Below are positions 1-64,000 of a stretch of 64,000 nt of DNA, in pieces (position 1 is the stretch's first letter; each line of letters opens with the position of its first letter). The stretch lies in the NCBI RefSeq assembly GCF_900166585.1, contig NZ_FVZC01000008.1:1-64000 (forward strand), in the 5' to 3' direction. This DNA comes from Mesobacillus jeotgali. Its GTDB lineage: Bacteria; Bacillota; Bacilli; Bacillales; Cytobacillaceae. The translations under genes and the position numbers were made by a program. The notes beneath the pieces were generated by a model, which was given only the letters and a program-made list of their open reading frames with translations, searched no databases and was not told the origin of the DNA.

Positions 1-77
1 TGAAGATCCGCTCGACTTGCATGTATTAGGCACGCCGCCAGCGTTCGTCCTGAGCCAGGATCAAACTCTCCAAAAAA
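1..77 (-). rRNA. rrs: 16S ribosomal RNA, 5' end only
   Basis: Reading the minus strand, positions 71 to 51 give GGAGAGTTTGATCCTGGCTC, the universal start of bacterial 16S rRNA. This is followed by the conserved GACGAACGCTGGCGGCGTGC segment and then GTCGAGCGGATC. The mature 5' end is placed near 77 by analogy with B. subtilis. The gene runs off the left edge, so only about 77 nt are visible. It lies next to the gyrBA side of oriC, where B. subtilis has rrnO. Confidence 0.95.
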
Positions 78-221
78 GAGTTATGAGTTAGCTCATAAGT
101 TAAAACGTTGGCTCATGTTCTTCTATAATAGAAGCCATGAATAATTTATTGTTTGTTGACGCTTGTTTGTTTAGTTTTCAAAGAACAATTTCTTAATTCA
201 TCGCCCGTAAGCGACTTTATT

Positions 222-336
222 AATATAACATTTCCTTGCTGTATAAGTCAATAACTTTTTTCAAAAACTATTTAGTTCAAGTTGTTGTTTCGTTACTGAC
301 TTTGAAGATTATATCAGGCAAATTATTAGAAAGCAA
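222..336 (-). promoter_or_regulatory. Tandem sigma-A promoters of the rRNA operon
   Basis: On the minus strand an upstream promoter has -35 TTGCTT (331-336) and -10 TATAAT (308-313) with 17 bp between them. A second has -35 TTGACT (246-251) and -10 TATATT (222-227) with 18 bp. The leader then contains a boxA-like stretch at about 170-189 (minus strand TTGTTCTTTGAAAACTAAAC), as expected for an antitermination site of a Bacillus rRNA operon. Hexamers are read directly; activity is inferred. The gene-free stretch 78-446 is explained by this leader, the two promoters and the terminator next door. Confidence 0.7.
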
Positions 337-420
337 TACATTTTGTCCAGATTCTTATTTATTTCTTTATAAGATCATAAATTTCTCCGCAATCCATTTC
401 AACCATCCAAAAAATCGAAC

Positions 421-443
421 AAAAAAAGCCGGCAACACCGGCC
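421..443 (-). terminator. Rho-independent terminator of the HD-GYP gene
   Basis: The minus strand reads a GCCGG/CCGGC hairpin with a short GTGTT loop followed by seven T residues, four bases past the HD-GYP stop codon. It should prevent read-through into the rRNA promoters. Confidence 0.8.
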
Positions 444-446
444 AGC

Positions 447-1532
447 TTAATGGATGATTTCTTCGATATGCAAATACCTGTTCTTCTCCAGGGCAATAAT
501 CTGATCCGAATCCAGCAATTTTACCAATGGTCTCGCCGGGTTCTTTTCTGCAACAAAGATGATTTCTGCTGCTTGTCCATCTGACAGTCGTATTTTTGTG
601 CCTATGGAATAATTCATAATAGCAGAGCTTAATGCTTTTAGAGCTGTGATATCGAATTCCCCGAATAATTCTTCATTAATCATTTCAAGCACTTTAAATG
701 GTGAGTGCTTTGGTTTGTAGATCCTTTCAGAAGTCATTGCATGGAAAGAATCGGCAACAGCAAGGATCTTTGCAAACGCGTGAATCCTGCTGGACTTTTC
801 ACCAAATGGATAGCCGCTGCCATCCATTCTTTCATGATGGTGGAGTATCGCAATTTTCGTGGCTTCCTTCAGCAATGGACTGTTCCTTACCATCTGATAG
901 CTATATGTAGGATGTTTTTTTATTTCCTCAAATTCCTCTACAGTCAAAGTCGAGTTTTTATTCAGAATGCCAGGACTGATTTTCGCCATGCCACAATCCG
1001 ACAGACATCCAGCAAGTGCAATCTGGGTAACATCCCCTTTGCTGTAATTAAGCTTTTTTGCAATAAATGCACTAATGATTCCCACTGCCAGTGGATGGTC
1101 ATAAAGATATTCAGTCTTTGTAGAATAATGATGCAGGTTGAATATATCTGACGAAGTCATGTCGGCTTGTTCAATTAGCGGAACAATGATCGACCTTAGT
1201 CTCGCAACATCTATCTGCATTCCTGATTGCCAGGATATAAACTCCTTCTTAAACTCCTGCTTTGCCTGTAAAAATAAATCCATAAAAGTACGGTCGGTCC
1301 CGCTTATATTCAAAGCAGGGTTCTTATCATTGCCAATTGAAGGAGCATTGAAGGGCAATCCATTTACTAGGGTTTTCTCTACTTCCACATCCTTTATGAG
1401 AAAAACTCTTAGAATCTCTATCAGCTGCGCTGACAGAACTGTTTTTTTATTCATGATCGGTCTTTTCGTTTTACTCATTACCTCTTCAGTAAGGATACAG
1501 CCCTCTTGAAGGTTGTCCACTAGTACGCGCAA
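447..1532 (-). CDS. HD-GYP domain phosphohydrolase
   Basis: The 361-residue product has an N-terminal region of about 130 residues without a clear domain, then an HD-GYP domain (residues about 145-300). The domain shows HHYSTKTEYLYDHPLAVG, the metal-binding LSDCGMAK segment, HP(T)YSYQM, LHHHERMDGSGYP and VADSFHAMTSERIY. HD-GYP proteins usually hydrolyse cyclic di-GMP or related cyclic dinucleotides; the substrate here is not determined, and the first metal motif differs from the canonical HDIGK, so activity should not be assumed. The start is TTG at 1532, preceded by GGGGTGG. It sits between gyrA and the rRNA operon in the same direction as gyrA, but gyrA has its own terminator, so it is probably expressed separately. 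Confidence 0.85.
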   Translation of the reverse strand: MRVLVDNLQEGCILTEEVMSKTKRPIMNKKTVLSAQLIEILRVFLIKDVEVEKTLVNGLPFNAPSIGNDKNPALNISGTDRTFMDLFLQAKQEFKKEFISWQSGMQIDVARLRSIIVPLIEQADMTSSDIFNLHHYSTKTEYLYDHPLAVGIISAFIAKKLNYSKGDVTQIALAGCLSDCGMAKISPGILNKNSTLTVEEFEEIKKHPTYSYQMVRNSPLLKEATKIAILHHHERMDGSGYPFGEKSSRIHAFAKILAVADSFHAMTSERIYKPKHSPFKVLEMINEELFGEFDITALKALSSAIMNYSIGTKIRLSDGQAAEIIFVAEKNPARPLVKLLDSDQIIALEKNRYLHIEEIIH

Positions 1533-1585
1533 GGCGATCCACCCCGGAATTTTAATTTCTTACAATTATTTTACTTTATTTTACC

Positions 1586-1617
1586 AAAAAAGAGGAACAC
1601 ATTTTTGTGTTCCTCTT
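1586..1617 (-). terminator. Rho-independent terminator of gyrA
   Basis: A perfect 12-bp inverted repeat (AAGAGGAACACA, 1590-1601 and 1606-1617) with a 4-nt loop is followed on the minus strand by a T run, starting a few bases past the gyrA stop. Confidence 0.9.
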
Positions 1618-1624
1618 AAAAAGT

Positions 1625-4177
1625 TTATTCGTCATCAGACTCAACTGGTGTTTCAGCTGATTCTACTTCTTCATTGCCAACCTCTTCAGGATCGACTGTT
1701 GTTTCAGCATTTTCATCCAGTTCCAAGTCTTCAGGCTTTTCTTCTTCTTTGTCAACCTTCGCAACTGTCGCAACATACTCATTTTCAGCTTTGTTAAGGC
1801 TGATTAGTTTTACCCCTTGTGTATTACGTCCAGTCATAGAAATCGAACTCACCGGGATACGGATTAGGACTCCGCCTGTTGTAATCAGCATGAGGTCTTC
1901 CTCACCCGTCACAACCTTCATTGTAACAAGGTCACCATTCTTATCGGTAATATTGCATGTCTTGATTCCTTTACCGCCGCGCCCTTGTCTTCTGTACTCT
2001 TCAGAAGGTGTCCTCTTTCCGTAGCCGTTTTTGGTAACAACGAGGATTTCTGCGCTCTCTTCAAGGACTTCCATGCCTACGACTTCATCACCTTCGGACA
2101 GAGTGATTCCTTTTACCCCAGTGGCTGTACGGCCCATGGATCGGACATCTGTTTCAGGGAAGCGGATTAACAAGCCATCTTTGGTGCCGATGATCATTTC
2201 CTTGCTTCCGTCTGTCAGGCGAACGGAGATTAATTCATCCCCTTCCCGCAGGTTCAGGGCAATCAAACCATTATTGCGGATATTCGCGAATGATGAAAGT
2301 GGTGAACGTTTCGATATTCCTTCTTTCGTTGTGAAGAACAAGAACCAGTCATCCACGAATTCTGAAACAGGGATAATGGCGTTGACCCATTCGCCCTTCT
2401 CGATTTCCAGCAGGTTAATGATCGGGATTCCTTTCGCGGTCCGGCTGAACTCCGGTATTTCGTAACCCTTCGAACGATAAACCTTTCCCTTGTTTGTAAA
2501 GAAGAGGATCGTATCATGCGTAGATGTCGTAATTAAGTGTTCAACAAAATCATCTTCATTCGTACCCATGCCCTGGATTCCACGGCCTCCGCGGCGCTGC
2601 GCTCTATATGTCGATACAGGCAGACGCTTGACGTAGCCATTATGAGTAAGGGTGATGACGATGTTTTCACGAGGGATCAAGTCTTCATCCTCGATCATTT
2701 CAAGACCGCCGGACACAATCTCAGTACGGCGCTCGTCGTTGAACCGCTCTTTGATTTCAGTAAGCTCTTCCCGAATGATTTCAAGCACTTTTTCGTTATC
2801 AGCAAGGATCGCTTTTAATTCTGCAATAAGCTGCATGAGGTTCTGGAATTCTTCTTCGATTTTTTCACGTTCCAGACCTGTCAGCCTTTGCAGACGCATA
2901 TCCAGAATGGCCTGTGCCTGCTTTTCAGATAAATTGAACTGCGTCATCAAACCTTCTCTCGCAATATCCGTCGTACGGGAGCTGCGGATCAGGCTGATGA
3001 CGGCATCAAGGTTATCCAGGGCAATACGCAGACCCTCTAGGATATGGGCGCGTGCCTCGGCCTTCTTAAGCTCGAACTCAGTACGGCGTCTAATGACAAC
3101 AACTTGATGATCAAGATAATATACAAGGCATTGCTTTAGGTTCAGAACCTTTGGCTGCCCATCAACTAGGGCGAGAAGGTTGATACCAAAGCTCGTCTGC
3201 AAGGCTGTTTGCTTGTACAGATTATTCAGAAGGACATTGGCATTCGCATCCTTGCGAACTTCGATGACAATCCTCATACCCTTACGATCAGATTCATCAC
3301 GAAGGTCGGTAATGCCGTCAAGCCTCTTGTCGCGGACCAGTTCAGCGATTTTTTCAATCAACTTGGCTTTGTTTACCTGATAAGGAAGTTCTCTGACGAT
3401 AATGACTTCCTTGCCATTAGATTTCTGTTCAATTTCAACCTTCGCACGAAGAGTAATCGAACCGCGGCCCGTCTCGTAAGCCTTGCGGATGCCGCTGCGT
3501 CCTAGTATCAATCCCGCTGTCGGGAAATCAGGTCCTGTGATGATTTCCATCAGTTCCATGATTGTCATATCAGGATCTTTACTGATTGCCAGTACGCCAT
3601 CGATGACCTCACCTAGCTGATGAGGCGGAATGTTTGTCGCCATTCCGACAGCGATACCAGAAGTACCATTCACCAGCAGGTTCGGGAACCTTGAAGGCAT
3701 GACGATTGGCTCTCTTTCTGAGCCATCATAGTTATCCTGATAGTCAATCGTGTCCTTATTGATATCACGAAGGAGTTCCATTGAAATTTTGGACATACGT
3801 GCTTCTGTATAACGCATTGCCGCTGCCGCGTCACCGTCTACAGAACCAAAGTTTCCATGGCCGTCGACTAGCATGTAGCGATAGTTGAAATCCTGTGCCA
3901 TACGGACCATTGTGTCGTATACAGCAGAGTCACCGTGCGGGTGGTACTTACCGATTACTTCTCCGACGATCCTAGCCGATTTTTTATAGGCCTTATCTGA
4001 ATGCATCCCAAGATCATGCATCGCATACAGGATCCTTCTATGTACCGGCTTCAGCCCGTCACGGACATCCGGCAGCGCACGAGCTACGATTACACTCATG
4101 GCATAATCCAGGAAGGATGAACGCATTTCCTGGCTAATATTAATCTCTTTCACACGATCGTTTGGTGTCTCAGCCAT
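1625..4177 (-). CDS. gyrA: DNA gyrase subunit A
   Basis: GyrA is the breakage-reunion subunit of DNA gyrase, which introduces negative supercoils as an A2B2 complex. The 850-residue protein has the winged-helix domain with catalytic Tyr123 ([10 protein letters not shown]), the quinolone-determining segment HGDSAVYD with Ser84 and Asp88 intact, the GyrA box QRRGGRG near residue 536, six C-terminal beta-pinwheel repeats, and a long acidic tail rich in Glu and Asp from about residue 800. The tail is longer than in B. subtilis GyrA (821 residues). The start ATG at 4177 has AAAGGAGG upstream. It lies downstream of gyrB with about 205 bp between them, as in B. subtilis. Confidence 0.98.
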
Positions 4178-4382
4178 TTAAGAGAAACCTCCTTTAATCG
4201 AAAAGCACAGGCACCAGTATTGGCGCCAATGCTAGACACTAATCTATTTATCAAAAAAATTTCATTTTACATAAGAGGTGCATAGCGCCCCGGTTAATTT
4301 TAGCCCTGCTCAAGAAAAATCAGGATAGAGGCAATACCTGCTATCCTGGAATAAAGAACAAAGGTTTGTAAAAAGACACTTC

Positions 4383-6326
<1,944 letters not shown>

Positions 6327-6489
6327 CTACACTTTCAATTTGACTCATCATTTTTATAAAATTTCTTCTGTTGAATAAATCCACACGAATTATCCTGAAA
6401 AGAATTTGTGAACTCCTAGCTAAAAACATTTATTGGCCATTCTGCAAACATCGTTATTATTCGACATTTTTTGCATAAGTGCCGATTTA

Positions 6490-6738
6490 TTAAAACTCCG
6501 GAACGGATAATTTTTGGGAGCGTTTCTTCAAGGTGCCTGATGCCAGGGGAGAATAATATATATGATTGCCTGTTACGACGATCGATTTCACCGACCCCTT
6601 GGCCAGCTGGACAATTTCCCTGTCCTGCCTTGCAATGAACTCCTCCATGAAAGGAGAAGAACTGGCACTATCAATGTCTAAAATAGCTATAATATCTTTT
6701 GTCCTGACAAGGACTTCTTCACCAACATGCAAATACAT
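6490..6738 (-). CDS. remB: RemB-type extracellular matrix regulator (DUF370)
   Basis: This small protein of about 82 residues matches the RemA/RemB family: MYLHVGEEVLVRTKDIIAIL at the N terminus, then KSIVVTGNHIYYSPLASGTLKKR. The B. subtilis homologue YaaB/RemB sits in the same place between recF and gyrB and affects biofilm matrix gene expression; the family binds DNA. ATG at 6738 is chosen over an in-frame ATG three codons upstream because GAGGTGG lies at the right distance and the N terminus then matches YaaB. The gap to recF is about 10 nt, so the two are probably co-transcribed. Confidence 0.9.
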   Translation of the reverse strand: MYLHVGEEVLVRTKDIIAILDIDSASSSPFMEEFIARQDREIVQLAKGSVKSIVVTGNHIYYSPLASGTLKKRSQKLSVPEF

Positions 6739-6748
6739 CGAGTCCACC

Positions 6749-7867
6749 TCATTGGATTCTTGACATTTCGCCGGTTTTCACGTTATACGTGGCAGCCTCC
6801 CTTAATGTCTGATGGTCGATCCCATCCACGCTTGTTGTGGTGACGAAGGTTTGAACTTTTCCCTGAATGGTATTTAATAAATGGGATTGGCGATAATCAT
6901 CTAACTCAGACAGTACATCATCAAGCAACAGGATTGGGTATTCGCCAATTTCTGCGTTAATCAGTTCGATTTCAGCCAATTTTACTGAAAGGGCGGTTGT
7001 CCGCTGTTGTCCCTGGGACCCGAATGTCTGTACATCCCTTCCATTCACGAAAAATTGCAGATCATCCCGGTGCGGCCCAAACATGGTTGTACCCCGATCT
7101 ATCTCTCTTATCTTTATTTTAGCAAATTTTTCTTCAAATACTGCTATCATTTTCGACAAATCATCTTCTTCTGATACCTCCGCGGAAGGTTTATAGATGA
7201 TTTTGAGATCCTCAAGGCCTCTTGAAATCCCCTGATGGATCGGCAATGCCCATTGTTCAAGCAAATGCAGGAATTCAAAACGCTTCATGATGATCCTGGC
7301 AGCAGCATGGATAAATTGTTCAGTCAGGATATCAAGCATGGTATGGTCTGATGCTTTTTTGATCTGCAGCTGCTTGAGATAATGATTCCGCTGCTGGAGG
7401 ATTTTATTGTACTGGCTGATGTCATGCAAATAGACTGCCGATACCTGTCCTATTTCCATATCGACAAAACGTCTTCTTACCTGGGGACTCCCTTTTACAA
7501 GGTTCAAGTCCTCGGGAGCAAACATGACGACATTCATATTGCCGACATACTGGCTAAGCTTGCGCTGCTCCAGGTGGTTGACTTTTGCCTTCTTGCCTTT
7601 TTTGGAAATGACAAGCTGCATTGGCAGTGATCCGTTGATTTTTTTGATCCGTCCCTCTATTTTAGCATATTCCTCGTCCCAGCGAATTAAATCTTTATCA
7701 TTGGAGGTCCTGTGTGATTTTGCCATCGCAAGCACATAGATCGATTCCATGACATTTGTTTTCCCCTGGGCATTTTCGCCAAGGATGACATTTACCTTAT
7801 TTTCAAATGCCGCTTCGAGCCCTTCGTAATTGCGGTAATTCCTTAATTTCAGTTCCTCTATATACAT
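6749..7867 (-). CDS. recF: DNA replication and repair protein RecF
   Basis: RecF is an SMC-like ABC ATPase that helps load RecA on gapped DNA at stalled forks. The 372-residue protein begins [17 protein letters not shown] and has Walker [11 protein letters not shown] (residues about 31-40), the signature FGSQGQQRT near 280, and the Walker B region [11 protein letters not shown] near 315. The length is typical. It follows yaaA by 18 nt and precedes remB, so yaaA-recF-remB is likely one transcript. Confidence 0.97.
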
Positions 7868-7885
7868 GAACAGTCATCCTCTGGA

Positions 7886-8101
7886 TTATTGCTTTATGAC
7901 GAATTCGCCCAATCCAGGTATCGAAACCTGGTCTCCGGAACGAAGTTTTCTTCCTCTTCGCTGGTCTTGTTCACCATTGATAAAAACATCGTGTTCACTT
8001 AAAAACCACTTTGCCATTCCGCCTGATTGAATCACATCGGCTAATTTAAGGAATTGGCCAAGCGTAATGTATTCCGTATCGATTTTAATTTCCTCATTCA
8101 C
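7886..8101 (-). CDS. yaaA: S4-domain RNA-binding protein YaaA
   Basis: A 71-residue S4-like protein: IDTEYITLGQFLKLADVIQS, then GGMAKWFLSEHDVFINGE and RRGRKLRSGDQV. It is the same length as B. subtilis YaaA when started at GTG 8101, which has AAGGGTG about 6 nt upstream; another GTG three codons earlier is less well placed. It is a small RNA-binding module found between dnaN and recF in many Firmicutes; B. subtilis YaaA (RlbA) is associated with the large ribosomal subunit. Confidence 0.92.
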   Translation of the reverse strand: MNEEIKIDTEYITLGQFLKLADVIQSGGMAKWFLSEHDVFINGEQDQRRGRKLRSGDQVSIPGLGEFVIKQ

Positions 8102-8184
8102 GATTCTCACCCTTTTCTTCCAAAAGGACTTAATACTTTATTTTACTAAATTTTTTCCATAGAAACAAATTTTCTTATATTAAG

Positions 8185-8256
8185 TTGGATTTCGCTCCAG
8201 GCACTTCGCCGTCCGCGCGCAGTCTGGGAGTCTTCATTCCTTCCGCTGCAAACCAA
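8185..8256. repeat. Degenerate copy of a dispersed Bacillus intergenic repeat
   Basis: The stretch begins TTGGATTTCGCTCCAGGCAC and ends with TTCCGCTGCAAACCAA, so its ends form an imperfect inverted repeat. The form (TTGGAT..CGCTCCAGGCAC..CTTCCGCTGC..CCAA) recalls a GC-richer repeat I know from intergenic regions of several Bacillaceae. It fills the yaaA-dnaN gap. The family assignment is from memory. Confidence 0.5.
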
Positions 8257-8284
8257 TTAGTCAACCTTTGGCAAGCCTATAAGT

Positions 8285-8312
8285 AAAAAGCCACCAGCGT
8301 AGAACTGGTGGC
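8285..8312 (-). terminator. Rho-independent terminator of dnaN
   Basis: A perfect 8-bp stem GCCACCAG (8290-8297) / CTGGTGGC (8305-8312) with a 7-nt loop is followed on the minus strand by TTTTT, 11 nt after the dnaN stop. Confidence 0.9.
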
Positions 8313-8323
8313 CATATATCTTC

Positions 8324-9460
8324 TTAGTAGGTTCTTACAGGCAGGATCAGCTGCAGGATTGAATCATCATGCAGTGGACGGATGACGAATGGTCTCATTG
8401 CGCCTGTAAAGCTAATTTGAATTTCAGTTCCCTCTAATGCTTTTAGTGCATCCATCATATATTTTGCGCTGAAGGAAATTTTAAGCTCTTCCCCATCGAT
8501 TGATTGGCTTTGAATTTCTTCTACAACGGTACCGATTTCCGGTGTATTCGAGGAAACTTCGATTGCTCCGCCTTCAATTGTGGAAAACTTGACAACGTTA
8601 TTTCGTCCTTCTCTTGCAAGCAAGGAAGCACGATCAATTGCATGGAGGAATTCCTTTGTATTCACTACAACAGCTGTTTTACTTTCATTCGGAATCAGTC
8701 TTCCTGTATCAGGATAGTTTCCTTCCAGCAGTCTTGAGAAAAATAACAAGTGCTTAGCTTTGAACAAAACTTGGTTTTCTGTAATGACAATATCAACTGC
8801 TTCTGAACTGTCATCCAGGATTTTACTTAACTCGGTCAAGCTTTTTCCCGGAATGACTACATTGTAGCTTTCAGTATTGTCCGCTTCCAGCCTGGCCTTA
8901 CGTAAAGCTAGTCGGTGGCTGTCTGTTGCAATACAGATCAGTTCGTTGTTTTCTACCTTCCAGTTGACACCTGTCAAGATCGGGCGTGTTTCTGAGGTGG
9001 ACACTGAGAAGACAGTCTGACGGATCAAACCTTTCAGCAAGTCTGTTGGGATCTTGAAAACATGCTCCTCAGTAATCTGCGGAAGATGTGGATATTCTTC
9101 TGCATCAAGGCCATTAAGGTTGAATTCAGATTTACCTGATCGGATGATAGTTTGCAGATTATTGTGAACTTCGATTTCTACTGTGTCTGTAGGAAGCTTT
9201 TTAACGATTTCACTAAAGAAACGCGCCTGCAGAACAATGGATCCTGGCTGTTTGATTTCAACAATTTCATCCCCTGCTTCTTCTTTAGGAATGAAAGATT
9301 CAATGGATATATCAGAATCGCTGCCTGTAAGAGTTACTCCCTCTTCAGTTGCAACAATCTTGATACCAGTCAAAATGGGGATTGTTGTTCTGCTGGTTAC
9401 TGCTTTCATTACGTCCTGGACGCTTTGAAGCAAATGATCGCGCTGGATAATAAATCTCAT
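8324..9460 (-). CDS. dnaN: DNA polymerase III beta sliding clamp
   Basis: DnaN is the ring-shaped processivity clamp of replicative polymerase and also regulates DnaA through YabA in Bacillus. The 378-residue protein starts MRFIIQRDHLLQSVQDVMKAV and ends LILPVRTY, and carries three clamp-fold domains of about 120 residues. The length equals that of B. subtilis DnaN. GGAGG precedes the start. The gap to dnaA (9461-9641) carries the origin unwinding region. Confidence 0.98.
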   Translation of the reverse strand: MRFIIQRDHLLQSVQDVMKAVTSRTTIPILTGIKIVATEEGVTLTGSDSDISIESFIPKEEAGDEIVEIKQPGSIVLQARFFSEIVKKLPTDTVEIEVHNNLQTIIRSGKSEFNLNGLDAEEYPHLPQITEEHVFKIPTDLLKGLIRQTVFSVSTSETRPILTGVNWKVENNELICIATDSHRLALRKARLEADNTESYNVVIPGKSLTELSKILDDSSEAVDIVITENQVLFKAKHLLFFSRLLEGNYPDTGRLIPNESKTAVVVNTKEFLHAIDRASLLAREGRNNVVKFSTIEGGAIEVSSNTPEIGTVVEEIQSQSIDGEELKISFSAKYMMDALKALEGTEIQISFTGAMRPFVIRPLHDDSILQLILPVRTY

Positions 9461-9641
9461 TTTAGAGCCTCCATTTAGGAATAATTTTTTCGTTAATGCA
9501 TATATTAATATGTTTTAAAAAATAGTAGAAGTACTAGTAGGGCCTGTGGATTTGTGGATAAGTGGCTTTTCTCAAAGGAAACACAGCCTATCCACATGTG
9601 GACAGACTGTGCGTAACCAGTGGCAAGTTATTCACACTTTC
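9461..9641. other. oriC: oriC unwinding region between dnaA and dnaN
   Basis: An AT-rich segment (about 9480-9522) is followed by six trinucleotides TAG-TAG-AAG-TAC-TAG-TAG at 9523-9540, a GGCC spacer, and two adjacent DnaA boxes, TGTGGATTT (9545-9553) and TGTGGATAA (9553-9561). TTATTCACA follows at 9628-9636, with a weaker box near 9589. This is the layout described for the B. subtilis basal unwinding system, where DnaA-trios next to a DnaA box direct strand opening. Boxes and trios are read directly; their function is inferred from B. subtilis. Confidence 0.85.
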
Positions 9642-10988
9642 CTACACCCTCAATTGTTCGTTTATATCTTTCAACTGTTTTTGCAGATTCGTATCTATTG
9701 AAATCATCTTGGAAATCTTCTCGTGGGCATGAATCACTGTCGTATGGTCACGTCCACCGAATTCTTCTCCAATCTTAGGCAAAGAGAAATCTGTCAGCTC
9801 CCTTGATAAATACATGGCAATCTGCCTTGGGAAAGCAACAGACTTTGTCCGTTTCTTCGCTTTGAAATCCTCAAGCTTAACGTTAAAATGCTGCCCAACG
9901 ACTCTTTGGATATCCAGTATGGTAATCACCTTTGGCTTCGAACTCGGGATGATGTCCTTTAATGCTTCGGCAGCCAGGTCTGCATTGATGTCTTTATTGA
10001 TGAGTGAAGAATATGCGACCACACGGATCAAGGCACCCTCTAGTTCACGGATGTTGGAGTCAATCTGGTTCGCGATATAAAGCATGACCTCATTCGGAAT
10101 ATCTAATCCTTCTGCTTTCGCTTTTTTGCGGAGGATTGCAATCCTTGTTTCCAGGTCAGGCGGTGTGATATCGGTAATCAAACCCCATTCGAATCGGGAT
10201 CTTAGCCTGTCCTCGAGTGTTGGGATTTCTTTTGGCGGACGGTCACTGGAGATAACGATCTGCTTGCTTTCTTCATGCAATGTATTGAAAGTATGGAAAA
10301 ATTCTTCCTGGGTTTGTTCTTTCCCAGCAAGGAACTGAATATCATCAATGAGCAGGACATCGACATTACGATATTTATTGCGGAAATCGCCCGCTTTATT
10401 GTCCCTGATGGAGTTAATGAATTCGTTGGTAAACTTTTCAGATGACAAATAAACCACTTTTGCATTTGGATTATGGTCCTGAACATAATGACCAATAGCA
10501 TGCATCAAGTGAGTCTTGCCAAGTCCAACGCCTCCATATATGAATAAAGGATTATAAGCCTTTGCTGGTGCCTCAGCTACCGCAAGCGATGCTGCATGGG
10601 CAAAACGGTTGCCTGAACCAATGACGAAAGTATCGAATGTATACTTCGGGTTCAGCATACTGACGGGCAAATCAGGCGTTTCTTCGTCCCTTTTGACCCT
10701 TCTTGGCGGTAAGGGAATATCAAGATCTTCTTGATTTTGATTCTGAGGAATGATGAATTTAACAGATAGCTCTTCACCGGTAATTTCATATAAAATCCCG
10801 CTAATTAATTGGGAATAGCGCTCTTCCAGCCAATCCCGAGCGAATTCGTTCGGTGCTGTAATCGTTAGGACATCGCCCTGGAGTGAATGTGCTTTGGTTG
10901 ATTTCAGCCATGTATCGAAACTTGGCTTGCTGATCTTTTTCTCGACTTTAGCGAGTGCATTATTCCAGAGATCTGCAATATTCTCCAA
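9642..10988 (-). CDS. dnaA: Chromosomal replication initiator DnaA
   Basis: DnaA binds TTATCCACA boxes at oriC and melts the origin as an ATP-bound oligomer. Domain I begins [20 protein letters not shown]. The AAA+ domain has Walker [11 protein letters not shown], Walker [11 protein letters not shown] and sensor [11 protein letters not shown]. Domain IV carries the box-recognition helix [14 protein letters not shown]. There are two adjacent TTG codons; the second (10988) is preferred because GGAGGG is then about 7 nt upstream and the N terminus aligns with B. subtilis MENILDLW, while TTG at 10991 would add one residue. The non-ATG start may limit expression. Confidence 0.98.
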
Positions 10989-11107
10989 CAATTTTCCCTC
11001 CTTTTCTCATGGTTTTTTCTCTATGTCTGGCTGCATGCGGACTCGAATTTTTGACATTAGCCGTTTGGCTACCAGGATCATGGCTGTTCGAAAAGCATAA
11101 AATCAAA

Positions 11108-11477
11108 GGTTATACACGTTGTACAACCCCTGGTTAATAAATATACGAAACTATGAATGTGGAAAAATATATAATAAGGAAGAAAAGAAGCTTTTCGACA
11201 ATATCCACCTTCTGTGGACAAAGTTTTACAACAGCTCTGAATAACCTATCCACAGCTTATCCACATTTTGTGGATAAGTATATTTACGTCATCGAATTAT
11301 TAAGAGTGAAAACACAAATATAATATCAGATAATCTAGCATGGCGCAACGCTTTTTCATACATTATCCACAATACACTACCACTGTGGAGAAAAATTGTC
11401 CACAGGGAGATGAGTTGTGTAAAAGCTGTCAAAATGGGGTGTGGATAATAAATTTAGTGTCGATTTTTGTCCACAGG
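11108..11477. other. oriC: oriC DnaA-box cluster between dnaA and rpmH
   Basis: Exact DnaA boxes are TTATCCACA at 11257-11265 and 11363-11371, and the reverse complement TGTGGATAA at 11269-11277 and 11440-11448. The first two form a back-to-back pair with a 3-nt spacer. Variants occur near 11110 (TTATACACG), 11213 (TGTGGACAA), 11245 (CCTATCCACA), 11396 (TTGTCCACA) and 11468 (TTGTCCACA). This corresponds to the upstream (incA/incB) half of a bipartite Bacillus origin and probably also autoregulates dnaA. The 790-bp gene-free interval 10989-11778 is accounted for by this cluster plus the rpmH promoter; 11480-11700 is AT-rich with nothing else I can name. Confidence 0.92.
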
Positions 11478-11701
11478 CGGTTGAAATGAGCTTTAAAACA
11501 TAAATAATAAAATTTCATTCTCGAAGATAAAAATATTTTTTATCAATGGTCATTTAAAGAAGAAAAAATCTCAACATCCTTGCACATCTTAAATTCTGGT
11601 TTCATCCCTAAGAGCATTTAATGAAAAACATTGTGGATCTCAGCGGGGCTAAAAAACAAAACCTTAATATATGACAGGATGCTTCTTTTCTGAATAGGCA
11701 C

Positions 11702-11731
11702 TTGACAATTTATGCTGCACGTCTTTATAAT
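11702..11731 (+). promoter_or_regulatory. rpmH promoter
   Basis: Consensus -35 TTGACA (11702-11707) and -10 TATAAT (11726-11731) with an 18-bp spacer, about 48 bp before the rpmH start codon. This is the strongest sigma-A promoter I see in the origin region. Confidence 0.75.
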
Positions 11732-11778
11732 TACAAAGACTGTCTGTAACAGCTATTCCTCAGGGAGGTGTAACATAT

Positions 11779-11913
11779 ATGAAACGCACTTATCAACCAA
11801 ATAAACGTAAACACAGCAAAGTTCACGGATTCCGTGCCCGCATGAGCAGTGCAAATGGCCGTAAGGTTCTTGCTCGTCGTCGTCGCAAAGGAAGAAAAGT
11901 ATTATCAGCTTAG
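11779..11913 (+). CDS. rpmH: 50S ribosomal protein L34
   Basis: A 44-residue, highly basic protein beginning [19 protein letters not shown] and ending [10 protein letters not shown], the full L34 sequence. L34 is a late-assembling protein of the large ribosomal subunit. It has GGGAGGTG 9 nt upstream. The gene is first in the conserved rpmH-rnpA-spoIIIJ-jag cluster beside oriC and is followed by a hairpin that probably lowers transcription of rnpA relative to rpmH. Confidence 0.97.
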
Positions 11914-11941
11914 GCCACTGAAATGTCAGTGGTCTTTTTTC
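11913..11941 (+). terminator. Terminator or attenuator between rpmH and rnpA
   Basis: GGCCACTGA and TCAGTGGTC form a 9-bp stem with one wobble pair and an AATG loop, followed by TTTTTT. It directly follows the rpmH stop codon and would give more rpmH than rnpA transcript. Confidence 0.8.
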
Positions 11942-12095
11942 TCTTTGGGCAATACTATTTTGGGAGCTGGGCTTGCTCAGAAAAGGGCTTTAAGGGGTTT
12001 GTTTTTGGCTATACTGATGAAAATAAATCCCTCTTATCAGCTATATAAAAGAACCCAGTAAAAAACGGATCCATAGAGAATTGAAGGTGTTATAG

Positions 12096-12458
12096 ATGAA
12101 AAAAGACTTCAGAGTGAAAAAAAATAAAGAATTCCAGGAAGCTTTTAAAAAAGGAAAGTCTGTAGCGAACCGGCAATTTGTCGTCTATATACTGAAAAAA
12201 CCTGAGCAGGAAAATTTCCGTATCGGGCTTTCTGTCAGCAAAAAAATCGGCAATGCAGTCATGCGCAACCAGATCAAACGCTATATAAGGCAATCCTTTC
12301 ATGAATTCCAGGACCGTGTCCTTAACGGGAATGACTACATCATCATCGCCCGTAAACCTACTGCTGAAATGGACATGCATGAGATCAAGAAAAGTCTTGA
12401 GCATGTTTTGAAGGTTGGAAAGGTTTTGAAGAAACCGAAACCTGGAGATAATGAGTGA
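12096..12458 (+). CDS. rnpA: Ribonuclease P protein component
   Basis: RnpA is the protein cofactor of RNase P, which matures tRNA 5' ends. The 120-residue protein starts [20 protein letters not shown] and contains the family signature of the basic RNR region, [15 protein letters not shown], which contacts the RNA. A GAAGGTG ribosome binding site precedes ATG 12096. It lies between rpmH and spoIIIJ, the universal arrangement. Confidence 0.97.
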
Positions 12459-12478
12459 GGCAAAAATATTTGCTGAAT

Positions 12479-12507
12479 TGCATTTTTTAAAAGCGCTTCC
12501 CTATAAA
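12479..12507 (+). promoter_or_regulatory. Possible promoter of spoIIIJ-jag
   Basis: TTGCAT at about 12478-12483 and TATAAA at about 12502-12507 with an 18-bp spacer lie 115 bp before the spoIIIJ start. This is a plausible but imperfect sigma-A promoter. Confidence 0.35.
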
Positions 12508-12621
12508 AGATGGTAAAATACTCTTGATTGCACGTGCCTGCTAAGGCGAAGTGTACATAAATTTTTGGGACAAACTTTTGAAAATAAATGAACGTATCGG
12601 GATGTTAGGAGGAAATGAAGC

Positions 12622-13398
12622 TTGAAAAAAAGAATATTATTGATATTGGGCTTGGTGTTAGTGGTTTCACTGCTGACAGGCTGTACGGAATATAATCAGC
12701 CGATCACTCCGGAGAGTAAAGGATTTTGGAACGAGTACATCGTTTATCCTTTATCACTGTTGATTGTGAAAATGGCTGAATGGCTCGGCGGCAGCTTCGG
12801 TTTTTCGATTATCGCAGTCACATTAATCATCCGTTTTGCTATCTTGCCGCTTATGATTAAACAAACAAGAAGCTCAAAAGCGATGCAGGCATTGCAGCCA
12901 GAGATGCAGAAGCTTAAGGAAAAATACAGCTCAAAAGATCAGAAAACCCAGCAGAAGCTGCAGCAGGAAACGATGGCGCTTTTCCAGCAGCATGGTGTTA
13001 ATCCACTGGCAGGCTGCTTTCCGCTTTTGGTTCAAATGCCTATTTTGATTGGTTTCTACCATGCGATTTCAAGAACAAGAGAGATTGCTGAACATAATTT
13101 CTTATGGTTCGATCTTGGTGCACCGGATCCGTTTTATATTCTGCCGGTTGTAGCTGGTATAACTACTTTCATTCAGCAAAAAATGATGATGGCTGGCCAG
13201 GAAAACAATCCGCAGATGGCTATGATGCTTTGGCTGATGCCGATTATGATCGTTGTTTTTGCCATCAACTTCCCAGCAGCACTTTCACTGTACTGGGTGG
13301 TTGGTAACCTATTCATGATTGGTCAAACATACTTTATTAAAGGGCCGGATCTTAAAAAAGCAAAGGCTGCCGGCAATGCGGGAGGAGCAAAAAAGTGA
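12622..13398 (+). CDS. spoIIIJ: Membrane protein insertase SpoIIIJ (YidC/OxaA1)
   Basis: A YidC/Oxa1 insertase that inserts proteins into the cytoplasmic membrane; the B. subtilis paralogue SpoIIIJ is also needed for sigma-G activation in the forespore. The 258-residue protein has a lipoprotein signal with lipobox LLTGC (Cys about 20), then five hydrophobic segments, and the conserved regions [40 protein letters not shown] and [15 protein letters not shown]. The start is TTG 12622 with AGGAGGAA upstream. The jag start codon overlaps its stop codon (GTGA), indicating translational coupling. Confidence 0.95.
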
Positions 13399-14015
13399 AA
13401 CAGGTAACTGCTACAGGACAAAATGTCGACGAAGCAGTAGAATCCGCTTTAGCTCAATTAAAAACAACCAAAGACCGCACAGAAATTGATGTAATTGATG
13501 AAGGCAAAAAGGGGATTTTCGGACTTTTCGGCACACGCCCAGCTGTCGTCAAAGTGACAGTAAAGATCGATGCTGTTGAAGAAGCCGTAAATTATTTAAA
13601 ATCGGTTGGCGAAAAAATGGGTGCTTCCATTGAAGTTGATGTAAAAAAAGAGGGAAAAACAATCCTTTTAACGATGTCAGGCGAAAAAATAGCTTTGCTG
13701 ATCGGAAAGAGAGGCCAAACGCTGAATTCCCTGCAATTTTTGACACAGCTTGTGATCAACCGGTACGCTGATCAGTACTCTACTGTCGTGCTTGACGCAG
13801 AGGACTACCGCCAGCGCAGGAACGATACACTTGTCCAGCTGGCCGAACGCCTGGCACAAAAAGCAGTGAGGACAGGGCAAACCGTGGCGCTTGAACCGAT
13901 GCCTTCGTATGAACGCAAAGTGATTCATACTGCATTAATGTCAAATAGAAAAATCAAAACCTATTCAGATGGGACAGAGCCGCATAGGCATATTGTCATC
14001 GCGCCATCTAAATAA
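13395..14015 (+). CDS. jag: RNA-binding protein Jag (KhpB)
   Basis: The 206-residue protein has an N-terminal Jag-N domain (residues 1-50, [18 protein letters not shown] and the KGIFGLFG motif), a type II KH domain (about 75-150, [16 protein letters not shown]) and a C-terminal R3H domain (about 150-206, [13 protein letters not shown] ... [10 protein letters not shown]). Jag homologues bind RNA and influence cell elongation and peptidoglycan synthesis. It is coupled to spoIIIJ by a 4-nt overlap and followed by a strong terminator. Confidence 0.95.
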
Positions 14016-14025
14016 AGAAATACAA

Positions 14026-14056
14026 CCCGAACCTGGACCAGGTTCGGGTCTTTTTG
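14026..14056 (+). terminator. Rho-independent terminator after jag
   Basis: A perfect 11-bp stem ACCCGAACCTG (14026-14036) / CAGGTTCGGGT (14040-14050) with a 3-nt loop, followed by CTTTTT. It closes the rpmH-jag cluster. Confidence 0.93.
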
Positions 14057-14338
14057 TTGTTTTAATAAAAAGTGGATCTGGCAGAGAAATTTTCATTTGA
14101 AAAAGCAAATTTAGAGCAGGATTTTGACTGAAAGGATCTGCGAAATTTATTTATTAGCTTAAAAGTAGTTTTATGAGAGATATTTATGGTTTTATAAGCG
14201 ATTAATTTTTCTTATTGGCTAAAAACAATTTTTATTGGCGACTTGGAAATTTTCTTGTTTTTTTCCCAGTTGAACATTTGAACATAAATCTGCAAGGAAG
14301 TTTTCCACACCGTAAAATTTACTCATTTGGTTTTATTG

Positions 14339-14394
14339 TTATTCACATGTGGATAAGTTAAAATTATAAGAGTTTATTCCACCGTTGTGGATAA
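14339..14394. promoter_or_regulatory. DnaA-box cluster upstream of mnmE
   Basis: Three boxes lie within 56 bp: TTATTCACA (14339-14347, one mismatch), TGTGGATAA (14348-14356, exact, abutting the first) and TGTGGATAA (14386-14394, exact). The surrounding gene-free interval 14057-14521 is very AT-rich and shows no other clear feature. B. subtilis has DnaA-binding clusters away from oriC, including one at thdF (the older name of mnmE), so this is probably a conserved DnaA-regulated site. Confidence 0.7.
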
Positions 14395-14521
14395 TTTTTA
14401 ATATAGAGTATTCCTTTCTTTTTTTCACTAAAGTGATGTGGTATTCTAGTAATTTGTAGAAAGCAAACTTTAATTCTTTTTTGATATATATATTATTTTT
14501 TTGGAAAGTGGGGTGAAGCAT

Positions 14522-15907
14522 GTGGAATTTGATACGATTGCGGCTATTTCTACGCCAATGGGCGAAGGTGCGATTGCGATTGTGCGTTTAAGCGGGGATC
14601 AGGCTTTTGCGATTGCTGACAGTTTGTTCAAAGGTGTCGGAAGCAAGAGGCTTAGTGAGGTAGCTTCCCATACGATTCATTACGGCCATCTGATTGACCC
14701 GAAAACTGGACAAGTTGCTGAAGAGGTGATGGTTTCAGTTATGAGAGGGCCGAAAACGTTCACGAAAGAGGATGTAGTCGAAATTAACTGCCATGGGGGT
14801 CTTGTTTCTGTAAACCGTGTGCTCCAGCTTGTCCTGAATCAGGGTGCTAGACTTGCAGAGCCAGGGGAATTTACAAAACGGGCTTTTTTAAATGGACGAA
14901 TTGACCTTTCTCAGGCAGAGGCAGTCATTGATTTGATCAGAGCGAAAACTGATCGTGCGATGAACATGGCTCTTGGCCAGATGGAGGGCCGGTTATCAAG
15001 ACTGATTCAAAAGCTGCGTCAGGAAATTCTTGAGATACTCGCTCACGTTGAGGTAAATATCGACTATCCAGAGTATGATGATGTCGAAGAAATGACGCAT
15101 CATATGCTTTTGGAAAAGGCGAAGTATGTAAAAGCAGAGCTGGAAAAGCTATTGCAAACTTCACAGCAGGGAAAAATCCTCAGGGAAGGACTTTCCACTG
15201 TCATTGTAGGGCGTCCTAATGTAGGAAAATCATCATTATTGAATAGCCTTGTTCACGAAAATAAAGCAATTGTTACTGATATTCCGGGAACAACACGTGA
15301 TGTCATCGAAGAATATGTCAACGTTCGCGGCGTTCCATTAAGGCTTCTCGATACAGCAGGAATCCGCGAGACGGAGGATATCGTTGAAAGAATCGGTGTC
15401 GAGCGTTCAAGACAGGTTCTGAAGGAAGCTGATTTAATTCTGCTTGTACTGAACTATTCGGATGAGCTTTCGGAAGAGGATCGGAACATCTTCGAAGCGG
15501 TAGAGGGCATGGATGTGATTGTTATCGTCAACAAAACCGACCTGCCGCAAAAAATCAATATGGATGAAGTGAGGGGGCTTGCGAAGGATTATTCGCTGGT
15601 CACAACCTCATTGCTGGAAGACCAGGGTGTGGATCAGCTGGAAGAAGCCATTTCAAGTCTGTTCTTCTCTGGAGCTATAGAGTCAGGGGATATGACGTAT
15701 GTTTCGAACAGCCGCCATATCGCATTGCTGAACCAGGCTGCCCATTCAATTGAAGAAGCGATCAGCGGAGTTGAAATGGGGACGCCAATTGATATCGTCC
15801 AGATTGACTTGACCCGTTCATGGGAGCTTCTAGGTGAAGTTATCGGCGAAAGTGTGCATGAAAGCCTGATTGACCAGTTATTCTCCCAGTTCTGTTTGGG
15901 AAAGTAA
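14522..15907 (+). CDS. mnmE: tRNA modification GTPase MnmE
   Basis: MnmE acts with MnmG to add the carboxymethylaminomethyl group to uridine 34 of tRNAs. The 461-residue protein has the N-terminal folate-binding domain ([22 protein letters not shown]), a helical domain, an inserted G domain with [25 protein letters not shown] and NKTD, and the C-terminal FCLGK with the catalytic Cys. I chose GTG 14522, preceded by GGGGTGA, because it aligns with B. subtilis MnmE; the ORF is open upstream but without a better site. mnmG follows 132 bp later. Confidence 0.96.
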
Positions 15908-15940
15908 TTTTAAAAAAAGTGTAGAAATTATTTTACTAAA

Positions 15941-15958
15941 ACATTCTATATAGAATGT
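15941..15958. promoter_or_regulatory. 18-bp perfect palindrome between mnmE and mnmG
   Basis: ACATTCTATATAGAATGT is a perfect palindrome in the 132-bp mnmE-mnmG gap, 33 bp past the mnmE stop. There is no T run after it, so it is more like a protein-binding site than a terminator. The cognate regulator is unknown. Confidence 0.4.
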
Positions 15959-16039
15959 CACCTATAGATAAAAGAAGGATGCATAGAACTTTTTTACCAT
16001 AAGTTCTTTCAGTATATAGTTTTAAAAGGAGGCAGCAGG

Positions 16040-17920
16040 ATGGGTTATGAAGCCGGAAATTTTGATGTGGTTGTAGTTGGTGCTGGCCATGCGGGTGTTG
16101 AGGCTGCCCTTGCGGCGGCACGTATGGGTGCGAAAACGGCGATGATCACCATTAACCTCGATATGATTGCGTTCATGCCGTGCAACCCGTCAATCGGCGG
16201 ACCTGCAAAGGGAATTGTTGTTCGGGAGATAGACGCACTTGGCGGTGAAATGGGCCGAAATATTGATAAAACCTATATCCAAATGAGGATGCTTAATACC
16301 GGGAAGGGACCTGCAGTACGCGCATTAAGGGCCCAGGCCGATAAATTTGATTATCAAAATGAAATGAAGAAGACGCTTGAAAATGAAAAGAATCTCACAT
16401 TGGTGCAGGGAATGGTTGAACGGCTGATTGTTGAGGATGGTGAATGTAAGGGAGTCATTACCCAGACAGGTGCAGCTTACCGTGCCAAAACAGTTGTTAT
16501 CACAACGGGTACGTATATGCGCGGAGAAATCATCCTGGGTGAATTAAAATATTCAAGCGGTCCGAATAACCAGCAGCCATCAATCAAGCTTTCAGAACAT
16601 CTTGAGGAGCTTGGTTTTGACCTGGTACGTTTTAAAACAGGAACACCGCCGCGTGTACACAGTGACACGATTGATTATTCTAAAACAGAAATCCAGCCTG
16701 GCGATGATGTCCACCGTGCTTTTTCTTATGAAACAACAAAATACATCACCGATCAGCTGCCTTGCTGGCTGACATACACGAATGAGCGGACACACCAGTT
16801 GATTGATGATAATCTTCATCGTTCACCAATGTACTCTGGAATGATCAAGGGCACTGGGCCGCGTTATTGCCCATCCATCGAGGATAAGGTCGTACGCTTC
16901 AATGACAAGCCGCGACACCAGATTTTCCTTGAGCCTGAAGGAAGAAACACTCAGGAAGTATATGTGCAGGGACTATCAACAAGCTTGCCGGAAGAAGTGC
17001 AGCATAAGATTCTCCAAACAATCCCTGGTCTTGAAAAAGTCCAGATGATGCGTGCAGGCTATGCAATTGAGTATGATGCAGTCGTGCCGACACAGCTATG
17101 GCCTACATTGGAAACAAAGCTGATCAAGAATCTTTATACTGCCGGGCAAATCAATGGCACTTCAGGCTACGAAGAGGCTGCCGGCCAGGGAATCATGGCT
17201 GGGATCAACGCAGGCAGAAAGGCTTTGGACAAGGAAGAAGTCATCCTTAGCCGTGCCGATGCCTATATCGGTGTATTGATCGATGACCTGGTTACAAAAG
17301 GAACGAATGAACCTTACCGCTTGTTGACGTCAAGAGCGGAATACCGCCTGCTTTTGCGCCACGATAATGCAGACCTGCGTCTAACTGAAAAAGGATACGA
17401 AATCGGTCTGATTACTGAAGAACGCTACCAGAAGTTCCTGGCGAAAAAAGAGGCAATTGAAGCGGAGAAGAAACGTCTTCAGTCAATCATTATCAAACCG
17501 TCAGCTGAGGTTCAAGAATTGATTCGTTCGCTTGGCGGAAGTGAATTGAAGGATGGAATTCGTGCCTCAGACCTCCTCAAGCGTCCGGAAGTATCATATG
17601 ATCATATCAAGCAGCTGGTACCGGCCGATGGAGAGCTTGAATTCGAAACAGAAGAACAAACAGAAATCCAAATTAAATATGAGGGATATATTGAAAAATC
17701 TCTTCAGCAGGTGGAAAGGCTGAAAAAGATGGAAGATAAGAAAATCCCTGAAAATATCGATTACGATGCAATTTCAGGATTGGCAACAGAAGCACGCCAG
17801 AAACTGAAAGAAGTACAGCCATTGACTCTGGCACAGGCATCGAGAATCTCAGGTGTTAATCCTGCGGATATTTCCATCCTGCTCGTGTATTTAGAACAAG
17901 GACGGATTGCCCGGATATAG
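16040..17920 (+). CDS. mnmG: tRNA uridine-5-carboxymethylaminomethyl modification enzyme MnmG
   Basis: MnmG (GidA) is the FAD-dependent partner of MnmE. The 626-residue protein has the N-terminal dinucleotide-binding motif [20 protein letters not shown], the [11 protein letters not shown] segment with a catalytic Cys, the second conserved [16 protein letters not shown] motif near residue 370, and a C-terminal helical domain that docks tRNA and MnmE. AAAGGAGG lies upstream of ATG 16040. The length is typical. Confidence 0.97.
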
Positions 17921-17957
17921 ACCGTTACCATCAGCAAGGACAAGAAAGGGTTGGCTT

Positions 17958-18674
17958 ATGAATACAGATCAATTTAAAGATTTGCTCGCTGAAAAGGGGA
18001 TTGAGCTTTCCCAGAAGCAAATGGAGCAATATGAAAAATATTACCAAATGCTCGTCGAGTGGAATGAAAAAATGAATTTGACTGCGATTACGGAAAAGCC
18101 AGATGTGTACTTGAAGCACTTTTATGATTCCGTTTCAGCCGCTTTCTATTTTGATTTTAAAAAGCCGCTTGAACTATGCGATGTAGGCGCAGGTGCCGGC
18201 TTTCCAAGCATCCCCATCAAGATTGCCTTTCCAGAAATCAAGGTAACAATCGTGGATTCCCTGAACAAGCGGATCACATTCCTGGAACAGCTTTCAAAGG
18301 AATTGGGACTTGATGGCACAACATTTATTCATGACCGTGCAGAAACGTTCGGTCAAAATCCGGCACATCGTGAAAAATATGAAGTGGTAATGGCCAGGGC
18401 TGTTGCTAGGATGTCCGTGCTGAGTGAGCTTTGCCTTCCTCTTGTAAAAGTAGGGGGGACCTTCATCGCCATGAAGGGCAATCAGGCTGGGGAAGAGCTG
18501 CAGGTTGGCGAAAAGGCGATTTCAGTCCTTGGCGGAAAGCTTGAATCAGCTCATTCCTTTACTTTGCCTGAGGAAGAGAGCGAACGTAATATCTTAATCA
18601 TTAACAAACAAAAGCCCACACCTAAGAAGTACCCAAGAAAACCTGGGACTCCGAATAAAACGCCAATTGAATAA
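17958..18674 (+). CDS. rsmG: 16S rRNA (guanine527-N7)-methyltransferase RsmG
   Basis: RsmG (GidB) methylates G527 (E. coli numbering) of 16S rRNA using S-adenosylmethionine. The SAM-binding motif [16 protein letters not shown] lies near residue 75, and [19 protein letters not shown] and FIAMKG follow. ATG 17958 gives 238 residues, matching B. subtilis (239); upstream in-frame codons overlap mnmG. The C terminus is basic ([17 protein letters not shown]). It lies 37 bp after mnmG and is probably co-transcribed. Confidence 0.96.
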
Positions 18675-18684
18675 GGGAGCTGTC

Positions 18685-18770
18685 CTTATATTGCATCTCA
18701 GGAGCCAATCTGAGGTGCATGGTCCATTGCTGTTCCAGTGACGGCAATGTGGGCTTGCGCTTTTTGTCCT
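18685..18770 (+). other. Structured rsmG-noc intergenic region
   Basis: Two possible hairpins lie here: TGCATCTCAG pairing with CTGAGGTGCA, then CCATTGC pairing with GCAATG, followed by GCTTTTTG. They may form a terminator or a leader of noc; the second stem is imperfect, so I do not call it a terminator. Confidence 0.35.
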
Positions 18771-18872
18771 ATTTTGACAAATGAAAATAGTTTATAATAG
18801 AGTCTATAGGCAGGAACTTGTCATTTTTATAGAGAATATGTAATAGGGAGTTCATAAAGGTGGTGTAGGGTG

Positions 18873-19766
18873 ATGAAGCCTTCTTTTTCGCGCTTTTTTG
18901 GCCTTGGAGAAAAGGAAAAAGAACGGAACCAGGTGGAAGAACAGAACCAAGTGGAAGAACAGACGGTTGAGGATATTGACAACATAGAAAACGAAGAAAT
19001 AAAGAAAATTCCGATTGACCATATTATTCCAAACAGATACCAGCCAAGAACTGTTTTTGATGATGAAAAAATTGAAGAATTGGCCCGTACCATTCATATA
19101 CATGGAGTAATCCAGCCAATTGTCGTACGGGAATATGACGAGGACCGATTCGAAATCATTGCCGGGGAACGCCGATGGCGGGCAATGAAAAAACTCGAGT
19201 GGGAAGAAGTTCCGGCGATTGTTAAAAACATGTCGGATTCCGAAACGGCATCCGTGGCTTTGATTGAGAACCTTCAGCGGGAGGAATTGTCGCCTATTGA
19301 AGAAGCCATGGCGTATGGAAAATTGCTGGAGATCCATAATCTCACACAGGAAGCCCTTGCCCAGAGACTTGGAAAAGGTCAATCAACAGTTGCGAATAAG
19401 CTGCGTTTGCTTAAGCTTCCCCAGGAAGTCCAGGATGCACTTTTAAATAAATTGATCACAGAGCGTCATGCACGTTCACTGATTCCGCTGAAAAATCCAG
19501 AACTTCAGGTTCAGCTGCTGGCAGAGGTTATTGAGAAATCCCTCAATGTCAAGCAGACAGAAGAGCGGGTCGTGAAGCTGCTGAGTCAAAATGATCAAAA
19601 ACCAAAGCCAAAACGGAAAGCGTTCAGCAAGGATATGAGGATTGCTGTCAATACAATCCGCCAATCACTCAACATGGTATCCGACAGCGGCATTAATCTC
19701 GATTCGGAAGAAGAGGAATTTGAAGAATTTTATCAATTCACGATTCGAATTCCTAAGAAGAAATAA
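18873..19766 (+). CDS. noc: Nucleoid occlusion protein Noc
   Basis: Noc is a ParB-family CTPase that binds its own sites across the chromosome, associates with the membrane and blocks division over the nucleoid. The 297-residue protein begins with the amphipathic membrane-targeting stretch [16 protein letters not shown], then the ParB N-terminal domain ([38 protein letters not shown]) and an HTH region ([24 protein letters not shown]). ATG 18873 fits B. subtilis Noc. It is the divergent paralogue of spo0J two genes downstream; the consensus Noc site ATTTCCCGGGAAAT was not found in this window by eye. Confidence 0.95.
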
Positions 19767-19775
19767 TACCTTGGA

Positions 19776-19806
19776 AGTGGGGGACAGGCCGTCTCCCGCT
19801 TTTTTA
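19776..19806 (+). terminator. Rho-independent terminator after noc
   Basis: AGTGGGGGAC (19776-19785) pairs with GTCTCCCGCT (19791-19800) through ten pairs, two of them wobble, followed by TTTTTT. Confidence 0.85.
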
Positions 19807-20140
19807 TTATGTAGATTTCTAGGGGAAGGGCGAAGTTAGTTTTCAATCTGCATGTCATACATGGTATGTCTTTTAAATTCCCAAAATTCAAATTGGAACC
19901 CCGATCGCACTTTAAACCACCCACTACTGCCATTAGTCCTGCTTTCCTCAACTCGCTAGTTTACTATTGTCACAGAGGTGTTACTTTTTAATAAAAATTC
20001 TATCAACTGTCAGAATTCATGCTAAAATAGAATACATGATTGCGTTTTTCAGCATGGTGCTGGGAAAGCATTATTTTTATGTACATTTTGCTTGAAAAAG
20101 CTGAATAGGATATTTAGCGGTTTTGAAAGAAGGTGACAAT
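19807..20140. other. Gene-free noc-soj interval
   Basis: About 330 bp without a supportable gene. TAAAAT near 20023 could be the -10 of a soj promoter, but I see no good -35. No repeat or hairpin stands out. Confidence 0.4.
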
Positions 20141-20902
20141 GTGGGGAAAATCATCGCTATTGCGAATCAAAAAGGTGGAGTTGGCAAGACGACTACATCG
20201 GTGAATCTCGGTGCATGTCTGGCATACATAGGTAAAAAAGTGCTGCTTGTCGATACCGATCCTCAGGGAAATGCGACCAGCGGTGTGGGAATTGAAAAAG
20301 CGGACGTTGAGCAATGCATTTATGATGTACTGGTTGATGACGTGGAAGCGATTAAGGTAATCCGGCCAACTGTGGTTGAGAATCTTTACACCATTCCTGC
20401 GACCATCCAGCTGGCAGGAGCGGAAATTGAGCTTGTGCCCACCATCTCTAGGGAAGTTCGCCTGAAGCGGGCTCTCGAGGAAGTGAAGGATCGATTTGAT
20501 TATATTATCATAGACTGTCCGCCGTCACTTGGTCTATTGACACTGAATGCATTGACGGCTTCCGATGCTGTCATCATCCCGGTGCAATGCGAATACTATG
20601 CGCTTGAAGGGTTGAGTCAGCTTTTGAATACCGTCCGTCTGGTGCAAAAGCATTTGAACCAGGATTTAAAGATTGAAGGTGTCCTGCTGACAATGCTTGA
20701 TGCGCGTACCAATCTTGGCCTGCAAGTGATCGAGGAAGTGAAGAAATACTTCCAGGACAAGGTATATAAGACAATCATTCCACGTAATGTCCGTCTGAGT
20801 GAAGCTCCGAGCCATGGAGAGCCAATTATCATTTATGATCCAAAATCCCGCGGGGCAGAGGTTTATTTAGATCTTGCAAAGGAAGTGGTTGCAAATGGCT
20901 AA
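20141..20902 (+). CDS. soj: Chromosome partitioning ATPase Soj (ParA)
   Basis: Soj is the ParA ATPase that works with Spo0J in origin segregation and controls DnaA activity in B. subtilis. The sequence MGKIIAIANQKGGVGKTT carries the deviant Walker A, DTDPQGNATSG follows, and DCPPSLGLLTLNA is the Walker B region. Starting at GTG 20141, behind AAGGTGA, gives 253 residues, the same as B. subtilis Soj; an upstream in-frame ATG would add six residues. The stop overlaps the start of spo0J by 8 nt. Confidence 0.97.
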   Translation: MGKIIAIANQKGGVGKTTTSVNLGACLAYIGKKVLLVDTDPQGNATSGVGIEKADVEQCIYDVLVDDVEAIKVIRPTVVENLYTIPATIQLAGAEIELVPTISREVRLKRALEEVKDRFDYIIIDCPPSLGLLTLNALTASDAVIIPVQCEYYALEGLSQLLNTVRLVQKHLNQDLKIEGVLLTMLDARTNLGLQVIEEVKKYFQDKVYKTIIPRNVRLSEAPSHGEPIIIYDPKSRGAEVYLDLAKEVVANG

Positions 20903-21743
20903 AGGCTTAGGTAAAGGTTTGAATGCTTTCTTCAATATGGAAGCAGAGAAAGAAGAAAAGGTTCAGGAAATAAGCATCAAGGAAATCAGGCCCAATCCTT
21001 ATCAACCACGAAAGGTTTTCGAACCAGAAGCAATCGAGGAATTGAAGCTTTCCATTCAGGAGCATGGAATCCTGCAGCCAATCATTTTAAGGAAAACAAT
21101 AAAAGGCTTTGAAATCGTAGTAGGGGAAAGGCGTTATCGTGCTGCTAAGGAAGCCGGGCTGGAAACCGTCCCAGCAGTTGTACGTGAGCTGAACGAACAG
21201 CAAATGATGGAGCTTGCTGTACTGGAAAACCTGCAGCGAGAAGATTTGAATCCGATTGAAGAGGGAATTGCCTACCAAACTTTGATTGAGAAGCTGAAGA
21301 TTACACAAGAAGAGCTGGCAAAAAGGCTGGGAAAAAGCAGGCCGCATCTGGCAAACCATATCCGATTGCTTTCGCTGCCGCCAAAAATCCAGCAGCTTAT
21401 CTCAGATGGGAAAATCTCGATGGGACATGGGCGTGCGCTTCTTGGCTTAAGAAAGAAAGACAAGCTTCCTGTCCTGGTCGATAAGATCCTTAAAGACGGG
21501 ATGAATGTCCGCCAGCTAGAACAGCTGATCCAGCAGATGAACGAAATCGTTCCACGTGAAACGAATAAAGAAAAAGAAACAAAGGACGTGTTCATTCGCG
21601 AACGTGAAACGTCACTAAGGGAACGTTTCGGAACTACTGTCAACATCAAACAATCCAAAAATAAAGGGAAAATTGAAATTGAGTTTTTCTCTAAAGATGA
21701 TCTGGAACGGATTCTTGAATTATTAGATCAGCAGAACTCGTAA
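20895..21743 (+). CDS. spo0J: Chromosome partitioning protein Spo0J (ParB)
   Basis: Spo0J is a CTP-dependent DNA clamp that loads at parS and spreads to recruit SMC and regulate Soj. The 282-residue protein, equal in length to the B. subtilis protein, has the ParB domain with NPYQPRKVFE, VGERRYRAA and LENLQREDLNPIEEG, the HTH ITQEELAKRLGKSRPHLANHIRLLSLP, and a C-terminal dimerisation region ending EFFSKDDLERILELLDQQNS. ATG 20895 overlaps the end of soj. A parS site lies inside its own coding sequence. Confidence 0.97.
   Translation: MAKGLGKGLNAFFNMEAEKEEKVQEISIKEIRPNPYQPRKVFEPEAIEELKLSIQEHGILQPIILRKTIKGFEIVVGERRYRAAKEAGLETVPAVVRELNEQQMMELAVLENLQREDLNPIEEGIAYQTLIEKLKITQEELAKRLGKSRPHLANHIRLLSLPPKIQQLISDGKISMGHGRALLGLRKKDKLPVLVDKILKDGMNVRQLEQLIQQMNEIVPRETNKEKETKDVFIRERETSLRERFGTTVNIKQSKNKGKIEIEFFSKDDLERILELLDQQNS
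21548..21563. other. parS: parS site inside spo0J
   Basis: CGTTCCACGTGAAACG matches the parS consensus TGTTNCACGTGAAACA except at the two outermost bases, and keeps the core TTCCACGTGAAAC. B. subtilis also has a parS in spo0J, which supports the call. Confidence 0.85.
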
Positions 21744-21769
21744 GCTATCCATTCGATGGCTTCTTTTTT
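21742..21769 (+). terminator. Terminator after spo0J
   Basis: AGCTATC (21742-21748) pairs with GATGGCT (21754-21760) with one wobble, followed by TCTTTTTTT, directly at the spo0J stop codon. Confidence 0.75.
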
Positions 21770-21901
21770 TAATAGGCTTATTGCCAAAGCCCTGTGGCGA
21801 TTAAAGCGTTTTTCTATAATCAGATGCCATTCAGTTCGTCAGCAACATTCTTAAGAAGCAAGCATTTACATAACTATAAATAAAAATGGGTGAACGAAGA
21901 T

Positions 21902-22612
21902 ATGTTTTTACTTGGCACCATCGTAAATGGATTATTAATCATCATCGGGACCTTTTTGGGCAGGCTGCTGACAAAAATTCCTGAAAATATGAAAGCCACG
22001 GTTATGCATGGAATCGGGCTTGCAGTTATGGTGCTGGGCCTGCAGATGGGTTTCAAAAGCGCAAACTTCCTGATTGTCATTTTAAGTCTTGTAATCGGGG
22101 CAGTCCTCGGTGAGGCATGGAAGCTGGAAGATAAGCTGAATGCAGTCGGGGACTGGCTTGAAAGAAAGCTGGGATCAAAAGGGGAAAGCAGTATTTCACA
22201 GGGGTTCGTGACTGCGACTTTGATTTTTGTCATTGGGGCAATGGCCATTATTGGGGCACTTGACAGCGGAATTCGCGGCGACCATGATGTCTTGTATACA
22301 AAGGCAATCATTGACGGCTTCACGGCATTGATTTTGACCACTACATTAGGGATTGGAGTTCTTTTTTCTGCGATTCCCGTCATGCTCTACCAGGGCATCA
22401 TCGCTTTATTCGCTACACAAATCGATAAGCTGATTCCGCAGGCTTTGATGGACAGCTTCATCCTTGAACTGACGGCAACTGGAGGCGTCATGATTTTTGC
22501 CATCGGCCTGAACATGATTGGATTGACTAAAATCAGGGTCGCAAACCTGCTTCCCGGCATTCTGGTGACTGGCTTGCTTGTCACGATTGCACATTATACG
22601 ATCGGATTTTAA
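21902..22612 (+). CDS. DUF554 family membrane protein
   Basis: A 236-residue integral membrane protein with about six hydrophobic segments, starting MFLLGTIVNGLLIIIGTFLGRLL and containing GIGLAVMVLGLQMG, GAMAIIGALDSGIRGDHDVLYTK and ALMDSFILELTATGGVMIFAIGL, which match the DUF554 (YdfK/YqgA) family. Function is unknown; a transport role is often guessed. ATG 21902 is chosen as the family start, with GGGTGA upstream; a GTG four codons earlier is possible. It stands where B. subtilis has yyaC directly after spo0J, so it is an insertion relative to that order. Confidence 0.85.
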   Translation: MFLLGTIVNGLLIIIGTFLGRLLTKIPENMKATVMHGIGLAVMVLGLQMGFKSANFLIVILSLVIGAVLGEAWKLEDKLNAVGDWLERKLGSKGESSISQGFVTATLIFVIGAMAIIGALDSGIRGDHDVLYTKAIIDGFTALILTTTLGIGVLFSAIPVMLYQGIIALFATQIDKLIPQALMDSFILELTATGGVMIFAIGLNMIGLTKIRVANLLPGILVTGLLVTIAHYTIGF

Positions 22613-22637
22613 GGAAGGGGATTCCTTTCAAAATAAT

Positions 22638-22663
22638 AGCGCCGGAAGATAGTTTCCGGCGCT
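22638..22663. terminator. Bidirectional terminator between DUF554 gene and yyaC
   Basis: AGCGCCGGAA (22638-22647) pairs perfectly with TTCCGGCGCT (22654-22663), between two converging genes, with TTTA on the plus side and AATAATTTTG on the minus side. Confidence 0.75.
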
Positions 22664-22673
22664 TTACGTATGA

Positions 22674-23306
22674 TTACTCGGCAACTGTAGGCTGCTCGGT
22701 CTCGAGGTCCCAATTGAGTTTTGGCCACTCTTGTTTCCGTGATCGCTGCTGGCTGCTTTCATAAATGCCGTTGGCAATGGTTTTGGCCATTTTTAAAACG
22801 AGGTTCAATCTTGTGTTCTGTAAAACAAAAAACTCCATGAACCCGCTGACATTGACAATTCCGGTAATGTGCATTTCGCCAACTTCAGGCAATTCTTTGT
22901 TCACGCCGGCCCCTGGCTTGACGGGCCCATTCCCTACCTGGATGGATCCGACACTTTTTAAACGGCCGAGACAGGCGTCTATGCCAATAATATAGGGATT
23001 AAAATGTTTTTGCTTGATTTCCGCCAACTTTGCATCCATATTTACAGCATGAATGGGATCATCAAGCGTTCCATACACATGATACGGTGCTATTTCTTTT
23101 TCCTCCAGCAGCGTTCCAATCAGCGGACCCAATGAATCACCGGTAGAGCGGTCAGTTCCAATGCAGACAAAAACAATTGGGCGAGCGCTGAAACTTGGCA
23201 GAAGGTCCAGGATTTCAGCAGCCAGCTTTTCAGCAGCCAGTTCATCCTCATGGTTGATTTTCGCCACACTGTTTTTCCGCTCGAAAAAATGGTTTTTGAG
23301 ATTCAT
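22674..23306 (-). CDS. yyaC: Spore protease-like protein YyaC (DUF1256)
   Basis: The 210-residue protein matches YyaC: FVCIGTDRSTGDSLGPLIGTLL, then GIDACLGRLKSVGSIQVGNGPVKPGAGVNKELPEVG and a final ITGIVNVSGFMEFFVLQNTRL. The fold is related to GPR and hydrogenase-maturation proteases. YyaC is sporulation-associated in Bacillus and lies beside spo0J there; here it is divergent from the MscS gene. The C-terminal extension after residue 185 (RSRKQEWPKLNWDLETEQPT) is longer than I expect. The upstream region is AT-rich without a confident promoter. Confidence 0.88.
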   Translation of the reverse strand: MNLKNHFFERKNSVAKINHEDELAAEKLAAEILDLLPSFSARPIVFVCIGTDRSTGDSLGPLIGTLLEEKEIAPYHVYGTLDDPIHAVNMDAKLAEIKQKHFNPYIIGIDACLGRLKSVGSIQVGNGPVKPGAGVNKELPEVGEMHITGIVNVSGFMEFFVLQNTRLNLVLKMAKTIANGIYESSQQRSRKQEWPKLNWDLETEQPTVAE

Positions 23307-23522
23307 TGGATCAACTCCTTAAAATTCGTACTATCAGTATACGGACTTTTTTTGTAATCTATACATACCTGTAAACAGAAAGATTTAAACAGGGTCTTTT
23401 GGAGTACGGAATCTTCTATTGAGGAATAAGGTCTCATATTTATTAATCTGGATTTTTAAGGTCATTGACCCTTTTTAAAAATATCAATAGTATATTAATA
23501 TAATGAAAAAGGTGGCTGGATT

Positions 23523-23642
23523 ATGCGGACAGTCTTCTTTAACTACATTATAAAACTTGTTAGAATGAAGATGATTGTATTAAACCTTCTACTTTGTTAC
23601 ATAACGTATGATAATATTAGCTTGAGATTTGCAGGCGGGTGA
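23523..23642 (+). CDS. Possible 39-residue leader ORF coupled to the MscS gene
   Basis: An ORF runs from ATG 23523, behind AAAAAGGTGG at good spacing, to TGA 23640-23642, which overlaps the ATG of the mechanosensitive channel gene (TGATG). The product begins MRTVFFNYIIKLVRMKMIVL and has a hydrophobic middle (MIVLNLLLCYITYD). The ribosome binding site and stop-start overlap are what make it plausible; the sequence resembles no protein I know, and it could be chance. The rest of 23307-23522 is AT-rich with no other feature. Confidence 0.4.
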   Translation: MRTVFFNYIIKLVRMKMIVLNLLLCYITYDNISLRFAGG

Positions 23643-24556
23643 TGAAAATGACGAAAACAGAAGAAAGTATTACTAAAACACAGGCATTTTTAAATAAAAT
23701 CAGTCAAAAGCTGATGGATGAAGAACTCTGGTTTGCCATCGGGGAAAGTGCCCTGAAAATCATTGCTATCCTGATCATTTCTGGATTGCTGATCCGAATT
23801 GGCAAGCTTGCGATCCATAATTTTTTCAGGATTAGAACGAAAGGGCCGATAAGAGTTTCGGAGCGGCGGGAAACTACGCTGCAAAAGCTGCTTGAAAATA
23901 TTCTAACGTATGTGGTCTACTTTATTTCCATTATGACAATCCTGTCTGCTTTGACGATTGATGTCAAGGCAATGCTCGCTGGTGCGGGGATTGTCGGATT
24001 GGCGGTCGGTTTCGGGGCTCAAAGTCTCGTGAAAGATATCATTACAGGTTTCTTCATTATATTCGAGGACCAATTCTCGGTAGGCGATTATGTAAGAATC
24101 AGCCAATTTGAAGGAACTGTGGAGGAAATTGGACTGCGGACGACGAAGATTAAAAGCTTTACAGGGGAAATTAATATTTTGCCTAATGGAAGTATCGTAG
24201 AGGTCACCAACTTTTCACTTTACAACAGTGTTGCTGTCCTCGATATTGGCATTGCTTATGAAGGGGATATTGAATACGCGGAAAAGGTCATTCAGGAATA
24301 TCTCGAGACAACAACTGACAAATACCCCGAGCTTGTCAAGACACCGGAGCTTTTAGGCGTTCAGCAATTCGCAGCGTCTGAAGTCATCCTGCGGATTGTT
24401 GCAGAAACACTTCCAATGAAGCACTGGTATATGGGAAGAAAGCTGCGCAAGGACATCAAACTAGTCCTTGATGAAAATGGAATTGAAATTCCATTCCCTC
24501 GAATGGTGATGTACTCACGTCAGGAAGGCGGAGAGCAGAAGGAATTCGGTAAATAA
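23642..24556 (+). CDS. Small-conductance mechanosensitive channel (MscS family)
   Basis: MscS channels open under membrane tension to release solutes during hypo-osmotic shock. The protein of about 304 residues has an N-terminal soluble helix, three hydrophobic segments (about 35-55, 90-108, 112-135), and the pore-lining helix GAGIVGLAVGFGAQSLVKDIITGFFIIFED split here in description only; the beta domain follows (DQFSVGDYVRI, LPNGSIVEVTN). It resembles B. subtilis YkuT. Candidate starts are GTG 23639, ATG 23642 and ATG 23648; 23642 overlaps the stop of the small upstream ORF. DUF951 follows 18 bp later, so the two are probably one operon. Confidence 0.9.
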   Translation: MKMTKTEESITKTQAFLNKISQKLMDEELWFAIGESALKIIAILIISGLLIRIGKLAIHNFFRIRTKGPIRVSERRETTLQKLLENILTYVVYFISIMTILSALTIDVKAMLAGAGIVGLAVGFGAQSLVKDIITGFFIIFEDQFSVGDYVRISQFEGTVEEIGLRTTKIKSFTGEINILPNGSIVEVTNFSLYNSVAVLDIGIAYEGDIEYAEKVIQEYLETTTDKYPELVKTPELLGVQQFAASEVILRIVAETLPMKHWYMGRKLRKDIKLVLDENGIEIPFPRMVMYSRQEGGEQKEFGK

Positions 24557-24574
24557 ACAAGGAGGTTTTGTAAA

Positions 24575-24769
24575 TTGGAACACGAATTTCAACTTAATGA
24601 TGTTGTTGAAATGAAAAAACCACATCCTTGCGGCACCAACAAGTGGAAAATCATCCGTCTTGGCATGGATATCCGAATCAAATGTGAAGGCTGCGAGCAC
24701 AGTGTCTTGATTCCCAGAAAAGAGTTCACTCGAAAAGTAAAGAAGGTTTTATCGAAGCAGGGGGAATAA
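24575..24769 (+). CDS. DUF951 family protein (YyzM-like)
   Basis: A 64-residue protein starting TTG 24575 behind AAGGAGG. It contains NDVVEMKKPHPCGTNKWKI, then RLGMDIRIKCEGCEHSVLIPR, the hallmark of DUF951 with a C-x(n)-CxxC pattern that suggests metal binding. Function is unknown. In Bacillus it usually lies between an MscS gene and ychF, as here. Confidence 0.9.
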   Translation: MEHEFQLNDVVEMKKPHPCGTNKWKIIRLGMDIRIKCEGCEHSVLIPRKEFTRKVKKVLSKQGE

Positions 24770-24785
24770 TCCTGCTTCTTTTTTT
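24754..24785 (+). terminator. Terminator after the DUF951 gene
   Basis: GAAGCAGG (24754-24761) pairs with CCTGCTTC (24771-24778), followed by TTTTTTT. The 5' arm is inside the last codons of the gene. Confidence 0.85.
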
Positions 24786-24854
24786 ATCATTATTGTATTA
24801 TCCTTATTAGTAAAATAATGAACGATATAGAGATATTAGTAGGGAGATGAGGAA

Positions 24855-26852
24855 TTGGCAACAGTACATCATTCAGCATGTCCATTGAATTGCTGGGACA
24901 GCTGCGGGTTCCTTGTTACAGTCGAGGATGGAAAGGTAACCAAGGTTGAAGGCAATCCCGAGCACCCTATTACCCAGGGCAAAATTTGCGGCCGAGGCAG
25001 GATGCTTGAGAACAAAGCAAACTCAGAAGATCGATTGTTATATCCACTTAAAAAAGTCGATGGCAGATTTCAGCAGATTTCCTGGGAGCAGGCACTAGAT
25101 GAAATTGCTGAAAAGCTCGCTTACTATAAAGAAAGCTTTGGTACCACTTCCGTTTTACACAGTCATGATTACGCGAACAGTGGCTTGCTTTCCAATCTCG
25201 ACAGCCGTTTCTTCAATCTTTTTGGCGGAGTGACTGAATTGACAGGTTCCATCTGCTGGGGATCAGGGATTGAAGCGCAAAACTGGGATTTTGGGGATGC
25301 TTACAGTCATGCACCTGAGGACTTGAAGAATAGCAGGCATGTCGTCATCTGGGGCAGGAATGTTGCCCGGACGAATATGCATCTTTTTCAAAATCTGCAA
25401 TCTGTAAAAAAGAATGGAACAAAAGTATATGTGATTGACCCAATTTATAACGCAACTGCCAAGCTTGCGAATGAATATATTTCAATCAAGCCAGGGTTCG
25501 ACGGACTTTTAGCAGCGGGCATCATGAAGGAAATGCTCCGGATGGATTTGCAGGATGAACAGTTTCTGGCAAACCATACCGTTGGGTTCGAAGACTTGAA
25601 GACCTTGCTGGACAGTGTTTCGTTAGACTATATCAGTCAAGTGACAGAAGTGCCGGCCGAAACCATTACCCATCTAGCCGAGATTTATGCCGAACGGCCT
25701 GTTTCCACAATCATGGGGCTTGGAATGCAGCGCTATGAAAATGGCGGGAATACCATCCGGCTGCTAGATGCATTGGTCGCTGTCAGCGGAAATATCGGGA
25801 TTTCGGGCGGCGGAGCCAATTATGCGAACAAGCAGGTGGGGCAGAGCTTTGACTATCAGAACATTACATTGCCTGAACGGAAAAAATCGTCACGTACATT
25901 CACGATGATGAGGCAGGCTGAGGAAATCCTTTCCGCAGTGGATCCTGAAATCAAAATGGGAATTGTCACATGCGGAAATCCTCTGACTCAAGTTCCGGAT
26001 ACGAACAGGGTGCGAGAGGCTTTTGAATCGTTCGAAACTCTTGTAGTGATTGACCATATCATGACGGATACAGCAGAGCTTGCTGATTATGTATTGCCAG
26101 CTGCAACTGCTTTTGAAGTGGAAGATATGTATTATTCGTCAATGTACCATCATTATGTAAACCATGGGCCGAAGCTCGTTGAACCGCCGGGCGAAGCGAA
26201 ACCAGACTCATGGATCTGGGCAGAGCTGGCATCAAGATTAGGATTTGGAGATGATTTTAATTTTGCCAGAGAGGATTTCATCGAAATGGGGCTGGCATCC
26301 CTGACGGAAAAGGGAATCAGTCTGGACAAAATCCGGGTCGAAAAGTTTGCTGAACTCCCAGTGGATAAAATTCCATGGGCAGACAGGAGATTCAAGACAC
26401 CAAGCGGCAAGTATGAATTCACTGCTTCTGCGGTCCCGGACGGTAAAATTAAATTGTCGCTTCCAACGGAAACGAAATGGTCCAATCCTGAATTGGCTGA
26501 AAAATATCCTTATTCCTTACTGACGATCCATCCGCTGCGTTCAAACCATTCGCAGCATTTCCATCTGTTTCAGCCAGAGCCGTACGTAAAAGTAGAGATT
26601 GCCGAAAATGTCGCTGCTGAAAAAGGCTTAAAAGATCAGGACTCTGTCAGGGTATGGAATGACAGGGGAGAACTCAAAGGGACAGTCTCAATTTTAAAAA
26701 TGGCCCACCCGGGAACGGTCAATATTGATGAAGGGTTGAGCGCCCGATTTGGAGGTTCAGCCAACCAGCTCACATCAAGCAGGGAGTCAGATAACGGACT
26801 TGGCAGCACCCTGTATGATTGTCTTGTCAATCTTGAAAAAGTTGAAAAATAA
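24855..26852 (+). CDS. yyaE: Molybdopterin oxidoreductase (YyaE-like)
   Basis: A 665-residue molybdopterin-dependent oxidoreductase of the DMSO-reductase superfamily. The N-terminal Fe4S4 domain has the spaced cysteines in CPLNCWDSCGFLV and GKICGRG. The catalytic domain contains GSICWGSGIEAQNWDFG, VIWGRNVARTNMH, GMQRYENGGNTIRLLDALVAVSGNIG and a Cys-containing SICW segment; the C-terminal dinucleotide-binding domain has LTIHPLRSNHSQ. The physiological substrate is not known. Start TTG 24855 with GGGAGATGAGG upstream. B. subtilis yyaE is at the equivalent place just before yyaF/ychF. Confidence 0.88.
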   Translation: MATVHHSACPLNCWDSCGFLVTVEDGKVTKVEGNPEHPITQGKICGRGRMLENKANSEDRLLYPLKKVDGRFQQISWEQALDEIAEKLAYYKESFGTTSVLHSHDYANSGLLSNLDSRFFNLFGGVTELTGSICWGSGIEAQNWDFGDAYSHAPEDLKNSRHVVIWGRNVARTNMHLFQNLQSVKKNGTKVYVIDPIYNATAKLANEYISIKPGFDGLLAAGIMKEMLRMDLQDEQFLANHTVGFEDLKTLLDSVSLDYISQVTEVPAETITHLAEIYAERPVSTIMGLGMQRYENGGNTIRLLDALVAVSGNIGISGGGANYANKQVGQSFDYQNITLPERKKSSRTFTMMRQAEEILSAVDPEIKMGIVTCGNPLTQVPDTNRVREAFESFETLVVIDHIMTDTAELADYVLPAATAFEVEDMYYSSMYHHYVNHGPKLVEPPGEAKPDSWIWAELASRLGFGDDFNFAREDFIEMGLASLTEKGISLDKIRVEKFAELPVDKIPWADRRFKTPSGKYEFTASAVPDGKIKLSLPTETKWSNPELAEKYPYSLLTIHPLRSNHSQHFHLFQPEPYVKVEIAENVAAEKGLKDQDSVRVWNDRGELKGTVSILKMAHPGTVNIDEGLSARFGGSANQLTSSRESDNGLGSTLYDCLVNLEKVEK

Positions 26853-26869
26853 ATGATGATTAATTTGGG

Positions 26870-26899
26870 GCCGCACTTTTTGGAGTGCGGCTTTTCTTT
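26870..26899 (+). terminator. Terminator after yyaE
   Basis: GCCGCACT (26870-26877) pairs with AGTGCGGC (26884-26891) with a T-rich loop, followed by TTTTCTTTT. Confidence 0.9.
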
Positions 26900-27201
26900 T
26901 GAGGACAGGGGTGATCGAAAATCCCTAAAAACTTCATCAAGAGAAGGATTTGCGCGCAACGATTCAGAAACCTGTAAAGGAGGTCACCACCAGGGCTGAT
27001 TGGCGCTCGAAAATTCAGGAAAACCAAAAAAAGGTCACCAAAAGTGGGAAAAAGCTTCGATGCCTCTCGCCAGTGTCTATTATTGCCCCCTTTTACAAGC
27101 TTGTCTTTTCCCCTTGTAATCACTATAATTGTGAGAGGAAAAAATCGTTTAGGTGTTTCTTGCTTGAATAGATACATTTTTAAAATAGAGGAGTGACATG
27201 G
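26900..27201. other. Gene-free yyaE-ychF interval
   Basis: About 300 bp. Two GGTCACC motifs occur (about 26980 and 27033) around the segment GGCTGATTGGCGCTCGAAA, which looks like a remnant of a dispersed intergenic repeat. A short ORF can be read here but has no ribosome binding site. The ychF promoter should lie in the last 100 bp; TATAAT-like TATAATTG is at about 27123. Confidence 0.35.
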
Positions 27202-28302
27202 ATGGCTTTAACAGCAGGTATTGTTGGACTTCCTAACGTAGGGAAGTCAACTTTGTTTAATGCGATCACACAGGCTGGTGCTGAATCAGCCAACTATCCG
27301 TTCTGTACAATCGACCCGAATGTAGGAATCGTTGAGGTTCCAGACCATCGTTTAACTAAATTGACTGAGCTTGTCCAGCCTAAGAAGACGGTGCCGACTG
27401 CTTTTGAATTCACGGACATCGCCGGTATCGTTAAAGGTGCCAGTAAAGGTGAAGGACTGGGAAACAAATTCCTTTCCCATATTCGCCAGGTGGACGCTAT
27501 CTGCCAGGTTGTCCGCTGCTTCGCGGATGACAATATTACACACGTTGCGGGTAAAGTGGACCCGATTTCAGATATTGAAGTCATCAATCTGGAATTGATT
27601 TTAGCTGACCTGGAATCCGTTGAAAAAAGAATCACCCGTGTCGAAAAATTGGCTAAGCAAAAGGATAAGGAAGCATCAATCGAGTTTCCTATCCTGACTC
27701 GTCTTCGTGATGCATTTGAAGCTGAACAGCCAGCACGCGCGGTTGAATTCACTGAAGAAGAAATGAAAATCGTCAAGCACCTTCATTTATTGACAATTAA
27801 GCCGATGCTTTATGTTGCAAACGTCGGTGAAGAAGATGTCGCAGATCCAAGCGGCAACGAATACGTCCAGAAAGTCCGTGAATTTGCACAAAAGGATAAC
27901 GCTGAAGTCATCGTCATCAGTGCGAAAATCGAAGAAGAAATCGCCGAGCTTGAAGGAGAAGAAAAACAAATGTTCCTTGAGGAGCTGGGCATAGAAGAGT
28001 CTGGTCTTGACCAGCTGATCCGTGCTGCCTACAGCCTGCTTGGACTGGCTACCTACTTCACAGCTGGTGTCCAGGAAGTGCGCGCATGGACATTCCGCCA
28101 CGGCATGAAAGCTCCTCAGTGTGCTGGAGTCATCCACTCTGACTTCGAACGCGGATTCATCCGTGCAGAAACAGTCCACTATGACGATCTTCTTGCAGCA
28201 GGATCTATGACAGCGGCAAAGGAAGCTGGAAAAGTCCGCCTGGAAGGTAAAGAATACGAAGTAAAAGACGGAGATATCATTCACTTCCGCTTCAATGTAT
28301 AA
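27202..28302 (+). CDS. ychF: Ribosome-binding ATPase/GTPase YchF
   Basis: YchF is an Obg-family P-loop NTPase that prefers ATP and binds ribosomes. MALTAGIVGLPNVGKSTLFNA gives the P loop (split across the motif), DIAGIVKGASKGEGLGNKFL the switch region, and the C terminus is a TGS domain ending KDGDIIHFRFNV. ATG 27202, behind GAGGAGTG, gives 366 residues as in B. subtilis YyaF; an ATG three codons earlier is in frame but overlaps the ribosome binding site. Confidence 0.97.
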   Translation: MALTAGIVGLPNVGKSTLFNAITQAGAESANYPFCTIDPNVGIVEVPDHRLTKLTELVQPKKTVPTAFEFTDIAGIVKGASKGEGLGNKFLSHIRQVDAICQVVRCFADDNITHVAGKVDPISDIEVINLELILADLESVEKRITRVEKLAKQKDKEASIEFPILTRLRDAFEAEQPARAVEFTEEEMKIVKHLHLLTIKPMLYVANVGEEDVADPSGNEYVQKVREFAQKDNAEVIVISAKIEEEIAELEGEEKQMFLEELGIEESGLDQLIRAAYSLLGLATYFTAGVQEVRAWTFRHGMKAPQCAGVIHSDFERGFIRAETVHYDDLLAAGSMTAAKEAGKVRLEGKEYEVKDGDIIHFRFNV

Positions 28303-28310
28303 TCTGTTTT

Positions 28311-28341
28311 CGTCCTGCTTTTTAGCAGGGCGTTATTTTTT
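28311..28341 (+). terminator. Terminator after ychF
   Basis: CGTCCTGC (28311-28318) pairs with GCAGGGCG (28325-28332) with one wobble pair, followed by TTATTTTTT. Confidence 0.85.
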
Positions 28342-28344
28342 ATA

Positions 28345-28490
28345 TTAAGCTCTTTCCTCAAACTTTGTTGCTATTGGCTACAAAATAGGATGGAATTACC
28401 TAAGTTTCTTTGCCAACTTAGTAACGACCTGCAATATAGCTGTTATCACGTTAAAATCGGCTTTAGGATTTTAACAAAAAAACAGCCTTA
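28345..28490. repeat. Dispersed intergenic repeat, copy 1
   Basis: Shares with 39478-39660 the blocks CTCAAACTTTGTTGCTAT/CTCATACTTTGTTGCTAT at one end and ACGTTAAAATCGGCTTTAGG plus ATTTTAAC near the other, then AACAGCCTT. GTTAAAATC (28450-28458) and GATTTTAAC (28467-28475) form a 9-bp hairpin. The middle sections of the two copies differ. It occupies most of the 400-bp ychF-rpsF gap and resembles a small non-coding mobile or decaying element. Confidence 0.7.
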
Positions 28491-28597
28491 TATTGAAATT
28501 AAAATAGCTTGGACAAATATACGAACATATGTTAGTATTTTATTATAGAATTATTTAATCGCAGAAATAGTAAAAAGCAGATTCGCTATACATAGCA

Positions 28598-28626
28598 TTG
28601 CTTTTGAATATGTTCTGTGATATAAT
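28598..28626 (+). promoter_or_regulatory. rpsF-ssbA-rpsR promoter
   Basis: -35 TTGCTT (28598-28603) and -10 TATAAT (28621-28626) with a 17-bp spacer, about 75 bp before rpsF. Confidence 0.75.
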
Positions 28627-28636
28627 TTCATCTTGT

Positions 28637-28695
28637 GAGTAATTAAACAATTACTCCTTGCCCTGTAATGGGGCCGCTTAGACCAAAAGGAGGTG
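28637..28695 (+). promoter_or_regulatory. Likely S6:S18-binding leader of rpsF
   Basis: The short 5' leader contains AATTACTCCTTGCCCTG, then TAATGGGGCCGCTTAGACC. It can fold into a hairpin with an unpaired CCG, the hallmark of the autoregulatory rpsF leader bound by the S6:S18 complex in many Firmicutes. The assignment is from the CCG element and position; a covariance search would settle it. Confidence 0.55.
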
Positions 28696-28701
28696 ACAGT
28701 G

Positions 28702-28989
28702 ATGAGAAAGTACGAAATTATGTACATCATCCGCCCAAATATTGAAGAGGAAGCTAAAAAAGCTCTTACCGAGCGTTTCAGCACAATCCTTACTGATAAT
28801 GGTGCGGAAGTATCAGAAGCTAAGGAATGGGGCAAACGCCGTCTTGCTTATGAAATCAATGATTTCCGTGATGGCTACTACCAGCTTGTTAAGGTAAATG
28901 CTACTCCGGCAGCAGTTGAGGAATTCTCTCGTCTTGCTAAAATCAACGAAGATATCATTCGCCACATCGTAATTAAAGAAGAAGAATAA
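28702..28989 (+). CDS. rpsF: 30S ribosomal protein S6
   Basis: A 95-residue protein starting [20 protein letters not shown] and containing [19 protein letters not shown], the S6 core that pairs with S18 on the ribosomal platform. ATG 28702 follows AAAAGGAGGTGA. First gene of rpsF-ssbA-rpsR, the invariant bacterial operon coupling a ribosomal pair with single-strand DNA-binding protein. Confidence 0.97.
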
Positions 28990-29022
28990 TAAATGATATA
29001 AATATAAACTTTCAGCCGGAGA

Positions 29023-29038
29023 TGTTTCACATGGAACA
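29023..29038. other. parS: parS-like site between rpsF and ssbA
   Basis: TGTTTCACATGGAACA differs from the parS palindrome TGTTTCACGTGGAACA by one central base. It lies in the 78-bp gap between rpsF and ssbA, about 18 kb from oriC, in the range where Bacillus parS sites cluster. Confidence 0.65.
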
Positions 29039-29067
29039 TCAATGCTGGGGGGAAGGAGTTGATTCTG

Positions 29068-29553
29068 ATGATGAATCGTGTCATTCTTGTCGGCCGTTTG
29101 ACCAAGGATCCTGAATTACGTTTCACACCGAATGGAGTTGCAGTTGCTACTTTCACGCTTGCGGTAAATCGTTCATTTACCAACCAGCAGGGGGAAAGAG
29201 AAGCGGACTTCATTAACTGTGTGGTATGGCGCCGTCCAGCGGAAAACGTTGCTAACTTCCTGAAGAAAGGCAGCCTTGCCGGTGTAGATGGACGAGTCCA
29301 GACTCGCAGCTACGAAGGACAAGATGGTAAGCGTGTATACGTTACAGAAGTTCTTGCTGAGAGTGTTCAGTTCCTTGAGCCAAAAGGACAGTCTTCAGAC
29401 AGAGGGGATAGCGGTTATTCCCGTCAAAATGATCAAGGTTCCCCATTCGGGAATCAGAATCAACGCCAAAACCAAGGTTATACAAAAGTAGATGAGGATC
29501 CATTTGCAGGTGGCGGCCAGATCGACATTTCAGATGATGATCTTCCATTCTAA
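29068..29553 (+). CDS. ssbA: Single-stranded DNA-binding protein SsbA
   Basis: An OB-fold protein that coats single-stranded DNA at forks. [20 protein letters not shown] starts the OB fold; [23 protein letters not shown] and [11 protein letters not shown] follow; a Gln/Gly/Asn-rich linker (residues about 110-150) leads to the acidic protein-interaction tip [12 protein letters not shown] 29068 or 29071 both fit; an in-frame TTG at 29059 is less likely. About 161 residues. Confidence 0.97.
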
Positions 29554-29576
29554 TATAACTCGGACATGAAATATAA

Positions 29577-29840
<264 letters not shown>

Positions 29841-29852
29841 GGTTCGGATATT

Positions 29853-29884
29853 AAAAGGCAGCGGGAAATCCCGCTGCCTTTTAT
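29853..29884 (+). terminator. Terminator after rpsR
   Basis: AAAAGGCAGCGGGA (29853-29866) and TCCCGCTGCCTTTT (29869-29882) form a perfect 14-bp stem with a 2-nt AA between the arms. Confidence 0.93.
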
Positions 29885-30016
29885 ATTAGCTTTATACCGC
29901 TTTGGTTGCTTGTACGTAACTTACAGGATAAAATAGTTCTTATCGGTTATTTTAGACCTGAAAATTCTTTTATCTCGGATAGTGACTGGATAATAAGAGT
30001 GCTTATGCTTTTTTCA

Positions 30017-30135
30017 GTGTCTAGCTTCAGCGCCTGGCCCTTTACATTTCGTTTTCGGTCCGACCAATGAAGTCAAAGAGCGACTTCATCGATTGGCCCT
30101 CCAGTGCTTGTCAGGGCTGACCCAGGCGCTTACGC
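30017..30135. repeat. Bacillus intergenic repeat of the GTGTCTAGCTTCAGCGCC type
   Basis: Starts GTGTCTAGCTTCAGCGCCTG and ends CAGGGCTGACCCAGGCGCTT; AGCGCCTGG (30029-30037) and CCAGGCGCT (30122-30130) form the terminal inverted repeat, and an inner hairpin ATGAAGTC/GACTTCAT lies at about 30067-30088. I know this block as a recurrent GC-rich intergenic element of Bacillus genomes; its function is unknown. It ends 20 bp before the yybS start and so sits in its promoter region. Confidence 0.7.
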
Positions 30136-30154
30136 ATTTCAGATGAGGTGGATT

Positions 30155-31096
30155 ATGAAAAATACATACAAGCTGACAGAAGGAGCAATTTTGTTGGCGA
30201 TTTTCGCCGTTTTGTTGCTGATTACATTGTATATTCCTGGCTTGGGGATGATTGTTAACTTATTTCTTGCTTTGCCATTCATGATGTTCGGCGCAAAGCA
30301 TGATTGGAAAAGCACTGCTGTCTTTACGGTGGCAGCCGTTCTGTTATCAATGATTCTTGGTACATTCCTGGCGATGCCTCTTGCTTTGGCTTATGGAACG
30401 ACAGGAGCAGTCATGGGATATATGATGAGAGAAGGGAAGACCAGGTTTGCTTCTTATATCGCTGGTTCCCTGGTGTTTCTTATAAATTTAGTGGCACAAT
30501 ATGCTTTATCGATCGTTTTATTTAAAATGAATTTTATTGAAGAAATGGTGGAAATATTCCGTGCCTCTGTTGACCAGGCAATCAACATGCTTGAACAAAT
30601 GGGACAGACACCTGATGAAAAGCTGATCAGCCAATTTGACGCAATGGTAGATATGATTGAAGTACTTGTGCCAAGCATGTTTGTCATGGCTTCCTTTTTT
30701 ATTGTATTTTTGCTTCAGCTTGTATCCTTCCCGTTTTTAAAACGATTCGGGGTAAAGGTTCCGCATTGGCAACCGTTCAGAGAATTAAATCTGCCGAAGA
30801 GCATCCTATGGTATTACCTGATCACAATGATTGCTGCACTGGCTTTACAGCCCGAAAAGGGAACGTATTGGTTCTGGGTAATTTCGAATCTTTCGTTCAT
30901 CCTGCAGATGCTTATGGTCCTCCAGGGTATTGCGTTTGTATTTTATTTAACATATGTGAAAGATTACCCGAAAGCTGTACCAATCATCGTGATAGTCCTA
31001 ATGTTCCTGCTTCCATTTGTTCTTTATATTGTGAGGATATTAGGTATAATTGATTTAGGGTTTGACTTAAGAAAACGTCTGGGAGAGAAGAAGTAA
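30155..31096 (+). CDS. yybS: DUF2232 membrane protein YybS
   Basis: A 313-residue polytopic membrane protein starting MKNTYKLTEGAILLAIFAVLL, with about eight hydrophobic segments and the central DUF2232 region (TAVFTVAAVLLSMILGTFLAM and FPFLKRFGVKVPHWQPFRELNLPKS). The family resembles S components of ECF transporters, but no substrate is known. ATG 30155 follows GATGAGGTGG; an upstream in-frame extension runs through the repeat element and is rejected. It is 30 bp upstream of gdpP, the conserved arrangement. Confidence 0.9.
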   Translation: MKNTYKLTEGAILLAIFAVLLLITLYIPGLGMIVNLFLALPFMMFGAKHDWKSTAVFTVAAVLLSMILGTFLAMPLALAYGTTGAVMGYMMREGKTRFASYIAGSLVFLINLVAQYALSIVLFKMNFIEEMVEIFRASVDQAINMLEQMGQTPDEKLISQFDAMVDMIEVLVPSMFVMASFFIVFLLQLVSFPFLKRFGVKVPHWQPFRELNLPKSILWYYLITMIAALALQPEKGTYWFWVISNLSFILQMLMVLQGIAFVFYLTYVKDYPKAVPIIVIVLMFLLPFVLYIVRILGIIDLGFDLRKRLGEKK

Positions 31097-31126
31097 TCAG
31101 AAACTAACGCTTTAGGAGCTGAGCAC

Positions 31127-33100
31127 ATGCCTTCTTATTTAGAGAGGCGGCAAATACGTTATCCATTGTATGGATTGATGGCCGTAACACTGGTGCTAAT
31201 TGGATTTCTGTCTTTCTATAATTGGATTATAGGGGCAGCAGGGTTCATTCTCACTGGCCTGTTGATTTATTTGATTTTTCAGGTGAACCATAAAATAAAA
31301 GAAGAAACCGAAGAATATATCTCTACACTTTCTTACCGGGTGAAAAAAGTCGGCGAAGAAGCATTGATGGAGATGCCGATTGGGATCATGCTAATCAATG
31401 ACGACTATTATATTGAGTGGACGAATCCTTTCATTGCTTCCTGCTTTAATGAAGACTCGCTTGTCGGAAAATCATTATATGACGTAGCTGATGCCGTCAT
31501 TCCACTGATCAAGCAAGAGGTCGAAACCGAAATCATCAGCCTCCACGACCGGAAATTCAGGGTCATCCACAAGTCCGAAGAGCGGCTCCTCTACTTTTTT
31601 GATGTGACCGAACAGGCAGAAATCGAAAAGTTGTATCATGATGAACGTACAGTCATTTCGATCATTTATCTTGATAACTATGAAGAACTGACCCAGGGAA
31701 TGGATGATCAGACAAAAAGCAGCCTGAACAGTCTTGTGACTTCAATTTTGAATAAATGGGCAACCAATAATGGAGTATTCCTTAAGAGGGTTGCTTCTGA
31801 ACGATTCATCGCCGTATTCAATGAGCACATCCTCAAACTGTTGGAAAAAGGAAAATTCACGATTCTTGATGAGGTCAGGGAAACGACATCAAAGCAAAAT
31901 GTCCCTTTAACATTAAGCATTGGTGTCGGTACAGGTTACTCCTCGCTTCCCGAACTTGGTACACAGGCACAGTCAAGCTTGGACCTTGCTTTAGGACGTG
32001 GTGGAGACCAGGTGGCGATTAAACAGCCTAATGGCAAAGTGAAGTTTTATGGAGGCAAGACCAATCCGGTTGAAAAACGCACACGGGTAAGGGCGCGAGT
32101 CATTTCCCATGCACTTAAGGAACTGGTTATTGAAAGTGACAAGGTCTTGATCATGGGCCACAAGAATCCGGATATGGACGCAATCGGTTCTGCTATCGGG
32201 ATCCTTAAAGTGGCACAAATGAACAAGCGTGAAGGCTTTATTGTTTATAATAAAAATGAGATTGATACTGGCGTCCAGCGATTGATGGATGAGATAAAAC
32301 AAAACGAGGATTTATACGATCGTTTCATTTCACCTGAACAGGCGTATGAAATCGCTTCGGATGATACATTACTGGTGGTAGTCGATACACATAAACCATC
32401 GCTTGTGATTGATGAAAGGCTGCTGAACCGGATTGAGAATGTCATTGTTATCGATCACCACCGCAGGGGCGAGGAATTCATCAAAAATCCGCTCCTTGTC
32501 TATATGGAGCCTTATGCGTCATCCACAGCTGAGCTTGTAACAGAATTGCTTGAATACCAGCCGAAAAATGGGAAGATCCAGATGCTTGAAGCGACTGCTT
32601 TATTGGCTGGAATCATTGTCGATACAAAAAGCTTCACTTTAAGGACCGGTGCGCGGACATTTGATGCTGCTTCCTACCTGCGCAGCCATGGTGCTGATAC
32701 CATTCTTGTCCAAAAGTTTTTAAAAGAAGATATCAATACTTATATCAAAAGAGCGAAAATCATTGAAAATGTTTATTTTTACCGTGACGGCATTGTCATT
32801 TCCAAAGGCCTGAATGATATTTACTGTGACCATGTCATGATTGCACAAGCTGCAGATACACTTTTGACAATGGATGGCGTGACAGCATCATTCGTTATAT
32901 CCAGAAGATCTGATGATACAATTGGAATTAGTGCGAGATCACTAGGGGAAGTCAATGTCCAGGTCATCATGGAAAGCCTGGATGGTGGCGGGCATTTAAC
33001 CAATGCAGCGACACAAATGTATGATATCTCGACAGATGAGGCTGAAACACTTTTACAAAATGCGATAGATGATTATTTAGAAGGGGGACAAAAAGAATGA
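31127..33100 (+). CDS. gdpP: Cyclic di-AMP phosphodiesterase GdpP
   Basis: GdpP degrades cyclic di-AMP and so tunes potassium uptake, wall homeostasis and beta-lactam tolerance. The 657-residue protein has two N-terminal transmembrane segments (about 13-55), a PAS-like heme-binding domain (about 85-145), a degenerate GGDEF domain (about 170-300), and DHH ([35 protein letters not shown]) and DHHA1 ([13 protein letters not shown]) domains. The stop overlaps the rplI start by 4 nt. Confidence 0.96.
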
Positions 33101-33546
33101 AAGTAATCTTTTTGAAGGACGTTAAAGGGAAAGGCAAAAAGGGCGAAATCAAAAATGTGGCAGATGGCTATGCACATAACTTCCTGATCAAGCAGGGACT
33201 TGCTGTAGAAGCCAATCAGTCCTCTATGAGTTCCCTGAGCGCTCAGCAGAAAAAGGAAGAGAAAATGGCGCAGCAGGAGCTTGAGGATGCGAAAGCATTG
33301 AAGGAAAAGCTGGAGAAGGTTACAGTTGAACTTTCGGCAAAGTCAGGAGAAGACGGCCGCCTTTTCGGATCTATCACCAGCAAGCAGATTGCTGATGAGC
33401 TGCAAAAGGCCCACAGCATCAAGCTTGATAAACGCAAAATTGAGATGCAGGATGCAATCCGAACACTTGGTTACACAAAGGTTCCTGTGAAGCTTCACAA
33501 GGAAGTACAGGCAACATTGAATGTCCATGTAAAAGAAGGAAAATAA
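33097..33546 (+). CDS. rplI: 50S ribosomal protein L9
   Basis: The 149-residue protein has the N-terminal L9 domain [20 protein letters not shown] and [16 protein letters not shown], a long connecting helix rich in Lys and Glu, and a C-terminal domain with [20 protein letters not shown]. It matches B. subtilis L9 in length and is coupled to gdpP by an ATGA overlap. Confidence 0.97.
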
Positions 33547-33600
33547 TTTACAGTTCCATCTAGTCATAAACATGATAAAATAATATAGTTACAGAAATAG

Positions 33601-33628
33601 GTGATCGGTTCTGCTGATCACTTTTTTT
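33601..33628 (+). terminator. Terminator between rplI and dnaC
   Basis: GTGATC (33601-33606) pairs with GATCAC (33616-33621), followed by TTTTTTT. The short stem may be partly read through into dnaC, 32 bp later. Confidence 0.65.
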
Positions 33629-33659
33629 CAATTCGAGTAATTTGTAAGGGGGCTGGCAG

Positions 33660-35024
33660 ATGAGTGAATTATTCGCGGATCGACTTCCGCCGCAAAATAT
33701 GGAAGCGGAACAAGCCGTACTTGGTGCAATATTTTTAGAGCCATCAGCTTTAACTCTTGCTTCAGAAATTCTGTTACCAGAAGATTTTTACCGTGTGGCA
33801 CACCAGAAAATATTCAGCGTCATGCTGGATTTGAACGATAAAGGAAAAGCAATCGACCTAGTAACTGTTACTGAAAATCTGGCATCTTCCAAGCTGATTG
33901 AGGATGTTGGAGGAGTCAGCTATCTTAGTGAATTGGCTGCGTCTGTCCCTACCGCAGCAAACATAGAGTATTATGCTAGAATCGTAGAAGAAAAGTCGTT
34001 GCTGAGAAGGTTAATCCGCACTGCTTCAGGCATTGCTGAAGATGGCTATATGCGTGAGGACGAAGTGGAGGCTTTACTGGCCGAAGCAGAAAAGAACATC
34101 ATGGAGGTTGCCCAGCGCAAGGGCGGCGGAGCCTTTCATAATATAAAAGATGTCCTTGTCAGGACTTACGATAACATTGAGGAAATGCATAACCGCAAAG
34201 GAGACATTACCGGACTGGAAACAGGCTTTGCAGAGCTTGATCGAATGACCGCCGGTTTCCAGCGAAATGACTTGATCATCGTTGGCGCACGTCCTTCAGT
34301 TGGTAAAACAGCGTTCGCACTGAATATCGCCCAGAACGTTGCAAAGAAGACAGGGGAGAACGTCGCGATTTTCAGTTTGGAGATGGGTGCTGAACAGCTT
34401 GTCATGCGTGTACTCTGTGCTGAAGGAAACATCGATGCCCAGAGGCTGCGTACAGGCTCTCTGACAGATGAGGACTGGGGCAAACTGACGATGGCAATGG
34501 GAAGCCTGTCCAATGCAGGTATTTTCATAGATGATACACCAGGTGTCAGGATCACCGATATCCGATCAAAATGCCGGCGTCTTAAGCAAGAGCAGGGCCT
34601 TGGCATGATTATGATCGACTATCTGCAGCTGATCCTTGGAAGCGGCCGTGCCGGTGAAAACCGCCAGCAGGAAGTATCAGAAATTTCCCGTTCCCTCAAA
34701 CAGCTGGCACGTGAGCTTCAGGTTCCGGTCATCGCCTTGTCGCAGCTGTCCCGTGGGGTTGAGCAACGCCAGGACAAGCGCCCGATGATGTCTGATATCC
34801 GTGAATCCGGATCCATCGAGCAGGACGCCGATATCGTTGCGTTCCTGTACCGTGATGATTACTATGACAAGGAATCCGATGATAAAAACATTATTGAAAT
34901 CATCATTGCCAAGCAGCGTAACGGCCCAACAGGAACCGTAAAGCTGGCATTTGTTAAAGAATATAATAAATTCGTTAACATTGAGAACCGTTATGACGAA
35001 TCGTACGCTCCTCCAGGGGCATAA
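33660..35024 (+). CDS. dnaC: Replicative DNA helicase DnaC (DnaB family)
   Basis: The hexameric helicase at the replication fork, called DnaC in B. subtilis and DnaB elsewhere. The 454-residue protein has the DnaB N-terminal domain (PPQNMEAEQAVLGAIFL), Walker A GARPSVGKTAFALN, Walker B LGMIMIDYLQLI, and the arginine-finger region LSQLSRGVEQRQDKRPMMSD. No intein is present. GGGGGCTGG precedes ATG 33660. Confidence 0.97.
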   Translation: MSELFADRLPPQNMEAEQAVLGAIFLEPSALTLASEILLPEDFYRVAHQKIFSVMLDLNDKGKAIDLVTVTENLASSKLIEDVGGVSYLSELAASVPTAANIEYYARIVEEKSLLRRLIRTASGIAEDGYMREDEVEALLAEAEKNIMEVAQRKGGGAFHNIKDVLVRTYDNIEEMHNRKGDITGLETGFAELDRMTAGFQRNDLIIVGARPSVGKTAFALNIAQNVAKKTGENVAIFSLEMGAEQLVMRVLCAEGNIDAQRLRTGSLTDEDWGKLTMAMGSLSNAGIFIDDTPGVRITDIRSKCRRLKQEQGLGMIMIDYLQLILGSGRAGENRQQEVSEISRSLKQLARELQVPVIALSQLSRGVEQRQDKRPMMSDIRESGSIEQDADIVAFLYRDDYYDKESDDKNIIEIIIAKQRNGPTGTVKLAFVKEYNKFVNIENRYDESYAPPGA

Positions 35025-35025
35025 T

Positions 35026-35060
35026 GAGAATTGACCAATATGGTTGATTCTCTTTTTTTT
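35026..35060 (+). terminator. Terminator after dnaC
   Basis: GAGAATTGACCA (35026-35037) pairs with TGGTTGATTCTC (35041-35052) with two wobble pairs and a 3-nt loop, followed by TTTTTTTT. Confidence 0.9.
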
Positions 35061-35077
35061 GGGTTTGATACAATTAT

Positions 35078-35153
35078 TTTTACGAACGAATAAATGTAAT
35101 TTAAATTTAATGTTCGTGTTTTATTGACTTACGGGTCTTATTATTGGTAAACT
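35078..35153 (+). promoter_or_regulatory. purA promoter with paired PurR boxes
   Basis: TACGAACGAATAAA (CGAAC at 35083-35087) and the inverted TTTAATGTTCGTG (GTTCG at 35112-35116) form two oppositely oriented PurBox-like sites, as required for Bacillus PurR. A sigma-A promoter overlaps just downstream: -35 TTGACT (35124-35129), -10 TAAACT (35148-35153), 18-bp spacer. B. subtilis purA is repressed by PurR, with PRPP relieving repression. Confidence 0.7.
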
Positions 35154-35205
35154 TTATATGTTTCAAACGGAAAAATAACCGTATACCTTTGGAGGTGCTT
35201 TTTAT

Positions 35206-36495
35206 ATGTCATCCGTAGTAGTAGTGGGAACACAATGGGGAGACGAAGGAAAAGGGAAGATTACAGACTTCCTATCAGAAAATGCCGAAGTGATTGCCCG
35301 TTATCAGGGGGGGAACAACGCTGGCCATACAATAAAATTCAATGGTGAAACATATAAACTGCATTTAATTCCATCCGGAATTTTTTATAAAGAAAAAATC
35401 AGCGTTATCGGCAACGGAATGGTTGTCGATCCCAAAGCACTTGTGAAGGAACTTGCCTATCTGCATGATAAAGATGTTTCCACAGACAATCTTCGTATCA
35501 GTAACCGTGCGCACGTAATCCTTCCGTATCATCTGAAACTGGATGAAGTTGAAGAAGCTAGCAAGGGTGCCAATAAGATTGGCACGACGAAAAAAGGAAT
35601 CGGTCCAGCTTATATGGATAAGGCTGCTCGTATAGGGATCAGGATTGCTGACTTGCTGGACCGTGAAGTATTCGAAGAAAAGCTTACCCGCAACCTTGAA
35701 GAAAAAAATCGCCTGTTTGAACGCATCTATGAGACTGAAGGCTTCAAGCTTGAAGATATACTCGATGAGTATTTTGATTATGGGCAGCAAATCAAGGATT
35801 ATGTGGTCGATACTTCGGTGGTGTTAAACGACGCTCTCGATGAAGGCCGCCGCGTCTTGTTTGAAGGTGCCCAGGGAGTTATGCTCGATATCGACCAGGG
35901 TACATATCCCTTTGTTACTTCATCTAATCCTGTAGCTGGCGGGGTGACAATTGGTTCAGGAGTAGGGCCTACGAAAATCACTCATATTGTCGGTGTTTCA
36001 AAAGCTTATACGACCCGCGTAGGTGATGGTCCGTTCCCAACCGAACTGGACAATGAAATCGGCAACCAGATTCGAGAAGTTGGCCGTGAATACGGGACAA
36101 CAACTGGCCGTCCGCGCCGCGTTGGCTGGTTCGACAGCGTCGTCGTCCGCCATGCCCGCAGAGTCAGCGGAATCACGGATTTATCTTTGAACTCCATCGA
36201 TGTTCTGACTGGCATAGAGACACTTAAAATTTGTGTAGCTTACCGCTATAAAGGCGAGCTGGTCGAAGAATTCCCGGCAAGCCTGAAAACACTGGCTGAG
36301 TGCGAACCAGTCTATGAAGAACTGCCAGGCTGGACAGAAGACATCACAGGCGTAAAATCACTTGATGAGCTGCCAGAAAATGCAAGACACTATCTGGAGC
36401 GCATCTCACAGCTGACAGGTATTCCATTATCCATCTTCTCCGTCGGTCCAGACCGCACACAAACAAATGTTGTGAGAAGTCCTTGGAGATCATAA
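35206..36495 (+). CDS. purA: Adenylosuccinate synthetase
   Basis: PurA joins IMP and aspartate with GTP hydrolysis, the first committed step to AMP. The 429-residue protein has the N-terminal P loop [22 protein letters not shown], the IMP-binding [17 protein letters not shown] and the C-terminal NVVRSPW region. GGAGGTGC precedes ATG 35206. In B. subtilis it likewise precedes the trnY cluster and the wal operon. Confidence 0.98.
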
Positions 36496-36505
36496 TTTAA
36501 ATTAT

Positions 36506-36544
36506 AAACAAGCCCCCGCTCTTGTTGGAGTGGGGGCTTGTTTA
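36506..36544 (+). terminator. Terminator after purA
   Basis: CAAGCCCCCGCTC pairs with GAGTGGGGGCTTG (one wobble) with a TTGTTG loop, followed by TTTATG. It starts about 14 bp after the purA stop. Confidence 0.9.
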
Positions 36545-36576
36545 TGCTTTCGGGTGTGGGATCCAGCAGTTTCCAG

Positions 36577-36681
36577 TTCGCGGAATTATGGTGAGAATTC
36601 GCGGAAATGGAGTGGATCATCGCGGAATTGGCAGCCCATTTCGCGGAAAAAGTCCCTAGCATCGCGGAATTAACATGCTTT
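36577..36681. repeat. Five-copy array with exact 21-bp period, core (T/A)TCGCGGAA
   Basis: The 9-mer occurs at 36577, 36598, 36619, 36640 and 36661, each start exactly 21 bp after the last. Copies 1, 2 and 4 read TTCGCGGAA, copies 3 and 5 ATCGCGGAA. The 12-bp spacers differ from each other. 21 bp is two helical turns, so the cores face one side of the DNA. It lies between the purA terminator and the tRNA promoter. Similar TCGCGGAA repeats are familiar to me from intergenic regions of Bacillus relatives; no function is established to my knowledge. Confidence 0.9.
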
Positions 36682-36827
36682 TATTGAAAAAGGGATTAAA
36701 ATGCATATGAAATTTTACGGTTGGACAATCGTTTCGGAAGAAAAAAGACAGTTTAAGAGAAAAAAAGTAAAAAAAATTTAAAAAAAACATATACAAACCG
36801 CAAAATGCTATGGTAATATAAACAACG

Positions 36828-36856
36828 TTGTCACTAATTCGACAAAAAATGATAAA
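36828..36856 (+). promoter_or_regulatory. Likely promoter of the tRNA cluster
   Basis: TTGTCA (36828-36833) and GATAAA (36851-36856) with a 17-bp spacer end 8 bp before the first tRNA-like sequence at 36865. Start of transcription would fall at or just before that sequence. Confidence 0.5.
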
Positions 36857-36864
36857 ACTATAGC

Positions 36865-36998
36865 GAGCCATTAGCTCAGTCGGTAGAGGGTTGCTAGCTT
36901 CATTGATTAAGCTTCTGGGGCAACCTGCGAGAAATACCGAAGGTCTTTTGAGCACAGGTTCCAAACAGACACCTAGTTTAGGGTGTAGATTATATAGA
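36865..36998 (+). repeat. tRNA-Lys 5' half fused to structured insert, copy 1
   Basis: Positions 36865-36888 are identical to the first 24 nt of the intact tRNA-Lys at 36999. The sequence then switches to an insert (36889-36949) with hairpin A GGTTGC (36889-36894)/GCAACC (36920-36925), then TGCGAGAAA, hairpin B ACC-GAA-GGT (36936-36944), then GAGCA (36950-36954), which is the sequence that should have followed the D-loop. An A-rich tail of about 44 nt leads to the real tRNA-Lys. No anticodon arm or T arm of tRNA-Lys is present, so this is not a functional tRNA gene. Confidence 0.8.
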
Positions 36999-37074
36999 GA
37001 GCCATTAGCTCAGTCGGTAGAGCATCTGACTTTTAATCAGAGGGTCGAAGGTTCGAGTCCTTCATGGCTCACCA
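36999..37074 (+). tRNA. tRNA-Lys (anticodon TTT)
   Basis: A complete cloverleaf: acceptor GAGCCAT/ATGGCTC, D arm GCTCAGTCGGTAGAGC, anticodon stem CTGAC TTTTAAT... with TTT in the loop, T arm with GGTTCGAGTCC, and an encoded CCA at 37072-37074. B. subtilis has trnY-Lys at the same place after purA. Confidence 0.96.
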
Positions 37075-37144
37075 AGATTTTTCGCGGTAGCGATAACAAT
37101 ATTCCATAAACTCACGATAGTGAAAATGGATAAGCTTAATATAT

Positions 37145-37216
37145 GGCCCCTTGGTCAAGCGGTTAAGACACCGCCCTTTCACGGCGGTAACACGGGTTCG
37201 AATCCCGTAGGGGTCA
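37145..37216 (+). tRNA. tRNA-Glu (anticodon TTC)
   Basis: Acceptor GGCCCCT/AGGGGTC, anticodon loop CTTTCAC within the CCGCC/GGCGG stem, T loop GGTTCGAATCC. CCA is not encoded; the sequence after the discriminator A is CTTT. It is the second member of the cluster, as in B. subtilis trnY. Confidence 0.96.
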
Positions 37217-37237
37217 CTTTATACATAATTTTTTCTT

Positions 37238-37360
37238 GGCTCAGTAGCTCAGTCAGTTGCTTGCTTCACTGAATGAGCATCTCTGGCAACTTGCGAGAAA
37301 AACCGAAAGGTTTTTTGAGCAGGTGGAAACAAAACAAAGTTTAGGAAACAATTTTATCGT
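37238..37360 (+). repeat. tRNA-Phe 5' half fused to structured insert, copy 2
   Basis: 37238-37254 match the first 17 nt of tRNA-Phe, up to the middle of the D loop. Hairpin A is AGTTGC (37255-37260)/GCAACT (37286-37291), so the outer G-C pair of copies 1 and 3 is replaced by A-T. Then come TGCGAGAAA, hairpin B AACC-GAAA-GGTT (37301-37312) with a GNRA tetraloop, and GAGCA. The tail contains AAGTTTAGGAAACAATT, shared with copy 3. Confidence 0.8.
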
Positions 37361-37496
37361 GGCTCAGTAGCTCAGTCGGTAGAGCAGGTTGCTCACATCC
37401 TCGACTTTGCTTCAGCGGCAACCTGTGAGAAAGACCGAAAGGTCATTCGAGCAAAGGACTTAAACAGAATAAAGTTTAGGAAACAATTCTTATCTT
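37361..37496 (+). repeat. tRNA-Phe 5' half fused to structured insert, copy 3
   Basis: 37361-37386 match the first 26 nt of tRNA-Phe through GAGCA. Hairpin A is GGTTGC (37387-37392)/GCAACC (37418-37423), followed by TGTGAGAAA, hairpin B GACC-GAAA-GGTC (37433-37444), then a second GAGCA (37449-37453) and AAGGACT, which again matches tRNA-Phe before the sequence diverges. The insert is therefore flanked by a 5-bp GAGCA duplication. The tail AAAGTTTAGGAAACAATTCT leads to the intact tRNA-Phe. Confidence 0.8.
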
Positions 37497-37569
37497 GGCT
37501 CAGTAGCTCAGTCGGTAGAGCAAAGGACTGAAAATCCTTGTGTCGGCGGTTCGATTCCGTCCTGAGCCA
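37497..37569 (+). tRNA. tRNA-Phe (anticodon GAA)
   Basis: Acceptor GGCTCAG/CTGAGCC, D arm GCTCAGTCGGTAGAGC, anticodon stem-loop GGACTGAAAATCC with GAA, T arm CGGTTCGATTCCG. CCA is not encoded. It is the last tRNA of the cluster and is followed by a terminator. B. subtilis trnY also carries tRNA-Asp before Phe; no Asp gene is seen here. Confidence 0.96.
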
Positions 37570-37578
37570 TTAAAAAAG

Positions 37579-37610
37579 GGAGCGTGTCATATGACATGCT
37601 CCTTTTTTTT
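37579..37610 (+). terminator. Terminator of the tRNA cluster
   Basis: GGAGCGTGTCAT (37579-37590) pairs with ATGACATGCTCC (37591-37602) with one wobble, then eight T residues. Confidence 0.93.
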
Positions 37611-37626
37611 GTAATATTCCTGTAAT
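37610..37626 (+). promoter_or_regulatory. WalR-box-like direct repeat upstream of the M23 gene
   Basis: TGTAAT-ATTCC-TGTAAT matches the WalR (YycF) consensus TGTWAH-N5-TGTWAH exactly on the plus strand. It starts in the T run of the tRNA terminator, about 330 bp before the endopeptidase start. 37627-37952 is otherwise an AT-rich gene-free stretch with no clear promoter that I can defend. Confidence 0.4.
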
Positions 37627-37952
37627 AAAATCGGTAATCTTCCTATTTTTAACATGTCTGTGTTGGATTTAACAGGAATATTCATAAACTCTCATTCAAA
37701 AGTAGGAGAATATCCTGTTATTACTAGGTTTTTGACTTATTTTATGACTGGAAGATAGGAAAATCTTACGATATAAAATACCATTTAGCTGACAAAAAAC
37801 GTAATAAAATGTCAGGTATTATACATTTTTGTTACATAATGAAGACTATTCTCCCGATCGATACATTATATGGTAAAGTAGAAAGGTAAATTATCAGATA
37901 ATAGTGATATAGACCTAGACTAATAGTGTTTGACCGTTGTAGGAGGATCAGG

Positions 37953-39431
37953 ATGAATAATTTAAAACATAGGCTGTCCAATCTTGCCGGCAAAACATCT
38001 AGAGAGATGAAGCCAGCAATAAAAAAGTCAATCATGGCGGCGGTTACTGTAGCTGCGTTGTCTTTTAGTGCAGGAAGTGCTGCACTTGCGGCGGAGTCTG
38101 ACTTAACGACTGTTTATTACGTGTATGTAAATGATAAATTTATCGGGACTGTAGCCGATAAAACGCAAGTAGAAAAGCTTGTAGAATCTGAGTTGGCAAC
38201 CGCTAAAACAGCCTTTGCTGACCTGAATGTCGACTTAGGGCTGGATATATCTTTTGTTCCTGAACAAGTGTTCAGCTCTGCGGCTGAATCGAATACAAGC
38301 GAAGTTTTGAATGTGCTTAAAGATGAAATTAATGTTCAGGCAGAAGCTTCTGCTCTTGTTATTGGTGATAAGCCTGTGGCATATGTGAAAGATCAAGAAG
38401 CAGCTGATCAAGTACTTAAGACATTAAAGCTGGAACACGTTACCGAAGAAGAATTGGCTGCTGTTGAGAACAGAAAGAAATCTCCTAATCTAGCATTACC
38501 CGTTGCTAAAGAAAATGAAACTCGTTTATTAGACGTCCGTTTCACCCAGGAAGTTTCAAAATCAAATGAAAAAGTAGATCCTGAGAAGGTCCTTTCTGTT
38601 GAGGAAGCTGTCCAGCTCCTTAAAAAGGGGACATTAGAGGAAAAGAAATATCAGGTTAAAGAAGGAGATGTACTGGGGAGCATTGCAAGTGCCCACAAAC
38701 TTGAGCTTGCCCAGATGCTTTCTCTAAATAAAGGATTGGATGAGAACTCAGTCTTGAAGCCTGGCCAAGAGTTGAATGTAACGGTATTAAAGCCCTTCGT
38801 AGAAGTTGTTGTCGATCGCCAGGTATATGCTAAGGAAGAAGTGGCCTTCGAAAAAGAAGTGGTAGAAGATTCTTCAATGTTCAAAGGTGACACGAAGAAG
38901 AAGCAGGAAGGCAAGGCCGGCATGAAAGGCATTACTTACGCATTGACTGAACAAAATGGCAGGGTAATCAAGAAGGATGTCATTAAAGAGGTAGTACTTG
39001 AGGAGCCTGTGAAGGAAATTGTTATCAAAGGAACGAAGGTTGTTCCTTCCCGTGGAGATGGAACATTCGTATGGCCTACAAATGGCGGGTATGTATCCAG
39101 CCGCCAGGGTTATCGCTGGAGCAGAATGCATAAAGGAATTGATATCGCAAGGCCTAGCAATTATACAATCAAGGCTGCGGATAATGGAAAAGTCACATAC
39201 GCTGGCAACAAAGGTGATGGTTATGGAAACAAAATCATTATTGATCATCAAAACGGCTACCAGACAATGTATGCACATCTTGCTTCCATTTCTGTAAGTC
39301 CGGGGCAGACTGTTTCCCGAGGATCTCAAATCGGTATCATGGGAAGAACAGGTAATTCAACGGGCATTCACCTTCATTTTGAAGTTTATCAAAACGGCAG
39401 GATTATTGACCCTATGTCTAAGTTACAATAA
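37953..39431 (+). CDS. M23 family peptidoglycan endopeptidase with LysM and G5 domains
   Basis: A secreted cell-wall hydrolase of about 492 residues. After a basic N terminus a signal-peptide-like segment (MAAVTVAALSFSAGSAALAA) ends near residue 47. A helical region follows, then LysM (about 230-280, YQVKEGDVLGSIASAHKL), G5 (about 280-360) and the M23 catalytic domain (about 385-492) with HKGIDIA and HLHFEVYQNG providing the zinc ligands. ATG 37953 follows AGGAGG. Its position directly before walR and a possible WalR box fit a member of the WalR-controlled hydrolase set, but that is inference. Confidence 0.9.
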   Translation: MNNLKHRLSNLAGKTSREMKPAIKKSIMAAVTVAALSFSAGSAALAAESDLTTVYYVYVNDKFIGTVADKTQVEKLVESELATAKTAFADLNVDLGLDISFVPEQVFSSAAESNTSEVLNVLKDEINVQAEASALVIGDKPVAYVKDQEAADQVLKTLKLEHVTEEELAAVENRKKSPNLALPVAKENETRLLDVRFTQEVSKSNEKVDPEKVLSVEEAVQLLKKGTLEEKKYQVKEGDVLGSIASAHKLELAQMLSLNKGLDENSVLKPGQELNVTVLKPFVEVVVDRQVYAKEEVAFEKEVVEDSSMFKGDTKKKQEGKAGMKGITYALTEQNGRVIKKDVIKEVVLEEPVKEIVIKGTKVVPSRGDGTFVWPTNGGYVSSRQGYRWSRMHKGIDIARPSNYTIKAADNGKVTYAGNKGDGYGNKIIIDHQNGYQTMYAHLASISVSPGQTVSRGSQIGIMGRTGNSTGIHLHFEVYQNGRIIDPMSKLQ

Positions 39432-39442
39432 AACCAATAACG

Positions 39443-39474
39443 AAAGTCTCTAGCCAAACTAGAGACTTTTTTTA
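39443..39474 (+). terminator. Terminator after the M23 gene
   Basis: AAAGTCTCTAG (39443-39453) and CTAGAGACTTT (39459-39469) form a perfect 11-bp stem with a 5-nt loop, followed by TTTTATT. Confidence 0.93.
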
Positions 39475-39477
39475 TTA

Positions 39478-39660
39478 AGGTTCTTTTCTCATACTTTGTT
39501 GCTATGACAAAGAAATATGATTGAATGACCTATGTTTATACTCAAAAAATTAAAGCTTATTATGAGAAAAGAGCATGTACCGACCAACTTAATGGCATTT
39601 TATTACGTTAAAATCGGCTTTAGGATTTTAACAACCATCTTTACGAAAACAGCCTTTATT
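39478..39660. repeat. Dispersed intergenic repeat, copy 2
   Basis: Second copy of the element at 28345-28490. It shares the ACTTTGTTGCTAT block and the ACGTTAAAATCGGCTTTAGG block with its hairpin (GTTAAAATC 39607-39615 / GATTTTAAC 39624-39632) and AACAGCCTTTA. This copy additionally has a perfect 12-bp inverted repeat TCTTTTCTCATA (39482-39493) / TATGAGAAAAGA (39561-39572). No ORF is present. Confidence 0.7.
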
Positions 39661-39788
39661 AAACCTAATCCTTATCGTTAGGTTCAAGGGCCATAAAATC
39701 GTGTCATTTTATTGTTTTGGGCAGGATTGGTACAATTGGGAAGAGAAGAATAGAAGTTATATAACAGAAAAATTCAGTTTTTCTCTGA

Positions 39789-39818
39789 TTTACAGTAAAA
39801 TAGATAAGATAGCATTAT
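39789..39818 (+). promoter_or_regulatory. Possible promoter of the wal operon
   Basis: TTTACA (39789-39794) and CATTAT (39813-39818) with an 18-bp spacer, about 58 bp before walR. Weak match; the rest of 39661-39875 shows nothing further. Confidence 0.3.
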
Positions 39819-39875
39819 AAAAAGAGAAGCTTATTTATATACGATTGATAATTTGGCTATAAAAGGAGAATTGGT

Positions 39876-40586
39876 ATGGAGAAAAAGATTCTAGTTGTAG
39901 ACGATGAGAAACCAATTGCAGATATTCTACAGTTCAATTTAAAAAAAGAAGGTTATGACGTTTACTGTGCATATGATGGCAACCAGGCGGTTGAAATGGT
40001 TGAGGAAGTCCAGCCTGACTTAATCCTGTTGGATATCATGCTTCCTTTACGTGATGGCATGGAGGTCTGCCGTGAAGTCCGAAAGAAATACGAGATGCCA
40101 ATTATTATGCTGACGGCTAAAGACTCTGAGATCGATAAAGTTCTTGGGCTTGAGCTTGGCGCCGATGATTATGTAACCAAGCCGTTCAGTACGCGTGAAT
40201 TGATTGCGAGGGTAAAAGCAAACCTTCGCCGCCATCAGCAGAGCGCAGTCAAAGAGGATGAGCAAGAAGAAACAAATGAAATTAGCGTTGGCTCTCTGAC
40301 AATCCATCCGGATGCTTACGTTGTTTCCAAACGAGGAGAGACAATTGAATTAACGCATCGTGAATTTGAGCTTCTCCATTATCTTGCCAAGCATATTGGA
40401 CAAGTCATGACGAGAGAGCATCTTCTTCAAACCGTTTGGGGTTATGATTATTATGGTGATGTTCGTACAGTAGACGTTACTGTAAGACGCCTTCGTGAAA
40501 AAATCGAAGACAACCCAAGTCACCCGACATGGATCGTGACAAGACGAGGAGTAGGCTATTATTTAAGAAACTCTGAGCAGGAGTAA
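39876..40586 (+). CDS. walR: Essential response regulator WalR (YycF)
   Basis: WalR controls cell-wall hydrolase genes with WalK. The 236-residue protein has a receiver domain starting [20 protein letters not shown], phosphorylatable Asp in [13 protein letters not shown] (about residue 53), Thr in IIMLTAKD and Lys in DDYVTKPF, and a winged-helix OmpR/PhoB domain with [14 protein letters not shown] and [27 protein letters not shown] precedes ATG 39876. walK follows after 8 bp. Confidence 0.98.
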
Positions 40587-40594
40587 GGACAGGC

Positions 40595-42415
40595 ATGAAA
40601 AAGGTAGGTTTTTTTCGCTCAATACACCTTAAATTTGTGATTATATATGTCCTGCTTATTCTTGTGGCAATGCAGATTATCGGTGTCTATTTTGTCCGCA
40701 AGCTTGAGACAACGTTAGTCACCAATTACCAGGACTCTGTAAAATCTCGTGTCGACCTGCTGGTTTATGACATCCAGGAAGAAATGGTCAAGGAACGAGG
40801 CAAGGAAGACCCTCCGAAAGAGGAAGCAATCAAGCAAATTTTAAGAGATTATAAGGCATCTGATATTTCGGAAATCCGGGTGATTGACGGAAGCAGTTTT
40901 AAAATACTTGGTACCTCAAGCGACAGCAATCAGGGATTGGTAGGCCAGAGGACACCTGATGTCAAAATTAAGCGTTCAATTATCTTTGAAGAAGATGAGG
41001 ACGTCATACAGTTGAAAGGGAATAAACGGGTTTGGTTACTGTCAACCCCAATCATGCATAACAGTGAAGCAATTGGTGCTGTCTATCTTGTAGCCAACAT
41101 TGATGATGTATTTAAACAGATGAATGATATCAATAAGATTCTTGCTACCGGAACAGCTATTGCATTGATTTTCACCGCGATTCTTGGCGTTCTTCTTGCA
41201 CAGACAATCACTAGGCCGATATCTGATATGCGTAAACAGGCCCTTGCCATGACGCGTGGCAATTTTTCCAGGAAGGTTAAAGTGTATGGTTATGATGAAA
41301 TCGGCCAGCTGGCGATTACTTTTAACAATCTGACGAAGAAGCTGCAAGAGGCACAGGCAACCACTGAAGGAGAGAAAAGAAAGCTATCCTCCGTGATTTC
41401 CTACATGACGGACGGAGTCATTTCGACAGACAGAAAAGGGCGTATCATTCTGATCAATGATCCAGCAACGCAAATGCTGGGTGTTTCACGTGAAACAATC
41501 CTGTCACAGCCATTGGTTTCAGTCCTTGGTCTCGATGAAAACTATAGCTTTGAAGATTTGCTTCAGGAAAAAGATTCAATCGTCCTGGACTACAGTACAA
41601 AAAGCAAGCCATTCATTCTGCGTGCCAATTTCTCGGTCATCCAGAAGGAAAGCGGCTTTGTAAATGGATTAATAGCGGTTCTTTATGATATTACAGAGCA
41701 GGAAAAAATCGATATGGAAAGACGGGAATTCGTTGCGAATGTCTCCCATGAGCTGCGTACTCCGCTGACAACCATGCGCAGCTATTTAGAAGCGCTGGCT
41801 GACGGTGCCTGGAGAGATGAAGAGATTGCTCCAAACTTCCTTGAAACCACCAGGGGAGAAACGGAAAGGATGATCCGTCTTGTTAATGATTTACTGCAGC
41901 TGTCCAAGATGGATAGCGTGGATTATCGCCTTTCAAAAGAATGGGTCAATTTCCCGGTCTTTTTTAACAGAATCATAGATCGGTTTGAATTGACGAAAGA
42001 ACAAAATGTATCGTTCATAAGGGAAATACCAGGTGAAGCGATTTTTGTTGAAATTGATGAAGACAAAATCACACAGGTACTGGATAATATCATTTCCAAT
42101 GCGATGAAATATTCACCAGAGGGCGGTACCATTACGTTCAGGGTAAAAGAATTGGATGACAAGATTATCGCAAGTATTTCTGATGAAGGTGTTGGCATCC
42201 CTAAAGATAATTTAGACAAGATTTTTGATCGTTTTTACCGAGTAGATAAAGCCAGGACACGGAAGCTTGGCGGGACCGGCCTTGGATTGGCTATTGCCAA
42301 GGAAATGGTCAATGCCCACGGGGGAAGGATCTGGGCGGAAAGTGTGGAGGGGAAAGGAACTACCGTTCAATTTACTCTTCCTTATGACCGGAGTGCAGAG
42401 GATGATTGGTCATGA
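40595..42415 (+). CDS. walK: Sensor histidine kinase WalK (YycG)
   Basis: The 606-residue kinase has a first TM segment (about 10-30), an extracytoplasmic PAS-like domain (about 32-180), a second TM (about 183-205), HAMP (about 205-258), cytoplasmic PAS (about 265-370), the HisKA box REFVANVSHELRTPLTTMRS (His about 387) and an HATPase domain with DNIISNAMKYSPEGG, DEGVGIP and GTGLGLAIAKEM. A perfect parS site lies inside the coding sequence. The stop overlaps walH by 4 nt. Confidence 0.97.
   Translation: MKKVGFFRSIHLKFVIIYVLLILVAMQIIGVYFVRKLETTLVTNYQDSVKSRVDLLVYDIQEEMVKERGKEDPPKEEAIKQILRDYKASDISEIRVIDGSSFKILGTSSDSNQGLVGQRTPDVKIKRSIIFEEDEDVIQLKGNKRVWLLSTPIMHNSEAIGAVYLVANIDDVFKQMNDINKILATGTAIALIFTAILGVLLAQTITRPISDMRKQALAMTRGNFSRKVKVYGYDEIGQLAITFNNLTKKLQEAQATTEGEKRKLSSVISYMTDGVISTDRKGRIILINDPATQMLGVSRETILSQPLVSVLGLDENYSFEDLLQEKDSIVLDYSTKSKPFILRANFSVIQKESGFVNGLIAVLYDITEQEKIDMERREFVANVSHELRTPLTTMRSYLEALADGAWRDEEIAPNFLETTRGETERMIRLVNDLLQLSKMDSVDYRLSKEWVNFPVFFNRIIDRFELTKEQNVSFIREIPGEAIFVEIDEDKITQVLDNIISNAMKYSPEGGTITFRVKELDDKIIASISDEGVGIPKDNLDKIFDRFYRVDKARTRKLGGTGLGLAIAKEMVNAHGGRIWAESVEGKGTTVQFTLPYDRSAEDDWS
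41482..41497. other. parS: parS site inside walK
   Basis: TGTTTCACGTGAAACA is a perfect 16-bp match to the parS palindrome bound by Spo0J. It encodes part of the cytoplasmic PAS domain of WalK (VFHVKQ in another frame, CFTstretch GVSRETIL in frame), so the site is maintained despite the coding constraint. Confidence 0.92.
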
Positions 42416-43725
42416 CGTATGAAAATATAAAATCTTTTATTTTAGCATTCCTTGTGATTCTTAGCGGTTTTTTAACATGGAATATTTGGACATATCAGCC
42501 GAACTATGAAATTGTAAACAACCAGAAGACTTTTGAAGATATTAGTTTTACCACACCCAAAGAAATTAAAAAAATCGTCAAACCCCATCAGATTATCTAT
42601 CATGTGGGCGGAAAACAATTTGGTTCTGTGGATAATGGCTATATTGATGAAATCATTGGAGTTATTTCGAAATGGAAGTACTTCGATGTGAAAAAGTATC
42701 CTGGGCGGATCAGTGAATTCAATGAAAAGATTGTCCAGGGGGACAATACCGAGATTATTTTTCCTGATGAAGTACCTATTGAACTATATAAAAGAGTGCT
42801 GAATATCAGCGAGAAGGATATACCAAAATTTGATTTTGACCGGATTATTATTAATTCCGAGACCCAGCAAAAGCAGGAAGGCATCGTTTATTTTTATTCG
42901 CAAAAAAATCAGGAAGCTTATGTCAGCAATGTAAGCCCGTCCTATATAAATGATTTTACGAACAAATTTTATGATTCTGCCAAAAGGCTGACGCCGCATT
43001 TCCTTTATACAGTGTCAGATATTAAGAAAATCTATTTGCCAACGGAAAAAGTAGAAATGGTAATCCATACGTATTATCAAAATCCATTGGATTCTGACCA
43101 ATTCAAGGAAGCACTGTTCACAGACCCAAGCTTTGTCCAAAAGAGCATCGTTGATGGTATAGAGGAGTACACCGATGATGCAAGTAAAATGCTTGTTGAC
43201 ACAGAATCGCATATGATTAATTATGTCAATCCTGTCCGGAGCGGCGATTCGGTCATTGGTACCAACAATGTTTTGCTGAAGAGCATCGAGTTCGTCAATG
43301 AGCATGGCGGCTGGACGGAAACGTACCGTTATGTGTATAAGGATGATTTTAACCAAAATGTGCTATTCCGCCTTTATAGTAAAGAAGGTTATCCAGTCTT
43401 TAACCAAATCGGCATGTCGGAAATTTACCAGCAATGGAGACAATCGGAAATCAGCCGTTATATTCGTCCCGGGTTCCATCTGGAACTGCCTTTGAATCCG
43501 GATGTCATAACAAAGACATTGCCATCTGGTTATCAGGCACTTGAATATCTCCAGCAAAAAAAGGATTTCAAAGTGGAACTGCTGCAGAATATGATGCCTG
43601 GATACTATATGACTCAGGGCCCGGAAGATCAAGTGATTATGCTGGAGCCTGGATGGTTTTACTTGTACGACCAGGAATGGCGGCAGCTGATATGGGAGGA
43701 GGAATTGAATAATGGATTGGAGTAG
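42412..43725 (+). CDS. walH: WalRK regulatory protein WalH (YycH)
   Basis: A membrane-anchored extracytoplasmic protein of about 437 residues that restrains WalK together with WalI in B. subtilis. One TM segment lies at about 5-25 (SFILAFLVILSGFLTWNIW), and the rest is extracellular, with the YycH fold. ATG 42412 overlaps the walK stop (ATGA), which decides the start. The gene ends inside the start of walI (14-nt overlap). Confidence 0.93.
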   Translation: MTYENIKSFILAFLVILSGFLTWNIWTYQPNYEIVNNQKTFEDISFTTPKEIKKIVKPHQIIYHVGGKQFGSVDNGYIDEIIGVISKWKYFDVKKYPGRISEFNEKIVQGDNTEIIFPDEVPIELYKRVLNISEKDIPKFDFDRIIINSETQQKQEGIVYFYSQKNQEAYVSNVSPSYINDFTNKFYDSAKRLTPHFLYTVSDIKKIYLPTEKVEMVIHTYYQNPLDSDQFKEALFTDPSFVQKSIVDGIEEYTDDASKMLVDTESHMINYVNPVRSGDSVIGTNNVLLKSIEFVNEHGGWTETYRYVYKDDFNQNVLFRLYSKEGYPVFNQIGMSEIYQQWRQSEISRYIRPGFHLELPLNPDVITKTLPSGYQALEYLQQKKDFKVELLQNMMPGYYMTQGPEDQVIMLEPGWFYLYDQEWRQLIWEEELNNGLE

Positions 43726-44506
43726 GATTAAGACCATCTTTATTCTGACATTCCTCGTCCTCGATGTTTACCTTGTATACCAATTTATCAATACGAGAGA
43801 TGCAGCACAGTATGAAATTCCCAAGGAAGCTACTCTTGAGGAAAAGCTGAAGAATGATGACATCACTTATGGTGAACTCCCTGAAATGAAAAAGAAAGAA
43901 CAGTATCTTAGTGTAAGAACCAAAGTATTCACGACCGAGGAAATGGCGAAGGTCAAGGGACAATCCATCAGTCTAGGGGATGGTACGTCAATTGAAGCCA
44001 AGCTCGAAAAACCAGTTAAACTGACAAGTAAGTTCCAGCCAGCCGAACTGACTGCTTTTATGAAAGCAAACATTTTTGCTGGTGAACAGTATAAGTTCTG
44101 GAGTAAAAATGATGAGGACGGCACCATTACCTACTACCAGGAATATGATAGCAAAACGTTTTACTATAATAGCAATGCAAAGTTAACTTTCTTTTTCAAT
44201 AAAGATAATGAAGTGACTTCGTACAAGCAGACGTATCTGGAAATCATCGATGAACTTGCGGATGCAGAGGAATTGCTGCCGCCACTCAGGGCAGTGGATA
44301 CCCTCTATAAAAAAGGTTTGCTTAAGCCGAAGAGTGAAATTACCGATTTTGAGTTAGGATATTCGACACTTGTTAACCTTACATCGTCCCATGTGGTAAC
44401 ACCAACGTGGAGGATTGAAGTTGATGGCAAGGAAAGTCTTTTTGTACATGCATTTGAAGGTCGAGTGCTTTCCTTGTCTGACGAAGAAAATAAAATTACG
44501 GAGTGA
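43712..44506 (+). CDS. walI: WalRK regulatory protein WalI (YycI)
   Basis: A 264-residue protein with a single N-terminal TM segment (IKTIFILTFLVLDVYLVYQF) and an extracytoplasmic YycI domain structurally related to WalH. It forms the WalK-WalH-WalI membrane complex. The start overlaps walH and the gene ends 6 bp before walJ, so walRKHIJ is a tight operon. Confidence 0.92.
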   Translation: MDWSRIKTIFILTFLVLDVYLVYQFINTRDAAQYEIPKEATLEEKLKNDDITYGELPEMKKKEQYLSVRTKVFTTEEMAKVKGQSISLGDGTSIEAKLEKPVKLTSKFQPAELTAFMKANIFAGEQYKFWSKNDEDGTITYYQEYDSKTFYYNSNAKLTFFFNKDNEVTSYKQTYLEIIDELADAEELLPPLRAVDTLYKKGLLKPKSEITDFELGYSTLVNLTSSHVVTPTWRIEVDGKESLFVHAFEGRVLSLSDEENKITE

Positions 44507-44512
44507 AGAGAT

Positions 44513-45307
44513 ATGAGTTTGCATTTTAGTGTTCTCGCCAGCGGGAGTACGGGAAATGCGATCTATGTGGAGACGGAGGGCCAATCCTTTTTAGTGGATG
44601 CCGGATTGAGCGGCAAACAAATGGAGGCTTTATTCAAGCAAATCGGCCGCGACATGAAAGACCTCTCTGGAATATTAGTGACACATGAACATAGTGATCA
44701 TATAAAAGGCATAGGAATCGTTGCCCGTAAGTATAAACTGCCAATCTATGCGAATGATAAGACCTGGAAAGCAATGGATGGGTTAATTGGAGAAGTCCCG
44801 CTGGATCAGAAATTTTCCTTTGACATGGAAACTGTCAAATCGTTCGGCGGCCTGGATATAGAATCATTTGGTGTGTCACATGATGCAGCTGAGCCGATGT
44901 TTTATGTTTTTCATAAAAACGGAAAGAAATTAGCATTGGTTACAGATACAGGATATGTAAGCGACAGAATGAAGGGAATCATCTCCAATGCTGATGCATA
45001 TGTGTTTGAGAGCAACCATGATGTCCAGATGCTGAGGATGGGCAGATATCCGTGGAGTGTCAAGCGACGCATTCTTAGTGATTACGGTCATGTTTCCAAT
45101 GAGGATGCTGCAGTCGCAATGAGCGAAGTGGCAGGGGATAATACAAAACGGATATATCTTGCCCATTTAAGTCTCGACAACAATATGAAGGATCTTGCCA
45201 GGATGTCAGTCTCCCAAACATTGGAGGAGAACGGCATCATAGTAGGAGAACAATTTGATCTGATTGACACAGATCCAAAGACTCCGACGCCTCTGACAGC
45301 AATATAA
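44513..45307 (+). CDS. walJ: Metallo-beta-lactamase fold hydrolase WalJ (YycJ)
   Basis: A 264-residue MBL-fold protein with [11 protein letters not shown], the metal-binding [10 protein letters not shown] motif (about residue 62), DTGYV near residue 145 and YLAHLS near 220. B. subtilis WalJ/YycJ is a nuclease-like protein implicated in wall and mismatch-repair phenotypes. Conserved as the last member of the wal operon before htrA-type genes. Confidence 0.95.
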
Positions 45308-45334
45308 AGCGTTTATGGTGATAGAATTATAGGT

Positions 45335-45374
45335 AAAGGAGTAAAGGCATTAATAGTGTCCTTACTCCTTTTTT
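45335..45374 (+). terminator. Terminator after walJ
   Basis: AAAGGAGTAA (45335-45344) pairs with TTACTCCTTT with an extended AGG/TCC-like inner part, followed by a T run (TTTTTTC). It separates walJ from htrC. Confidence 0.75.
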
Positions 45375-45481
45375 CAATTTATAGAGGGGCTTATGATTTA
45401 GCATTTATGATGACTGGTAGTATAATAATCTGTATAAGAATAACTATTGTATCTGTTGGTCAATGAAAGGATTGGTGGACT

Positions 45482-46714
45482 TTGGGTTATTACGATCAGG
45501 ATTATCAAGGCCGGTACAAACCGCAAAATGGCAGGAAAGGCGGTTTTTTCTGGGCCAGCCTGGCAGGCGCCATTATTGGGGCATTATTGGTGATTTTTTC
45601 GATTCCCCTGCTATCAAATTTAGATATTCTGCCATATAAAATTGAACCGAATAATCAGGCAGCTGTAATCGATGAGGAGCAATCAGAAGGGAAAGAAGAA
45701 AATACTGCTAAAAAAAATGTCTCTGTTGATGTTTATACTCAAATTACCGAAGCTGTCGACAAGGCTGGAGATGCGGTTGTTGGAATCACGAATATCCAGG
45801 AAAGTACAAGCTTCTGGGGACAAACACAGGAGTCAGGCGGAACAGGCTCTGGAGTGGTTTATAAAAAGGCAGGAGACAAAGCCTATATTGTCACGAACCA
45901 CCATGTTGTAGCAGAAGCTTCTGAGCTAGAGGTCAGCCTCAGCGACGGGACAAAAATCCCAGCTAAACTGCTAGGAAGCGATATTTGGACCGATCTTGCG
46001 GTGCTGGAAGTGCCTGCTGAGAAAATTAAGGTCGTCGCTGAATTTGGGAATTCTGAAAAGCTAAAGCCTGGTGAACCAGTCATCGCAATCGGAAATCCAC
46101 TTGGACTTACTTTTTCAGGATCCGTTACGCAAGGAATTATCTCCGGGTTGGAACGTGCTATCCCGGTTGATGTTAACCAGGACGGTACCCCCGACTGGCA
46201 GGCAGAAGTCCTTCAGACAGATGCAGCAATCAATCCAGGAAATAGTGGTGGAGCTCTAATCAATATCGAAGGACAGGTTATCGGCATCAATTCGATGAAA
46301 ATTGCCCAGAGTGCTGTAGAAGGAATTGGTTTATCTATCCCAATCAATTATGCAGCCCCAATTATTGAAGACCTGGAGAAGACAGGTGAAGTAAAAAGAC
46401 CATTCATGGGAGTCGAACTGGCTTCTGTAAATGAGATTTCCTCCTATCACCAGCAGAATACTCTGAAGCTTCCTAAGGAAATCAATTATGGAGTTGCCAT
46501 AAGAGGAGTCCAGCCGAATTCACCGGCAGACCAGGCAGGAATGAAGGAATATGACGTCATTGTCGAAATGGATGGTGAAGAGATCCGTGATGTCGTCGAT
46601 TTACGCAAGCACCTTTACAATAAAAAGAAGGTCGGCGATGATTTGCAGGTCAAATATTACCGGAATGGCAAGCTGGAAGAAACGACAATGAAGTTAGGCG
46701 GAGAAACATTATAA
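45482..46714 (+). CDS. htrC: HtrA-type serine protease HtrC (YycK)
   Basis: A membrane-anchored quality-control protease of 410 residues. An N-terminal TM segment lies at about 20-42 (FFWASLAGAIIGALLVIFS), then the trypsin-like domain with catalytic His in VTNHHVVAEA, Asp in DIWTDLAVLEV and Ser in NPGNSGGALIN, and one C-terminal PDZ domain (GVQPNSPADQAGMKEYDVIV). Start is TTG 45482 with GGATTGGTGG upstream. Confidence 0.94.
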   Translation: MGYYDQDYQGRYKPQNGRKGGFFWASLAGAIIGALLVIFSIPLLSNLDILPYKIEPNNQAAVIDEEQSEGKEENTAKKNVSVDVYTQITEAVDKAGDAVVGITNIQESTSFWGQTQESGGTGSGVVYKKAGDKAYIVTNHHVVAEASELEVSLSDGTKIPAKLLGSDIWTDLAVLEVPAEKIKVVAEFGNSEKLKPGEPVIAIGNPLGLTFSGSVTQGIISGLERAIPVDVNQDGTPDWQAEVLQTDAAINPGNSGGALINIEGQVIGINSMKIAQSAVEGIGLSIPINYAAPIIEDLEKTGEVKRPFMGVELASVNEISSYHQQNTLKLPKEINYGVAIRGVQPNSPADQAGMKEYDVIVEMDGEEIRDVVDLRKHLYNKKKVGDDLQVKYYRNGKLEETTMKLGGETL

Positions 46715-46774
46715 GGTTGTGGATAGACGAACAGGAGGCGGAAGCTTCCTGTTTTTTTGTGGTAAAATGGGATT

Positions 46775-47058
46775 TGTGGATAATTTTAAAGAGAAGAATA
46801 GCAAATAATAATCATATAAAAAAACCCGGAAGGATGATGGTTATGAAGTATTGCTGCGCTGAGCATGTAGAACTGGCATTGGATGAAGCAGTGGATGAGT
46901 ACGAAATGGCCCCTCAATTAACGAAGTTAGAGTCTGTTGATAAGTCGGAGTTTGTCTGTGGATACTGTGGACAACCTGCTGTATATATTGTGGCGAACGA
47001 ATGATCGCCCACTAAATGTGGATATCGATGTGAATATGTGGATAACTATTGTGGATAG
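46775..47058. promoter_or_regulatory. DnaA-box cluster before rlmH
   Basis: Exact TGTGGATAA boxes lie at 46775-46783 and 47037-47045; near matches are TGTGGATAT (about 47017), TGTGGATAG (about 47050) and two TGTGGATA/ACA-like sequences inside the small gene (about 46958-46975). B. subtilis has a DnaA-binding cluster at yydA, the rlmH orthologue, so the location is conserved. Confidence 0.6.
46843..47004 (+). CDS. CxxH/CxxC zinc-site-like small protein
   Basis: A 53-residue protein beginning MKYCCAEHVELALDEAVDEY and ending with CGYCGQPAVYIVANE, so it has a CxxH and a CxxC pair likely to bind zinc. It fits the CxxH/CxxC family that sits just before rlmH in Bacillaceae. ATG 46843 with GGAAGG upstream is preferred; ATG 46834 is also in frame. 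Function unknown. Confidence 0.85.
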   Translation: MKYCCAEHVELALDEAVDEYEMAPQLTKLESVDKSEFVCGYCGQPAVYIVANE

Positions 47059-47064
47059 CTTGTT

Positions 47065-47092
47065 TGTAAACTGTTTGTAATCTGTTTGTAAA
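47065..47092 (+). promoter_or_regulatory. Three phased WalR/PhoP-like half-sites before rlmH
   Basis: TGTAAA (47065-47070), TGTAAT (47076-47081) and TGTAAA (47087-47092) are separated by identical CTGTT spacers, giving an 11-bp period. On the plus strand this fits TGTWAH-N5-TGTWAH for WalR; on the minus strand TTTACA-N5-ATTACA-N5-TTTACA fits a PhoP box. It ends 12 bp before the rlmH start, overlapping its ribosome binding region. Confidence 0.55.
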
Positions 47093-47104
47093 GTGGGGAT
47101 GACT

Positions 47105-47584
47105 GTGAATATCTCAATCGTGACGGTTGGCAAATTGAAAGAAAAATACCTTAAACAGGGAATTGAGGAATACTTAAAACGCCTGGGAAGCTATGCGAAA
47201 GTAGAAGTGATTGAAGTTGCGGATGAAAAGGCCCCAGAGGAATTAAGTGACACCGAAATGATCCAGGTAAAACAAAAAGAAGGGGAAAGAATACTCTCCA
47301 AAGTTAATCCTGATACCTACGTCATCGCCCTGGCCATTAATGGAAAGCTCAAGTCCTCCGAAGAACTCGCAGATGGCATGGACAAACTCGCAACCTATGG
47401 GAAAAGTAAAATCGCCTTTATTATCGGAGGGTCCCTGGGACTAAGCGATGAAGTTTTGAAAAGAGCAGATGAGCACCTCTCTTTTTCCAAAATGACCTTT
47501 CCCCACCAGTTGATGCGGCTGATTTTAGTAGAGCAAATTTATCGGGCTTTTAGGATTAATCGTGGTGAACCGTACCATAAATAA
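47105..47584 (+). CDS. rlmH: 23S rRNA (pseudouridine1915-N3)-methyltransferase RlmH
   Basis: RlmH is the SPOUT methyltransferase that modifies pseudouridine 1915 in helix 69. GTG 47105, behind GGGG, gives 159 residues matching B. subtilis Yyd[39 protein letters not shown] and the C terminus [16 protein letters not shown]. The 3' end of rlmH (orfX) is the attachment site of SCC elements in staphylococci, and a 30-bp dyad covers the stop codon here. Confidence 0.97.
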
Positions 47585-47593
47585 CGGTAAACC
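47564..47593. other. Dyad at the rlmH stop codon, candidate attachment site
   Basis: GGTgaACCGT (47564-47573) and ACGGTaaACC (47584-47593) are inverted repeats with 8 of 10 bases paired, around a 10-bp centre ACCATAAATA. The sequence CATAAATAA within it matches the CATAAATGA/CATAAATAA at the staphylococcal orfX att core. Symmetric 30-bp sites with a short centre are usual for serine recombinases. Since the element lies to the right, this would be one hybrid end (attL or attR). Confidence 0.5.
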
Positions 47594-47634
47594 TATTTCT
47601 CATTCAGAATTAAATCAGAGTTATAAACAAATTC

Positions 47635-47670
47635 AAGCTGACCTATTAAATACAATAGGTTAGCTTTTTA
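47635..47670 (+). terminator. Terminator after rlmH
   Basis: AAGCTGACCTATT (47635-47647) pairs with AATAGGTTAGCTT (47654-47666) with one wobble, followed by TTTA. It lies past the candidate attachment site, so it would belong to the acquired DNA. Confidence 0.85.
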
Positions 47671-47674
47671 TATT

Positions 47675-47742
47675 GGTTAAAAGTCTAACCTAACATTAAC
47701 CTCTTTTAACCTGCTACATCTAAGCAGTAAAAATGGTATAAT
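47675..47742 (+). promoter_or_regulatory. Hachiman promoter with upstream inverted repeat
   Basis: An extended -10, TGG-TATAAT (47734-47742), lacks a good -35. Just upstream is a perfect inverted repeat GGTTAAAAG (47675-47683) / CTTTTAACC (47703-47711) that encloses further AACC direct repeats. The arrangement looks like an operator for a repressor or activator, but no regulator gene is adjacent. Confidence 0.5.
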
Positions 47743-47795
47743 GGAATATATTGTTATTGCATTATTGAAAAATGTATTAATAGGGGGTGTAAGAC

Positions 47796-48752
47796 ATTAC
47801 TATTTTAGGAACAGAAAAAATTACGGTACAAACATTTGACTGTTTTAAAGTTCATTCGATTGAAGATAATTACTCATTCTGTCATATAGAAATTGAGGAC
47901 AGCCCTGTCTTTTATGAAAAGCTATTTGATTATTTTTTTGCTGAAGATAAACTGATTAAGTATTGTGAGCATATGTCTAGGATTAAATTTACACCCTCTG
48001 TCAAACACTTTGTGATCCTGTTTAAGCATCTTCAGACATATATTGACGATTTTAATCAGACAAAGGAAGTTACAGAAGTAGAAGATTTGCTAATTTCAAT
48101 ATTAAAAGAAGAGCATGGGTTAGAGGATAAGGATGGTAAAAAATATGTTCGGTTAGACAAGATGGGGAAAATGGGAGAATATCTATTTTGTTGTTTGTTA
48201 TCAGATTTCTTCAATTTTGATTGTATTCTTCCTAAGGTTCATTTACAAACAGACCCTAATATGAACGTCTATGGAATAGATACCCTGTTCTATTCAGAAA
48301 AGGATCATTTAATATTGTTTGGTGAGTCAAAGCTAAGTTTAAAGCTTGATAATGGACTAAATTTAATTAAAAAATCATTAAAGGATTACGAGAAACAAGT
48401 GTCTGATGAGTTTAATATTGTTCTTAGTAATAGAGTTTACAAGGATAGGCTGTACAGGTTCAATGAAATATATGGAGATGTAACAGAAATAAGCATAAAT
48501 ATTGACGATTTTATAAAAAAAGCAAATATCACTCAAATTGGTGTTCCAATATTTATTGCACATGGCACTGAATTTGAAGCTGAGGATATAATATTTAAAT
48601 TAAAGAAACTGAAAAAGAACAAGTTATTTAACTTAGAAACGAAATATTACTCCATTTCTTTGCCTATTGTAAATAAAAATAAATTAGTTGCAACATTCAC
48701 AAAAAAAATAAGGGAAAGAGAGGATTATTACAAAAATGAAGCCACTAAATAG
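47796..48752 (+). CDS. hamA: HamA, Hachiman anti-phage nuclease (DUF1837)
   Basis: HamA is the effector nuclease of Hachiman, unleashed when HamB senses damaged or phage DNA. The frame is open from 47793, and coding-like sequence (ILGTEKITVQTFDCFKVHSIED) runs well before the first ATG at 47973. TAA lies at 47790. AGGGGGTG ends 6 nt before ATT 47796, so I infer an ATT start, giving 318 residues. The PD-(D/E)xK-type core is seen in the second half: KMGEYLFCCLLSDFF, GID (Asp about 162) and FGESK (Glu about 177, Lys about 179). It overlaps hamB by 17 nt. Confidence 0.75.
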   Translation: MTILGTEKITVQTFDCFKVHSIEDNYSFCHIEIEDSPVFYEKLFDYFFAEDKLIKYCEHMSRIKFTPSVKHFVILFKHLQTYIDDFNQTKEVTEVEDLLISILKEEHGLEDKDGKKYVRLDKMGKMGEYLFCCLLSDFFNFDCILPKVHLQTDPNMNVYGIDTLFYSEKDHLILFGESKLSLKLDNGLNLIKKSLKDYEKQVSDEFNIVLSNRVYKDRLYRFNEIYGDVTEISINIDDFIKKANITQIGVPIFIAHGTEFEAEDIIFKLKKLKKNKLFNLETKYYSISLPIVNKNKLVATFTKKIREREDYYKNEATK

Positions 48753-50799
48753 TCCTCAGGTATTAAGAGAAAAATATATTAGAGAATTGAATAAAGCTAA
48801 AAATACAACATTGCGGGCGAAAGAGTTGGCAGATGACTTATTTGCGCTAGATTTGACGGTCTATTCCCAGAATTTTTCTTTTAGATCTATAGTGTATAAT
48901 TCATTTGCTGTGTCTGAGATAGATGAGAAGATCTCCATGCATCCAGAACAACTACAAATTATCTCAAAAATAAGAGAGAATGCAGCAACCATCATCAGTG
49001 CTCCAACAAGCTTTGGCAAAACTTTTTGTATATTTGAATATATTGTAAAGTACTATCCCAAGAATGTGGTACTTATAGTTCCAACATTGGCATTAGTAGA
49101 TGAGTACTTTAAAAAGATTATAAAGAAGTATAAAGATAAATTTTATAAGTATAAAATTCATACAAGCTTAAATGAAGAAAAAGTGTATGACTTTAATAAC
49201 TATAATATTTTTATACTTACACACGATAGAGTTGTGCAGGAGGCAAACTATCATATAATTAACGAGATAGATTTTTTAGTTATTGATGAAGTATATAAAT
49301 TAGAAACAGATAAGCGGAATGATAGAGTTCTAGTGTTAAACATGGCGTATTATTATTTATCGAAAAAAGCAAAAAAATATGTTCTATTGGCGCCGTTTAT
49401 TAAAGAAGTTAATGACATAGAAAAATTAGAGAAATTACCCGTTTTTTATGGTTCTGATTACTCACCAGTAGTTAATGATGTGAAGACTTTCAATATATTG
49501 CAGGAGCAAGACAGATTCAATGAATGTACGAGAATCATAAAATCATTAGGTGAAAATGATAAAACCCTAATATATTTCCCAACGGTTAATAGCATGTATA
49601 AATACATTAACACAGTTATTGCGTTGGAGCCAAAAATACAAAATCTAGTTGATAGTGATTTGTCTTTTTTTATTGAGTGGGCAAAAGAAGAAATTCATGA
49701 AGATTGGTGCTTAATAAAAGCATTAGAAAGAGGCTATTTAATACATAATGGTCAGATTCCAATGGGAACAAGAATGTTCCAGTTAGATTATTATGAGCAA
49801 AGTGATTTGTTTAATAAAATGCTATGTACTTCTACTTTGTTAGAAGGAGTTAATACTACAGCAAAAAATATTATAATCACTAAACCATCAAGGATTTCAA
49901 ATAGTCCAGGGGACCATTTTTCAGCATTTGACTTTTTTAATTTGGTGGGACGAACAGGTAGACTGCATCAACACTATATTGGTGATGCTTACTACATTAA
50001 ATCTCCTAACGATCCAGAGTACAGAAAGGCAGATGCAATTAAAAGTATCCGATTTGAAGTTACTGATGCAAGTAAAGATATAGATATACAGAAAGGTGAA
50101 GTCGAAAAGTATCAAGATGTTTTAGATTTTCTAGCAGTATTAAAAATTTCAAAGGAAGATTATTTGGAGAACATTGGATCTAAAGTTAGATTTGATACAG
50201 TTGTAGATTTGTATAATAACTATACCATCAGCAAAGAGAAACTATTATCTCAATTACAATTTCTAAGAGATAATGATCGGGCAGGCAGATATCGTTTAGT
50301 CGAAATACTGTACAGTATTTGTGAGAAAAAACAAAATGTTAAATTAGAATCTAATTTAATCAATAATTTGCTCAATAAACAGAGACCACGTATAAAAAAA
50401 GTAGTAGATGATACAAGTAAATTTTTTAATAAAATGGATATAGATCATTTAATAGCCACAGCAATCAAGCTTAAGATGAGTTATATAGAGCATACTTTTT
50501 ATAGTAGGGTTTCAATAATTAAATATTTTTTAGAGAAAGAAAATGTTAAAGCGGAATTAGTAGATATTTTAGATAAAAAAATCTTAAATGCAATTGAATA
50601 TCTATATTTTTCACAAGTTAAGCATAAGAAAATGTTGTTGGACTTAGGTATTTATGAAAGAGATATTAATAATATAATTAAAGTAATTGGTGATGATTTT
50701 GATGATGCTTTTGAACTGAAACAAAGATTATCATCAAATATCACATCATTTAAAGACATAAGTTATCTTTCTAGGTATGTAATTAGAAATATGATTTAA
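48736..50799 (+). CDS. hamB: HamB, Hachiman helicase
   Basis: A 687-residue superfamily 2 helicase. Walker A is ISAPTSFGKTF (residues about 87-97), the Walker B motif reads VIDEVYK (DEVY at 184-187 rather than DEAH), and C-terminal motifs include STLLEGVNTTAKNIII and LVGRTGRLHQH (GRTGR 405-409). The pairing with a DUF1837 gene, with overlapping starts, identifies Hachiman. The C-terminal 250 residues are helical and unrecognised. The gene is AT-rich compared with rlmH, as expected for acquired DNA. Confidence 0.82.
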   Translation: MKPLNSPQVLREKYIRELNKAKNTTLRAKELADDLFALDLTVYSQNFSFRSIVYNSFAVSEIDEKISMHPEQLQIISKIRENAATIISAPTSFGKTFCIFEYIVKYYPKNVVLIVPTLALVDEYFKKIIKKYKDKFYKYKIHTSLNEEKVYDFNNYNIFILTHDRVVQEANYHIINEIDFLVIDEVYKLETDKRNDRVLVLNMAYYYLSKKAKKYVLLAPFIKEVNDIEKLEKLPVFYGSDYSPVVNDVKTFNILQEQDRFNECTRIIKSLGENDKTLIYFPTVNSMYKYINTVIALEPKIQNLVDSDLSFFIEWAKEEIHEDWCLIKALERGYLIHNGQIPMGTRMFQLDYYEQSDLFNKMLCTSTLLEGVNTTAKNIIITKPSRISNSPGDHFSAFDFFNLVGRTGRLHQHYIGDAYYIKSPNDPEYRKADAIKSIRFEVTDASKDIDIQKGEVEKYQDVLDFLAVLKISKEDYLENIGSKVRFDTVVDLYNNYTISKEKLLSQLQFLRDNDRAGRYRLVEILYSICEKKQNVKLESNLINNLLNKQRPRIKKVVDDTSKFFNKMDIDHLIATAIKLKMSYIEHTFYSRVSIIKYFLEKENVKAELVDILDKKILNAIEYLYFSQVKHKKMLLDLGIYERDINNIIKVIGDDFDDAFELKQRLSSNITSFKDISYLSRYVIRNMI

Positions 50800-50800
50800 T

Positions 50801-50839
50801 ATTAAAAGAGAAGTGGAAGATGACCACTTCTCTTTTAAT
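50801..50839. terminator. Bidirectional terminator between hamB and the type ISP gene
   Basis: A perfect 16-bp stem, ATTAAAAGAGAAGTGG (50801-50816) / CCACTTCTCTTTTAAT (50824-50839) with a 7-nt loop, between converging genes. Both arms provide U-rich ends. Confidence 0.9.
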
Positions 50840-50961
50840 GTATGTAGTAAGGTTGCTCCTACTACATCTTGTCTACCCATTTTAAAGTTAATAAGTTTTC
50901 CTATTCCTAAAAAATCATTGGAAATTTCAAATCAACACTATCCATGGCTAGTATTACAAAT

Positions 50962-53900
50962 CTAATCTATAATTTCAAACGATGGCAAACTGTTCACTAA
51001 ATCTACCGTTTGAACAGAAACGTTGATTACACGCAGTAGCAAATTAAAAATGTAACGCTCATCATCAGTATAAAGGTTAGGATCGTCCACAATTCCTGAC
51101 TTATTATCTGTTTTTACTTGATACTGGTCAATGATCCATTCTATTGCTGGTTTACCGTTTACTACATACTCATAAGCCTTTACAGGAATCTCAGAGATAG
51201 TTAGGTCAGCATTGAAAACGATCTTATCAAGTACCCCTTTTTTAGGGTGCTTCATTTTCTTAACCTTGTAGGAAGGGTTAGTCTTACCTTCAATAACAAC
51301 GTCTGAATATGGTTCAACAGTCTCGTAATTTAGATGTAAATCAATTAACTTTTTACCAATTTCGGATACCGTATATGCTTGCTTAATTATTGGAATTTTA
51401 GGTAAATCTTTAATCAAATTGTTTTGGTACTTTTCGCGATATTCATTTGAATGCAAAATTCCATAAACATAAGCAAATGCATCATATCCCCTTAACCCTA
51501 AAGAGGTTTCGAAGGTCTCATTTAAATTTGAATTTTCTTCAAATAGTGCATTCTTGTCTATAAAATTATATAGTTCAAAATGTCTCCCTTTATCCAACAT
51601 ATTGTAATTTGGTGGAGTATTCGTTACGAATGCAGAAAATCCTTTTTTAGTGCCAGCTCCCGATACACTAATCATTATGTTCCCATCAATCAAAGATTGA
51701 TCAAATTTTCTAGGATACTCAAGAATATCACGATTGTAATATAGGTGTTTTTTTACAAAAGGATAATACATGCTCTTAACAACAGCATCATTTCCTAATT
51801 TTTTAATAACCTTATTAGAATTTAGTTTATTCTTAAGAGATCTACTCCAACTAACAAATCCTTCATCCGTATTCAGAAGAGCGATTTTCTCTTGATCTGA
51901 TTTTGAAGATAGTCTTTGGACCTCCAAATTATAATTATCAATCATTCGCTCAGCGTTATTTTTAACTGTTGAAGGAGAAAAATTATAAACCCAACTATCC
52001 CTGTTAGACTGTATTCCATCTTGTTTAAGGTAAAAAATATCACCTAAAATACTTTGATACTCTCCATACTGCTCGTCTCTTTGATTTATCCAATCGTTAT
52101 TTTTATCAGGAACAACAGAAGTCCACTCAATTCCTTTAATAGAAACAGTTTGTGCAAGACGTGAAAGTTTCTCTTCACGACTTAAATAATCTCCTATATC
52201 ATGATAATAAATTGCATGATTATCAGATCCATCTTTTACAAGTAATGTGATGGATATTGGCGTTCTTGTACCTTCACCAAATACATTTCCTGCTTCTTTT
52301 TTACGTTGTTCACCTGAGGTTCTTGCATCCCCTCTAAGATTAAATACATAAATGGAATTAAACTCTTCAACCCAACATTTTCTTAAACCATCAGCACTCT
52401 GGCTATCAATAAATTGACCATTAGTGACTAATGCTATTACACCTTTTTTACCAATCCTATCTGTTGCCCATCTAAAAGCCTTTATATAAGTGTCATAAAT
52501 CCCTCTGATAGATTTAGATTTTGAAAATTTAGCATAAGTATTTCCAATTGAATTATCCAACACGGGATAACTCTGATTTTTAGTACTTTCATTTTCGCTC
52601 TTGGCTCCAACAGAATAAGGTGGATTCCCAATTATTGCAAATATAGACTCTTTACGTTGCTTTTCAAGACGATCATTGTTCTCACCAAACAATTCATCCT
52701 CAAACGACTGTTCTTTTTCAGTGCTTTCAAACGTATCAGTCAAAACAATACCCTCAAACGGCTTATAGTCACCTTTCATAATTGAATGGAATGTTTCCTC
52801 AATGTTAATCGCCGCAATATAATAGCTTAACAGAATGATTTCATTTGCATGAAGTTCATACGTGTACTTGCGCAGCAAATCTTCTTTTGAAATCAATCCA
52901 CTTTGCAATAATCGAACAATAAATGTACCAGTACCAGTAAAAGGATCAAGGATGTGAACCCCTTCATCACTAATTGACTGACCAAAATGATTCTTCAATA
53001 CATCTTCAACTGAATTAATTATAAAATCTACTACCTCTACAGGTGTAAATACAATTCCTAAACGTTCAGTCGTTTCTTTAAATCCCACCTTAAAGAACTT
53101 ATCATATAGCTGAATAATAATGTCTTGTTTGGCTTTGAGATTGTCAATACCCTCAGCACGAATACGAACACTTTCATAGAAATCTTCTAAACGATCCTGT
53201 TCTTTCACAAGACCTTGTTCATCCATAACTTTTAACACAGCATCCATTGCTCGTGAGACAGGGTTATCGTTTGCAAAGCTATATGAATCAAACAATGCCT
53301 CAAATACTGGCTTTGTAATTAGGTGTTGAGCTAACATCTCAACTGCTTGTTGCTCTGAAATAGCACCATTAATGTTGTGACGTAGCCCTGAAATGAATTT
53401 TTGAAAGGCTGTATATGCCTCACTACTTTTATCCTCTATCATCACACGGATACGCATCATGTGCTGTTGTGCAATTTCAGCAACATCCTTTGACCAATCT
53501 TCCCAATACCTTACATTTCCAACTTTCTTCACTATTTTTCCATATATCGCTCGTTCAATGTCCGAGAAATCTTCTTCATCGAGCCCTAGAGTTAACTGTT
53601 CTGTTTGAGGCTCTGCAATGGTAAATCCGCCTTCACTTTCATCAGGAGCGGAGCCCACTCCAATAACTTGTAATTGTTCAGGCTTTTTTTTGTTCAGCTC
53701 TAATTTATTAATCGTTGCATCAAATCGTTCATCTAGTGAACGCAAAGCATTTAAAACGTCCCAAACTACTTGATATTTCTCATTTTTATTTAAGACAGTA
53801 GTTTCATCAACACCAGCTGGTATACCAATTGGAAGAATGACATAACCATAATCTTTACCTTCTGCTTTACGCATAACACGTCCAACAGCCTGGGCAATAT

Positions 53901-55671
53901 CAATGCGTGATTTGCGAGGTTTCAAGAACATAACAGCGTCCAAATCAGGTACGTCTACACCTTCTGTAAGGAATCTTGCATTTGAAAGGATACGGCATGT
54001 GTTCTGTGGAACATCAGCTTTTAACCATGAAATTTTCTCATTCTTTTGCAGCGCATTCATTGATCCATCAGCATGATCTATTTCAACACGAACTGGTTCC
54101 CTTTGATCCCCTGACTCATTAATATACATATCCACGACTTCAGTAAACATTTCTTTAATCAATTTTGACTCTCGAATAGTTCCAGCAAAAGCAATCGCAC
54201 GTTTCATGGGATTAGCGGATATTACGTTAGAATTACTTTTACGCTTAATTAGTCCATTCCAACAACCAATAATTTTAGTTACATCATCAAATTTTAGCTC
54301 ATCATCATCTTTACTTGCTAACATTGATTGAAAGCGGCGAGCAATTACTTCTTCATCTACAGCAAGAACCATTACCTTATAATCAGTTAAAATGCCTTTG
54401 TTTACTGCATCTCCAAAACCAATTCGATAAAACTCTTGACCATAAATATCTTCATCATTCATATCTGCAATAACCACAGACATTTCATCCGCTTTTTGTT
54501 TTGCATCTTCACCATAGATACGAGGAGTAGCTGTTTGATAGAGTCGTTTCTTAGCCTTAATATTGTCATTACTATGCACTTTCACAAAGGCACTTGCTTC
54601 TTTTCCTGACTCTGTTGCACCAGTAGTACGATGGGCTTCATCACAGACAACTAAGTCAAAATCATAGAAACCATTCTTTTGAGCATCACTAATTACATCG
54701 ATTGACTGATACGTTGAAAACACGACTAAAAACTTACTTTGACTCTCAGCCTTTTCAATATCTTTTTGACGATCCAGTAACTTTTGATAGTCAGTTGTGG
54801 CTGGATATCCTAAATCTGCTGCAGCAATATCCTCAATCTCATTTTCACCTTTTACTTTCTTCGTAACTTTTCTATCCGAACACACAGCAAAAGTATCCAT
54901 ATCCTCACGATACTTGGAATCAGCAGTCCATCCTCTTAAAGATTGAGAAAGCAACTGAATACTAGGAACAAGATACAATATCCTAAATGGACCGTTTTTC
55001 TTCGCTGCCATTTCTTCTGCAATTACCATAGAAGTATAGGTTTTACCTGTACCAGGAGCCATAATCAACTTTCCACGATCAGCAGTTTCAAAACCATTTA
55101 CTACTGCCTCAATTGCTGGAATCTGATGGGGACGTGGTTGCTTAGCTGATTTCAATTCAACTTTCTTTGGTTTCTCCACTGAGAATTTTGACCAATCAAT
55201 CTCACTTTCACGCAGTTGGGACAATCCAATACGTGCAATGTTCTTATTGCGGTATAAGAGTGCATCGTTTGCATTAATACTCCATTTATCAGTTGAAGTA
55301 ACAATAATTCCTTCTGCATAATAACTCTTACCTACTTCGTTTAGAAAAGAATCAATATGTGACTTTTGAATTGTAGTATCTTTGGAGTAGTACTTACATT
55401 GAATAGCAATCAAATCACCAGTTTCCCTATTACGTGCTACTAAGTCTACACCTGTATCTTTCTTAGGAATACCATACTCATCAGGTACATTTCCTAACAT
55501 CCAAATTTCATCAAATAATCTTGCATACATAGGTTCATGTTTCAAATACGCAGTAACCAACAATTCAAAAAGTGTTCCTCTATCACGCTGTACCATGTCT
55601 TCACGTTCTAAATCATGAATAATCTTATCAAATGAATGTGTTTTTGCCTGATATACAGCAGTTTCTTCCAT
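50962..55671 (-). CDS. Type ISP restriction-modification enzyme (single polypeptide)
   Basis: A 1569-residue enzyme matching the architecture and length of LlaGI/LlaBIII type ISP enzymes, which cut, translocate and methylate in one chain. An Mrr-like nuclease lies at about 35-125 (DTGVDL with Asp76, then QCK at 91-93). The SF2 translocase has Walker A APGTGKT (205-211), DEAH (344-347) and QAVGRVMRK (about 594-602). The N6-adenine methyltransferase has LDPFTGTGTF (908-917) and NPPYS (1016-1020). The rest (about 1150-1569) should be target recognition. Start ATG 55671 behind GGAGGG. No separate methylase or specificity gene is needed. Confidence 0.88.
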   Translation of the reverse strand: MEETAVYQAKTHSFDKIIHDLEREDMVQRDRGTLFELLVTAYLKHEPMYARLFDEIWMLGNVPDEYGIPKKDTGVDLVARNRETGDLIAIQCKYYSKDTTIQKSHIDSFLNEVGKSYYAEGIIVTSTDKWSINANDALLYRNKNIARIGLSQLRESEIDWSKFSVEKPKKVELKSAKQPRPHQIPAIEAVVNGFETADRGKLIMAPGTGKTYTSMVIAEEMAAKKNGPFRILYLVPSIQLLSQSLRGWTADSKYREDMDTFAVCSDRKVTKKVKGENEIEDIAAADLGYPATTDYQKLLDRQKDIEKAESQSKFLVVFSTYQSIDVISDAQKNGFYDFDLVVCDEAHRTTGATESGKEASAFVKVHSNDNIKAKKRLYQTATPRIYGEDAKQKADEMSVVIADMNDEDIYGQEFYRIGFGDAVNKGILTDYKVMVLAVDEEVIARRFQSMLASKDDDELKFDDVTKIIGCWNGLIKRKSNSNVISANPMKRAIAFAGTIRESKLIKEMFTEVVDMYINESGDQREPVRVEIDHADGSMNALQKNEKISWLKADVPQNTCRILSNARFLTEGVDVPDLDAVMFLKPRKSRIDIAQAVGRVMRKAEGKDYGYVILPIGIPAGVDETTVLNKNEKYQVVWDVLNALRSLDERFDATINKLELNKKKPEQLQVIGVGSAPDESEGGFTIAEPQTEQLTLGLDEEDFSDIERAIYGKIVKKVGNVRYWEDWSKDVAEIAQQHMMRIRVMIEDKSSEAYTAFQKFISGLRHNINGAISEQQAVEMLAQHLITKPVFEALFDSYSFANDNPVSRAMDAVLKVMDEQGLVKEQDRLEDFYESVRIRAEGIDNLKAKQDIIIQLYDKFFKVGFKETTERLGIVFTPVEVVDFIINSVEDVLKNHFGQSISDEGVHILDPFTGTGTFIVRLLQSGLISKEDLLRKYTYELHANEIILLSYYIAAINIEETFHSIMKGDYKPFEGIVLTDTFESTEKEQSFEDELFGENNDRLEKQRKESIFAIIGNPPYSVGAKSENESTKNQSYPVLDNSIGNTYAKFSKSKSIRGIYDTYIKAFRWATDRIGKKGVIALVTNGQFIDSQSADGLRKCWVEEFNSIYVFNLRGDARTSGEQRKKEAGNVFGEGTRTPISITLLVKDGSDNHAIYYHDIGDYLSREEKLSRLAQTVSIKGIEWTSVVPDKNNDWINQRDEQYGEYQSILGDIFYLKQDGIQSNRDSWVYNFSPSTVKNNAERMIDNYNLEVQRLSSKSDQEKIALLNTDEGFVSWSRSLKNKLNSNKVIKKLGNDAVVKSMYYPFVKKHLYYNRDILEYPRKFDQSLIDGNIMISVSGAGTKKGFSAFVTNTPPNYNMLDKGRHFELYNFIDKNALFEENSNLNETFETSLGLRGYDAFAYVYGILHSNEYREKYQNNLIKDLPKIPIIKQAYTVSEIGKKLIDLHLNYETVEPYSDVVIEGKTNPSYKVKKMKHPKKGVLDKIVFNADLTISEIPVKAYEYVVNGKPAIEWIIDQYQVKTDNKSGIVDDPNLYTDDERYIFNLLLRVINVSVQTVDLVNSLPSFEIID

Positions 55672-55961
55672 ATATTTATATCCCTCCAGATAACATTTGA
55701 ATTCAAGTAATGTCTAACTCAATTTTATCATACAAGCTAAATAGTAAATAGATTGGAAAAATTTCAAGCACTTTACTAACCCTCTCATAATTTTGAAGAA
55801 ATTACCTCATACTCCACTTTTGCAATTCTGGATATGCGTATTTAAATCCAAAGTATACTATCTGTCTAGTCAATTATTATGTATATATATTATATAATTG
55901 ATGCCTATGCCGATAGGCAATCCTCATGAGAGTTAGGAACATAGAGGGGCACAAAAGAAAG
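55672..55961. other. Gene-free stretch with hairpin upstream of the type ISP gene
   Basis: About 290 AT-rich bp that must hold the minus-strand promoter of the type ISP gene. The only structure I see is TGCCTAT (55902-55908) / ATAGGCA (55913-55919), a 7-bp inverted repeat with a 4-nt centre and no T run, which could be an operator. No gene is supportable. Confidence 0.4.
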
Positions 55962-55987
55962 TCTCACTTAGACCATGCTAAGTGAGA
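55962..55987 (-). terminator. Terminator of the excisionase-type gene
   Basis: TCTCACTTAG (55962-55971) and CTAAGTGAGA (55978-55987) form a perfect 10-bp stem; on the minus strand CTTTCTTTTG follows. It abuts the stop codon of the HTH gene. Confidence 0.85.
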
Positions 55988-56167
55988 TCATCTGCATTTA
56001 TTAAAAATAAATTCTTCTAACGACGTTCTTGGTATTCTCCAAGACCTTCCTACTCTAAATCCTTTTATTTCCCCGTTATTCAGCAATTTGTAAGCATAAT
56101 TCCTTCCAATATAAAGTGCTTCCATTAATTCTTCTATAGTTAGGATATCATTTTGCATTTCAAACAT
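55988..56167 (-). CDS. Excisionase-family HTH DNA-binding protein
   Basis: A 59-residue protein with the MerR/AlpA-like excisionase fold: DILTIEELMEALYIGRNYAY, then GEIKGFRVGRSWRIP and SLEEFIFN. ATG 56167 is preferred (GGTGG five nt upstream); GTG 56176 is in frame. Such proteins act as recombination directionality factors or small repressors. It is divergent from the 479-residue gene and upstream, in the same orientation, of the type ISP gene, but separated from it by a terminator. Confidence 0.8.
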   Translation of the reverse strand: MFEMQNDILTIEELMEALYIGRNYAYKLLNNGEIKGFRVGRSWRIPRTSLEEFIFNKCR

Positions 56168-56338
56168 TACTTCCACCGCCTTCTAGTCCTTTTTAGATTA
56201 TTGTTGCTTTTTATTGATTAACAAAGGTTCATTATCACCTTGTTAAACATTCCCTACAAGCCAGAGAAACTATATTTGCATTGGTAAATTAATAAAAAGT
56301 ATATTTGTAATATCTGAATGTATTTTAAGAGGTGTAAA

Positions 56339-57778
56339 ATGCAAAGGTTAACCAATAAATTAAAAGCGGAATTGTATAAAGAAATAGGATTTCAATTTAA
56401 AAGCAAGGAAAGAAGCTACGCAGATATACTAGAAGCAGTTAATCTTGGTGAAAAATTTAAAGATGTATGTGATGGTTTGGATCTGGAAGCTACTGTAGTT
56501 GAGGAATACATAAAAAAATATGTATTGCATTTGATTCTTGAGGAAGCAGCAACTCTTAGCCAACAAGAGGTGGACCTAGCAATATCTTTTCCTGATGAGC
56601 CTTTACTTGGCACAACGATTGGTGAATCACTTGAGGATATGCAAAATGAAGTACAATATGTGCTTAGTGAAAGATTTCAAAGTTACTTACAAGAGAACTT
56701 AAAAGTAGAAATTGTTCATGATGATAATGAAGAAAGTTGCCTTGAGAGGCAAAAGATAGATGAAGCAGCCGAGTTATTTAAAAATTTTACTTATCCATTT
56801 ACTGAAAGGAATCATACTCTTTTTCCCTTTTATTTTAAAAGATACGTAAATAAGCAAAGATCTGTAAAACCAAGAATTGATAAAGATTTTGATAATGAAA
56901 GTTTACCCAATGACCTCTTGACTCATCATCATCAGTTTATAGAACTTTTAAATGACCATGGTAAGGGATTTAATCCTACAAGGGATATTCTTGAAATAGA
57001 AAGGGAAACGAATGTCTTTTTTCTACTGAAAGCATGGTCAGTATTACCCAGTGATTATTTCAAAAAATTTAAATTAAAGAAAGACAAAAATAACTATTTA
57101 AAGGTGCTTGCATCCTTCTCCTTAATCGAGGATATTAGGTTAAAGCTTTATTTTACAGAGCAGTTCATTAAAGAGGATAACAGTTTTCCTTTTATCAAAG
57201 GGCAAGGCTACGGTGAATTGTTTATTTTAATTTTTTTGTACATTCCTTTGTTAAAAGAATACTTGATTGAAAATATAAGGGCTCCTAAAGGTGAATTATC
57301 AATTAAAAGTAATGAAGTAACCGAGAAAGAGGAAGTGAGCAGGTTAAGAGAAATCAAGAAAAAATTGTTCCTTTACCATACTTTAAAAGGAGTTGCAGGT
57401 TATAAACTAGCAGATTTAAGAGATGAGTCAATATTCCATATAGATGAAAATAGAATTAATTACTCAGAGGATTTCATTGAATTCTATAAAAAAGTAAAGA
57501 AGGTAAATGGGATTCGGAGACAATTCAGCGAAGAGGCAATTAATGATTTATTTGAAACAATCAGAGTTAAACCCGATTTAGTAGAGGCATATTTTTATTA
57601 TATTGCAAGGGAGTTTGCTACTAGCGGTGAAAAACTTGCTTTAAGATTAGAAAAAAATCTGGGGATAGAAGAAGTTTTGCAGGTCTTTAGTAGCTTTGAG
57701 GTTGATCCTGGCTTAATGAAAGATAAATTCCATAATGTAAATATAGATTTAGACAAATTATTTTTTGAAAAAAAATAA
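56339..57778 (+). CDS. Unrecognised 479-residue protein of the island
   Basis: I do not recognise this protein. ATG 56339, behind AAGAGGTG, gives 479 residues; an in-frame ATG seven codons upstream lacks a site. It is predicted mostly helical and rich in Lys, Glu and Phe, has no signal peptide, and only one hydrophobic stretch (ELFILIFLYIPLL at about 297-309), more likely a buried helix. The N terminus (RSYADILEAVNLGEKFKDV) could hold an HTH. A bidirectional terminator follows, so it is a separate unit divergent from the HTH gene. Its place beside replication and recombination genes suggests a mobile-element function or a solo defence gene. Confidence 0.75.
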   Translation: MQRLTNKLKAELYKEIGFQFKSKERSYADILEAVNLGEKFKDVCDGLDLEATVVEEYIKKYVLHLILEEAATLSQQEVDLAISFPDEPLLGTTIGESLEDMQNEVQYVLSERFQSYLQENLKVEIVHDDNEESCLERQKIDEAAELFKNFTYPFTERNHTLFPFYFKRYVNKQRSVKPRIDKDFDNESLPNDLLTHHHQFIELLNDHGKGFNPTRDILEIERETNVFFLLKAWSVLPSDYFKKFKLKKDKNNYLKVLASFSLIEDIRLKLYFTEQFIKEDNSFPFIKGQGYGELFILIFLYIPLLKEYLIENIRAPKGELSIKSNEVTEKEEVSRLREIKKKLFLYHTLKGVAGYKLADLRDESIFHIDENRINYSEDFIEFYKKVKKVNGIRRQFSEEAINDLFETIRVKPDLVEAYFYYIAREFATSGEKLALRLEKNLGIEEVLQVFSSFEVDPGLMKDKFHNVNIDLDKLFFEKK

Positions 57779-57787
57779 ATTAAAAAT

Positions 57788-57824
57788 AGTAAAGCCGCTC
57801 TCTTTCTCTGAGAGCGGCTTTACT
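57788..57824. terminator. Terminator after the 479-residue gene
   Basis: A perfect 15-bp stem AGTAAAGCCGCTCTC (57788-57802) / GAGAGCGGCTTTACT (57810-57824) with a TTTCTCT loop, 10 bp after the stop codon. Confidence 0.9.
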
Positions 57825-57843
57825 ATTATTAGGCTTTATGGGT

Positions 57844-57918
57844 GTTTATTTTGAATATTCCAAATAAACATCATGAAAACAGGGGTGTTACTTTTAGTTT
57901 GTAAGTAATAACTAAAAG
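57844..57918 (+). promoter_or_regulatory. Operator-like palindrome and ribosome-site hairpin before the 192-residue gene
   Basis: A 26-bp near-perfect palindrome spans 57844-57869: arms GTTTATTT and AAATAAAC around GAATATTC, with one mismatched pair. Downstream, CTTTTAGTT (57891-57899) and AACTAAAAG (57910-57918) form a perfect 9-bp hairpin whose 3' arm runs into the AAAAGGAGAG ribosome binding site of the next gene. The first looks like a repressor site; the second could partly mask translation. Confidence 0.55.
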
Positions 57919-57931
57919 GAGAGATAAGAAT

Positions 57932-58510
57932 ATGGCTCTTGTAAATGAATTGACTAAAGCAGAAGAAAAACTTATTGAGAAAATGACAGAAGGAAATTCT
58001 AACATTCAACTATTAGCAAGTGACGGTGTAAATTCATTTGTATGCATAGGTGACAAAAGAATTGATCCTATAGTTCTTCTGCTTTGTCACATTACACCAA
58101 GCGGAAAGGTTTGTAATGGAAATATTGGTAGTAGAAAAATAGCATTGTCAAACGAACAAAATATAACAAACCATGAGGTACGAATAATTGTGGACCGAAG
58201 GGATTCAGATGGAAAGCGTTTTTATTGTTATAGCAAAGAAGCAGCTTTTGTTCTCAAAGACGAAGATGAAGAAAATGAAAAAAATCTGCTGATTGCTTAT
58301 ATAGAAAACCAGTCATTTGCTCAATTAACAATTTTCAATAGTACATTACAAGGTAAGATTAGCGAAATAATTGTAAGAAAGGAATCCCTGCTAAAAGACC
58401 TACGTAACAATGCATTTACTTTAGTAACTACTCTTTTTCCTGCTATTCATAATTTACTTCTTGAAGATGAGGATGCTGAAATTTGCAAAATTAAAATGTT
58501 GAAGGAGTAA
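57932..58510 (+). CDS. Unrecognised 192-residue protein upstream of the helicase
   Basis: Not recognised. It starts MALVNELTKAEEKLIEKMTE behind AAAAGGAGAG and has one Cys-containing segment (PIVLLLCHITPSGKVCNG) and a beta-rich centre (HEVRIIVDRRDSDGKRFYCY, AAFVLKDEDEENEKN). It is followed after 7 bp by the D5-type helicase gene, so the two are an operon. By analogy with SCC elements, where small DNA-binding proteins accompany the Cch helicase, a role in replication of the element is possible, but nothing in the sequence proves it. Confidence 0.75.
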   Translation: MALVNELTKAEEKLIEKMTEGNSNIQLLASDGVNSFVCIGDKRIDPIVLLLCHITPSGKVCNGNIGSRKIALSNEQNITNHEVRIIVDRRDSDGKRFYCYSKEAAFVLKDEDEENEKNLLIAYIENQSFAQLTIFNSTLQGKISEIIVRKESLLKDLRNNAFTLVTTLFPAIHNLLLEDEDAEICKIKMLKE

Positions 58511-58517
58511 TTAATGA

Positions 58518-60206
58518 ATGAATAAAGCAGGCGATTTTCAGGATGTTATCCGAAAAAAAATAAACAGTTTACCAATTGACTTGGTCTCAGACGAATACTT
58601 ATACGATCATGAATTAAGTGATTTAAAGGAATATAAAAGTTTATCAAAGGTAGTATTTAATGATATTCCAGAAGACTATTTAAGAAATCACGAGATTAAT
58701 TCCGAATCGCTGGGAAGAACTCAAATACTTACCTTAGAGTATGGGGAATTAGATGATGGGTTCTTAGCCAATAATTCGTTGGATGAAGAACAAAGGAAGG
58801 TCTGGGATATAGTTTCTAAAATTGGCACAGCTGAGAAAGTTATTGTAAATGAAAAAAACATTAAGGGTGAGCCACACAAGGATTCAAATAATAAAAGCAT
58901 CGAATATGATATTTATTCAAAAATACTCAATAGATATACCCTTAAATGTTTGAAAGGGAGCCTTTACCTTTATAACAGTAGCAAGGGCTGCTTCTTTGAA
59001 CTTGAAGAATATCAAATTAGAACGTTAGTACGAAGCGGATGGTCAGATAAAGTGGAAAGACTTCTATCTAAGGGCAGAGTTGACGATATAATTGATCGTT
59101 TAAAGAGTAGTGAGGCAATTCAAATACAGGAAGACAATCTAGATTCCTACTCCCACTTAATTAATTTTAGTAATTGTGTATTGGACCTAAGAACAGGCAG
59201 GGAGTTAAGCCATTCTCCAAAATATCACTTTACTAGTTTTATAAATGCTAATTACAATACGCATCGGACGGAAGGGAAACACTTCTTACACTTCATCAAT
59301 CAATGTACAAAAGGTGATAAGCAAAAGATAATGCAGATTCAGGAACTTACAGGGTATACAATCTCGAATTATACTAATGCAAAAAAATGGTTTGCACTTA
59401 TTGGAGCCCCACACACTGGAAAAAGTACAATTCTTGAAGTATTAACAGAGATTATTGGAGAGGATTACACAAGTAACGTACCTCTTCATGAATTAAGCGG
59501 AAGATTTTCTTTATCCGATTTATTTAAGAAGAAGTTAAATGTTTGTGGTGAATTAAATGACAATGCCTTAAAAAATATAAATACAATAAAAGCGTTAACA
59601 GGAAATGATAGATTAAGAGCTGATATCAAATATAAAACTGCCATCAATTTTATTAATAAAGCAAAAATAATCATGGCTGGTAATGCCATGCCTCAATTAC
59701 AGACATTGGACAATACCACTGCATTTACAGACAGAATTTTATTTGTAGTTTTTAATAATACGATTCAAGAGGATAAAAGAGACTACAAATTGAAGGAAAA
59801 GCTTCTTTCCGAAAAGGATTATATTGTCCAATGGGCTGTAGAGGGTTTGGAGCGTTTAATAAACAATAATTTTGTTTTTACTGAGTGTAGTGATTCTATT
59901 GAATTTAAAAAGCAGTATCAAAATGAAATGAGCAATATAAATGATTTCATAACGGTGATGTGTGAGTTAGAGCCTAATAACGATGAATGTAGGGTTCATA
60001 AGAGAGATCTTTATTCAGCATATATAAACTATGCCAGAGATAACTGCCATAATTTACTAAGCAAAAAAGATTTTTTTAATGAAATTAAAAAACTACCTAT
60101 TCGACAATCAAAATTCCGATTTAGGAAGTCTACACCACTGGATGGATTCATTGGAATTACATTGAAACAAATAGTCCAAGAGCGTGAGCATTTAAAAGAA
60201 TTTTGA
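58518..60206 (+). CDS. SF3/D5-type helicase (phage/plasmid primase C-terminal family)
   Basis: A 562-residue AAA+ helicase of the P4 primase C-terminal/D5 family. The D5_N-like region includes INFSNCVLDLRTGRELSHSP (about 216-235) and the SF3 core has Walker A GAPHTGKST (296-304), Walker B-like KKLNVCGELND and sensor IIMAGNAMPQL. The amino-terminal 130 residues show no primase active site, so it is probably a helicase only. Such proteins open a replication origin on phages, plasmids and integrative elements. ATG 58518, GAAGGAG upstream. Confidence 0.85.
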   Translation: MNKAGDFQDVIRKKINSLPIDLVSDEYLYDHELSDLKEYKSLSKVVFNDIPEDYLRNHEINSESLGRTQILTLEYGELDDGFLANNSLDEEQRKVWDIVSKIGTAEKVIVNEKNIKGEPHKDSNNKSIEYDIYSKILNRYTLKCLKGSLYLYNSSKGCFFELEEYQIRTLVRSGWSDKVERLLSKGRVDDIIDRLKSSEAIQIQEDNLDSYSHLINFSNCVLDLRTGRELSHSPKYHFTSFINANYNTHRTEGKHFLHFINQCTKGDKQKIMQIQELTGYTISNYTNAKKWFALIGAPHTGKSTILEVLTEIIGEDYTSNVPLHELSGRFSLSDLFKKKLNVCGELNDNALKNINTIKALTGNDRLRADIKYKTAINFINKAKIIMAGNAMPQLQTLDNTTAFTDRILFVVFNNTIQEDKRDYKLKEKLLSEKDYIVQWAVEGLERLINNNFVFTECSDSIEFKKQYQNEMSNINDFITVMCELEPNNDECRVHKRDLYSAYINYARDNCHNLLSKKDFFNEIKKLPIRQSKFRFRKSTPLDGFIGITLKQIVQEREHLKEF

Positions 60207-60470
60207 TAAATAAGCGGCTACTTTATCTACACAAATCATTGAAGGAGCCTAATTTACTCGCTTTACAACAACAAAGCCGTAGTTTTTAAGGTTAAGAATT
60301 TACTACGTTTTCTCTACAATTGGCTACAAATATGAAAGAGTTAAGATGCATGCATACTCAGTATATAAATAGAGTATTTACCAGGATATGAAATATATAT
60401 TATAACATTGAGCAATGGTACAAGTCCTGATATGCATGTATTCCTACTAAAATTAAAAGGGGGAATACAG
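60207..60470. other. Gene-free helicase-recombinase interval
   Basis: AT-rich. ATGCATGCATAC (about 60348) and ATATGCATGTAT (about 60431) are related short palindromic sequences; a weak terminator-like GCTTT-AAAGC hairpin with TTTTT lies near 60261-60288. TATTATAAC near 60400 could be a -10. An element origin or recombinase binding site could lie here but I cannot identify one. Confidence 0.35.
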
Positions 60471-60575
60471 GTGGTCGAGAGTAATGAAAAAAACATATAT
60501 ACAGTTTTAATTGAATTAATAAGTGATTTGCTTTATCAAGAATTAATTGATGAAATGGAGGTGAAAGAAAAGTGA
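60471..60575 (+). CDS. 34-residue ORF translationally coupled to the recombinase
   Basis: GTG 60471 lies 7 nt after AAAGGGGG and opens a 34-residue frame, (M)VESNEKNIYTVLIELISDL, ending EMEVKEK. Its TGA (60573-60575) overlaps the GTG start (60572) of the recombinase in a GTGA, the classical coupling arrangement. The product is acidic with a helical hydrophobic centre. The good ribosome binding site plus overlap make it likely translated. Function unknown. Confidence 0.65.
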   Translation: MVESNEKNIYTVLIELISDLLYQELIDEMEVKEK

Positions 60576-62182
60576 TAAGAGCTGTTATATATGCAAGGGT
60601 TTCTACGGCAGAACAGGCAGAAGAAGGATATTCTATTGATGCACAAATTGATACGGTAAGAAAAAGGATTGAGTTGGATGGAAAGCAAGTAATATCTAAC
60701 TATATTGATCGTGGCATCAGCGGTAAATCAATGGAGAAGAGGTTACAACTACAGCAGCTCCTTAAAGATGCAAAAGAAAAGAAATTTGATGAAGTATGGG
60801 TCTGGAAAACAAACAGATTAGCAAGAAATCACTTAGATTTACTTAAGATAGTAGAAGAGTTAAACAAAAGTAATGTGAATTTTAAAAGTTGTTCAGAACA
60901 CTTTGACACAACAACTCCGCAAGGAAGACTAATGATGAATGTATTAGCATCTATTGGTGAGTTCGAAAGGGAGACCATAGTAGATAACGTGAAAATGGGA
61001 ATGAAACAAAGAGCAAGACTTGGGAAATGGAATGGAGGTCAGGTATTAGGATATATAAGTGCCAAGAGTAATAAGGATGATACTAAAACAAGGTTAGAGG
61101 TAGTAGAAGAAGAAGCATTCACTGTTAGAGAAATATTTAAACTATATTCCGAAGGGAGGGGATTAAAGAGTCTTACAAATCATATTAATAAGCTTGGGTA
61201 TAAATCAAAAAAGGGAAATATGTTTTCAATAAATGCAGTAAAAGAAATTCTGATGAATCCTATATACATTGGAAAGATTAGATATAATCGAAGGGAAAAT
61301 TGGAGTGAGAAGAGGAGAAAGGGAACAAATAAAAATCCCATTATTGTGGATGGAGAGCATGATGCAATAATCACTATGGATTTATGGGAAAAGGTTCAGA
61401 AGTTGTATAGTCAGAGATCCCATAAGCCCAATAGAGTCTATAGTGGTTCTTATCCATTAACTGGCTTATTAAAGTGCCCTGCCTGTGGCTCGTCTATGGT
61501 CGCAGGAAGGGTTAAGAAAAAGCATAAGGATGGTAGTTATGTTATTCACAGATATTATCATTGTGGAGCTTGGAGAAATAAAGGTACTGCAGCATGTAGG
61601 TCAAATGGTGTAAAAGCAGATGAAGTAGAACAGTTTGTATTTAATAAGGTACAGAGTAGTTTAGTAAATGAAAGTGTACTAAGGGACATTGTAAATAATT
61701 TAAATGAGAAAAGGAAACGCACGATAAAACCTTTAGAGGAACAATTACAGCAAATGGAAAGAGATATTGGGGGATATGACAACAAAAAGAATAAATGGTT
61801 TGAGCTATTTGAGGACGGTATGATTACGAAAGAAGATCTTTCAAAAAGGCTTGGATCTATTTCAGAGGATATTGAAACGAAAAGGAAACATAAAGAATCA
61901 ATTCAAGAAAAACTCCGATTAAATAATTCTGACCCTATTGAATTTCAAGTAGTTAAGAATTTAATGAATAATTTAAACGATATAATTAGAAATGCTAATC
62001 ATGATCAGAAAAAAACAATATTAAATTTAGTGGTTGATAAGATTTTATTAAGTAAAGATAGGAAAATTGAATCAATAATATTACACTTTGATGGAAAATC
62101 AAAAAATCAAATATTAGGTAAAAAAGAGGACGGATCTTCAACTGAAGATCCGTCCTCTTTTAATTTCACTTTAGTTTTATAA
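60572..62182 (+). CDS. Large serine recombinase
   Basis: A 536-residue site-specific recombinase, probably the integrase/excisionase of the island. The resolvase domain (1-140) has the catalytic Ser11 in YARVSTAEQAEEGYSID, WVWKTNRLARN and EFERETI. The recombinase domain follows (about 155-280), then the zinc ribbon with Cys302, Cys305, Cys331 and Cys342, and a coiled coil (about 355-475). Start GTG 60572. Ccr recombinases of SCC elements belong to the same class; I cannot say from sequence alone whether this is Ccr proper. A terminator lies inside its 3' end. Confidence 0.92.
   Translation: MIRAVIYARVSTAEQAEEGYSIDAQIDTVRKRIELDGKQVISNYIDRGISGKSMEKRLQLQQLLKDAKEKKFDEVWVWKTNRLARNHLDLLKIVEELNKSNVNFKSCSEHFDTTTPQGRLMMNVLASIGEFERETIVDNVKMGMKQRARLGKWNGGQVLGYISAKSNKDDTKTRLEVVEEEAFTVREIFKLYSEGRGLKSLTNHINKLGYKSKKGNMFSINAVKEILMNPIYIGKIRYNRRENWSEKRRKGTNKNPIIVDGEHDAIITMDLWEKVQKLYSQRSHKPNRVYSGSYPLTGLLKCPACGSSMVAGRVKKKHKDGSYVIHRYYHCGAWRNKGTAACRSNGVKADEVEQFVFNKVQSSLVNESVLRDIVNNLNEKRKRTIKPLEEQLQQMERDIGGYDNKKNKWFELFEDGMITKEDLSKRLGSISEDIETKRKHKESIQEKLRLNNSDPIEFQVVKNLMNNLNDIIRNANHDQKKTILNLVVDKILLSKDRKIESIILHFDGKSKNQILGKKEDGSSTEDPSSFNFTLVL
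62122..62161 (+). terminator. Terminator embedded in the 3' end of the recombinase gene
   Basis: Perfect 19-bp inverted repeat: AAAAGAGGACGGATCTTCA (62122-62140) and its complement (62143-62161) with 2 nt between, giving a U-rich 3' end. It encodes residues KEDGSSTEDPSS of the recombinase, seven codons before the stop. Confidence 0.9.
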
Positions 62183-62216
62183 CCAAATTTTAAACGATAT
62201 CATGGAGGAAGTTAAA

Positions 62217-62726
62217 ATGAAAAATTATTTACCGATACAAAATGAGCAATTAAGGTTATTAGAAGTGGATCAATTTCAAAAGCAACCCGCTAAGAGAGTA
62301 AACATTGTTAGTCTAAAATTGGTTAAAGAGAATAGTTTCCTTTATCCAGAAAGAAATGTCAGGTCGCCAGAGGATGCTTATAAACTACTGAAACAATTCT
62401 TAGTTGAAGTAGATCGAGAGTATTTTATAGTTGTTTGCTTAGATACAAAGAATCAACCTACTGCAATAAATGTATGTCATATTGGGAGTTTAAATGCCAG
62501 CATAGTGCATCCGAGAGAAGTTCTGAAACCAGCTATACTTTCAAATTCTGCTTCCGTAATTGTAGCTCATAATCACCCTAGCAACGATCCAACTCCAAGT
62601 CGTGAAGATATTGAGGTGACCAAGAGATTAGTAGAAGCTGGAAAAATCATAGGTATCGATGTACTGGATCATCTTGTTGTGTGCGCAGATAAGTTTATTT
62701 CATTAAAAGAAAAAGGTCATATTTGA
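62217..62726 (+). CDS. RadC-type JAB/MPN domain protein
   Basis: A 169-residue protein comprising the JAB metalloprotease-like domain of RadC (residues about 50-165) without the usual N-terminal helix-hairpin-helix. The metal motif is VAHNHPSNDPTPSREDIEVT (H-x-H with a downstream Asp), preceded by SLNASIVHPREVLKPAI. RadC-like proteins are common on plasmids, prophages and SCC elements; their role is unsettled. ATG 62217 is preferred because an in-frame ATG at 62202 lies inside the ribosome binding site TGGAGGAAG. Confidence 0.85.
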   Translation: MKNYLPIQNEQLRLLEVDQFQKQPAKRVNIVSLKLVKENSFLYPERNVRSPEDAYKLLKQFLVEVDREYFIVVCLDTKNQPTAINVCHIGSLNASIVHPREVLKPAILSNSASVIVAHNHPSNDPTPSREDIEVTKRLVEAGKIIGIDVLDHLVVCADKFISLKEKGHI

Positions 62727-62758
62727 AATGTTTCTTAGTGATTCTATTCAATAAGCAA

Positions 62759-62794
62759 GGTTCCTATCATATAATGATGGGAACTATTTTTTTA
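62759..62794 (+). terminator. Terminator after the RadC-type gene
   Basis: GTTCCTATCAT (62760-62770) pairs with ATGATGGGAAC (62774-62784) with one wobble and a 3-nt loop, followed by TATTTTTTT. Confidence 0.85.
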
Positions 62795-62912
62795 TAATAT
62801 GAATTGGAGGTATATTGGCTATTTGTGGAGAAATATGTAAGTTGAACTAATAAAAAAAATAAGCAATTAAATAACATACCTTTTTCACTGGAAATTTAGG
62901 AAGGTTGAGTTG

Positions 62913-63173
62913 ATGATTGAAGTAATATGGGAAAGAATAAATGAAAATGAAGGGCAAGTATTCAAACAAATTAAAGGCGGAGAATTTACCTATAAAGTAA
63001 AAGGTAATACGATAAAATTAAGCAGAACAAATCGTATTGTTTCTAAAAGCACCTTTGCTGAAGCCTTAAAGAATGTACCATTAGAAAATACTGTTCCATT
63101 ACAAAGTCTACAGGCTCCGTCATATTTATTTGCCATCCTTATGGACAAGAGAATCAGACAAAATGATTGGTAA
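62913..63173 (+). CDS. Unrecognised 86-residue protein, first of a DUF262 operon
   Basis: Starts MIEVIWERINENEGQVFKQIKG and contains GEFTYKVKGNTIKLSRTNR and NVPLENTVPLQSLQAPSYLFAIL. I have the impression of a small family found beside restriction genes, but cannot name it. GGAAGGTTGAG precedes ATG 62913. It is 35 bp before the next small gene, in the same direction, so the three genes from here to the window end look like one operon. No known catalytic motif is present. Confidence 0.65.
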   Translation: MIEVIWERINENEGQVFKQIKGGEFTYKVKGNTIKLSRTNRIVSKSTFAEALKNVPLENTVPLQSLQAPSYLFAILMDKRIRQNDW

Positions 63174-63208
63174 ATAAAACTGACGATGTTGAGAAGGGGA
63201 ATTGAGTG

Positions 63209-63424
63209 ATGATGTGGATGAATGTCGATTATCCAGATAAATGTTGCACGGTACATAAAAAATCTTGTTCATATGTCTTATCTAGGGAAACCACAACTAA
63301 AGGAATTGAACGCAATTTAAAGGATGGTGGATGGTATCAATTCGAATCCATAAGTGATGCCGAAAACAACCATAGAAATTTTTATGGTCAACTAAGATAC
63401 AAAAAATGTAAAAAGTGTTTCTAA
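63209..63424 (+). CDS. Unrecognised small Cys-rich protein
   Basis: About 71 residues with Cys pairs at both ends: DKCCTVHKKSC near the N terminus and KKCKKCF at the C terminus, which together could bind zinc. The centre is GIERNLKDGGWYQFESISDA. ATG 63209 follows AGAAGGGG; GTG 63206 is also in frame. It lies 30 bp before the DUF262 gene. Not recognised. Confidence 0.6.
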   Translation: MMWMNVDYPDKCCTVHKKSCSYVLSRETTTKGIERNLKDGGWYQFESISDAENNHRNFYGQLRYKKCKKCF

Positions 63425-63454
63425 CATCTGGAGATTTAGAAAGGGGATAGAAAA

Positions 63455-64000
63455 ATGGCGTTTCAAACAGCTCTCACAATTAGAGAAGTTATAGAAAACA
63501 TTCATCGAAAAAAATATATTCTGCCAGCTATACAACGTGAATTCGTATGGGATACAGACCAAATTGAACGACTATTCGACTCATTGATGCAAGGTTATCC
63601 TGTAGGTTCATTTCTCTTTTGGTATGTAAATAAAGAAAAAAGTAAGGAATTTCAATTTTACGAGTTTATAAGAGAATATCATGAAAGAGATAACCGTCAT
63701 AACCCCAATGCAAGTATTAGTGGTGAAGAGGATATTATAGCTATATTGGACGGTCAGCAACGTTTGACCTCGATGTATATTGGTTTAAAGGGGAGTTACG
63801 CATACAAACTTCCAAGAATGCGTAGAGAAAACCCTTTAGCATACCCTAAACAACAACTTTATGTTGATCTATTAGCACCTTCAGAAGAATTTGATACCGT
63901 ATATGATTTTAGGTTCTTGACAGAAGAAGTAGCTGATGATGATAATGCAAATAATCTTGCTTACTGGTATAAGGTTTCCGATATTTTAGATATTAGGGAT
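63455..64000 (+). CDS. DUF262 (GmrS/GmrD-like) protein, N-terminal part
   Basis: ATG 63455 (AAAGGGGAT upstream) opens a frame that reaches the window edge, giving the first 182 residues. ILPAIQREFVWDTDQIERLF (about 22-41) and the ParB-like nucleotide motif LDGQQRLTSMYIGL (DGQQR at 99-103) identify DUF262, the N-terminal domain of GmrS/GmrD type IV restriction enzymes and related anti-phage proteins. Whether a DUF1524 HNH nuclease domain follows cannot be seen. It continues the defence theme of the island. Confidence 0.85.
   Translation, partial: MAFQTALTIREVIENIHRKKYILPAIQREFVWDTDQIERLFDSLMQGYPVGSFLFWYVNKEKSKEFQFYEFIREYHERDNRHNPNASISGEEDIIAILDGQQRLTSMYIGLKGSYAYKLPRMRRENPLAYPKQQLYVDLLAPSEEFDTVYDFRFLTEEVADDDNANNLAYWYKVSDILDIRD

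Follow-up and report, generated by a model that had tools for sequence, protein, structure and literature searches.

The window, the whole stretch of 64,000 nucleotides of Mesobacillus jeotgali DNA that was analysed, harbours a Lys-Glu-Phe tRNA group with purA (35206-36495) as its 5' neighbour and, on its 3' side, a gene resembling cell-wall hydrolases with matches below curated cut-offs, followed by yycF/walR and walK. Re-reading of the sequence confirmed three chimeric copies of an element within this group at 36865-37496, at the positions noted earlier, and with them the predicted location among tRNA genes. Copy 1 (c1) precedes tRNA-Lys, and copies 2 and 3 (c2 and c3) stand in tandem before tRNA-Phe. 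Each copy consists of a head, a two-hairpin body called type A, for which R1 is the covariance model, and a distal part:

36865-36888 (+): head of c1, the first 24 nt of tRNA-Lys, identical to the start of the tRNA-Lys gene at 36999
36889-36954 (+): type A body of c1 (R1, 83.5 bits, E 5.5e-19)
36889-36925 and 36926-36954 (+): hairpin A and hairpin B of c1, the latter with tandem G.A; strands read from alignment A3
36955-36998 (+): distal part of c1, a third hairpin ACACC/GGTGT and the AT-rich tRNA-Lys leader (sequence, minimum free energy fold)
36999-37074 (+): intact tRNA-Lys (TTT) (ARAGORN, Rfam)
37145-37217 (+): tRNA-Glu (TTC), without a head copy in front (tRNA prediction, upstream-copy comparison)
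37238-37254 (+): head of c2, the first 17 nt of tRNA-Phe, without the 3' D strand
37255-37321 (+): type A body of c2 (R1, 80.9 bits)
37322-37360 (+): distal part of c2, hairpin AAAC/GTTT and leader (sequence, minimum free energy fold)
37361-37386 (+): head of c3, the first 26 nt of tRNA-Phe
37387-37453 (+): type A body of c3 (R1, 86.1 bits, E 1.1e-19)
37454-37495 (+): distal part of c3, resumed tRNA-Phe AAGGACT, then hairpin CTTAAAC/GTTTAGG and leader (sequence, minimum free energy fold)
37496-37570 (+): intact tRNA-Phe (GAA) (ARAGORN, Rfam)

A promoter/terminator scan, in itself uninformative, gave no promoter-like site on the + strand before c1. The window start falls inside a 16S rRNA gene (1-76, - strand).

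The original prediction held that each copy is headed by the 5' part of the tRNA that follows, which we confirmed for Lys in c1 and for Phe in c2 and c3. The paired changes it described on both strands of stems A and B are likewise present, with stem A reading GGTTGC/GCAACC in c1 and c3 versus AGTTGC/GCAACT in c2, and stem B GACC/GGTC in c3 versus AACC/GGTT in c2. Hairpin B exists but is longer than described, with two facing G.A pairs, and the GAAA loop assigned to it is a GAA triloop in c1. The apical loop of hairpin A, described as unconserved, is indeed variable, but a TTC/ATC-N(2-3)-GAAT-like motif is kept in most copies. A flanking GAGCA duplication is complete in c3, but the heads of c1 and c2 stop before it. 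Two further proposals, that the terminal GAGCA is a free 3' strand of the D stem and that it closes a three-way junction, disagree with the consensus fold, in which GAGCA is part of hairpin B and its distal GCA pairs with TGC at the hairpin base; two of these three TGC/GCA basal pairs are unchanged in all 49 sequences of alignment A2. A three-way junction may be conceivable in copies lacking the 3' D strand, such as c2.

Among the 49 type A copies that were aligned, hairpin A has the consensus RRTTGC/GCAAYY with a variable tip, mostly carrying a TTC/ATC-NNN-GAAT-like motif, and hairpin B reads TGC-GA-GAA-A-GACC-loop-GGTC-A-TTC-GA-GCA with facing G.A pairs. In another genus, hairpin B becomes TGC-GA-CAAAGACC-GNA-GGRCTTTG-GA-GCA and hairpin A is lengthened to GATTTTAAAAG/CTTTTAAAATC. 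The covariance-model search for homologues suggested at the outset was run and returned many further members. Within the bacterium's family, R1 matches 101 of the 193 genomes and 15 of 25 genera; across the order, Bacillales, 17 of 397 sampled genomes match, and four of these belong to another family. The source genome itself holds six tRNA-linked R1 matches and a weak seventh in a dispersed repeat; its further type A copies lie before tRNA-Phe (L002, L003) and tRNA-Lys (L005), and type A matches also occur in M. boroniphilus (L108) and M. campisalis (L062). A chance origin of the copies is ruled out, since the genome contains these six tRNA-linked matches and 19 of the 21 genomes of the genus, the source genome included, match by BLAST. 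As several of the matching genomes are single-contig assemblies, an assembly artefact is rejected as well. In L275 (1392-1987, - strand), one tRNA-Lys is preceded by five type A copies that have identical bodies and repeat every 132 nt.

A different kind of insert in front of the initiator tRNA of the source genome led to a second body, type B. By pattern 31 sequences were found, of which 27 were aligned and four, at Asp and Gly, were excluded from the model R2. Type B hairpin 1 reads GCAAC-GA-GC...GC-GA-GTTGT and hairpin 2 ACCGATC...GATCGGGAC, the third pair of the latter being C-G instead of G-C in 8 of 27. At E <= 0.001, R2 matches 149 of the 193 genomes in the family, from 22 of 25 genera; in the order sample it matches 172 of 397 genomes, from 74 of 135 genera. 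The tRNA context was checked for part of the matches behind these two counts and behind the R1 count for the family. At E <= 0.0001, 15 of 398 genomes of a class sample and 2 of 299 of a phylum sample match, all from the same order, with the number of sampled genomes from outside the order not given by the search output. Because samples of more than 40 genomes were run with stricter filters and with scoring limited to 11-27 candidates per genome, the presence counts are lower bounds. One genome (G028; L361, L396-L401) has 34 type B matches, those read lying at Asn, Thr, Arg, Lys, Met and fMet tRNAs. Two type B bodies can also stand in a direct row before one tRNA-Arg, as between tRNA-Gly and tRNA-Arg in L345 (909-994 and 1003-1083) and L353 (898-983 and 992-1072).

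In the fetched loci both types share one layout, in which the 5' part of a tRNA X is followed by the two-hairpin body, by mostly 30-65 nt and by the intact tRNA X, where X is Phe, Lys, fMet, Met, Asn, Thr, Arg, Asp or Gly. We placed 197 bodies (76 type A hits in 54 loci and 122 type B hits in 83, with one body in L302 matched by both models and counted once) in loci that were hand-picked from the match lists rather than drawn at random. An intact tRNA on the same strand lies downstream of 194, the three exceptions being a body truncated where the locus ends (L305), a body beyond the last tRNA (L344) and a body with only the 3' half of a tRNA-Arg behind it (L411). The gap between body and tRNA measures 30-65 nt in 136 of 140 cases when the nearest body per locus and host tRNA is taken. 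One set of 20 regions deliberately included isolated matches, and tRNAs, lone tRNA-Arg genes among them, lie beside the element in all of these.

To assign the heads, each was compared against 32 tRNA types, a score of 12 or more counting as a clear head. Their own downstream tRNA is the best match for 165 of 171 clear heads and strictly the best for 155, and six fit another tRNA better; with each distinct context counted once, 191 bodies remain, 188 of them with a downstream tRNA, and 160 of 165 clear heads fit their own tRNA best, 150 strictly. Across the many genera sampled, this comparison shows that the match between head and tRNA is maintained. Heads are weak or absent in 23 of the 194 bodies having a downstream tRNA, and some bodies come straight after the CCA end of an entire tRNA (Gln in front of Lys or Cys, Thr in front of Tyr), thus the head is not essential everywhere. 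Within the source genome, an upstream copy of the own 5' end was found for three of three Phe, three of three fMet and two of four Lys tRNA genes and for none of the remaining 62 (72 in total), the longest shared stretch being 10-27 nt in the eight genes with a copy and at most 8 nt elsewhere.

The resumed tRNA segment tracks changes of the host, as in Phe with AATGGA (L307, L359) and AGTGG, and the leaders before head and before tRNA are similar above background, most strongly from -1 to about -11. For 100 of 139 bodies the nearest relative sits in another genome at the same host tRNA, for 35 in the same genome at another host, and four are tied, in a comparison biased toward the same-host result by the larger set of other-genome bodies. 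Bodies thus look more host-locked than genome-clustered. Tandem arrays occur in L275, L352 and L396.

The junctions between head and body were tallied over 129 distinct head/tRNA combinations. In 77 of 79 distinct type B heads the end lies at AGC or at most 3 nt past it, and this AGC falls at tRNA position 14-15 in fMet (5' D strand), 17-18 in Asp and some Lys and Arg, 31 in Gly and 25-28 in most others. Type A junctions vary (n = 50), with 30 GAGCA-like, 13 TAGAG and seven others. The type B seed pattern demanded GAGCA, TAGCG or CAGCC before the body and R2 includes GAGC; the AGC junction and the closeness to tRNAs are therefore partly selected, but the spread of AGC positions across the tRNAs is no product of this selection. 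As junction positions vary, the element is independent of an intact D arm, and the earlier proposal of an element targeting D arms fails, since the type B body follows AGC wherever it falls between positions 14 and 31. The AGC junction has a structural explanation, its GC being paired at the base of type B hairpin 1. Within the heads, positions 1-7 are less conserved (84-96% in type A) than the D arm.

Selection on the stems was assessed from pair counts in which identical rows were counted once. In A6 (type A) 95.5% of cells pair, compared with 81.4% in shuffles and 27-44% when slid, and 173 cells are changed on both sides versus 45.9 in shuffles; the values for A5 (type B) are 92.0%, 74.9% and 27-37%, with 219 both-side changes versus 53.2. 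The MAFFT alignments A3 and A4, made without model fit, agree on pairing and yield 39 versus 12.2 and 21 versus 4.0 both-side changes, and further pair types in them are not above shuffles (269/500 and 173/500). Hairpin 1 is nearly invariant in A4, and its covariation support comes from A5.

The balance of G.U and A.C pairs bears on the strand, with the reservation that fitting A6 and A5 to their models gives G.U an advantage over A.C. The ratio is 94:4 in A6, dropping to 52:4 when one constant U.G column is left out, and 71:33 overall in A5, where hairpin 2 gives 8:0. The outer part of type B hairpin 1 gives 63:12, with 53 of the G.U in one column and 10:9 without it, and its two inner pairs contain no G.U and 21 A.C. 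The large excess of G.U in type A and in hairpin 2 of type B suggests that RNA of the sense strand is favoured there. The strand of type B hairpin 1 is undecided, as no bias is left without the constant G.U column. Folds of individual copies improve on shuffles only modestly (z -2.2, -2.5 and -1.4; opposite strand -0.8, -2.1 and -1.2, that of c2 almost equalling the sense strand), and the structural case accordingly rests on comparison. This comparison shows that selection acts on the body stems, and for type A the sense-strand RNA is its clearest target; the strong stem covariation across relatives supports the selection for RNA structure proposed at first. Family, tRNA coupling and structure are thus established on comparative grounds.

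A search of known families, as originally proposed, matched neither a family nor an intron to the element. Only tRNA and rRNA reached gathering scores in the window and four loci (Rfam 15), and in a permissive Rfam search over five loci no family exceeded its gathering score within a body. No description of the element was found in Rfam 15 or in the accessible portions of the literature searched (PMC5826253 and PMC11354880 included), and the portion of PMC11354880 available to us holds nothing relevant to it. As far as these partial sources and Rfam reach, the structured-RNA element is undescribed, in line with the initial claim that no described family fits. The Staphylococcus aureus RNA S774 (RF02896) scored 43.3 bits at an fMet leader, below its cut-off of 48, its best alignment consisting of the tRNA-fMet start and AT-rich leader and covering just the end of the body.

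Several known systems share single traits with the element. The rtT RNA is a repeated spacer RNA of the E. coli tyrT tRNA operon whose repeats hold a piece of the adjacent tRNA. The element would likewise be a spacer RNA of a tRNA operon carrying a piece of a neighbouring tRNA, but rtT repeats the 3' end of tRNA-Tyr, whereas the element repeats the 5' part of many tRNAs and has another, covarying body and an order-wide spread; with heads that are 5' parts and no Rfam match, an identity with rtT is rejected. The sponge 3'ETS-leuZ of E. coli, a 3' trailer, derives, as the element would, from a tRNA precursor spacer, but has neither a tRNA head nor the body seen here. T-box riboswitches are structured RNAs and, as could hold for the element, involve cognate tRNA in their function; the element differs in preceding tRNA genes and in showing no terminator/antiterminator, and it was rejected as a T-box for want of a match to the Rfam model. 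A self-splicing intron in tRNA is rejected because no Rfam intron matched and the body is not succeeded by the tRNA's 3' half: in the copies read, L411 excepted, the tRNA resumes for at most some 4-13 nt before the intact tRNA begins.

We infer co-transcription of the element with its tRNA and a role for it as an RNA domain within the pre-tRNA. When RNase P cuts at the downstream tRNA, the element would be released as a spacer RNA of ~130-160 nt. Before that, the head, as a second copy of the tRNA 5' strand, could pair with the 3' acceptor strand of the nascent tRNA and compete with its correct folding, and the body may hold and time this decoy strand, so that the output of mature cognate tRNA would become adjustable. 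Decoy or processing roles, both raised in the original prediction, are possible for the copies. The reading favoured here is that of a pre-tRNA domain acting in cis, with its head as a competitor for the tRNA 3' strand, since the cognate identity of the heads is otherwise hard to explain, yet it is the least certain step and we put its probability at roughly 30%. It is weakened by the lower conservation of positions 1-7 and by the headless copies, and no output switch was found in the element. If it were true, every nascent tRNA would have to win a strand competition before maturation. That the element forms an order-wide class of cis-acting RNAs controlling tRNA supply gene by gene through such 5'-strand competition goes further and seems rather unlikely.

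Two close rivals of this decoy mechanism have to be weighed. A mobile mini-element, without genes and adapted to tRNAs, could insert in tRNAs after AGC (type A at other points), leaving or re-creating an intact tRNA downstream in the manner of target-carrying integrative elements, a possible alternative, if on balance doubtful. Integrative elements that target tRNAs leave a partial tRNA copy on one side and an intact tRNA on the other, and this likeness is evident here; the differences are units of ~130 nt, which leave no room to encode a recombinase, the RNA-level covariation and the position upstream of the tRNA. Mobility would account for the type B junctions after AGC (77 of 79 distinct heads) from tRNA position 14 to 31, for similar bodies in different host tRNAs, for the tandem arrays (five identical bodies with a 132-nt period in L275, 34 matches in G028) and for the body of L411. 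In the last case, only the 3' half of tRNA-Arg comes after head and body (792-869, - strand), marking a tRNA gene that is interrupted or in decay. Against it stand the host-locked appearance of the bodies, the sense-strand G.U bias of type A, the pairing of the GC of AGC in hairpin 1 and the part of the AGC result that was built in by the R2 seed pattern and the model start GAGC. BLASTN with one query per type, which weaker relatives could escape, gave no match in phages or plasmids. The duplication of head and leader around the body also fits a tandem duplication.

A further clue to mobility is met away from tRNAs. A type A-like body, AGTTTTC...GAAT...TTGCGAGAAGCG-TAGCTTTGAGCAG, splits a dispersed palindromic repeat, CTCCAGCGCCTAGCC...CTCGAG, after TAGCC, between CTAGCC and CTCGAG, and the repeat occurs with and without the body (L416, L420, L386-L395, L290-L292). 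The filled copies L416 and L420 share their genome with empty ones, and 49 matches to one filled copy with its flanks were counted in the same genome. The repeat was reached via weak R1 matches in G096 and is not counted as a tRNA element. All copies read have the body at one and the same point, so that a single insertion carried along by the spreading repeat may account for them. In the regions examined this one repeat lineage is the sole occurrence away from tRNAs, which counts against mobility.

The second rival takes the element as a source of trans-acting small RNAs, in which the processed spacer would bind a protein or RNA as a sponge and the head would serve as a handle. Two conserved hairpin classes with a recurring loop motif and tandem G.A, the location among tRNA genes and the known precedent of sponges from tRNA-operon spacers speak for it. 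A purely trans-acting role, however, leaves the match of the head to the adjacent tRNA unexplained, and we consider this reading possible, if on balance doubtful. A folded site acting as DNA rather than RNA, such as an attC-like recombination site, appears very improbable: type B hairpin 1 (CAAC...GTTG) resembles attC in its 2-nt unpaired spacer and variable tip and lacks a clear strand bias, but attC recombination uses the bottom strand and G.U far exceeds A.C in type A and type B hairpin 2. Functionless decay of tandemly duplicated tRNA genes, which the heads, short resumed tRNA segments and leaders resemble, is hardly credible and is refuted for the bodies by their strong covariation and by matches in 74 of 135 sampled genera.

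Bacillus-like tRNA operons are usually pictured as plain strings of tRNAs. An element tied to the identity of the next tRNA would imply that a level of tRNA biogenesis, a parasite adapted to tRNAs or a large source of small RNAs has been overlooked. A 137-nt spacer between tRNA-Met(CAT) and tRNA-Glu (L204), without a clear tRNA head, is type B-like in places (GACAAGC, GAGCTGCT) and is possibly a degenerate or further type of the element.
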